Shown piece after piece: positions 1 to 35,242 of a DNA stretch of 35,242 nt. The notes beneath the pieces were generated by a model. The model did not search any database and had not been told where the DNA came from. It saw only the letters and a program-made list of their open reading frames with translations. Within the stretch, counting starts at the first letter, position 1. Each line of letters starts with the position of its first letter. This stretch comes from an uncultured Chloroflexota bacterium (GTDB taxonomy: Bacteria > Chloroflexota > Chloroflexia > Thermomicrobiales > CFX8), in assembly GCA_937870985.1 (NCBI GenBank), contig CALMXF010000234.1:1-35242 (forward strand). The letters run 5' to 3'. A program made the translations under genes and the position numbers.

Positions 1-318
1 TCCACATTAGTCACTCGCCCGCACGTTGGCATCACGGCTCAGTTGGCAAGGTGCTCTGCCCCGAAAGATCGGGGCCACGCAAGACCTCGTCAAGCGCACC
101 GAGCAGTCTATCTCGCACTCACGAGAGTGTCAAGGGGACTTTCGGCACCCGTACGAAACGCGACCAGCGGCCACGGCGCTCGGGCAGCGCCCACACCGGC
201 CTTGCGACACCCAGTATATCGCGAACGACCGCCCACGTCTACTATTCCTCCCAACTCCACGGTACGATGGATCCTCATGGATCATCGCCCGTTTTGACAC
301 GAGGAGGAATCGGACAGT
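1..318. other. Upstream region without a convincing gene
   Basis: I see no gene I trust here. Several overlapping open frames exist on both strands, but they are arginine-rich and look like chance frames. A perfect 7-bp hairpin (GCCCCGA, loop AAGA, TCGGGGC) lies at 58-75 and a 5-bp one (CACTC/GAGTG) near 116-129. They could be a terminator of a gene to the left or part of a leader RNA. GAGGAGG at 301-307 is the SD of the next gene. No -35/-10 pair stands out. Confidence 0.4.
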
Positions 319-1071
319 ATGCCTCAACGAAAGCCAGTGATTGGCATCACACCATCCCCTATGGAGGATTCCCAGCCGCACGGTTCCTTCGATCGATACG
401 CGATCTCGACGACCTACACGGAGGCGGTGGAAGCGGCCGGCGGGGTGCCGCTCGTTATCCCGCCACAGGCCGGCAACATCGATGAGATTCTCTCGATCGT
501 CGACGGGTTGCTCCTGAGTGGTGGTGGCGATATCGACCCGATACTCTACGGCGACGACACCCTGCATGAGGCCACCTACGGCATCCACCCGGGGCGCGAT
601 GCGCTCGAGTTGGCACTCGCCCGAGAGGCGGTCGCCCGCGATATTCCCACGCTCTGTATCTGTCGCGGCGTCCAGGTGTTGAACGTTGCGCTCGGCGGCA
701 CGCTCATCCAGGACATCCCCGGCCAATATTCGACGGAGATCGAACACCGGCAACAGGAGCAAGGCATCCGTAAGGAGGAACCGGGGCACACGGTGGCGGT
801 TACTCCCGGGTCGGTCCTTGCACGCACGTATGAGGCAGACACGATCGAGGTCAACTCGTTCCACCACCAGGCGTTGAAGGACATCGCCCCCGGCTTATCG
901 ATCGACGCGGTTGCCCCCGACGAGATCGTGGAGTCTGTCTCTGCGTCAGCCGGCCGGTGGATCCTCGGCGTTCAGTGGCATCCGGAGATGATGTTCCGCG
1001 AACGCCCCGAACACCTCAAGCCATTTGTGGCGCTTGTTCAACAGGCTCGACTGTCACGCGACAACTCCTGA
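319..1071 (+). CDS. Gamma-glutamyl-gamma-aminobutyrate hydrolase family protein (peptidase C26, class I glutamine amidotransferase fold)
   Basis: The 250-residue protein has the PuuD/peptidase C26 landmarks: an N-terminal IGITP strand, GGGDIDP at about residue 75, the nucleophile-elbow motif CICRGVQVLN near residue 115 with the expected catalytic Cys, and VQWHPE near residue 220 giving the His and Glu of the triad. Characterised relatives cleave gamma-glutamyl bonds, for example gamma-glutamyl-GABA in putrescine breakdown. No other putrescine gene is nearby, so the substrate is unknown. The ATG is preceded by GAGGAGG. A cytoplasmic enzyme is expected, as there is no signal peptide. It is a single-gene unit ending at the hairpin at 1092-1123. 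Confidence 0.9.
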   Translation: MPQRKPVIGITPSPMEDSQPHGSFDRYAISTTYTEAVEAAGGVPLVIPPQAGNIDEILSIVDGLLLSGGGDIDPILYGDDTLHEATYGIHPGRDALELALAREAVARDIPTLCICRGVQVLNVALGGTLIQDIPGQYSTEIEHRQQEQGIRKEEPGHTVAVTPGSVLARTYEADTIEVNSFHHQALKDIAPGLSIDAVAPDEIVESVSASAGRWILGVQWHPEMMFRERPEHLKPFVALVQQARLSRDNS

Positions 1072-1091
1072 TTTCCTCTGTCAAACAACAA

Positions 1092-1123
1092 CACGAGGGG
1101 CGGCTCTGTCGCCGCCCCTCGTG
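1092..1123. terminator. Bidirectional hairpin terminator between the C26 hydrolase and lon
   Basis: A perfect 13-bp inverted repeat (CACGAGGGGCGGC / GCCGCCCCTCGTG) with a 6-nt loop lies between two convergent stop codons. On the minus strand it is followed by a T-rich run (TTGTTGTTTG), so it is a good intrinsic terminator for lon. On the plus strand the tail is not U-rich, so termination there is less certain. Confidence 0.85.
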
Positions 1124-1151
1124 CCCCGGAGTTGATAACTGTGGGGTGTTC

Positions 1152-3671
1152 CTACGCACTCACGTGCGCCACCATACGCTCGTCGTCGGGAATGCCGATC
1201 GGCGGCGCCGTGGCAGCCCGCTGCTGCTGGAATGACTGAGGCATCGCGACATCGAGCGCGTCATCGATCGTGTCAACGAGCACAAACCGCAACTCGTCCC
1301 GTAGACCGGCCGGCAGGTCGTCGAGGTCACCCTCGTTGCGACGCGGCAGGATGAACGTCGTGACGCCAGCTCGGTGCGCCGCGAGCGCCTTCTCCTTGAT
1401 TCCACCAACCGGAAGAATCTGACCACGTAGTGAGACTTCGCCGGTCATAGCGACGTTCTCGTTAGTGGGAATACCGGTCAGGAGCGAGACGAGCGCCACC
1501 GTCAGCGCAACACCAGCCGATGGTCCATCCTTCGGTGTCGCGCCGGCCGGAACGTGGATATGGATATCCAGATCCTTGAACCGCCCAGAGTCGATGCCAA
1601 GGTCTCGTGCTCGCGACCGGACGAACGACATGGCTGCCTGCGCGGACTCCCGCATTACATCCCCAAGTTGGCCAGTAATCGTCATGTTGCCGCGGCCATC
1701 CATCGAGGTCGTCTCGATGAACATGATGTCCCCGCCAACCGCCGACACGCCAACACCGATGGCAACTCCGGGCTGCGCCGTGCGCGTCTCGAGCTCTTCG
1801 TAGAAAAATCGAGGGCGGCCCAGGTATTCCCGCACAAGCTCGGGAGTTATCGCCGCCGGAACAGACTCGTCTGCGGCCAGGCGCGTCGCGACCTTCCGGT
1901 AGACTGTCCCGATCTCACGCTCCAGATTTCGAACTCCGCTCTCACGAGTGTAGCCCTGGATCACACTGAGAACCGCGGCATCGTCCCAGGCCGGCGCTGA
2001 CTCACCGAGCGCGTTCGCGGTGCGCTGACGCGGCACCAGGAAGCGCTGGCCGATGTTCAGCTTCTCCTCGTCCGTGTACCCGGTGAGGTGAATGATCTCC
2101 ATCCGATCGCGCAGAGGCCCGGGGATCGGGTCGAGCAGATTCGCAGTCGTGATGAACATCACGTTGCTGAGATCGAATGGGACGTCGAGATAGTGATCTC
2201 TGAATGTGTCGTTCTGCTCGGGGTCCAGAACCTCCAGCAGGGCAGACGACGGATCGCCACGCCAGTCAGCGCCGAGCTTGTCCACCTCGTCAAGGACAAA
2301 GACGGGATCGTTCGTGCCGGCCCGTCGGATCGCCTGGATAATTCGTCCCGGCATGGCGCCGATATACGTCCGTCGATGTCCTCGAATTTCGGCTTCGTCG
2401 CGCACGCCGCCCAGCGACATTCGCGTGAACTTTCGCCCGAGCGCATCGGCAATCGATTGCGCAAGTGAGGTCTTGCCAACACCCGGAGGACCAACGAAGC
2501 ACAGAATCGGCTCTCTCGCGTCGATTGGCTCGCCGCCAGCGGCGTGATCGCGTCGCAGCTTGCGAACGGCCAGATACTCCAGGATACGGTCTTTGACCTT
2601 TTCCATGTCGTAGTGATCGCGATTCAGAATCTCGCGCGTCTTCTGGATATCGATGTCAGTCTCAGTCGAGATATTCCAGGGTAGCGAAACCAGCCAGTCC
2701 AGATAGGTCTTGATCACCCCATATTCGGCTGAGGCTGGCTGAAGCTTCGATAGCCGATCCAGCTCGCGATCAGCCTCGCGGCGCGCCTCTTCGGGCATGC
2801 CGGCCTTCTCGATCTGCTCGCGCAACTGCTGAACTTCGGCCTCCTGGCCGTCGCCCTCGCCCAGCTCGCGCTGAATCGCCTTGAGCTGTTCGCGAAGGTA
2901 GTAATCCCGCTGCGACTTCTGGACCTCTTCCTGAACGTCCCCCTGGATCTTCTTGCCGAGCTCGAGAAGCTCAAGCTCCTTTGCCATGTATCGACTCAGA
3001 TGTGTCAGCTTGTCGCGAACCGAGTCGTACTCCAGAAGGATCTGGCGCTCGTCCGGATCCATGCGCAGATTCGTCGCGATGAGATACACCAGCTGGAGTG
3101 GCTCATCGACATTGAGGGCAGTCGTAACGAGCTCGTCCGGCAGGTTCGACACGAGGCTGACGAGGCGCTGGAACAGCTCAACTGTCGAGCGCATCAGTGC
3201 CTGTGTCTCGATGTCGTCCGTGTCGTGCTCGGGCAGGTCTTCGATAATCGCCGTCAGATACGGCTCTTCATCGACCCAGTTCACAATCCGTACGCGCTTG
3301 ACCCCCTGAACGGCCAGACGCACTGTGCCGTCCGGCACTCGCATCATCTGGTGGATCGTCGCCAGGGTGCCGATCATCCGCGTCTCGCCAGGGCCTGCTG
3401 CATCCTGTTCGGCGTTATTTTGCAGAACAAGGACAACCGTCCGGTCACCCGATGCGACGGCATCGATCAACCGTAGCGAGCGGGGTTGTGCGGCAGCCAA
3501 CGGGACGACCGTCATCGGAAACACAACGGTCCCGCGCAGCGGCAGAACCGGCAGCGCCGATTGTTCGCCGATCGGGTCGGAAGGCTGGGAATTCGGCTCA
3601 TCCGAAGAGGCGGGCTGCGGCTCGGCGTCCGCAGCAACAGCCTCATCGTAGCGCTTCTGCTCGTCAGTCAC
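1152..3671 (-). CDS. lon: ATP-dependent protease Lon (LonA)
   Basis: This is the 839-residue LonA protease. It has the N-terminal LON substrate-binding domain (from LPVLPLRGTVVFP, about residue 40), a helical region, the AAA+ module with GPPGVGKT (Lys400) and Walker B VFVLDEVDKLG, and the C-terminal protease domain with the Ser718 (KDGPSAG) and Lys759 (GGIKEK) dyad. It degrades misfolded and regulatory proteins in the cytoplasm. I chose the GTG at 3671 because AAAGGAG lies exactly 6 nt before it; a GTG at 3710 would add 13 residues but has no such site. It follows hsp20 by 52 nt, so both are probably transcribed from the promoter at 4287-4315. Confidence 0.97.
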   Translation of the reverse strand: MTDEQKRYDEAVAADAEPQPASSDEPNSQPSDPIGEQSALPVLPLRGTVVFPMTVVPLAAAQPRSLRLIDAVASGDRTVVLVLQNNAEQDAAGPGETRMIGTLATIHQMMRVPDGTVRLAVQGVKRVRIVNWVDEEPYLTAIIEDLPEHDTDDIETQALMRSTVELFQRLVSLVSNLPDELVTTALNVDEPLQLVYLIATNLRMDPDERQILLEYDSVRDKLTHLSRYMAKELELLELGKKIQGDVQEEVQKSQRDYYLREQLKAIQRELGEGDGQEAEVQQLREQIEKAGMPEEARREADRELDRLSKLQPASAEYGVIKTYLDWLVSLPWNISTETDIDIQKTREILNRDHYDMEKVKDRILEYLAVRKLRRDHAAGGEPIDAREPILCFVGPPGVGKTSLAQSIADALGRKFTRMSLGGVRDEAEIRGHRRTYIGAMPGRIIQAIRRAGTNDPVFVLDEVDKLGADWRGDPSSALLEVLDPEQNDTFRDHYLDVPFDLSNVMFITTANLLDPIPGPLRDRMEIIHLTGYTDEEKLNIGQRFLVPRQRTANALGESAPAWDDAAVLSVIQGYTRESGVRNLEREIGTVYRKVATRLAADESVPAAITPELVREYLGRPRFFYEELETRTAQPGVAIGVGVSAVGGDIMFIETTSMDGRGNMTITGQLGDVMRESAQAAMSFVRSRARDLGIDSGRFKDLDIHIHVPAGATPKDGPSAGVALTVALVSLLTGIPTNENVAMTGEVSLRGQILPVGGIKEKALAAHRAGVTTFILPRRNEGDLDDLPAGLRDELRFVLVDTIDDALDVAMPQSFQQQRAATAPPIGIPDDERMVAHVSA

Positions 3672-3677
3672 GCTAGT

Positions 3678-3684
3678 CTCCTTT
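3678..3684 (-). promoter_or_regulatory. Ribosome binding site fixing the lon start
   Basis: On the minus strand AAAGGAG is followed by 6 nt and GTG (3671-3669). It favours this start over the upstream in-frame GTG at 3710. Confidence 0.8.
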
Positions 3685-3723
3685 GTATCCAATGGGTTGG
3701 TTCCATTCACCTCGTCGCGCCGC

Positions 3724-4194
3724 CTACTCGTTCGTTTCCAGATCGAGAGTGGTGGCCTTCACGGGGATTTTCGTCGCTGCTGCGCGAGGTAATCGAATCG
3801 TCAGGATGCCAGCATCGTAATCCGCGCGAATGGCGTCGTGATCGACCGCGAAGGGAACGAAGATATCGGCCGCAAACGGTCCATAGGCAATGCCCATCGC
3901 ATGGATTCTCCGCCGCTCCTCACAATGGAGTGGCGCGCGTTCACCGCGAATGGCCAGAACCTGGTCGTCAATCGATACCTCTACCTGCACATTCGCGATG
4001 CCGCCGATCTCCGCCAGAACGACGAGCTCGACGTCAGTTTCGTATACCTCGACCGGAGGCCGCCATGCTGCCAGCATGCCAGGCGTCAACCTGACACCAA
4101 CCGGCCGGCTCCCCAGCATCGTCTGGAAGGTATCTTCCATCTCATACTGAATGCGCTGGATATTTCGGCCGCCACGCTTGCGCATCACATACAT
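3724..4194 (-). CDS. Small heat shock protein, Hsp20/alpha-crystallin family
   Basis: The 156-residue protein has a short variable N-terminus and then an alpha-crystallin domain. That domain starts near WRPPVEVYETD and ends with the beta strands around AIRADYDAGILTIRLPRA, the A-x-x-x-n-G-v-L-x-I/V signature of the family. Such proteins are ATP-independent holdases that bind unfolding proteins; being upstream of lon fits a shared heat-shock role. The ATG at 4194 has AAGG about 9 nt upstream. A GTG at 4227 would add 11 basic residues and seems less likely. The C-terminal IPV tripeptide (KIPVKA) matches the I-x-I/V oligomerisation motif. Confidence 0.93.
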   Translation of the reverse strand: MYVMRKRGGRNIQRIQYEMEDTFQTMLGSRPVGVRLTPGMLAAWRPPVEVYETDVELVVLAEIGGIANVQVEVSIDDQVLAIRGERAPLHCEERRRIHAMGIAYGPFAADIFVPFAVDHDAIRADYDAGILTIRLPRAAATKIPVKATTLDLETNE

Positions 4195-4286
4195 CACCAG
4201 GATCCTTCGGTTCGCTCGGTAGCACACAAATCAACCTGAACCCGGAGCCGCAATACGCAGACCCCGAGCGTCACGATGACAGAGTT

Positions 4287-4315
4287 AGTCTAGCATGTAC
4301 GTGGAAAGTTGACAA
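4287..4315 (-). promoter_or_regulatory. Probable sigma-A-type promoter of hsp20-lon
   Basis: On the minus strand TTGTCA (4315-4310), a 17-nt spacer and TAGACT (4292-4287) make a good housekeeping-type promoter about 90 nt upstream of the hsp20 start. The assignment is by eye. Confidence 0.6.
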
Positions 4316-4328
4316 GGATCGACTCAAG
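4308..4328. promoter_or_regulatory. HAIR-like operator (possible HspR site) over the hsp20-lon -35 region
   Basis: GTTGACA-N7-ACTCAAG matches the HspR HAIR consensus (CTTGAGT-N7-ACTCAAG) at 11 of 14 positions, with one half-site perfect. It overlaps the -35 hexamer, where a repressor would block RNA polymerase. HspR is not encoded in the window, so the regulator is inferred. Confidence 0.4.
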
Positions 4329-4352
4329 TATCGAGAGCCGGCGAGGATCGTT

Positions 4353-5315
4353 TCAGCGATACAGGATAACGATTGTCACGACTCCCCAGGCAACGATGCA
4401 GCCTAGAAGCGGGAGGTCGCTCAGTAGCGTCTGCTCTGGTGATCCCCCTGCGTCGCGTCGATGGACGAGGAACAGGTAGCGAAAGAGAGCGTAGAGAACG
4501 AACGGAATCGTCAGCATCATCGAGTGATCGTCCGGAAGCGACTCTGCAACGAACGTGTAGAGCGAGTACGCCATCACGGTTGCCGCCGCGGAAATGAGGA
4601 TGAAGTGATCGAGCAGCTCAGCTGAGTACTCATCGAGGTTGCGCCGGTGGGATCCGGCCGCCATATCGAGCAAGAGCAGCTCGTGCCGTCGTTTGCCGAA
4701 CCCGACGAAGAGCGCGAGCAGGATTGTGCAGACGTAAAGCCAGGGACTGATCGGCACCCCAATCACGACTGCTCCCCCGGCGGCGCGCAGGACGAATCCC
4801 GCGGCAATCGAAAAGACGTCGAGGATCACGACGTGCTTGAGGAACAGACTATAGGCGACCATTAGCGCCACGTAGGCGAACACGACAAGGCCAAATGAAG
4901 GATGTAGAGCGATCGCCAACGGTAGCGCGACCGCCAACAACAGCGTCGCGGTTCCCAACGCGAGCTGTGGTGAAACCGCGCCTGACGCTATCGGCCGATT
5001 ACGCTTTGCTGGGTGGAGCCGATCGGACTCGGCATCCTTGAGATCGTTTATTACGTAGATCGCGCTGCTTGCCATGCAGAACGCCACGAAAGCGCCGATC
5101 ACAACGAGAAACTGCCCAGGTTGTGCCAACTTGTGATCGAAAACGATCGCAGCGAACACAACCACGTTCTTCGTCCACTGCCGCGGGCGAAGCAATTGCG
5201 CGAGCGCCAGCAGCGGCAGCCGAGCCGGCGTCAGCACGGGTTGGTGGTCGTGATGATCTACTTCGGCGCGAGCGCTCCCACGTGATACTCGTTGCTGGGG
5301 CTCCAGAGCATCCAT
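4353..5315 (-). CDS. UbiA-family prenyltransferase, probable decaprenyl-phosphate phosphoribosyltransferase (DPPR synthase-like)
   Basis: The 320-residue membrane protein has about eight or nine hydrophobic segments. The first aspartate-rich motif of the UbiA superfamily is N90-D91-x2-D94-x3-D98 followed by RLHPAKRNRPIASG. This NDxxDxxxDRxHPxKrxRPIAsG form, together with LRPRQWTKN near residue 42, is typical of decaprenyl-phosphate phosphoribosyltransferases such as mycobacterial Rv3806c. These transfer phosphoribose from PRPP to a polyprenyl phosphate for cell-wall sugar donors. The start overlaps the end of the DUF4015 gene by 58 nt and its SD is weak; a GTG at 5237 is an alternative. Substrate specificity is inferred from motif similarity. 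Confidence 0.85.
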   Translation of the reverse strand: MDALEPQQRVSRGSARAEVDHHDHQPVLTPARLPLLALAQLLRPRQWTKNVVVFAAIVFDHKLAQPGQFLVVIGAFVAFCMASSAIYVINDLKDAESDRLHPAKRNRPIASGAVSPQLALGTATLLLAVALPLAIALHPSFGLVVFAYVALMVAYSLFLKHVVILDVFSIAAGFVLRAAGGAVVIGVPISPWLYVCTILLALFVGFGKRRHELLLLDMAAGSHRRNLDEYSAELLDHFILISAAATVMAYSLYTFVAESLPDDHSMMLTIPFVLYALFRYLFLVHRRDAGGSPEQTLLSDLPLLGCIVAWGVVTIVILYR

Positions 5316-7027
5316 CCGTTCCCACCGAAGTCGTTGGCTGCCTTGATCTGCGCGGCCACCTCGGCATCACCATAGTCGATACCTTCACCATACGAGAAGT
5401 CCTGAAGCCACGGGCGCAGCTTGTAGGCCGCATCAGGCACTTTCGCGGCGCCGTTGGTGAGACTACTGTAAATCACCTCGTACGGATGGTTGTTCGGAAT
5501 ATCAAGACCGAGATCACCGGGATAGAAATGCGAGGGATAGATCATCGGGCAGACGATATCGACGAGAGGCGCGATCGCCGCGAAGTTCTGGCCAATCCCG
5601 CCATCTCCATCGTCCCACATCGTCAGGCCGAAAATATCGACTGCCAGCAGCGAGCCCGTTGGCTTCATCGCGGACTGCATCTGGCCAAGGAAACCAGTAA
5701 TCGCTTCCAGCCGCGTTTCGTTCGCGTACTGGTCCCCGTAGTCCGCATTCTCCAGCAGGCCATCGGACGGGAACCGGATATAGTCAAGCTGAACTTCGTC
5801 GAAGCCAAGCTTCGCCGCCTCAACCGCCAGGTCAATGTTGTATTGCCAGACCTCGCGCTGATGTGCGTTGACCCAGGCGAGGCCATTCCACGTCGTCCAC
5901 AGCCCGCCGGTTGTCGAATCGTGGATTGCCAGGTCGGAGCGGGCGTTGGCGAGCAGGGGATCCTCGAAGCAGACAATCCGGGCGATCGAGTATATCCCGC
6001 GATCCTTCATCTCCTTGAGCCGCTTCTGGACATCCAGCTTGGGGTCCATTGCCCCGATTGTCGCGGCCATCGGAACGTTCGTGTTGTAAAAGACATGTCC
6101 CGTCGAATCCTTGAGGTCGAGGACGATCGCGTTGATCTCGGTCGTCTCCGCAATCTGCAGCTTCTCGGCCCAGAGCTCGTCACTTGCGCCAATCTGCGCG
6201 CTAACGTAAATCGCCTTGATACGGTTATCAACGAGCTTGGCGTCGAACCTCAGGGACTTATCGAGCTCGCCCGTGGCGTCCTTGAATCCCGTCCGCCGGA
6301 CGGTGATCGTCCCCTTCTCGGGCACCCCCGGCAGCCGATAGGCTCCGTCTGCGGCGGTCGTCGCTGTTGCTTCACCCACACTGACCACTGCCCCGGCAAC
6401 CGGTGTTCCATTCTCGTCCGTGATGACCCCTGTCAGGACATCCGGACGAATCTGAAAATTCAGCCTCGCATCTTTGCCAATTCGCTCCGTCGCAACCGTT
6501 ACCCCCTCCATCTGGACGGTGAGCGTGTCTCCATCGTCAACATCGGCGAGCAGGTAACGTCCGTCCTTGTCGGTGTTCACCGAGACGGTCTGCCCGTTTT
6601 TGCGAGTGAGAAGAACGACTGCCCCCTCGATCGGGTCTCCTGATTGCGAATTGGTTACCGTGCCGGCGATTGTCGTAGGGCGAAGCAGCACCTCGACGCT
6701 GCCCTGGCCCGGCAGGATCGCGACCTCGGTGCCTGCGTAGTTCTGGTGCGTTACAGTAACCGTGCCGCTGATCCCGTTGCCCATCGCGAACTTGCCGTTC
6801 GCGTCGGTCACTACGGTGCCATTCGCCGTTGAAATGGATGCGCCAGCAACTGGCTTCCCGGTGTAGGCGTCTTTCACAACGCCCGACAGTCCGCTCGGGT
6901 CGCCGGCACGGAACATGAAGGTAATCAGAAATCCCAGCAGCGGCAGCACCAACAGCAGACTATATCGCCAACTGATACTGGGCCAGGGCCGCTGACGCTG
7001 CCTGTTCGGCGGTCGTTCGGGTGTCAA
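5258..7027 (-). CDS. Membrane-anchored DUF4015 putative glycoside hydrolase with three carboxypeptidase-regulatory-like domains
   Basis: From the TTG at 7027 the protein has 589 residues. It has a basic N-terminus, one membrane anchor (about 22-39), and three beta-sandwich repeats of the CarboxypepD_reg type (about 43-117, 118-193, 196-265; each has a G-x-V...G-x-P-V/I-x-G-A pattern). A C-terminal DUF4015 domain (about 270-580), a TIM-barrel related to glycoside hydrolases, follows: AIYVSAQ, INAIVLDLKDSTG, FDEVQLDYIRFP, DIVCPMIYPSHF, WMLWSPSNEY. The likely place is outside the membrane, acting on or binding wall polysaccharide; no substrate is known. The upstream region to 7192 is open in this frame but lacks protein-like composition. 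The gene overlaps the downstream prenyltransferase, suggesting coupled translation. Confidence 0.88.
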   Translation of the reverse strand: MTPERPPNRQRQRPWPSISWRYSLLLVLPLLGFLITFMFRAGDPSGLSGVVKDAYTGKPVAGASISTANGTVVTDANGKFAMGNGISGTVTVTHQNYAGTEVAILPGQGSVEVLLRPTTIAGTVTNSQSGDPIEGAVVLLTRKNGQTVSVNTDKDGRYLLADVDDGDTLTVQMEGVTVATERIGKDARLNFQIRPDVLTGVITDENGTPVAGAVVSVGEATATTAADGAYRLPGVPEKGTITVRRTGFKDATGELDKSLRFDAKLVDNRIKAIYVSAQIGASDELWAEKLQIAETTEINAIVLDLKDSTGHVFYNTNVPMAATIGAMDPKLDVQKRLKEMKDRGIYSIARIVCFEDPLLANARSDLAIHDSTTGGLWTTWNGLAWVNAHQREVWQYNIDLAVEAAKLGFDEVQLDYIRFPSDGLLENADYGDQYANETRLEAITGFLGQMQSAMKPTGSLLAVDIFGLTMWDDGDGGIGQNFAAIAPLVDIVCPMIYPSHFYPGDLGLDIPNNHPYEVIYSSLTNGAAKVPDAAYKLRPWLQDFSYGEGIDYGDAEVAAQIKAANDFGGNGWMLWSPSNEYHVGALAPK

Positions 7028-7181
7028 CCAGATCCTCCCATTGACGGTCTGTCGCGAGCGCTCCCACCATTGCGCCGGGGTGCGGCCGCTCTGATTCTGT
7101 TGCCACGACGAGCGCAGCACGCGAATCGAGCGCCAGCAAACAGAGTCTGTCGCGGCGCGCATCATTCGGGGAAGTGTACAT
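6960..7181 (-). CDS. Small hypothetical ORF overlapping the start of the DUF4015 gene
   Basis: A 73-codon frame starting at ATG 7181 encodes an alanine-rich soluble protein with plausible composition (for example TTAEQAASAALAQYQLAI at the end). It overlaps the DUF4015 coding region by 68 nt in another frame, more than is usual. There is no good SD: GGGCGGG abuts the ATG. TCTAAT lies about 9 nt upstream and could be a -10 box of a nearly leaderless mRNA. I recognise no family. It may be a real leader gene or a chance frame. Confidence 0.3.
   Translation of the reverse strand: MYTSPNDARRDRLCLLALDSRAALVVATESERPHPGAMVGALATDRQWEDLVDTRTTAEQAASAALAQYQLAI
7034..7039 (-). promoter_or_regulatory. Ribosome binding site deciding the TTG start of the DUF4015 gene
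   Basis: GGGAGG on the minus strand, a 6-nt spacer and TTG at 7027. This places the charged N-terminus directly before the membrane anchor, as expected for a type II membrane protein. Confidence 0.7.
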
Positions 7182-7230
7182 CCCGCCCACATTAGAATGA
7201 GAACACGGGTATCCGCGCATGGTTATGCGG

Positions 7231-7258
7231 TTGCTCAGACGGGTGGGCTTCGTATAAT
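7231..7258 (+). promoter_or_regulatory. Promoter of the polyprenyl synthase gene
   Basis: TTGCTC (7231-7236), a 16-nt spacer and a consensus TATAAT (7253-7258). Transcription should begin near 7265, giving a leader of about 40 nt. Confidence 0.65.
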
Positions 7259-7305
7259 CCTCATCGTGTGGGGGACGCCGCGTAATTCGACGGGACGTGG
7301 GGGGA

Positions 7306-8331
7306 ATGACAGGGCTGGTCGATCGACGAGACGTGGATACCGCGATACCTCAATTCGAGTTTGAAGACGTAGTGCAGTCGTTGCGGGACGATATGGCACT
7401 TGTCGAAGCTCGCGTGCGCCTCGCGGCACAGGTCGAATACCCTGGCCTGGGCCGGCTATTGCAGGCTATTGTCGAATCGGGTGGTAAGCGGCTTCGCCCG
7501 TTGCTTCTGCTGCTCGCGGCCAGGCCGTTCGACTATCGCATTGAACCTCTCATACCCGCCGCGGCCGGCATCGAGCTGCTGCACACTGCCTCGTTGGTCC
7601 ATGACGATACGATCGACACATCGCAACTGCGACGTGGACAGCCAACGTTGAACTCCGTCTTCGACACCGGAACGGTCATTCTGATCGGCGACTACCTGTT
7701 CGCCCAGTCCGCCATTCTCGCTGCCGAAACGATGAATCCCCGGGTAGTTGCGGTGTTTGCGTCATCACTGGCCGACATTTGCGACGGGCAGCTGCGCGAG
7801 GCATTCACCGCCCACCGACTCGACCAATCACCCGAGGAGTACTCACACCGCATCTACGGCAAGACCGCGTCGCTGTTTGCCGGCGCTGCCGAGATGGGCG
7901 CCATCCTCGGCGGCGCCAACGCAGATGAAACCAGCGCGCTACGCGGTTTCGGCGGGGACATCGGCATGGCATTCCAGATCATCGACGATGTGCTGGATTT
8001 GCGCTCGACGGAAGCCGTCACCGGTAAGCCCGCAAACCTCGATCTCCGGCAAGGCACGGTGACTCTCCCGACGATGCTCTATCTTGCCCAGATTGACGGA
8101 ACCGAGGAGGCAGATACTCTCCGTCGCGTCGTCGGCGGTGACGGTGTCGCGGACGAGGAATACTCCCGGCTGGCAATCCGGATCGAGGAATCTGGATCGA
8201 TCGATGCTGCGATCAACACCGCCCGCGATCACGTTGCAAACGGGTTGGCCCGTCTCGCATTCATCGAGGATCCGTCGCTGTTCGGGCAGTTCCAGGCCTT
8301 CGCCAACCTGGCGCTCGAACGAACTCAGTAG
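7306..8331 (+). CDS. Polyprenyl (long-chain) diphosphate synthase
   Basis: This trans-isoprenyl diphosphate synthase of about 341 residues extends an allylic diphosphate with IPP units, giving the C35-C50 chain used for menaquinone or lipid carriers. Visible motifs are GGKRLRP, the first aspartate motif DDTID within VHDDTIDTSQLRRGQPT, GDYLFAQS, and the second aspartate motif DDVLD within IIDDVLDLRS. The first motif is the DDxxD form of long-chain enzymes. Chain length cannot be read reliably. The start is uncertain: ATG 7306 has a G-run directly before it, and GTG at 7297 or 7333 is possible. It stands alone behind its own promoter and ends 5 nt from a convergent gene. Confidence 0.92.
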   Translation: MTGLVDRRDVDTAIPQFEFEDVVQSLRDDMALVEARVRLAAQVEYPGLGRLLQAIVESGGKRLRPLLLLLAARPFDYRIEPLIPAAAGIELLHTASLVHDDTIDTSQLRRGQPTLNSVFDTGTVILIGDYLFAQSAILAAETMNPRVVAVFASSLADICDGQLREAFTAHRLDQSPEEYSHRIYGKTASLFAGAAEMGAILGGANADETSALRGFGGDIGMAFQIIDDVLDLRSTEAVTGKPANLDLRQGTVTLPTMLYLAQIDGTEEADTLRRVVGGDGVADEEYSRLAIRIEESGSIDAAINTARDHVANGLARLAFIEDPSLFGQFQAFANLALERTQ

Positions 8332-8336
8332 CCCCC

Positions 8337-8939
8337 CTACATCGCGACGAGACTTGTTTCGAAGAGCCGGCCCGAAAGGCGCGTCCAGGCGTCGACCTCA
8401 CCACTAGCATGTGCCACCTCGATCGCCAGCTCGTGCGGCTGATCGGGAGTGATCAGAATCGTCGCCAGCCGGAAGCGATGTCGTCGCTCGATCGTGTCCT
8501 CCAGATACCGGATCTCGTGACCATGACGCGGCGTCAGGCCACTAAGGACGAGGAGATCGGACGTTGCCATACGCGCGAGCGTCTGACGAGACACGCTGGC
8601 GGCGATCCGGTACTCGTCGCCGGGAATGGCTGACGATCCATCGACGCTGTCACTGAGGTTACCGTGGAGCTCGTTCTGGATGAGATACGCCGTCAGAGCG
8701 AAGTCACGCCACGGCAGGAAGTAATGGCTGAATGGGGTACTCGCGGTCTGAACATGGTCGAGCAAGAATCGATTGATCCGTCCCGCGCGCGAGCCGGACG
8801 CGTTGAAGATCACCCAGCCCTGGCCCTGGCGTAACCGGAGGTCGAGCTCGTCAAAATACCGCGTGAGACGCTGCAACAGGTCGATGTCCTGCAGCGGAGG
8901 TTGTTCTGGTACGACGGTCGAGTGATCCATAGTCCACAC
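8337..8939 (-). CDS. Hypothetical protein, possibly a degenerate DnaC/IstB-like P-loop ATPase
   Basis: I recognise no family with confidence in this 200-residue soluble protein. GWVIFNASGSRAGRIN (about residues 42-57) sits where a Walker A loop would be, but has Arg for the essential Lys and Ser for the first Gly. TSDLLVLSGLTPRHGHEIRYLEDTIERRHRFRLATILITPDQP (from about residue 125) follows the order of the Walker B, arginine-rich helix and sensor strand of DnaC/IstB-type AAA+ proteins, but lacks the acidic Walker B pair. It could thus be a non-hydrolysing relative; this is inference. The GTG start has AGGA 5 nt upstream. It is 86 nt downstream of the nucleoside hydrolase and may belong to that transcript. 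Confidence 0.7.
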   Translation of the reverse strand: MWTMDHSTVVPEQPPLQDIDLLQRLTRYFDELDLRLRQGQGWVIFNASGSRAGRINRFLLDHVQTASTPFSHYFLPWRDFALTAYLIQNELHGNLSDSVDGSSAIPGDEYRIAASVSRQTLARMATSDLLVLSGLTPRHGHEIRYLEDTIERRHRFRLATILITPDQPHELAIEVAHASGEVDAWTRLSGRLFETSLVAM

Positions 8940-9025
8940 ACCCGTCCTGGGCAGACGTATCGTCCCGATTGATTCGCTACCACAACGTACGCTTCGCTCG
9001 ATACTGTACGTTCTCGAGCTCTACG

Positions 9026-9955
9026 TCAAGCAGGCGGTGGGAATTCGCCGGAGATCCGTGCGAACAGGCTTCTGAAGGCGACGTTGTCGACTGTTCGGCA
9101 GACTGACGCGCGCGAATCGCCCGGAGAGCACTCCGCCAGACGCGTCCGGCCACGGCCCGGCTCGGTCGTCTCCACCACAACAAGACCGTCTGACATGCCA
9201 ACGAGCGACGGATCCTCCGCGACCGCAACTGCCAGCGGGTCATGAAGATTCGCCGCCGGCCGGCCAAGGTCGACCAGCATACGGCGAGTCATCTCGCGAA
9301 CAAGCACCGCGCCGGGCGCCGTGGCGCCGTCGAGGGAATCCCAGTCATGACGCGTCATTGTTGTTTGTTGTGTCACATCAAGGCCCACCCAGGTAGCTCG
9401 GAACCCGGCGTCCGCCACACGCTGCGCGGCATCTGGATCGACGTAAATGTTGAACTCGGCGTAGCGGGTCATGTTTCCCGGCTTGAAGAACGCGCCGCCC
9501 ATGATCACAAGGCGATCCACCCAGTCGACCAACCGGGGCTCGAGCGACAATGCCACCGCGAGGTTCGTGAGCGGTCCGACGAAGACAAACGTAATGTCGC
9601 CTCGATGCTCACGAGCAAGCCTCACGATCGCTTCGGGCGCCGTGACATCAGACAACGGGGCCAACGCGACGTCGGGCTGCCAGTCTCCGAGGCCCGCCTC
9701 GCCGTGGTGTTCGCGGGCGTCGTGGAGTTCGCGGACGAGCGGCCGATCCATACCGGCGTGGATCGGGACGTCCAGACCGAGCCAACCGGCGACAGCTCGT
9801 GTGTTTCTGGTGGTGGCATCGACTGGCACATTGCCAGCCACGGTCGTGATTGCGACCAGCTCATGGCGGTCAAGGCGCGATGCCAACCCGATCGCCATCG
9901 CATCGTCAACACCCGTATCAACATCCAGCAACATGGGCTTGCGCGATGTCGTCAC
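9026..9955 (-). CDS. Inosine/uridine-preferring nucleoside hydrolase family protein
   Basis: The 309-residue protein has the nucleoside-hydrolase N-terminal calcium-binding signature DVDTGVDDAMA (Asp11, Asp13, Asp17, Asp18), TTVAGN near residue 40, VMGGAFFKPGN and EFNIYVDPDAA near residues 155-175, and the C-terminal NLHDPLAVA supplying the last metal-binding Asp. Such enzymes split the N-glycosidic bond of ribonucleosides to base and ribose. The GTG at 9955 has GGAGGAG 5 nt before it and overlaps the stop of the upstream ThDP enzyme as GTGA, so the two are translationally coupled. The base specificity is not readable. A longer ATG start at 9991 would lie within the ThDP gene and is less likely. 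Confidence 0.93.
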   Translation of the reverse strand: MTTSRKPMLLDVDTGVDDAMAIGLASRLDRHELVAITTVAGNVPVDATTRNTRAVAGWLGLDVPIHAGMDRPLVRELHDAREHHGEAGLGDWQPDVALAPLSDVTAPEAIVRLAREHRGDITFVFVGPLTNLAVALSLEPRLVDWVDRLVIMGGAFFKPGNMTRYAEFNIYVDPDAAQRVADAGFRATWVGLDVTQQTTMTRHDWDSLDGATAPGAVLVREMTRRMLVDLGRPAANLHDPLAVAVAEDPSLVGMSDGLVVVETTEPGRGRTRLAECSPGDSRASVCRTVDNVAFRSLFARISGEFPPPA

Positions 9956-11670
9956 GATTGCTCCTCCATCTTCGCTGCTGCGTCGAGCCACGCATGCACA
10001 GGCGGAGTCTCAGTGAGTTGCGACTCCGTGACGATATCGACAAAGGCTGGACCTCCAGAGTCCAGCGCCTCCCGGAATGTTCTTTCGACGTCAGCAGGAT
10101 CGGTAACCTGCCAGGCGCGAAGGCCGAAACCACGTGCGATCGCAGTGTAGTCGACGGGGTTGAAGTCGACCGAGAAGTACCGGCGATCGTGGTATAGGTG
10201 CTGCAATTCCTTGATCCAGCCGAACGCCCCGTTGTTGAAGTGAACCAGAGTGATGGGCAGGTTCAGTCGGGAAATCGTCTCCAGTTCCCCGACGGACATG
10301 CCGAACGAGCCATCCCCCATCAGCCCGATCGTCCTTGCGCTCGGCCGAGCGTAGTGCGCGCCGACAACTCCGGGAAGCGAATATCCGAGCCCCCCATGTG
10401 CGCGCGGGATCACTGTCCAGCGCCCCGGGTTCGGCAATACGTACTGCGCGCCGATGTACGGTGTCGGGGTGCCAGGATCGGCGACGATGACGGTCTCCGC
10501 CGGCAGGAGTCGCTTCAATGTTGCGATCACGCGTTGCGGCTTGATCGGCTGAGATTCCGAGCGAGCCTCCTCGGCGACACGATCGAAATAGTCGCGTCGT
10601 GCGGCATCGATGCCGTCCAACCAGAGCACACGTTCCGCGTCGGCGGGAGTGACACCGAGCGCATCGACAAGATCCTCGAGCGCCGCGCGCGCATCGCCGA
10701 TAACCGGCGCAACGGTGCGATAATTGTTGCCAAGCTGCCACGGATCGACATCGATGTGGACAACCTTCAGCGCGGCATCTCGTCGGGGCAGGGTCCAGTT
10801 CAGCGTCGTGGTCGAGTCGGTTCGAGTGCCGACGAGGATGACGACATCCGCTTCGGCGAGAATCGAGTTGGCATACGGACGAGCGCCGTTTCCCCCCACG
10901 ATTCCAAGCGACAGCCGATTCGTCTCGGCGATGCTGCCCTTCCCGTTGATCGATGTCCCAACAGGAATCGACCCTGCTTCGGCCAGCGCGGTCAGCGCAT
11001 CCCACGCCTGCGAGATGAGGACGCCTCCACCAGCCACGATAACAGGTCGTGTTGCGTTTCGAATCACGTCGGCCGCCCGCTCGATCTCGGATGAATCCGG
11101 TCGCGGTCGGCTTGCCGGCGCTGCGCCGAACTGTGGCACCCCGTAAACGTGTGCTTCGTCGACCGGCGCCTTGAGAACGTCTGCGGGCATGGAAATCGAC
11201 ACTGCGCCTGGCCGGCCGGTCGTCGCAAGCCGCAACGCGCGACGAACGACATCCGGCGCGGTGTTTGCGGTAGTCATTCGCGCAGCCCACTTGGTGATCG
11301 GTTGAAACAGCGCGCGCTGGTCGAGCTCGGTAAGAACTCCTCGCCCTTCCTCTCGAATCGGAGTATCAGAGGTCAGCACCAGAAGCGGCAAGAACGAGCC
11401 ATGTGCCTCGGCCACGCCCGGCACGATATACGTCGCCCCACCGCCACTTGGCCCTTCGCAGACGCCGACCTTGCCCGAAACCCGCGCGTAGGCATCCGCC
11501 ATGAACGAGGCCGACCGCTCGTCCCTCGTCAGAATGTGCTGGACGCGGCCTTCGTTGCGATACAGGGCGTCGTAGAAGTCCATTCCGGTGTCGCCAGGAA
11601 GGCCAAAGATATGCTCAATGCCACTCTGGACGAGGATCTCAACGATGGCGTCGCTGACATTCACCAGCAA
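9952..11670 (-). CDS. Thiamine-diphosphate-dependent enzyme of the acetolactate synthase/decarboxylase family
   Basis: This 572-residue protein has the three-domain layout of the family: an N-terminal pyrimidine domain with FGLPGD and the catalytic Glu51 (ILTRDERSASF), a central domain (about 190-330), and a C-terminal pyrophosphate domain with the metal-binding motif GDGSFGMSV...NN. Acetolactate synthase, sulfoacetaldehyde acetyltransferase, oxalyl-CoA decarboxylase and glyoxylate carboligase all share it. Glu51 is present, whereas glyoxylate carboligase has Val there, so that activity is unlikely despite the neighbouring glycerate kinase. Substrate is undecided. Start TTG 11670 has AAAGGA 4 nt upstream; a GTG at 11664 is possible. 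It lies 48 nt after the kinase. Confidence 0.88.
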   Translation of the reverse strand: MLVNVSDAIVEILVQSGIEHIFGLPGDTGMDFYDALYRNEGRVQHILTRDERSASFMADAYARVSGKVGVCEGPSGGGATYIVPGVAEAHGSFLPLLVLTSDTPIREEGRGVLTELDQRALFQPITKWAARMTTANTAPDVVRRALRLATTGRPGAVSISMPADVLKAPVDEAHVYGVPQFGAAPASRPRPDSSEIERAADVIRNATRPVIVAGGGVLISQAWDALTALAEAGSIPVGTSINGKGSIAETNRLSLGIVGGNGARPYANSILAEADVVILVGTRTDSTTTLNWTLPRRDAALKVVHIDVDPWQLGNNYRTVAPVIGDARAALEDLVDALGVTPADAERVLWLDGIDAARRDYFDRVAEEARSESQPIKPQRVIATLKRLLPAETVIVADPGTPTPYIGAQYVLPNPGRWTVIPRAHGGLGYSLPGVVGAHYARPSARTIGLMGDGSFGMSVGELETISRLNLPITLVHFNNGAFGWIKELQHLYHDRRYFSVDFNPVDYTAIARGFGLRAWQVTDPADVERTFREALDSGGPAFVDIVTESQLTETPPVHAWLDAAAKMEEQS

Positions 11671-11718
11671 TATGTCCTTTCGCTCAGGGTAGCGCTGCGG
11701 CGATACTATACGAGCGCC

Positions 11719-12999
11719 TCAGTCCGGCGTCCAGTCAGCAGGCGCCACGATGCCAATGAAGAGATCATTGACGTTCGTCCCACTCGGACCAGTTTCGAAC
11801 GCGGCGCCACGTCCCCGCAACCATGGATATGTGTCGTTGCCGGCCAGTGCCGCCTCTGCCGTCCGACGATCGTGCAACGTCGTCCCATCGACGATGCCAC
11901 CAGCGGCCCCGCTCGTTCCGTCGTCACCATCGGTCGCCAGGCAACCAACGACGCAATCCTCGATACCAGCGATCGCGATTGCGGCGGCAACAGCGGCTTC
12001 ACAATTCCGCCCGCCAATGCCGGCGCCACGCAGGGTCACGACCGTCTCTCCGCCTGCCAGGATGCAACAGGGCGTTGTCAGAGTCCCCCTGCCCCTCGCC
12101 ACGTCGGCAACAATTCCGCCGAACAGTCGCCCCGCCTGCCGGGCCTCAATGTCCACGCTGGAAGTCAGCACATGCGCGGCAAGACCCATCTGACGCGCCG
12201 CGTCGGCCGACGCGGCGAGAGCCGCGTTGATGTCCGCAATGATCAGCGTCATCAGCGGTGGTGTCAGATCCATCCTGGTCTCTGTCGGCAACGTGATGTC
12301 CAGCGCGTATCGACGGACGACTTCGCCGGCAACCTCATGTCTGTCCGGCATCACGGTCGGTCCGCTGGCGATGACCTGAAGCGGATTGCCAAGCACGTCC
12401 GAGATGATCAGATTGACCACCCGTCGGCCGTTCAGCAGGGCAAGCAGCCCTCCGCCCTTGATACGACTGAGACGCGCCCGAACCGCGTTCATCTCGCCGA
12501 TCGATGCTCCGCTCCGAAGCAGTGTCGCGGTGATGTCGCGCAGTTGCTCGAGCGTCACTCCGGGTCTCAGCGCATCGGCGAGCGCCGATCCACCTCCCGA
12601 GATCAGACAAATCACCAACGCGCCATCGGGAATCATCCGGACGAAATCGATCAGGCGTTCGCCCGCCTCAAGTGACCGCGCATCTGGCACCGGATGTGAG
12701 CCGACCAGGATCTCCGAGCGCAGCTGGATGTCCACCGGGACAGACTTCGTCACGACCAGACCGCCCGCGAAACGATCCCCCGCTATCGTCTCGACCGACG
12801 CCATCATCTGGCAGCCGGCCTTACCGATCGCGATCGCCCAGACGCCGGAGTCACCGATGTCGAGTGTCTGATCTCCGACCGTCAACGCGTGATCTGTTTC
12901 TCGCGACAAGACACGGCTCACCGCCACGCCGGCCTCGACCTGGTCGATTGCTGCCCGATAGATTGCCTCGATGGTCTCGCGGCGTGACGCGGCCATCAC
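11719..12999 (-). CDS. Glycerate 2-kinase (MOFRL/GckA family)
   Basis: The 426-residue protein matches the glycerate 2-kinase/MOFRL family: AIGKAG near residue 75, GSHPVPDARS, LISGGGSALAD, the KGGGLL segment, DVLGNPLQVIASGPT, and the MOFRL C-terminal core with GIGGRNCEAAV and LATDGDDGTSGAAGG. Known members phosphorylate glycerate at C2, feeding serine-cycle or hydroxypyruvate/tartronate catabolism into glycolysis. The start overlaps the rluD stop (GTGATGG, with TGA inside), which indicates translational coupling. The GTG at 12999 or the ATG at 12996 could be used. The closeness to a ThDP enzyme suggests a shared C2-C3 acid pathway. Confidence 0.92.
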   Translation of the reverse strand: MMAASRRETIEAIYRAAIDQVEAGVAVSRVLSRETDHALTVGDQTLDIGDSGVWAIAIGKAGCQMMASVETIAGDRFAGGLVVTKSVPVDIQLRSEILVGSHPVPDARSLEAGERLIDFVRMIPDGALVICLISGGGSALADALRPGVTLEQLRDITATLLRSGASIGEMNAVRARLSRIKGGGLLALLNGRRVVNLIISDVLGNPLQVIASGPTVMPDRHEVAGEVVRRYALDITLPTETRMDLTPPLMTLIIADINAALAASADAARQMGLAAHVLTSSVDIEARQAGRLFGGIVADVARGRGTLTTPCCILAGGETVVTLRGAGIGGRNCEAAVAAAIAIAGIEDCVVGCLATDGDDGTSGAAGGIVDGTTLHDRRTAEAALAGNDTYPWLRGRGAAFETGPSGTNVNDLFIGIVAPADWTPD

Positions 13000-13925
13000 T
13001 CGCGCTCTCGCTCCAGATCGTCCAGGACTGCCCGCAGATCCGCCGGAAGCGGCGCTTCAACGTCGATTGGCTGTCCGCCCGGCAGTGCGAAGCGCAAGCG
13101 CCGGGCATGGAGGAATTGACGCTTCAGCCTCAGATCTGGCGCGCGACCGCCATACAGGATGTCGCCGGCGACCGGATGCTTGATAAACGCACAATGGACG
13201 CGGATCTGATGTGTGCGTCCTGTCTCGATGTTGACATCGAGCAACGTGTAGCCGGGATATCGGGAGATGACGCCGAAGTGAGAAACGGAAGGTCGACCCT
13301 CGCGAACGACCGCCATCCGCTTCCGGTTGTTGGGGTCGCGCCCGATCGGCGCGTCGATCGTCGCCTCCTCCTCCGCGATGGTCCCAACCACCAGGGCCGT
13401 GTACTCCTTCACGACGTCTCGCTGCTGCCACTGACGGAGCAACGACAACCGTGCCCGCTCCGTCTTGGCGACAACGATAAGCCCGGATGTGTCCTTGTCG
13501 AGACGGTGGACGATCCCGGGGCGTTCGGCGCCGGGAGTGATGCTCTCGGGCCGTAGCCACTTCAGGACATTCACCAACGTGCCATGCTCATGCCCAGGCG
13601 CTGGATGAACCACGAGTCCGGCTGGCTTGTCGAACACCATCACGTCAATATCCTCGAACACGATCGGGATAGGAATCACTGCCGGCGTGATTTCTGTCGG
13701 TTCCTCCGGCCCGGGGGCGCGCACCTCGACACGGTCGCCGGCCGCGACCTTGTAGCTCGCCCGGACGGGTTCTCCGTTGACCAGAACGTTCCCAGCCTCA
13801 ATGAGCCGCTGGACAAATGACCGGCTGGTGTCCGGCATTCGATCGGTCACGAATCGATCGATTCGCTCCGAGGCGGACTCTGGCGGCACGTCAATTCGCA
13901 CGACAAACACAGACGCATCGTTCAT
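12996..13925 (-). CDS. rluD: RluA/RluD-family 23S rRNA pseudouridine synthase
   Basis: The 309-residue protein has an N-terminal S4 RNA-binding domain (about 18-75) and a pseudouridine synthase domain with the signature HRLDKDTSGL, where Asp143 is the catalytic aspartate. The best-known member isomerises uridines in helix 69 of 23S rRNA; sequence alone does not separate RluD from close paralogues. Its ATG overlaps the lspA stop as ATGA. The lspA-rluD order is conserved in many bacteria, which supports both calls. Confidence 0.94.
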   Translation of the reverse strand: MNDASVFVVRIDVPPESASERIDRFVTDRMPDTSRSFVQRLIEAGNVLVNGEPVRASYKVAAGDRVEVRAPGPEEPTEITPAVIPIPIVFEDIDVMVFDKPAGLVVHPAPGHEHGTLVNVLKWLRPESITPGAERPGIVHRLDKDTSGLIVVAKTERARLSLLRQWQQRDVVKEYTALVVGTIAEEEATIDAPIGRDPNNRKRMAVVREGRPSVSHFGVISRYPGYTLLDVNIETGRTHQIRVHCAFIKHPVAGDILYGGRAPDLRLKRQFLHARRLRFALPGGQPIDVEAPLPADLRAVLDDLERERE

Positions 13926-14494
13926 CGTTTGTCGGGCAATTCGTTCAGATCGGCGACAGACCGGACAACATCAGCTACATCCCCGTCGGGCACATGACGG
14001 CCCGGGTCGCGAAACAGCAAACAATAGACCAACAGCACAACACCGATCGTGATCCCTGTGTCGGCCAGATTGAACGTCGGGAATCGGGGGAAGTCGATCC
14101 AGTCGATCACATAGCCAAAGCGGAATCGATCGGATATGTTCCCGATCGCGCCGCCTACCTGGAGTCCCAACGCCACCGCCAGGAGGGCATCCTTTGCTGC
14201 CGCGCGGGCGTAGTAGACGCCGAGGATGGCCACGGCCACGACCGCTAGCACCTTGAGAACGTCGGAGCTGCCCTGAAACAAACCAAACGCCGAGCCGGTA
14301 TTGCGGACATAGACGAACCGCAGAACACCGGGAATCACCGTAACGACATCGAGATCACCGCCAGGGCCAAGCCGATCCAGAACGATCCTCTTGGAAAGCA
14401 GGTCCGCGATAAGCACGATCGCTGCCGCTGCTCCCGCAAACGCGGCAGTGCGGGCGATGCTCGGTGACGCGACTTGAGACGCGGGCTGCTTGAT
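13922..14494 (-). CDS. lspA: Lipoprotein signal peptidase (signal peptidase II)
   Basis: LspA cleaves the signal peptide of diacylglyceryl-modified prolipoproteins in the membrane. Visible are four hydrophobic segments, RNTGSAFGLF, and the catalytic aspartates Asp122 (GNISDR) and Asp145 (FNLADTG). No ATG, GTG or TTG lies in frame between 14551 and the first membrane segment except one GTG inside that segment. The coordinates given use an ATC at 14494 with a perfect AAGGAG-N6 site, giving 190 residues as is usual. The alternative is GTG 14554, which has no SD but a -10-like CAGTAT 7 nt upstream, so it could be leaderless (210 residues). The start is uncertain, the identity is not. Confidence 0.93.
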   Translation of the reverse strand: MKQPASQVASPSIARTAAFAGAAAAIVLIADLLSKRIVLDRLGPGGDLDVVTVIPGVLRFVYVRNTGSAFGLFQGSSDVLKVLAVVAVAILGVYYARAAAKDALLAVALGLQVGGAIGNISDRFRFGYVIDWIDFPRFPTFNLADTGITIGVVLLVYCLLFRDPGRHVPDGDVADVVRSVADLNELPDKR

Positions 14495-14500
14495 GGAACA

Positions 14501-14506
14501 CTCCTT
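14501..14506 (-). promoter_or_regulatory. SD-like site before an ATC codon in lspA
   Basis: AAGGAG on the minus strand is placed 6 nt before ATC (14494-14492), the spacing used by lon, murG and others here. It raises the possibility of a non-canonical AUC start. Confidence 0.4.
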
Positions 14507-14556
14507 GGCGCGAGCCCGGCCACGGGCCGGCGGACGATCGATCGAGGAAACCACCC

Positions 14557-14561
14557 GGAGG
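14557..14561 (+). promoter_or_regulatory. Ribosome binding site deciding the TTG start of murG
   Basis: GGAGG, a 6-nt spacer and TTG at 14568. This start leaves 73 nt between the lspA and murG starts. Confidence 0.75.
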
Positions 14562-14567
14562 ATACTG

Positions 14568-15725
14568 TTGCGCTCGGAGTCTACCACCCACCGTTCACAG
14601 GCCCCTGTCCGGCTGATCGTTGCCGGGGGCGGATCCGGAGGCCACATCTCGCCAGCGATTGCCGTCATTCGCGAGCTTCAACGCCGCCGGCCAGTCGACA
14701 TCCTCTGGGTTGGCTCCGGCAATGAATTCGAGCGCACAGCCGCCTCGTCGGCGCACGCGTCGTATGCCGCGATCAAGACCGGCAAGTTGCGCCGATATGT
14801 CTCCCTGGAGACGCCGATCGATGCGGTTCGCATTCCCATCGGGGCCGTTCAGGCGTGGCGTATCCTCGGTCGATGGAAGCCGGACATCGTGCTATCCACC
14901 GGTGGTTTCGTCAGTGTGCCGACTGTCGTCGCCGCCCGCGCCCGCCGAGTCCCGATATTGACCCACGAGCAGACAGCGCATATCGGGCTGGCTACCCGGA
15001 TCAACGCGCGCTTTGCCGACGTCGTCGCCCTGTCCTTCGAGCGGTCTCGCTCGCTTGTCAGCGCGCCACGAGGTCGTGTTGTCGTGACTGGCAACCCGAT
15101 CCGGCCGGCCGTGCTGGGAGGAAGTCGTGACGCTGCGCTGCGACGTTTCGAATTGCCCGGCGCGTTGCCGCTTGTTTACATTACCGGCGGCGCGCAGGGG
15201 GCTAGCGCCATTAATCAGATTGTTGCGGACGCGCTGGATGCGCTGCTGGGATATGTCGAATCGATTCATCAGTGTGGCCCTGCGACGGTTCACGATGACA
15301 TCGACCTTCTTCGCGACCGTGCCTCCCGCCTCCCGTCGCAGTTGCGCGAGCGCTACCGTGTCGTCGAGACCGTCGGTGACGAGATCGGCGATGTCTACGC
15401 GGCAGCGAGTCTTGTCGTCGGTCGAGCGGGAGCGGGAACGGTGAACGAGCTCAGCGCGCTTAGCATCCCCGCCATACTCGTTCCACTCCCCGGCGCCGAA
15501 GAGCAGCGGCAGAACGCGCTCCAGCTTGCCGACATCGGCGCGGCAGTCGTCATCGACCAGGACGACCTCACACCGACACGGCTGACCAACGAGATCCGCC
15601 TGCTCGTCGAGAACCCCGCGCGTCTGCGCGAGATGGCTGACGCGGCGCGCGGGCAGTCCCAGGGTAATGCTGCCGCGCGAATCGCCGACGAGCTGGAGCG
15701 GCTCATTGGTGACCGTTCTGGCTAG
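14568..15725 (+). CDS. murG: UDP-N-acetylglucosamine--N-acetylmuramyl-(pentapeptide) pyrophosphoryl-undecaprenol N-acetylglucosamine transferase
   Basis: The 385-residue GT28 enzyme adds GlcNAc to lipid I to make lipid II at the cytoplasmic face of the membrane. The motifs are GGGSGGHISPAIAV near residue 20, STGGFVSVPTVVAA, HEQTAHIGLATR, VTGNPIRPAV, ITGGAQGASAIN and the acceptor/donor region VGRAGAGTVNELSALSIPAILVPLPGAEEQRQNA. The GGAGG-N6-TTG site sets the start; an ATG at 14490 would add 26 arginine-rich residues overlapping lspA. It is divergent from lspA and outside any visible dcw cluster. Its stop codon interlocks with that of radA. Confidence 0.96.
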   Translation: MRSESTTHRSQAPVRLIVAGGGSGGHISPAIAVIRELQRRRPVDILWVGSGNEFERTAASSAHASYAAIKTGKLRRYVSLETPIDAVRIPIGAVQAWRILGRWKPDIVLSTGGFVSVPTVVAARARRVPILTHEQTAHIGLATRINARFADVVALSFERSRSLVSAPRGRVVVTGNPIRPAVLGGSRDAALRRFELPGALPLVYITGGAQGASAINQIVADALDALLGYVESIHQCGPATVHDDIDLLRDRASRLPSQLRERYRVVETVGDEIGDVYAAASLVVGRAGAGTVNELSALSIPAILVPLPGAEEQRQNALQLADIGAAVVIDQDDLTPTRLTNEIRLLVENPARLREMADAARGQSQGNAAARIADELERLIGDRSG

Positions 15726-17098
15726 CGGACGACTGCTCTGTCGATCGCCTCGTCGAGCGTCGCGGCGCGGATAAGATCCAGGCCGGCAGGTGGCCGCACG
15801 AGGCCGCGGCCCACGGTCGCTGGAATGAGCGCCTTGCTGAACCCCAGCTTTGATGCCTCCTGCAACCGCCGCTCGAGTTGGCCGACAGACCGGAGCTCAC
15901 CTGCCAGCCCCACCTCTCCGATTGTCACCAGGCGTGGATCGACGCGCGTCTCGCGATAGCTCGATGCGATCGCGAGGGCTACTCCCAGGTCTGCCGCCGG
16001 CTCGCCCAGCCTCATGCCCCCAACGACGTTGACAAACACATCCTGGTCGGCCAGAGCCAGCCCGACGCGTCGGGACAGAACGGCAACAAGCATCTGCATT
16101 CGACTCAGATCGATCCCGTTGGCCGTGCGACGGGCGTTGCCGAACGCGCTTGCGCTCGTCAGACCCTGCACTTCGACCAGAATCGGCCGCGTTCCTTCCA
16201 TCGTCACGACCACGGTCGAGCCCGCCGCGTTTCCCGGTCGCTCTTCGAGAAACGCCTCACTGGGGTTGCGGACCTCACGCATCCCCTGCTCGACCATCTC
16301 GAACACCCCGACCTCATCGGTCGGGCCAAAGCGATTCTTAACCGCCCGCAGGATGCGGTACTGGTGAAAACGGTCGCCTTCGAGGTAGAGCACTGCGTCG
16401 ACCATGTGCTCGAGCACGCGCGGCCCGGCAATCGACCCTTCCTTGGTCACATGGCCAACGAGAAAGACCGCGACGTCGCGCGGCTTGGCGTAGCTCACCA
16501 GTCGGGAGGCGCACTCCCGAACCTGGCTGACGCTGCCGGCCGCAGAGCTGATCTCTGGTGTGAAGACGGTCTGGATTGAGTCGATGATGACAACAACCGG
16601 GCCGAGCTGCTCCGCCGCGCCGATGATGTCGTCGATGTTCGTCTCGGAGAGGACATAGAGATGATCGATGCCAATGCCGACGCGCTCGGCGCGAAGCTTC
16701 ACCTGTTGCGCCGACTCCTCGGCGGTCACGTAGAGTACCGATTCTCCGCTGGCCGACAGTTCAGCCGCTGCTTGCAGGAGTAATGTCGACTTCCCGATCC
16801 CGGGGTCCCCACCAACCAACACGAGTGAGCCGGGCACAACCCCGCCTCCGAGGACGCGGGAAAACTCTTCGGTCGGCAATGGCCGGCGTTTCAGATTCGC
16901 GCTCGGCACGGAAGACAACGGCTGCGGCTGTGCGGCTGACGGCGGTCGCGCTGCGCTGCCTGGCCCTGTCGTTGCTGGTCGGGCCTCCATCGTCTCGACC
17001 AGCGAACCCCATGCCCCACAGTCGGGACAACGACCGTAGTAGCTCGCGCTCTCCCGTCCACACTGCTGGCAGATGTACTTCGTTCGTGGCCTGGCCAA
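15722..17098 (-). CDS. radA: DNA repair protein RadA (Sms)
   Basis: The 458-residue RadA has an N-terminal zinc finger (CQQCG...CPDCGAW), a RecA-like ATPase with GDPGIGKST (Lys103), the RadA-specific KNRFG motif (VKNRFGPTDEVGVFEM), and a C-terminal Lon-protease-like domain. RadA is a helicase-like motor that assists branch migration during recombinational repair. Start TTG 17098 has GAGGG 9 nt upstream. It follows clpC by 82 nt with a hairpin in between, an order also seen in Firmicutes. Confidence 0.96.
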   Translation of the reverse strand: MARPRTKYICQQCGRESASYYGRCPDCGAWGSLVETMEARPATTGPGSAARPPSAAQPQPLSSVPSANLKRRPLPTEEFSRVLGGGVVPGSLVLVGGDPGIGKSTLLLQAAAELSASGESVLYVTAEESAQQVKLRAERVGIGIDHLYVLSETNIDDIIGAAEQLGPVVVIIDSIQTVFTPEISSAAGSVSQVRECASRLVSYAKPRDVAVFLVGHVTKEGSIAGPRVLEHMVDAVLYLEGDRFHQYRILRAVKNRFGPTDEVGVFEMVEQGMREVRNPSEAFLEERPGNAAGSTVVVTMEGTRPILVEVQGLTSASAFGNARRTANGIDLSRMQMLVAVLSRRVGLALADQDVFVNVVGGMRLGEPAADLGVALAIASSYRETRVDPRLVTIGEVGLAGELRSVGQLERRLQEASKLGFSKALIPATVGRGLVRPPAGLDLIRAATLDEAIDRAVVR

Positions 17099-17122
17099 TG
17101 CTCACAGCCCTCGCACGAGCAA

Positions 17123-17148
17123 GCACGGAGGTTTATTCACCCCCGTGC
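17123..17148 (-). terminator. Intercistronic hairpin between clpC and radA (possible attenuator)
   Basis: On the minus strand GCACGGGGG, loop TGAATAAA, CCTCCGTGC forms a 9-bp stem with one G-U pair. No U-run follows, so it may lower read-through or protect the clpC mRNA end rather than terminate fully. Confidence 0.45.
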
Positions 17149-17180
17149 TGCGCGATCCACGATATTCTTCGGCCCTTGCG

Positions 17181-19631
17181 TCAGACAGCCGCTAACGCGG
17201 GAGCAGGCTCGATCTTCAGCAGATCCTCTTCGACGTCCACCACGATCGTAATTCCGGGCTTGTATCGACCGTCAAGAAGACCTTCCGCGAGAGGATCTTC
17301 GATCAGATTCTGGATGATGCGCCGGAGCGGGCGTGCGCCATACTGTCGATCGTAGCCACGATCGCCAAGGAAGTCCTGTGCGCCGGTGGTGACATCCAGC
17401 GTGATCGACTGCTCGGCCAGCTGAGTCTTGATCCGTTTCAGCTCCAGCTCAACGATCTCGCGGATCTGCTCGGTCGAGAGCGCATGGAAGACGATGACGC
17501 CGTCGATGCGGTTCAAGAATTCAGGGCGGAACGTGCGCTTCAGTTGATCTGTAACACGCTCTCGCATGCGGTCGTAATCCTGCTGCGCCTTCTTGGCCCC
17601 GTCGGCCGACGTCGCGAACCCGAACTGCTTGTCGGTCGTGATCTGCTCGGCGCCGATGTTGGAGGTCATGATGATAATCGTGTTGCGAAAGTCCACTCGA
17701 CGGCCCTTGGCATCCGCCAGGTTACCGTCCTCGAGGATCTGCAAGAGCATATTGAACGCATCAGGGTGCGCCTTCTCGATCTCGTCGAGCAGGATCACCG
17801 AGTAGCTCTTTCGCCGGACCGACTCGGTCAGCTGTCCGCCTTCTTCATAGCCGACATAGCCCGGAGGCGCTCCGACGAGCCGCGAGACAGTGTGCCGCTC
17901 CATGAACTCACTCATATCGATCTTGATGAGCGCGTCGTCAGAGCCGAACATGAACTCGGCAAGTGCGCGAGCCAACAATGACTTACCAACACCCGTGGGG
18001 CCGAGGAAGATGAACGACCCGATCGGGCGACGAGGATCCTTCAGGCCGGCCCGCGCTCTCCGCACGGCCTTCGCCATCATGGAAATTGCCTCGTCCTGGC
18101 CGATAATTCGCTCATGCAGGGCGGCTTCCATGTGCAGGAGCCGCTCAGACTCCTCAGCCGCCAACCGCGTCAGCGGTATGCCGGTCCACATCGAAACGAC
18201 TTGTGCGATGTCCTCCTCGGTCACCTCGGGACTATCGCTGCCCTGCTCCTCTTTCCAGTCCTTCTCCAGCTCGGCAATACGCATCCGCAACTTGCGTTCA
18301 CGGTCGCGCAATTCTGCCGCGAGCTCGAACTCCTGCCCTGAGACCGCGGCGTCAAGCTCACGCTGGAGGCTTTCCATGCCGCGCATCGCTTCCTTCAGGC
18401 TCGGTGGAGAGGCAGAACGATACATCCGCACTCGCGACGAGGCTTCGTCGATCAGATCGATCGCCTTGTCGGGCATGAACCGGTCTGTGACGTAGCGAGC
18501 AGCCAGCTGGGCGGCCGACTCCAGCGCGGCGTCTGTGATCTTGAGCTTGTGGTGTTCTTCGTATCGTTCGCGGATCCCGTGCAGGATCGCGACGGTCTCC
18601 TCGGTCGTCGGTTCTGGCACCTGGATCGGCTGAAACCGGCGTTCGAGTGCCGCGTCACGCTCGATGTACTTGCGATATTCGTCGAGTGTCGTCGCGCCGA
18701 TCGTTTGCACCTCGCCCCGAGACAGCGCGGGCTTGAGGATATTCGCGGCATCAACCGCGCCCTCGGCGGCGCCAGCGCCAACGAGCGTGTGCAGCTCATC
18801 GATGAAGAGAATCGCGCCGGTCTCCTTGACTTCGCCGACGATCTTCTTCAAGCGCTCTTCGAACTCGCCACGATATTTCGTTCCAGCGACGAGCGCGCCG
18901 ATATCGAGCGCGACCACACGCTTGTTCTGAAGCGGTTCGGGGACGTCGCCGCTAATGATCCGCTGGGCCAGGCCCTCAACAATTGCGGTCTTGCCAACGC
19001 CCGGCTCACCAATGAGCGCGGGATTGTTCTTCGTCCGGCGCGAGAGGATCTGCATCACGCGCTCGATCTCATTCTGGCGCCCGATGATCGGATCCAGCTT
19101 CGATTGGCGCGCGGCCTCGGTCAGGTCGAAGCCCAGGGCATCAAGATAGGGCGTCTTCGTCGTCTGCTTGGTCTGCTGATACCCGGCATTCTGGCTGACG
19201 ACTTGCATCACCTGGGCACGCACCTTCTCCAGGTTGACGCCGAGACTTTCGAGCACGCCGGCGGCGATGCCCTCGCCTTCGCGGACGAGACCGAGGAGCA
19301 GATGCTCGGTGCCGATGTAGTGATGGTTCAGTCTGCGGGCCTCATCGACGGCAAGCTCAATGACCTTCTTCGCGCGAGGCGTGAGGCCGATCTCGCCCAT
19401 AATGACGGTCTCGCCACGGCCGATGATGAACTCGACCGCCGACCGTACCTTTGGCAACTGGACACCCATGTTGCTTAGGACACGCGCGGCGACACCGTCA
19501 CCCTCGCGGACCAGGCCAAGCAGGAGATGCTCAGTGCCGATGTAATTGTGGTTAAAGCGCTGGGCCTCCTCCTGTGCCAACGTCAGGACCTTGCGCGCGC
19601 GCTCTGTGAACTTCTCGAATTTGTCTGCCAT
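17181..19631 (-). CDS. clpC: ATP-dependent Clp protease ATP-binding subunit ClpC
   Basis: The 816-residue Hsp100 unfoldase has two N-terminal Clp_N repeats ([14 protein letters not shown] occurs twice), a first AAA+ domain with GEPGVGKT (Lys214), a middle domain containing the UVR-like segment [24 protein letters not shown] that marks ClpC rather than ClpA or ClpB, and a second AAA+ domain with GPTGVGKS (Lys550). It feeds unfolded proteins to the ClpP peptidase; clpP is not in the window. ATG 19631 has GGAG 8 nt upstream. Confidence 0.97.
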
Positions 19632-19721
19632 GTGATTGTCTCCGACGATCGGGCGCGATCGGCGCGCCGAATTCCGACGCTCGTCGCGGCAACGCTCGCA
19701 CTAGCGTAGTTACCTGCAACG

Positions 19722-19750
19722 AGCCTACTGCTGGACACCGGACGATGCAA
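19722..19750 (-). promoter_or_regulatory. Possible clpC promoter
   Basis: On the minus strand TTGCAT (19750-19745), a 17-nt spacer and TAGGCT (19727-19722) about 90 nt upstream of clpC. A weak HAIR-like match (CTTGCAT-N7-TGTCCAG, 9 of 14) covers 19731-19751. Confidence 0.4.
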
Positions 19751-19752
19751 GT

Positions 19753-19772
19753 CCCCGGCCAGCGAGCCGGGG
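19753..19772 (-). terminator. Hairpin downstream of the S1 gene (second of two)
   Basis: CCCCGGC / GCCGGGG, a perfect 7-bp stem with a 6-nt loop. It follows the hairpin at 19799-19825 in the direction of S1 transcription. There is no U-run. Confidence 0.45.
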
Positions 19773-19798
19773 TAGGGTAGCCCGGCAGTAAGTCAGAT

Positions 19799-19825
19799 GC
19801 GACCGGCCCAGATTGGGCCGGCCGC
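19799..19825 (-). terminator. Hairpin downstream of the S1 gene (first of two)
   Basis: On the minus strand an 11-bp stem, GCGGCCGGCCC / GGGCCGGTCGC with one G-U pair and loop AATCT, begins about 50 nt after the stop codon. The following bases are not U-rich. Confidence 0.6.
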
Positions 19826-19873
19826 GTCTTGAAGTGAGGTACATGTTCTGGCGAATCGGGAGCTAAGGGACGC

Positions 19874-21370
19874 CTAGCTTGACGAATCTCCGGGCTCGCC
19901 ATCGGTGGCGGTGGAATCGCCGCCTTCATCGTTCGATGCGGATTCATCCGCGGCGGCCGCCTCGGCAAATGCCTGCGACAGCGCCAACCCTGCCGCGGTC
20001 TGCGGCTCTTCGTCATCCTCCAGCACAACCGCTGCAGCCAGCGGAGCCGAGGATTCCTCAGTTTCCTCAACTTCGGGAGACGGCTCCCGTTCGATACGCT
20101 GTGCGGGCACGCCATCCTCATCTGGCTCGACCTCGAGTGCCAGAAGCTGATGCTTGAGCTCGACAGCCTCAGCGCCGAGCGCCTCTTCGACTTCTTCGTC
20201 GGTGGCCTCAAGCGCGCGTCGGAGACTCAGGCCCATCCTGCGTCGCTGCGGATCGATTCGGATGATCCGCACGAGGAGGTCCTGACCTTCATGAACGAGC
20301 TGACGTGGGTGGCTGATCCGGAGATCGGAGAGTTCCGACACGTGGACCAGGCCCTCAATGCCGTCTTCGATCCGCGCGAACGCTCCGAAGTTGGCAAGCT
20401 GCGTGACCGTGCCGATCACAAGCTGGTTGACTTCATACTTGGCCGCGACCCGGCTCCATGGCTCAGCCTGGGTTCGCTTGATCGACAGAGCGATCTTCTT
20501 CTCGTCGGCGTTGATGCCGAGCACGAAGACGTCGATCTCCTGCCCGATGTGCAACACCTCGCTCGGGTGGCGCACGCGGCTCCAGGACAGTTCCGACAGG
20601 TGAACGAGTCCGTCCGCGCCCCCGACATCGACGAAAGCGCCGAAGTCGCAAATGCTGGACACTCGTCCGCGCCGGACTTCGCCCTCGCGGAGATCCTGGA
20701 TCAGCTTCTCCTTCATCACATCACGCCGCTCCTGGAGCGCTTGCCGCTCTGACAGGATCAGCCGGTTGCGATGTCGGTTGATCTCGATGATCTTAAGCTG
20801 CAGCTTCGAGCCGATGAGGCGAGCCATATCGGCCTGCTTCTGCGCATCGTCGCCACCGCGAATCTCGGTGACCTGCGAGGCAGGCACGAAGCCGCGCACG
20901 CCGTCGAGGTTCACCAGCAGACCGCCCTTGTTGTAGTTCACGACCTCGGCGTCGATAACGTCGCCGGCCTCGAACTGCTCCTGGAGAATCCGCCAGCTCT
21001 TCTCCTGGCGAGCGCGATCGATCGATACGACCGCGTGACCCTCCTGGTTTTCGGGCTGCACTACGAACACGAGGACGCTGCCGCCTACTACGAGTGCGCT
21101 GCGCTCGTCATCGCCCAACGTCGAAGACTCGCGAGACGGGATCACTCCCTCGGACTTCGATCCGATATCGACGAGGATTTCCTCGCGATCGAGGTGCATG
21201 ATCGTGCCCTCGAGCACGTCGCCATACTTCAAAGTATGGTAATCATGCGTCGGATCCGCCAGGAGCTGTTCCATCAACGCGCGTCCGGCGTCGTCGATGC
21301 TGCTTTCCGGGTCAAGATCCACGGTCCCCTGCATGATGGGGGTGGATCCTTCGTTTTCGGTACGTTCCAT
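19874..21370 (-). CDS. S1 RNA-binding domain protein (ribosomal protein S1-like)
   Basis: The 498-residue protein contains four S1 domains (about 49-118, 135-208, 229-298, 315-385); the last two carry the strong FGAF...GLVHVSEL signature. An acidic, low-complexity tail of about 110 residues (388-498) ends the protein. S1 proteins bind mRNA on the 30S subunit; a four-domain form with an acidic tail is shorter than the six-domain proteobacterial S1 and closer to those of Gram-positive bacteria. I chose ATG 21370; the open frame to 21505 runs through the probable promoter. It may share a stress-linked region with clpC but has its own promoter. Confidence 0.9.
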   Translation of the reverse strand: MERTENEGSTPIMQGTVDLDPESSIDDAGRALMEQLLADPTHDYHTLKYGDVLEGTIMHLDREEILVDIGSKSEGVIPSRESSTLGDDERSALVVGGSVLVFVVQPENQEGHAVVSIDRARQEKSWRILQEQFEAGDVIDAEVVNYNKGGLLVNLDGVRGFVPASQVTEIRGGDDAQKQADMARLIGSKLQLKIIEINRHRNRLILSERQALQERRDVMKEKLIQDLREGEVRRGRVSSICDFGAFVDVGGADGLVHLSELSWSRVRHPSEVLHIGQEIDVFVLGINADEKKIALSIKRTQAEPWSRVAAKYEVNQLVIGTVTQLANFGAFARIEDGIEGLVHVSELSDLRISHPRQLVHEGQDLLVRIIRIDPQRRRMGLSLRRALEATDEEVEEALGAEAVELKHQLLALEVEPDEDGVPAQRIEREPSPEVEETEESSAPLAAAVVLEDDEEPQTAAGLALSQAFAEAAAADESASNDEGGDSTATDGEPGDSSS

Positions 21371-21448
21371 ATACCATCCCTGCGCGTAAGATTTGCCAAC
21401 AGTCGGCAGGCCGAAAGACGGCCCGACGCCGTCAGCGAAGCGCACCCT

Positions 21449-21478
21449 AGTATAGTGCCTGAGACGCCATGCATGCAA
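21449..21478 (-). promoter_or_regulatory. Promoter of the S1 gene
   Basis: On the minus strand TTGCAT (21478-21473), an 18-nt spacer and TATACT (21454-21449). It implies a leader of about 70 nt, which contains an inverted repeat (GTCGG...CCGAC, with an inner GCCG/CGGC). Confidence 0.65.
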
Positions 21479-21555
21479 CGGGAAAGCGGAAAAATCAGGG
21501 GACAATCCACTTAGAAAGATGCGCAGGCGCGAGCCGCTCGCTCCTTGCCGCTCGC

Positions 21556-22068
21556 TCAGACCTGAATCAGCCGAGCCTGCACCTCATCCCGCACATCGAG
21601 CGTGCCCCAGGTCGCCGCCGGCGCCCACCGTGGCTGCGTTGGCGAGCCCGGATTGATCATCCAGAGTCCATCAACGAGCTCGATGACCGGTCGGTGGCTA
21701 TGGCCATACACGACCCAATCGACGATCCCGCGCATCCGATCGACCGCGCGTACTCGGGCGGTCATCCGCGTTATGCCACTTGGGTCGTGGCCGTGGACCA
21801 GACCGATCGTGTGGGGCCCACACCGAAACAGCCGCTCCAACGGCAGCGTCGCCATCAGGCCGGAACCGTCATCGTCGCTGTTCCCTTGAACCGCGTATAC
21901 CGGCGCCAACGTCGTCAGATACTCAAGCACCCACGGCCGGCTGATATCTCCCGCATGGAAGATCAGGTCACACCGAGCGAGTCCATCAATGAGCGAATCC
22001 GGCAACGATCGCGAGCGAAGCAGATGTGTATCCGCGATCAACCCGATTTGAGCTGGAAACGGGAGCAT
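21556..22068 (-). CDS. Metallophosphoesterase, YfcE/MJ0936 family
   Basis: The 170-residue protein carries the calcineurin-like motifs in order: GLIADTH (Asp13, His15), HAGDIS, GNSDD, VHGHD and GHSHRP, all binding the two-metal centre. Small enzymes of this family hydrolyse phosphodiesters; no physiological substrate is evident. ATG 22068 begins 1 nt after the stop of the aldolase gene, so the two are almost certainly coupled. A start at 22119 would lie inside that gene. Confidence 0.9.
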   Translation of the reverse strand: MLPFPAQIGLIADTHLLRSRSLPDSLIDGLARCDLIFHAGDISRPWVLEYLTTLAPVYAVQGNSDDDGSGLMATLPLERLFRCGPHTIGLVHGHDPSGITRMTARVRAVDRMRGIVDWVVYGHSHRPVIELVDGLWMINPGSPTQPRWAPAATWGTLDVRDEVQARLIQV

Positions 22069-22069
22069 T

Positions 22070-22972
22070 TCAAACGCGGGCAAGCAGCCCGGCCTGCTCG
22101 AAGATCCGCTGAATCTCAAAACGCTCTGCGTCTGTCGCCGGTAGCAGCGGTGGACGCGGATCGCCGGTCTCCAACCCCACGAGAGCCATGGCAGCCTTCA
22201 GGCCTGCAATGCCAAAACGGGTCGTCACGGCGGCGTTCGGCGCAAGCAGGTTGAACTGCGCCCGGCGCGCGGCCTCGTGGTTCCCGGCCTCGAATAGCTC
22301 ACGCAACTCAACGCAAGCTGCCGGCACGACGTCGGCCAACGCGAGGATGCCGCCCTTGGCGCCCAGGCAGAGCGCCGGGTACAGAAAGTTCGCGGACCCG
22401 GCCAGCACGGCAAACTCATCGTCGGCGCCAGCAACCATCTCAGCAAACTTCACCGCATTGCCAGCGCTATCCTTGACGCCGACGATGTTTGGATGCGCAG
22501 AGAGCATCGACACCGTCGACGCGGGAAGATCCACGCCGGTGTAGGCGGTCATGATGTAGACGACAATCGGGATTGGCGAGGCATCGGCGACTGCGTAATA
22601 GTGTCGCTTGTAGGCCTCCGCGTCGTACCGCGGCCGGTAGTAGTGCGGTGTGACGACAAGCGCAAAGTCCGCGCCGAGCTCAGCCGCAGAACGAGTCAGA
22701 CGGATCGTCGCTCTTGTCGATTCGACGCCAGTGCCGGCCAGCACGAGCTTCCGACCACCGATCGTCCTCGTCGCTGTGTCGATCAGGCGTAGCTTCTCGT
22801 CCTCGTCCAGCAGCGCAGACTCGCCATTCGACCCCATGACAACAATGCCATCGAGCGGGCTGTTTGCGTACCACTCGACATTCTTCGCGTAGTTGTCGAG
22901 ATCAAGCTCGCCATCTGCGCCATAGAGCGCCGCGATTGGCGCGAGAACACCACCGAGTGGCCGAGTTGCCAT
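22070..22972 (-). CDS. Dihydrodipicolinate synthase/N-acetylneuraminate lyase family aldolase
   Basis: The 300-residue protein is a DapA-superfamily TIM barrel with a GSNGES phosphate/carboxylate-binding loop (normally GTTGE), the Schiff-base Lys167 (VGVKDSAGN) and a catalytic-Tyr strand VVYIMTAYTG. The GSNGE loop and the lack of the typical VYNVP sequence suggest a 4-hydroxy-2-oxoglutarate or other keto-acid aldolase rather than lysine-pathway DapA, but the substrate is not certain. GGAGGG lies 8 nt before the ATG. It is the third gene of the corA-ligase-aldolase-phosphoesterase string. Confidence 0.88.
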   Translation of the reverse strand: MATRPLGGVLAPIAALYGADGELDLDNYAKNVEWYANSPLDGIVVMGSNGESALLDEDEKLRLIDTATRTIGGRKLVLAGTGVESTRATIRLTRSAAELGADFALVVTPHYYRPRYDAEAYKRHYYAVADASPIPIVVYIMTAYTGVDLPASTVSMLSAHPNIVGVKDSAGNAVKFAEMVAGADDEFAVLAGSANFLYPALCLGAKGGILALADVVPAACVELRELFEAGNHEAARRAQFNLLAPNAAVTTRFGIAGLKAAMALVGLETGDPRPPLLPATDAERFEIQRIFEQAGLLARV

Positions 22973-23019
22973 GTCCCTGTCCCTCCAGATAGCGGCACGT
23001 CGCTCCGCGATCAGCCCAT

Positions 23020-24468
23020 TTAACCTGACTCCGAGGATACCCCGTCATCTGCCGGACGAGTAGCCGCAAGTGATTCGAGCGCGATGATCCCGCCGGCAAC
23101 GATCCAGAACAGCGCGACCGTGTGAGAGAACTGGGGATTGAAAAAGTAGTGATCGACGAATGCCACCGCCAGCAGGGCCAGAAACGCGGCTTCCAGGCCC
23201 AGCAGAACATCTACGTCCGGCCCTCTGCGTCCGACAACGCCCCGCAACCCGCGCCATGCAACGACCGCCACAATGATGAGAAACACACTGAGCCCAATCA
23301 CCCCGATTCGTTCGCCGATCAAGAGATAGACGCTGGAAACGCCCGTCTGCTGGTTGACCGATGGCGCGTCGCCGAACCCGACTCCAATCCATGGATGCCT
23401 GCGAATGATGTCCCAGGCGTTCTGATACTCCCGCAGGCGCAACTTGGTCGCGGGATCCTGTGCGGTAAATCCCTGCCACAGCCGGTTGACAAAGCCACCC
23501 CCGAACCCAAGCGTAATGACCGCTGCGGCCATCAGCCCGAGTGGCGCGATCAACCAGCGGCGTCGAAACAACAGGACAAACCCGACACCAAACGCCGCTC
23601 CGACCCAGGCGCCCCGCGAGTAAGTCAGCAGAAGCGCCGCGCCGGTCAGCGCCGTCACGCTGCCGGCCAACCAGCCCGGAATCGCGCGACTTGGCGTGAG
23701 CGTCTGAGTCATCGCCAGCAAAAAGCCAACCATCATCATCCCGCCGAACGCATTCGGATCGACGCTCGTGCCGGTCGCCCGCATCGCCCGAGCCGGATTG
23801 TCCTCGATGTAACGGACGATATCCGCCGCCGGATACCCATACGGCACGAGGCGGCCGAGGATGCGGAGCGTCACGAATGGCCCACCTGCGTAGAGAATCA
23901 GGGCGATCCCTGCTGCAATGCCCGACCCAACGATCAGCAGCACGACGAGCAGCCGACCGTCGCTCGGCGAGCGGATCAACTGGCGGACCAGATAGAACGT
24001 GGCAATCGCGAGGACAAAACGGCCGAAGTCGTGGACGGTCTGGGTCGTGTAGTTTCGACCAAGCCCAAGCAAGAACGCGAGCACAGTAATCCCGACCAGA
24101 AGCGCCACCAGCGCCTCGGGCCATCCAATTGCGAGGCTCACCCGGCGATCCAACGCTGCGATAGCGACGCCGGCAACAAGGAAATACGCCAGCGCAAGCT
24201 CAAGGAGCGTCGGCGTGATCGGACCGCCGATCGGGACGACGGCAAACGGCACGACGTAGATGACGACAAGCACTCCGGCTAGCCCGACCCAGATACTGCG
24301 GAGCATGACCAGCGCAACTGCCGGCAGGATCGCAAAGATCGCGGCGAACGGCAGGCCGGCAACCACAACCATTCCGCCGGCCAGTGCCCCGACGGCAACC
24401 GCGAGCATCGCCAACACTGTCGTGGGCAGTGGTTCGCGCCGGGCAATCGGCTCCCGGCTCAGATCCAT
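23020..24468 (-). CDS. O-antigen ligase/polymerase-like membrane protein (Wzy_C family)
   Basis: The 482-residue protein has about twelve hydrophobic segments, the family landmarks TSVDPNAFGGMM near residue 240 and LLTYSRGAWVGAAFG near residue 287, and a large outside loop containing HPWIGVGFG. WaaL/Wzy-type proteins join or polymerise lipid-linked glycans at the outer face of the membrane. In an organism of this type a role in exopolysaccharide or wall glycan assembly is more likely than LPS ligation. Its start overlaps the corA stop by 10 nt. Confidence 0.88.
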   Translation of the reverse strand: MDLSREPIARREPLPTTVLAMLAVAVGALAGGMVVVAGLPFAAIFAILPAVALVMLRSIWVGLAGVLVVIYVVPFAVVPIGGPITPTLLELALAYFLVAGVAIAALDRRVSLAIGWPEALVALLVGITVLAFLLGLGRNYTTQTVHDFGRFVLAIATFYLVRQLIRSPSDGRLLVVLLIVGSGIAAGIALILYAGGPFVTLRILGRLVPYGYPAADIVRYIEDNPARAMRATGTSVDPNAFGGMMMVGFLLAMTQTLTPSRAIPGWLAGSVTALTGAALLLTYSRGAWVGAAFGVGFVLLFRRRWLIAPLGLMAAAVITLGFGGGFVNRLWQGFTAQDPATKLRLREYQNAWDIIRRHPWIGVGFGDAPSVNQQTGVSSVYLLIGERIGVIGLSVFLIIVAVVAWRGLRGVVGRRGPDVDVLLGLEAAFLALLAVAFVDHYFFNPQFSHTVALFWIVAGGIIALESLAATRPADDGVSSESG

Positions 24469-25481
24469 CGGCGCATCCGGAACACCAGGATCATTCCCAC
24501 GATGATCGCCAACATCAACGCGGAGATAATGACAAGCGCGTATGGGGAATGCTCATATGGCAACGGCACATTCATCCCGAAGATGCTTGTGATCAGCGTT
24601 AAGGGGAGGATGATCACTGAGATGACCGTTAGCGCCTTGATGACTTCGTTCAGGCGATGCGAAGCGAGCGAATCGAACGTGTCACTCAGCCCGTCCAGCA
24701 CTTCTTTCAGGTCATCGAGCGAGTCCCAGATCTTCGCCAGATGGTCGGCGACATCGCCGAAGTAGACATCGGCCTCAATATCGCTGCGAACCACGGGCAG
24801 GCCCCGATGCTCGAGCTGCGAGATTATGGCCAGTTGCGGCTTCATGATCCGTCGGAGCGCGATCAGATCGCGTCGAACTACGGAGATCTCCTGCACCGTC
24901 CGCAGACCGGAGCTATTGAAGATTGCGTCTTCGATGGTTTCGATCCGCTCGGACAAGCGATTCACGATCGGGAAGCAGTAGTCCACCAGCCGATCGATGA
25001 CGTAGTAGAGCAGATGCAATGGCGACTGGCTCATCATCGCCTCGCGGGCATCTTCAGACTTGGCTGCCTGATCGAACATCCCACCAAGCGGGCGAAGCAC
25101 GCCATCGTGCGCGGTGATCACATAGTCGCGCCCGACGAAGAAATCCACCTCCGACGCGGTGGTCACCCGCGTCTCTTTGTTATGCACGGGAAAATGCATC
25201 ACCAGAAAGGCGTAGTCATCGTCGATATCGATCTTCGGGCGCTGGGTGCGACTTATCACATCATCGAGAAGTAGCTCGTGAAACCCGAACTCGTTCCGCA
25301 GGTACTCGATCTCCTGCGGTCCCGGCTTTCGAATATCGATCCAGCGAAGTCCATCGTGAACGACGACCTGAAGGCGCGAGGCGCCCCCTGTGGCATCGGC
25401 CTTCCGGGCGCGACTGTTTCCCGGCCGAACAAGACGGCCGGCGCTGGCGATCGGCAATGGTTTACGCTTGTGCGTCGCCAA
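24459..25481 (-). CDS. corA: CorA-family magnesium/divalent-cation channel
   Basis: The 340-residue protein has a cytoplasmic domain, a long coiled helix, two C-terminal membrane segments, and between them the selectivity-filter motif GMN (IFGMNVPLPYE, near residue 304). It forms a pentameric Mg2+ or Co2+ channel in the inner membrane. The TTG start at 25481 is preceded by GGGA; the first 35 residues are basic and weakly conserved, so a later start is possible. Confidence 0.94.
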   Translation of the reverse strand: MATHKRKPLPIASAGRLVRPGNSRARKADATGGASRLQVVVHDGLRWIDIRKPGPQEIEYLRNEFGFHELLLDDVISRTQRPKIDIDDDYAFLVMHFPVHNKETRVTTASEVDFFVGRDYVITAHDGVLRPLGGMFDQAAKSEDAREAMMSQSPLHLLYYVIDRLVDYCFPIVNRLSERIETIEDAIFNSSGLRTVQEISVVRRDLIALRRIMKPQLAIISQLEHRGLPVVRSDIEADVYFGDVADHLAKIWDSLDDLKEVLDGLSDTFDSLASHRLNEVIKALTVISVIILPLTLITSIFGMNVPLPYEHSPYALVIISALMLAIIVGMILVFRMRRWI

Positions 25482-25511
25482 CTCGAGTTCCCGTCACCGC
25501 AGGTTCATCCA

Positions 25512-25532
25512 GCGCGGGCGATCCACCCGCGC
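25512..25532 (-). terminator. Second hairpin after the M24 peptidase gene
   Basis: GCGCGGG / CCCGCGC, a perfect 7-bp stem with a 7-nt loop, just downstream of the stronger hairpin at 25548-25589. Confidence 0.45.
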
Positions 25533-25547
25533 GGCGTAAGGATACGA

Positions 25548-25589
25548 AGAACGACGCCGGCCCGAGCAATCCGGGCGCGGCGCCGTTCT
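25548..25589 (-). terminator. Terminator of the PIG-L/M24 operon
   Basis: A stem of about 17 bp with one bulged base and one G-U pair on the minus strand, outer arms AGAACG/CGTTCT, loop of 7 nt. It starts about 17 nt after the M24 stop and is followed by TTCGTATCC. Confidence 0.7.
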
Positions 25590-25605
25590 CAATCGCTTCC
25601 AGGCG

Positions 25606-26802
25606 CTACGATGGGATAAGGATGACCTTACGTTGGGGCGCCGCGAGGAACTCGCAGCCATCGGCTGTCACGATGATGTCCTCCTCCTGGCTGACCACCC
25701 CATAGCCAGGCACAAGACAGCCGATCTCGAGGGTGTAGACCTCGTCCACTTCGAGCTTCCCGTATGGACGCTGGCCGTACCGCTCCCAGCGCGGCCCGAG
25801 CACCGTGCCGCCATCGTGGCAGGCACGTCCCATCTGGTGGCCAAGCGCGTATTGCCACTCTTCCAGGCCCGCTTCCGCGAAGATTCTCCGGGCGACATCA
25901 TCGACTTCCCAGCCCATGACGCCAGGTCGAACAAATGCGGCGGCATCCTGAATGCAACGGTCAACGATCGCGAAGTAGCGCTTCACATCGTCTGGCGCCT
26001 CGGTTTCGCCCGGCTTCAGGAAGTAAAAGGTCCGCTGCAGGTCCGAGCAGTACTCATCCTCTCGGACACCGAAGTCGATACTGAGAAGTTGGCCCGCGCG
26101 TGTCTCGACATCCGTCGGCCCGACGTGGCCGCGTGGCGAGTCCGGGCCGGCCGTAACGCCTGGGCAGTAGTTCCAGTCCCATGACGAGCCGATTCGGCGT
26201 TCGTCGAGTTGCCCGTGCATGTACTCGCTGATCTGACGCTCGGTCAGCCCGGGTCGTAGCCAGGCCTCCAACGCCTCCCAGATCCGCTCCGTGGTCCGGA
26301 CGGCGGTCCGAATCCGCTCTAGTTCCGCCGGTGACTTGCGAGCTCGCACCTTCGTCGGGATTTCACCCGACGACTGAACCTTCGCCCAGTGGGGAGTGTC
26401 ACGAAGCATCTCCTCGAGCAGGAGATACATCCCATGCGTGACCCCGTCGGACATATAGTTATCGATCGAGTAATTCAGAGCGATCATGTTCGGCTGGAGC
26501 TCATCAAACGCCCTGATCAGCTCGCCCGAGATCCCCTCGACATATCCGACGACGTTGTCCCAAGCGCCGGTCTGACGAATGTTCTCCACATCCCCGACCG
26601 CGACGATCGCGCGGTGGTCGCCAGTTCGCGAGATGAGAAACGCCGACTCCCAGGTAACGCTGGTGCCGACAACCAGCGGCATGCTCGGATCACCGAGAAC
26701 ATCGCTTTCGCGAGCGACGATCATCCACAGATCGACGCCCTCCTCTTCGAGCACCTCGACCGCTTGTGCCAGCTTCTCCCGAACGATCGAATTATCTGTC
26801 AT
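25606..26802 (-). CDS. M24-family metallopeptidase (Xaa-Pro aminopeptidase/creatinase-like)
   Basis: The 398-residue protein has a creatinase-type N-terminal domain (about 1-150) and a pita-bread catalytic domain with the expected metal ligands: Asp in LLSIDFGV, Asp in YCSDLQRTFY, His in LGHQMGR, Glu in YTLEIGC, and Glu in SQEEDIIV. Members are Xaa-Pro dipeptidases, aminopeptidases or creatinases; substrate is not readable. It lies 28 nt after the LmbE-like deacetylase and just before a hairpin terminator, so the two form a bicistronic unit. Confidence 0.92.
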   Translation of the reverse strand: MTDNSIVREKLAQAVEVLEEEGVDLWMIVARESDVLGDPSMPLVVGTSVTWESAFLISRTGDHRAIVAVGDVENIRQTGAWDNVVGYVEGISGELIRAFDELQPNMIALNYSIDNYMSDGVTHGMYLLLEEMLRDTPHWAKVQSSGEIPTKVRARKSPAELERIRTAVRTTERIWEALEAWLRPGLTERQISEYMHGQLDERRIGSSWDWNYCPGVTAGPDSPRGHVGPTDVETRAGQLLSIDFGVREDEYCSDLQRTFYFLKPGETEAPDDVKRYFAIVDRCIQDAAAFVRPGVMGWEVDDVARRIFAEAGLEEWQYALGHQMGRACHDGGTVLGPRWERYGQRPYGKLEVDEVYTLEIGCLVPGYGVVSQEEDIIVTADGCEFLAAPQRKVILIPS

Positions 26803-26830
26803 TGCCCTCCCCGCCCCGCTTCACGCCCCG

Positions 26831-27568
26831 CTATCGGCGCATCTTCACGACCTTGAACGCCTCCGCCATGGGAAGCTCAGCCTGCCGGCCAACGTCCTCT
26901 GCCCGTTCGCGCATCCGTTGCGCGAGTGTCTCTCCGGCGCCCACCTGACTCACGTGCGCCCGCAGCGCATGAATCTTCGCATCGAAGGTCTGGCTGATGT
27001 CGATGAACCGGTCCGGCGCCTCAGACCCATACAGCCACAACTCGACAACCTTATGCGGTTCGAGCCCATCCTGCAGGTGCTGCGGGAAATACAGCGGATC
27101 CCGGGCGGTGGGGTAAACAGAGTCCACCGCAGTGATCCCGACCGCTCGATGATCCGGGTGCAGCGCATACGGGCGAAACGGATCGTGAGTAATCAACACA
27201 TCCGGACGGTGTGTTCGAATCTGCCGGACGATCTTTTCGCGGAAGCTGATGTCCGGCGTCAGCTCTCCATCTCCGAGGCGGAGAAACACCGTCTCCGCCA
27301 CGCCGAGCCGCCTGCTGGCTTCGAGCTGTTCGCCCTCTCGGAGCGCAGCGAGCTCTGGTGACGAGATGTCTCGCCGCGCGGTGCCCTTGTCACCAGAGGT
27401 ACACAGGACAACGACGACGTGTTTGCCCTCGCCGGTGAACTTCGCGACTGATCCTGCGCACGAGAACTCGGCGTCATCAGGATGAGCGACGACAACCATG
27501 ACACGTTGGAAGTCCTCCGCGACGGGTTCTGTCTCACCCTGAGAAGCCGCAGTTACGCTACTGGACAT
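26831..27568 (-). CDS. PIG-L/LmbE-family N-acetyl-sugar deacetylase
   Basis: The 245-residue Zn-dependent protein has the signature AHPDDAE (His29, Asp31, Asp32) and the third zinc-side histidine in LHPDHR. Family members deacetylate N-acetylglucosamine conjugates, as in mycothiol or bacillithiol synthesis (MshB/BshB) and related glycolipids. The partner glycosyltransferase of those pathways is not next to it. The SD before ATG 27568 is GGAGGG at a rather long distance. First gene of the unit with M24. Confidence 0.92.
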   Translation of the reverse strand: MSSSVTAASQGETEPVAEDFQRVMVVVAHPDDAEFSCAGSVAKFTGEGKHVVVVLCTSGDKGTARRDISSPELAALREGEQLEASRRLGVAETVFLRLGDGELTPDISFREKIVRQIRTHRPDVLITHDPFRPYALHPDHRAVGITAVDSVYPTARDPLYFPQHLQDGLEPHKVVELWLYGSEAPDRFIDISQTFDAKIHALRAHVSQVGAGETLAQRMRERAEDVGRQAELPMAEAFKVVKMRR

Positions 27569-27632
27569 GGACCGTTCCCACCCTCCCGTGGTTGAGCCGA
27601 TTGACCGGGTGCCGAGCTAGACACAAGCAACC

Positions 27633-27661
27633 ACTATCCGATAGACCGTTGGGGTCGTCAA
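27633..27661 (-). promoter_or_regulatory. Promoter of the PIG-L/M24 operon
   Basis: On the minus strand TTGACG (27661-27656), a 17-nt spacer and GATAGT (27638-27633), about 65 nt upstream of the PIG-L ATG. One of the best promoter matches in the window. Confidence 0.7.
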
Positions 27662-27804
27662 GAGCCGTGAGACAGTCGGCATCGATACGCGAACCAGACA
27701 GCGCAACGGCCGGCGCGCCGCAGCAGCAGCGTACTGATCGCCGACTGCATGTCAGTTGAGATACCTGCCCGGAAGGCTCGTTATGCCGTGGTCTTCCGCT
27801 CGCG

Positions 27805-28494
27805 TCACGGTTCCTCGCGCATCGTAATGATGGCGGCCAAGACCCCGGCAATCGTCCCACCCAGCCACATGATGGCGCCGCCAAGCTGCTGGTCCGCCAG
27901 CGGCGAGCGGCCACCGAACGACGCGGCAGCGTAATGCGGATAGAAGGCGTGGCCAGAAAAGGTTAGCACCGCGGCCAGCAACCCGGACGCGAGCATGCTG
28001 ATCGTCAGATACAGCACGCGCTGCCCGTTCGCTTTCAGATACCCGAGGCTCATGTTGTCATCGACGAGTGGACGCCAGAAGAGAACGAACGCCCCGATGA
28101 AGAGCATGTGCTCGACCGCGTGAATCCTTCCATTGGACAATTGAGCGTTGTAGATCGCAGGCACATGCCAGAACCAGAGCGCGCCCGACGACAGTATGAG
28201 TGCCGGCGCTGGCCGGGCCAGCGCGTTCAGCCCACTGACAATTCGAGACGATGACCAGGCTCGAAACAGAAGCGGCCATGCGATCGCGATCAGCGGCGCC
28301 GCGACGTTCATCAAGATCATATGCTGCAGCATGTGGGAAGAGAACGAACGATCGACAGCCGTATCGACGGGCGGCGAATTCATGATCAGAACGACGGCGA
28401 TTCCGCCGATCAGAGCAATCCACTCCCGTGGCCGCGTGTCGCGGCGCGCGATACGCGCCGCGACCTGCACCTCCGGATCGGTCCTCGTCATCAT
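27805..28494 (-). CDS. ctaG: Cytochrome c oxidase assembly factor CtaG (caa3_CtaG type)
   Basis: The 229-residue membrane protein has about six or seven membrane segments and the family's histidine-rich motifs FSSHMLQHMILMNVAAP and HAVEHMLFIGAFVLFWRPL. The Bacillus CtaG is needed for caa3 oxidase formation, apparently for the copper site. ATG 28494 overlaps the stop of subunit I as ATGA; the open frame further upstream (to 28632) is inside subunit I. It is the last gene of the operon. Confidence 0.9.
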   Translation of the reverse strand: MMTRTDPEVQVAARIARRDTRPREWIALIGGIAVVLIMNSPPVDTAVDRSFSSHMLQHMILMNVAAPLIAIAWPLLFRAWSSSRIVSGLNALARPAPALILSSGALWFWHVPAIYNAQLSNGRIHAVEHMLFIGAFVLFWRPLVDDNMSLGYLKANGQRVLYLTISMLASGLLAAVLTFSGHAFYPHYAAASFGGRSPLADQQLGGAIMWLGGTIAGVLAAIITMREEP

Positions 28495-29993
28495 GGCGTT
28501 TGTCGGGTCTCCGCGGAGCTGATCGCCTGCCAGGCCCGCCCGATCCCACGAGACATGTCGGCCATCAGCCAGAGGAGGCTGATCCCGATCAGCACCACAA
28601 ATGGGACCGCGATCTCCGCGTAGATCTTCCACCCGGAGAGATAGACCGCGTAGCGACGGGGCACGCTATCCGCACCCGCGAAGAAGAACATGAGCACGAA
28701 CCCGACGCCGCCGACACCGTAGAGCCAGGCAGCGATCTTCGAGCTCGCCCATTCGTGGACGTCGCCCAGGTCGCCGATCAGATAATAGAGGTACGCCCAG
28801 ACGAAGCTGGTGACTCCGAGCAGATAGTACGTATGGAAGTGCCCCGGCACCCAGAGTGTGTTGTGCATGACGTTATTCGCCGGAATCGCAGCATCGATCA
28901 CCGCCGCTATTCCGCCGAGTACCCACCCCCAGAAGCCTGTCACGATCAAGATCGACGGCACAGACCAACGCATCCCGCTGCGATAGATATGCGACAGGCT
29001 ACCGATGATCGTGATCAGCAGCACCTCAGGCACGATCGACCAGGAGGCGACCTGTCCGAGAATCTGCAGACCGATCGGCTGCGAAAAGTCCTGGTAGAGA
29101 TGGTGGGAGATCGGAGTCATCACAAGCACAATCGTCAGGTTCCAGGCAAGCACGATGAGCTTCGACGTGTGCCCACCACGTCCGGTGAAGATCGGGATAA
29201 GCGCATACACCACCCCGACTGCGAGATAGATCGTCAAGTTGGCAACCGCATGGCCGAAGAACATCAGGAAGTTCTTTGAGTAGAGCTTATTGATAGGCGC
29301 GATCCAGCCTGCCGCATCTGCAAGCAGAGGCAACACAACAGCAGCCCCGACGAGCCCGGTGATCATCCCGACGATCGAGACCGCCATCGCAGCCAGCTCG
29401 ACCGGTTGCGGCACGCGCAGGTCAGCGGCGGCAGGGCCGCGCGAAAACAGGTATCGCCAGCCGAGTGCCGTTCCGATGCCACCGTACTTGCGCCGGAGCG
29501 TGAGGAACACATGGAGACAGTAGATAGCGAATCCGAGCCCGATGCACAACGCGCCGATGTACATCATCGCGCCCGCCCACACGTCCCAGGTTCTCCCGCT
29601 GAACGGGAGTGGGTCGAGCACCGTCCATGCGCCGGCGAAACGGCCGATCAGCACCGCATAGAGCAGGAAGGCAACGCTCAGTGAATAGACGAAGTAGGCT
29701 GCCCACAACCAGCGAACACTCAGCTTCACCGATCGGCTCAGAGCGGCGGCCATCGCGCCCATCGCGGCCTGCAACATCCCGGCAACCATCCCAGTGCCGT
29801 GAATGGTCATGATCCGATAGAACCAGTCGGGTGAGAGGACATACCATCCTGCATGGTGCAGACGCATCAGCAACCCAAGCAGACCCATGAAGAGGAATAT
29901 GACGAAACCGCTCAGCATATATATCAGGGCAACCCGGAGTACTGCTCGGTCCGTCTGGCTGTACGCCGGGGATTCAAGCGGACGTGCATTCAC
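28491..29993 (-). CDS. Heme-copper oxidoreductase subunit I lacking the active-site tyrosine (possible nitric-oxide reductase)
   Basis: The 500-residue membrane protein has about twelve helices and all six histidines of the superfamily: His65 (TIHGTG) and His387 for the low-spin heme, His385 (GHFH) for the active-site heme, and His248, His297 and His298 for the active-site metal. It resembles B-type (ba3-like) oxidases in MHNTLWVPGHFH. In those enzymes helix VI reads HPxxY; here it is His248-A-V-A-Asn252. The helix VII tyrosine of cbb3 enzymes is also not seen (TSKLIVLAW). cNOR has Glu at the +4 position. The GTG at 29993 has AAGGAG 9 nt upstream. Operon: subunit II-subunit I-ctaG. Confidence 0.92.
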   Translation of the reverse strand: MNARPLESPAYSQTDRAVLRVALIYMLSGFVIFLFMGLLGLLMRLHHAGWYVLSPDWFYRIMTIHGTGMVAGMLQAAMGAMAAALSRSVKLSVRWLWAAYFVYSLSVAFLLYAVLIGRFAGAWTVLDPLPFSGRTWDVWAGAMMYIGALCIGLGFAIYCLHVFLTLRRKYGGIGTALGWRYLFSRGPAAADLRVPQPVELAAMAVSIVGMITGLVGAAVVLPLLADAAGWIAPINKLYSKNFLMFFGHAVANLTIYLAVGVVYALIPIFTGRGGHTSKLIVLAWNLTIVLVMTPISHHLYQDFSQPIGLQILGQVASWSIVPEVLLITIIGSLSHIYRSGMRWSVPSILIVTGFWGWVLGGIAAVIDAAIPANNVMHNTLWVPGHFHTYYLLGVTSFVWAYLYYLIGDLGDVHEWASSKIAAWLYGVGGVGFVLMFFFAGADSVPRRYAVYLSGWKIYAEIAVPFVVLIGISLLWLMADMSRGIGRAWQAISSAETRQTP

Positions 29994-30025
29994 AGCGCCT
30001 GGCTCCTTCGTGTCTTCGATCGCGG

Positions 30026-30550
30026 CTAGACGATGGTGAGCACGGCGACCATGATCTGGTGCCATATGCCACAGTACTCCAGGCAGCGAACCGTGTACGT
30101 GCCGGGCTTGTCGAACTCGAAGATGAGCTTGTTCGTGTAACCCGGCATCACTTGCGCCTGCGTCAGCAACACGCCGTCCGGACTGTAGATCGCGAAGTTG
30201 TGATTGACATCAACCGTCGTGAGCTCAAACTCGATCCGGGTGTTGGCAGGGAGCTGTTTCTCACCGATATCCCAGGCCCACTGGACGGCAGAGACCTTGA
30301 CGGTCATCTCGGGCTGGCCGAGGGTTCGCCCGCGGACACTAGGGTATGGCATCCAGTACATGGAAACCGCCAGACCGACCAGCAACACCACGCCGATCGG
30401 GAAGACGAGACGTTTCCGCAGCATTGCGGTCTTCGCATTGATCGCTGGCTCCGGCGCGACCCGCCCAACGCTGAAGACGATCGCTAACCAGATGGCGGTC
30501 CAGATCGCGCCGAGAATAAGGAACAAGTACAGAAGATTCTGTTGAAGCAT
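30026..30550 (-). CDS. Heme-copper oxidoreductase subunit II with CuA centre
   Basis: The 174-residue protein has two membrane helices (about 7-28 and 49-66) and an outside cupredoxin domain. The binuclear CuA ligands are complete: His117 (DVNHNF), Cys156, Glu158, Cys160, His164 and Met167 (CLEYCGIWHQIM). It should receive electrons from cytochrome c or a blue copper protein. ATG 30550 was chosen because the first helix begins within seven residues; a GTG or ATG further up to 30598 would add a charged stretch. It lies 32 nt upstream of subunit I, with no subunit III gene visible. Confidence 0.92.
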   Translation of the reverse strand: MLQQNLLYLFLILGAIWTAIWLAIVFSVGRVAPEPAINAKTAMLRKRLVFPIGVVLLVGLAVSMYWMPYPSVRGRTLGQPEMTVKVSAVQWAWDIGEKQLPANTRIEFELTTVDVNHNFAIYSPDGVLLTQAQVMPGYTNKLIFEFDKPGTYTVRCLEYCGIWHQIMVAVLTIV

Positions 30551-30881
30551 CTCACGCTCTTCTCGTCGAAGATGGCAATCGGTGAATCCAGCAGGCATTC
30601 ACACGGTCGTCAGGGAGGCGGTCCCGATCGCGACGGGTCCGGGCGGGCTATGGCAGTCGGAAGACGGGCGGCCGGCCGACGCACGACAGTGATCTCCGCA
30701 TGCAACAGGGCCGCGTGGCCGCGGAAATCCATCTGGCCAATAGCCCCGGGAACAACCGACCCTGGCCCGGCCGGGTTACCGCACCCCATAACGCGCGGGC
30801 GCACCCAAATTCGCTCGACTGATTCGTCGCGCACTTGCGAAGCCCCCCTGCCGATCTCGTATCGCCAGAACCCCCAGAGGC

Positions 30882-30911
30882 TCTATATCGTGTCGCGAGA
30901 CTCATTGTCAG
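30882..30911 (-). promoter_or_regulatory. Possible promoter of the heme-copper operon
   Basis: On the minus strand CTGACA (30911-30906), an 18-nt spacer and TATAGA (30887-30882). If used, the leader would be about 325 nt, which is long. Confidence 0.45.
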
Positions 30912-30949
30912 TGACTTTTGTCTCCCTGTCTAGCGGACGCAAGACAAGC

Positions 30950-30962
30950 GTGACCAGGTCAC
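30950..30962. promoter_or_regulatory. Perfect palindrome, possible operator
   Basis: GTGACC-A-GGTCAC, a 6+1+6 inverted repeat about 40 bp upstream of the oxidase promoter candidate and within the divergent region. No regulator is known for it. Confidence 0.3.
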
Positions 30963-31122
30963 CACCACCGGTATCGCGCGCAACTCGGTATCCGACCGAT
31001 CGTGTTGCCGGCGGTGAACCGCTCCGGGCGCATTGGACCAGCCGTGACGGGCGGTCCTCCCTCGCGTCAGGCAGCCTCCTGGATCGGATGACGCTACGGC
31101 AGGATTCCCACGATTCGTCCGT

Positions 31123-31138
31123 TACAATTGGGCCGATG
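31123..31138 (+). promoter_or_regulatory. -10 box directly upstream of the glycosyltransferase ATG (leaderless start)
   Basis: TACAAT (31123-31128), 7 nt and ATG (31136). Transcription would begin at or next to the A of the start codon. No SD is present and no clear -35 is seen. Confidence 0.45.
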
Positions 31139-32389
31139 AAAACACGAAGCTGCACGCCGCCGCCACGATCGTTACGCATCCTGATGATCGCGCCGACGTC
31201 GTTCTTCGCGGACTACGGTTGTCACGTCCGCATCCTGGAGGAAATCACCGCCCTGCAGCGCCTGGGCCATCGCGTCCGACTGTGCACGTACCACAACGGT
31301 CGCAACCTTCCCGGGATTGATATCCGTCGATCAGTGGACGTGCCCTGGCTCAAGCGGGCCGAGGTGGGTAGCTCACGACACAAGGCCTATCTTGATCTTG
31401 CCCTGTTCGCCGAGACACTGCGTCAACTGGTGGCATTCCGCCCCGATGTTATTCATAGTCACCTCCACGAGGGTGCTCTGATCGGTGGTGTCCTTGGCCG
31501 GCTCGCGCGCCGGCCAGTGGTGTTCGACTATCAAGGGTCGCTAACTGAAGAGATGCTCGATCACGGATTCATTCGCAAGCATGGCCTGCGCGAACGCTTC
31601 TTTCGACGGATCGAACGGCGGATCGATCGGATCGCGGACTCGGTTGTCCCGAGCGGTGTCGCGGCGAGGCGCTATCTCGAATGCAGCGGACTCGATCCGT
31701 CTCGAATTCGTGACATACCCGATGCCGTTGACCTTGCTCGATTCGATCCGATGGCAGCCAGCGCTGGCGGGCGCGCGATCCGTGAGCAACTCGGAATCCC
31801 TCCCGGCGCGCGCGTTGTTGTCTACCTCGGGTTGCTCGCAGAGTACCAGGGCACCTCGTTGCTGATCGACGCCGCCGCCAGCTATCTTCCACGCCATCCC
31901 GATGTCTACTTCATCGTCGCCGGGTATCCGGGGGCGGAGATCTACGCACATCATGCGAAGGAGCGGGGCATCGCCGATCGCGTCATCTTCCCCGGGAAGA
32001 TTCTCTATGAGGACGCTCCAGCACTCCTTGCCGCGGGGGATATCGCCATTGCGCCGAAGCTCTCGACGACCGAAAGCAACGGCAAGATCTTCAACTACAT
32101 GGCGATGGAATTGCCGACCGTCGCGACGGACACGCCAACCAACCGCGCGATCCTGGGCGGGCTTGGTCACTTGTTCCAGCCGGGCGACATAGACGGGCTC
32201 ATCGCGGCACTCGATGCGGCGTTTGCCGACGGCAGCGAGGCCCGCGCCGAACTCCGCGAGCGGATCCGCGCGGAGTTCGACTGGAGCCACCGTGTCGATG
32301 ACCTTCTAGCGGTGTATCAGTCGCTCATTTCCGGCCAGCGGGCGCCGGAAGCCTGTGAGGCCGCGCCGTCGTCACCGTCTGCCCGCTAG
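31136..32389 (+). CDS. GT4-family glycosyltransferase
   Basis: The 417-residue protein has the GT-B fold of glycosyltransferase family 4. The N-terminal half has a Rossmann-like strand (RILMIAPTSFFADYGCHVRILEEI), DVIHSHLHEGAL and VVFDYQGSL. The C-terminal half has VVVYLGLLAEYQGTSLLIDA, YFIVAGYPG, VIFPGKILYEDAPALLAAGDIAIAPKLSTTESNGKIFNYMAMELPTVATDTPTNRAI, the last containing the donor-binding E/N-K region. The sugar and acceptor are unknown; ligase and prenyltransferase genes in the window fit polysaccharide work. The open frame runs back to 30542 but is not protein-like before ATG 31136. The stop interlocks with hisS. Confidence 0.9.
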   Translation: MKTRSCTPPPRSLRILMIAPTSFFADYGCHVRILEEITALQRLGHRVRLCTYHNGRNLPGIDIRRSVDVPWLKRAEVGSSRHKAYLDLALFAETLRQLVAFRPDVIHSHLHEGALIGGVLGRLARRPVVFDYQGSLTEEMLDHGFIRKHGLRERFFRRIERRIDRIADSVVPSGVAARRYLECSGLDPSRIRDIPDAVDLARFDPMAASAGGRAIREQLGIPPGARVVVYLGLLAEYQGTSLLIDAAASYLPRHPDVYFIVAGYPGAEIYAHHAKERGIADRVIFPGKILYEDAPALLAAGDIAIAPKLSTTESNGKIFNYMAMELPTVATDTPTNRAILGGLGHLFQPGDIDGLIAALDAAFADGSEARAELRERIRAEFDWSHRVDDLLAVYQSLISGQRAPEACEAAPSSPSAR

Positions 32390-33753
32390 CCCCGGCCGGC
32401 CAGCCGATCCAGCAGGTAGTCTTCCAGTGCGCCGTCAGCAACCTCGGCCTGTTCACCACTGAACATATCGCGAACAACGACAACACCCCGCCCGATCTCG
32501 TCGGGCCCGATGACGATCGCAAACGGAACCTTGCGGCGGCTGGCATAGCGAAGCTGCCGGCCAAGATCGTGGCTTTCCTCCATCGAAACCTCGGTCGGAA
32601 TGCCCGCCGCCCGCAACCGTGACGCAATCGACAGCGACTCGGCGGTGCTTCCCTCGTCAAACAGCGTCACGAAGACACTCGATATCGTCGGCGGAATGGC
32701 CAGAAGCCCAAGCTCTACGACAACATCAACGATACGGTCAAGCCCGAGCGACATGCCGGTTGCCGGGATGTCGCGTCCCGAGAACATCCCGACGAGTCCG
32801 TCGTAACGGCCGGCTCCTCCGAGCGACCCGATCTTCGGCTCCTCAACGGTCGTCTCGAACACCGGCCCGGTGTAGTACTCCAGGCCTCGCGCCAACGCGA
32901 GATCGAGCACGTAGTGCTCTGGTGGCGCGCCAAGAGCAGCCAGAAACTCGAAAAGATCCTCCAGGTCGGAGATCGCCTCCCTGGCCAGCTCGATCCCTGA
33001 GAGCCGCTCAGAGACCATTGAGAGCACCGCATCGGGTGAGCCTGATGTTGAGACCAGGTCCACGATCCGACGCGCGATGCCGCGATCTACGCCGGTCGCC
33101 TCCAGCTCCCCGATCACTCCGTCGTCACCGATCTTGGCTAGCTTGTCAATTGCCCGATAGACGCCGGGCGCCTGCGACGCCGACACCCCGGCGTAGAGCG
33201 CGAAGCTCTCGAGAAGCTTGCGGTGGTTGATGTGAACCACGAAATTCGGCATCTGGACGCCACGTAGCGCCTCGATCACGATCGAGACGACATCGGCATC
33301 TGCCATCATCGAGCTCGTGCCGACGATATCGGCGTCGCACTGCCAGAACTCTCGGTAACGGCCCTTCTGCGGTCGATCCGCCCGCCAGACCGGGCCGATG
33401 TGATATCGCTTGAACGGAAACACGAGCTCGTTTCGATGCACCGCGACAAACCGCGCAAGCGGGACGGTCAGATCGTAACGTAGGCCGATTTCGCGCCCGC
33501 CGTGATCCTCAAAGTGATAAATGAGCCGCTCGTCTTCGCCATACTTGCCAGCGAGACTCTCGTAATACTCCAGTGCCGGCGTATCGATCGGCTCGAATCC
33601 ATGCCGCTCGAAGACACCACGAAGCACACCGATGATGTGCTGGCGCAGCAGCATCCGCTCGGGCAGAAAATCGCGCATGCCCTTCAGGACTTGTGCCGAC
33701 CGCTGCGGACGGCGACGTTCGCCGCCTTCCTCCGACAGGACTGGATCGTTCAT
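32386..33753 (-). CDS. hisS: Histidyl-tRNA synthetase
   Basis: The 455-residue class II synthetase charges tRNA-His. It shows motif 2 (GPVWRADRPQKGRYREFWQCDADIVG), the histidine-binding sequences LRYDLTVPLARFVA and LARGLEYYTGPVFE, motif 3-like GRYDGLVGMFSGRDIPATGMSLGLDR, and a C-terminal anticodon-binding domain. The ATG at 33753 has GGAG 6 nt upstream. Its stop shares a CTAG with the glycosyltransferase stop. It probably lies at the end of the rnhB-yraN-moaB string (85 nt gap). Confidence 0.97.
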   Translation of the reverse strand: MNDPVLSEEGGERRRPQRSAQVLKGMRDFLPERMLLRQHIIGVLRGVFERHGFEPIDTPALEYYESLAGKYGEDERLIYHFEDHGGREIGLRYDLTVPLARFVAVHRNELVFPFKRYHIGPVWRADRPQKGRYREFWQCDADIVGTSSMMADADVVSIVIEALRGVQMPNFVVHINHRKLLESFALYAGVSASQAPGVYRAIDKLAKIGDDGVIGELEATGVDRGIARRIVDLVSTSGSPDAVLSMVSERLSGIELAREAISDLEDLFEFLAALGAPPEHYVLDLALARGLEYYTGPVFETTVEEPKIGSLGGAGRYDGLVGMFSGRDIPATGMSLGLDRIVDVVVELGLLAIPPTISSVFVTLFDEGSTAESLSIASRLRAAGIPTEVSMEESHDLGRQLRYASRRKVPFAIVIGPDEIGRGVVVVRDMFSGEQAEVADGALEDYLLDRLAGRG

Positions 33754-33838
33754 CAGTCACTCCAGGATCGTTCGCCGCCAACCCAGCTGCTGGCATCGCA
33801 CGATGATAGCAAAGCATCCGCGTCGGGTCGGCCGGCCG

Positions 33839-34348
33839 CTACTTACCGATCTCGAAAACGATATGAGCCAACTCTGGCACGATCAGCCGATCCATTGCCA
33901 GCGCGACTGCATTCGACGAGCCGGGCGTCGAGACGACCAGCGTGCCGTGCAATACGCCGGCCGTTGCTCGCGAGAGAATCGCGGCAGCGCCAATTTCGTC
34001 GAACGACAGCATCCGGAAGATCTCTCCGAACCCCGGAAGTGTCTTCTCAAGACGACGAGAGATCACGTCGAAGGTCGTGTCGCGACTGGCAATCCCGGTT
34101 CCCCCGTTGAACAACACCGCCTGGCACTCCGGATCCATTGAGTAGCGATCCAGCAACGCCTCGATCTCCGCAGGCTCATCGCGGACGATGTGGTAGCCGA
34201 CGATCCGATGCCCTCCAGATTCGAGCTGAACGCGCATGATCTGGCCACTCCGGTCGGTCTCAGCGGTTCGCGTGTCGCTCACCGTGACAACGACGCAGCG
34301 GACGCTCCCCGGTGCATTCCTTCGATGCTCGGTCACCGACTCACTCAC
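33839..34348 (-). CDS. MoaB/MogA-family molybdenum-cofactor protein
   Basis: The 169-residue protein is of the MoCF_biosynth fold: VVVTVSDTR near residue 20, DxSGQ, the binding loop NGGTGIASRDTT, LPGFGEIFRML, and TPGSSNAVALAMDRL. MogA adenylylates molybdopterin; MoaB proteins are close relatives whose role varies, so I do not give a symbol. The GTG at 34348 has AAGGAGG 6 nt upstream. An open frame up to 34432 is basic and unlikely to be translated. Confidence 0.9.
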   Translation of the reverse strand: MSESVTEHRRNAPGSVRCVVVTVSDTRTAETDRSGQIMRVQLESGGHRIVGYHIVRDEPAEIEALLDRYSMDPECQAVLFNGGTGIASRDTTFDVISRRLEKTLPGFGEIFRMLSFDEIGAAAILSRATAGVLHGTLVVSTPGSSNAVALAMDRLIVPELAHIVFEIGK

Positions 34349-34391
34349 CGAAACCCTCCTTCGAAGCGTCGCCACCAGACGGCAACGATCG

Positions 34392-34760
34392 TTAGTCCAA
34401 CGTGAGATTCTGATGATGATCGAGCGACGCAACCGAGCCGTTCGGTCGCAGGGTGATCGCCACGAGGTCGACGCGCCAGATCATCTCGGCCACGTCCGGT
34501 TGTCGTTCGCGATACTGCTCGGCTGTGCGCATCAGCGTCGCCAGCTTCCGGGCGTCGACTGATTCGGCGGCGCTCCCGTATCGCAGACCGGTGCGGACGC
34601 GAACCTCGACGAATACCAGCTCGTCGCCATCGACCGCAACGATATCGAGCTCGCCCCCTCGGTAGCGCACGTTGCGCCCGATCACTCGATAACCCTGGCG
34701 ACTCAGCCAACCCGCGACGTACTCCTCGCCCGCCGCGCCGGACTCAGTTCGCGACGACAT
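34392..34760 (-). CDS. yraN: YraN family protein (UPF0102)
   Basis: The 122-residue protein matches the UPF0102 nuclease-like fold: GAAGEEYVAGWLSRQGYRVIGRNVRYRGGELDIVA and ELVFVEVRVR, the E...D...E-x-R pattern of a restriction-endonuclease-like core, with Arg in place of the usual Lys. A DNA/RNA substrate is not established. The ATG overlaps the rnhB stop by 17 nt; the rnhB-yraN order is common. Confidence 0.93.
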   Translation of the reverse strand: MSSRTESGAAGEEYVAGWLSRQGYRVIGRNVRYRGGELDIVAVDGDELVFVEVRVRTGLRYGSAAESVDARKLATLMRTAEQYRERQPDVAEMIWRVDLVAITLRPNGSVASLDHHQNLTLD

Positions 34761-35242
34761 CGGCCAAGGATTCCGCAACCGGAGCGAAGGAGGTGCGATG
34801 ATGCGGGGTCGGGCCGTAGGTAGCGAGCGCCAGCCGGTGCGCCGCGGTTCCATACCCTTTATGTAGCTGGAACTGGTACACGGGCCACTCTTCGGCCATC
34901 TCCGTCATGATCTGATCCCGATGCGTCTTAGCGATGATCGAAGCCAGCGCGATCGACAGCGACACGCTATCGCCGTGGACGATCGCGTCGTGCGTACAGT
35001 TCAGACCCGGCACCTCGAATGCGTCGACGAGGACATGGTCGACACCGGGGCGAACCGTGCTCGCCGCCTCCCGCAAAGCGAGCTTGTTCGCCCGCCCGAC
35101 GCCGACCTGGTCAATGATCTCGACCGACACTTCCGAAATTGCCATCGGGATGCCCAACCCCTGCACCACTTCGACGACTCGCGAGCGTTGAGCGGCGCTT
35201 AGCTGCTTCGAGTCGCGGACGACCGCGCCGGCGCGGTTGAGC
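34744..35242 (-). CDS. rnhB: Ribonuclease HII (5' end beyond the window)
   Basis: At least 165 residues; the N-terminus with the first catalytic DExG motif is beyond the window edge. Visible are DSKQLSAAQR, the VDAFEVPGLNCTHDAIVHGDSVSLSIALASIIAKTHRD block with the metal-binding Asp, and the C-terminal YQFQLHKGYGTAAHRLAL...GPTPHHRTSF. RNase HII removes ribonucleotides and RNA from RNA-DNA hybrids. The frame runs uninterrupted to the edge, so there is no sign of a pseudogene. Confidence 0.95.
   Translation of the reverse strand, partial: LNRAGAVVRDSKQLSAAQRSRVVEVVQGLGIPMAISEVSVEIIDQVGVGRANKLALREAASTVRPGVDHVLVDAFEVPGLNCTHDAIVHGDSVSLSIALASIIAKTHRDQIMTEMAEEWPVYQFQLHKGYGTAAHRLALATYGPTPHHRTSFAPVAESLADVVAN

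Follow-up and report, generated by a model that had tools for sequence, protein, structure and literature searches.

The three minus-strand genes at positions 27805-30550 of the window (the whole analysed stretch of 35,242 nucleotides) encode a CuA-linked heme-copper enzyme and a copper assembly factor. Taken as a whole, this operon is best explained as a CuA nitric oxide (NO) reductase of the sNOR family, and we regard this explanation as probable. sNOR is defined by an Asn at the position of the catalytic Tyr (PMC8756737 Table A4). The window enzyme belongs to this already published family, and the chemistry of its Asn site is not unprecedented. The initial annotation proposed a CuA-linked NO reductase (NOR), possibly of a described family; this proposal is supported by the phylogeny, the residue signature, a predicted 12-helix model and the literature. 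What may be new is a subclade in which a different copper-assembly gene adjoins sNOR.

Organization of the operon

The gene order on the minus strand is subunit II, subunit I and ctaG. The NorS-like subunit II (30026-30550, 174 aa; alignment A2) matches PF00116, and its match to TIGR02866 (E=2e-19) is below the cut-off. It contains two N-terminal hydrophobic segments, as read from the sequence, and a cupredoxin domain. The NorY-like subunit I (28491-29993, 500 aa) matches PF00115 (E=1.5e-44) and was analysed in the ba3/aa3 and the A1/A3 alignments. Its start is likely the GTG at 29993, which has AAGGAG upstream and gives 500 residues numbered as in the initial annotation. The alternative ATG at 30065, chosen as the automatic ORF start, results in a 40-base overlap with subunit II. 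The start of ctaG (27805-28494; PF09678, E=1.4e-42) and the stop of subunit I share an ATGA overlap (sequence 28440-28560), indicating that the two genes are probably translationally coupled. No SCO/SenC gene was found within the window, where ctaG is present instead. The NCBIfam cytochrome oxidase matches were all below the cut-off, and the family therefore cannot be named from them.

Active-site residues and structure model

All six metal-ligand histidines of subunit I (H65, H248, H297, H298, H385 and H387) are present, as first proposed; they are invariant in seven near relatives and essentially invariant in the 87 aligned family members. The CuA ligands of subunit II (H117, C156, E158, C160, H164 and M167) are also complete and conserved, and the earlier description of an intact CuA subunit II accompanied by CtaG was borne out.

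The residue at +4 from His248 in helix VI is Asn252 (codon 29238-29240, minus strand, counted from the GTG start at 29993). In the phmmer (HMMER) search against PDB, it aligned with the cross-linking Tyr of Thermus thermophilus ba3 and Paracoccus aa3, pairing the window segment FFGHAVANLTIY with GHPIVYFW and GHPEVYII, respectively, which agrees with the placement made in the initial annotation. The A- and B-type oxygen reductases in our sequence set have Tyr at this +4 position, and an A- or B-type identity was rejected on this ground. Asn252 was kept in 87/87 aligned members (window included), while the neighbouring positions 249-251 vary freely, indicating that Asn252 is not there by chance. 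A C-type (cbb3) identity was likewise rejected. In the two CcoN proteins examined, the helix VII Tyr of cbb3 enzymes precedes the HH pair by six residues; the window residue there is Val291, so the position indeed appears empty, as had been suspected from the sequence.

The AlphaFold model of subunit I, made from alignment A3, had a pTM of 0.90 and 12 transmembrane (TM) helices. The top Foldseek matches of the model were heme-copper subunits I, including ba3 (3s8f) at a TM-score of 0.78. Two further tyrosines of helix VI, Tyr256 and Tyr263, are invariant across the 87 aligned members, and Tyr263 corresponded in the alignment to the K-channel residue Tyr248 of ba3. Tyr256 lies eight residues from His248, equivalent to two helical turns or ~12 angstrom along the axis. 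By this spacing Tyr256 is too distant for a cross-link, and no other conserved Tyr is placed to form one. A Pro322-Glu323 pair was observed only in the window subunit I and its nearest relative (L012), with position 323 occupied by Pro in every other aligned member. Glu323, in helix VIII, may be relevant to proton transfer.

Phylogeny of the Asn family

To gather relatives, we searched 61 whole genomes, nearly all from the order of the host, scanned named genomes for further loci (80 in number) and searched plasmids. The resulting 87 aligned members include the window; a small number of loci turned up by two of these routes and so enter this total twice. A maximum-likelihood tree was built from 41 of the 87 members together with Gln enzymes and with Tyr enzymes of the A and B types, and without Bacillus bNOR and Bacillus sNOR sequences; from a metagenome-assembled genome labelled 'Bacillota' (L022), only that genome's own small phylum was reached. 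All Asn enzymes in the tree formed one clade (bootstrap/SH-aLRT 100/100), to which no Tyr enzyme (A or B type) and no Gln enzyme belonged. The Asn family spans many phyla, and a CuA subunit II gene adjoins subunit I in nearly all aligned members. The homologue of Ruegeria pomeroyi DSS-3 falls inside the Asn clade, placing the window enzyme outside the oxygen reductases and within the sNOR clade. Silicibacter is the older name of the genus Ruegeria. The published sNOR holders include Silicibacter (PMC8756737 Table A4), and the identity of that entry with the R. pomeroyi gene is assumed here.

Two other heme-copper subunits I, L143 (G066:C17, 514 aa) and L144 (G070:C11, 489 aa), were sister to sNOR in the tree. 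In both, Glu occupies the Tyr position (AHNLMEAM) and the low-spin heme histidine is replaced by Met (GHSMT/AHTMT vs HFH). A CuA-domain match adjoins L144. To our knowledge, a Glu site together with Met at this heme-ligand position is not a feature of any described family. In addition, L148 (G065:C372), a CcoN-like subunit I with a CcoO-like gene behind it, carries Ser (FTSVWTGQHH) at the helix VII cross-link position, which is Tyr in two other CcoN proteins.

The megaplasmid of Thermomicrobium roseum DSM 5159 (L129 7429-11223) carries a homologue of 48% identity, with genes for a formate/nitrite transporter and CtaG behind it. Its locus tags are TRD_RS11245 and TRD_RS11250, and that of the CtaG gene is TRD_RS11260. 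The homologue (WP_012643266.1) is publicly annotated as a cbb3-type cytochrome oxidase. Public annotation gives sNOR-type enzymes the name cytochrome oxidase, so that reduction of NO and release of N2O can go unnoticed in Chloroflexota, Thermomicrobiota and Gemmatimonadota. T. roseum is a cultured thermophile with a near homologue and could yield a purified sNOR. Points of interest are the wrong name given to the enzyme, its cultured thermophilic relative and the chaperone swap.

A ctaG-linked subclade

The window enzyme falls in a subclade (support 100/99) whose members come from Chloroflexota, Thermomicrobiota, Gemmatimonadota and a small number of other groups. The enzyme has ctaG as its direct neighbour or no more than ~2 kb away in 17/18 loci of this subclade, and SCO/SenC was found in none of the 18. 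Among the other sNOR loci, SCO was detected in 39/70 and ctaG in 0/70. Given that 31/70 of these other loci also have no detected SCO, SCO/SenC is a variant rather than a defining trait of sNOR. Because CuB is served by factors of the CtaG/Cox11 type and CuA by SCO/SenC, the sNOR clades appear to depend on distinct copper chaperones, each dedicated to its own clade. No published description of this ctaG/SCO split was found in a literature search that lay outside the main NOR-family survey (PNAS 2024).

Denitrification genes in the host and its relatives

The host genome (order Thermomicrobiales; 89% complete, 447 contigs) contains nirK, which encodes a copper nitrite reductase with an N-terminal cupredoxin and adjoins a Crp/Fnr-type regulator gene, and a nosZ-nosD-nosFY-nosL cluster (the regulator and nosD/FY/L named from their translations). 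Four PF00115 matches were found in the host: an A-type oxidase (L001), the window enzyme, a Gln-type eNOR-like enzyme (L002) and a ligand-poor COX1-like protein (L004). NorB was not among these four matches in the 89% complete genome. The Gln-type enzyme (L002/L150, C33) has Gln at +4 (GHGAQQ) and its own CuA subunit II and CtaG. Since L002 is also a candidate NOR, the window enzyme need not be the main NOR of the host. L004 (C157) is a membrane protein near a DUF2249-like gene; similar proteins occur at L156 (G062:C77) near NirK and a DUF542/Ric-like gene, and both loci are possible NO-response modules. In another genome (L016/L142, G065:C290), sNOR and a Gln-type enzyme are adjacent in divergent orientation.

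Within Thermomicrobiales, nosZ was present in 7/7 genomes with the enzyme vs 16/54 without it (p=5.6e-4; the genomes are not independent). In genera g17 and g21, the sole species with the enzyme is the sole species with nosZ. Four genomes (G062, G063, G067 and G069) combine NirK-like, NosZ and sNOR proteins, and their PF00115 matches contain no second NOR-like enzyme. In a 400-genome sample of the phylum, nosZ occurred in 4/9 carriers vs 24/391 others (p=0.002), all four being Thermomicrobiales; it was found in 0/5 of the sampled carriers outside the order, and nirK was not enriched (3/9 carriers vs 103/391). A global gene-content link with denitrification was therefore rejected, and the nosZ association is counted as supporting evidence only.

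Proposed reaction and alternative explanations

From the residues, fold, family and operon described above, we infer a route for substrate, electrons, protons and copper. The window enzyme likely reduces NO. Electrons would enter from a periplasmic donor, either cytochrome c or a small cupredoxin, at the CuA of subunit II and would pass through the low-spin heme (H65/H387) to the high-spin heme (H385) and CuB (H248, H297 and H298), where two NO would be converted to N2O and H2O. In oxygen reductases, the Tyr supplies an extra electron and a proton. The NO reaction takes two electrons and cleaves no O-O bond, so the Tyr would be dispensable and Asn252 could stand in its place. Protons would probably travel along helix VI, past the invariant Tyr256 and Tyr263, and CuB would probably be delivered by CtaG.

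The same chemistry may serve detoxification, with the enzyme clearing NO that comes from NirK or from neighbouring cells while the Gln-type L002 respires. This is a variant of the sNOR explanation and not exclusive with it. The host genome encodes two NOR-like enzymes, and some carriers have no nosZ or no nirK. An Rrf2-family regulator lies beside the R. pomeroyi homologue; Rrf2 is the family of the NO sensor NsrR. However, electron entry through CuA and the nosZ association in the order point to respiration, and we consider a detoxifying role possible but somewhat unlikely.

The main rival is a high-affinity oxygen reductase without the cross-linked Tyr, in which another residue (e.g. Tyr256) or none would act as the electron and proton donor. 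The Nitrosomonas europaea homologue is up-regulated under O2 limitation and was placed with the B-type oxidases, and its authors proposed O2 reduction (PMC6967387). The invariance of Tyr256 in the family and the several carriers in the phylum without nosZ are also in line with this rival. Nevertheless, the oxygen reductases in our sequence set have a Tyr either at +4 (A and B type) or in helix VII (the two CcoN proteins), and this family has neither. In addition, the helical spacing puts Tyr256 out of cross-linking reach of His248, and, with L001, the host is already equipped with a canonical A-type oxidase. O2 reduction thus appears improbable. Still less credence goes to a narrower form of it, in which the CtaG-linked clade would be a functionally distinct O2-reducing (or dual O2/NO) subfamily whose site is capable of four-electron chemistry without a cross-linked Tyr and whose donor path would be formed by the invariant helix VI residues Asn252, Tyr256 and Tyr263. 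Finally, a decayed or mis-assembled gene, with the Tyr-to-Asn change as a loss of function or a sequencing change, is refuted for practical purposes by the presence of Asn throughout an 87-member family of many phyla with intact frames and all ligands kept, and nothing was found in its favour beyond the fragmentation of the assembly into 447 contigs.

Comparison with known systems

The biochemically characterised NORs are cNOR, qNOR, bNOR and eNOR, and sNOR is a proposed NOR (PMC11388526). cNOR and qNOR have Glu at the site (PMC8756737) and NorC/heme c or a quinol domain, whereas the window enzyme has Asn252 and a subunit II of the CuA type; this identity was rejected. The ba3 (B-type) oxygen reductase shares with the window enzyme the fold, the metal ligands, CuA and the Tyr248 that aligns with Tyr263, but it has the cross-linked Tyr and falls in a separate clade. 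eNOR is similar in its CuA subunit II and altered Tyr position, and it occurs in Chloroflexi (PMC8756737). However, its site residue is Gln, and the Gln enzymes, including L002, group with the B-type oxidases in a different clade from the window enzyme; an eNOR identity was thus rejected.

The CuANOR of Bacillus azotoformans (CuANOR type I, now bNOR) is a characterised NO reductase (PMC11388526) and, like the window enzyme, has Asn at the same position and a CuA subunit II. Compared by description, it differs in its 13 TM helices, larger subunit I, single TM segment in subunit II and SenC neighbour (PMC3475470). In the 'qCuANOR type II' of Bacillus, the site is Asn, and subunits I and II are described with 12 and two TM helices, respectively (PMC3475470). 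The closest counterparts of the window enzyme are this type (Bacillus/Geobacillus) and sNOR (NorSY; Nitrosomonas, Silicibacter/Ruegeria and Methylomirabilis), which share with it the Asn, the CuA subunit II, the six histidines, a 12-helix subunit I of ~490-500 aa and a subunit II of ~172-174 aa with two TM segments. The identity with proteobacterial sNOR members is ~35-38%. The window operon has ctaG, whereas its sNOR counterparts have SCO/SenC and a small membrane ORF adjacent.
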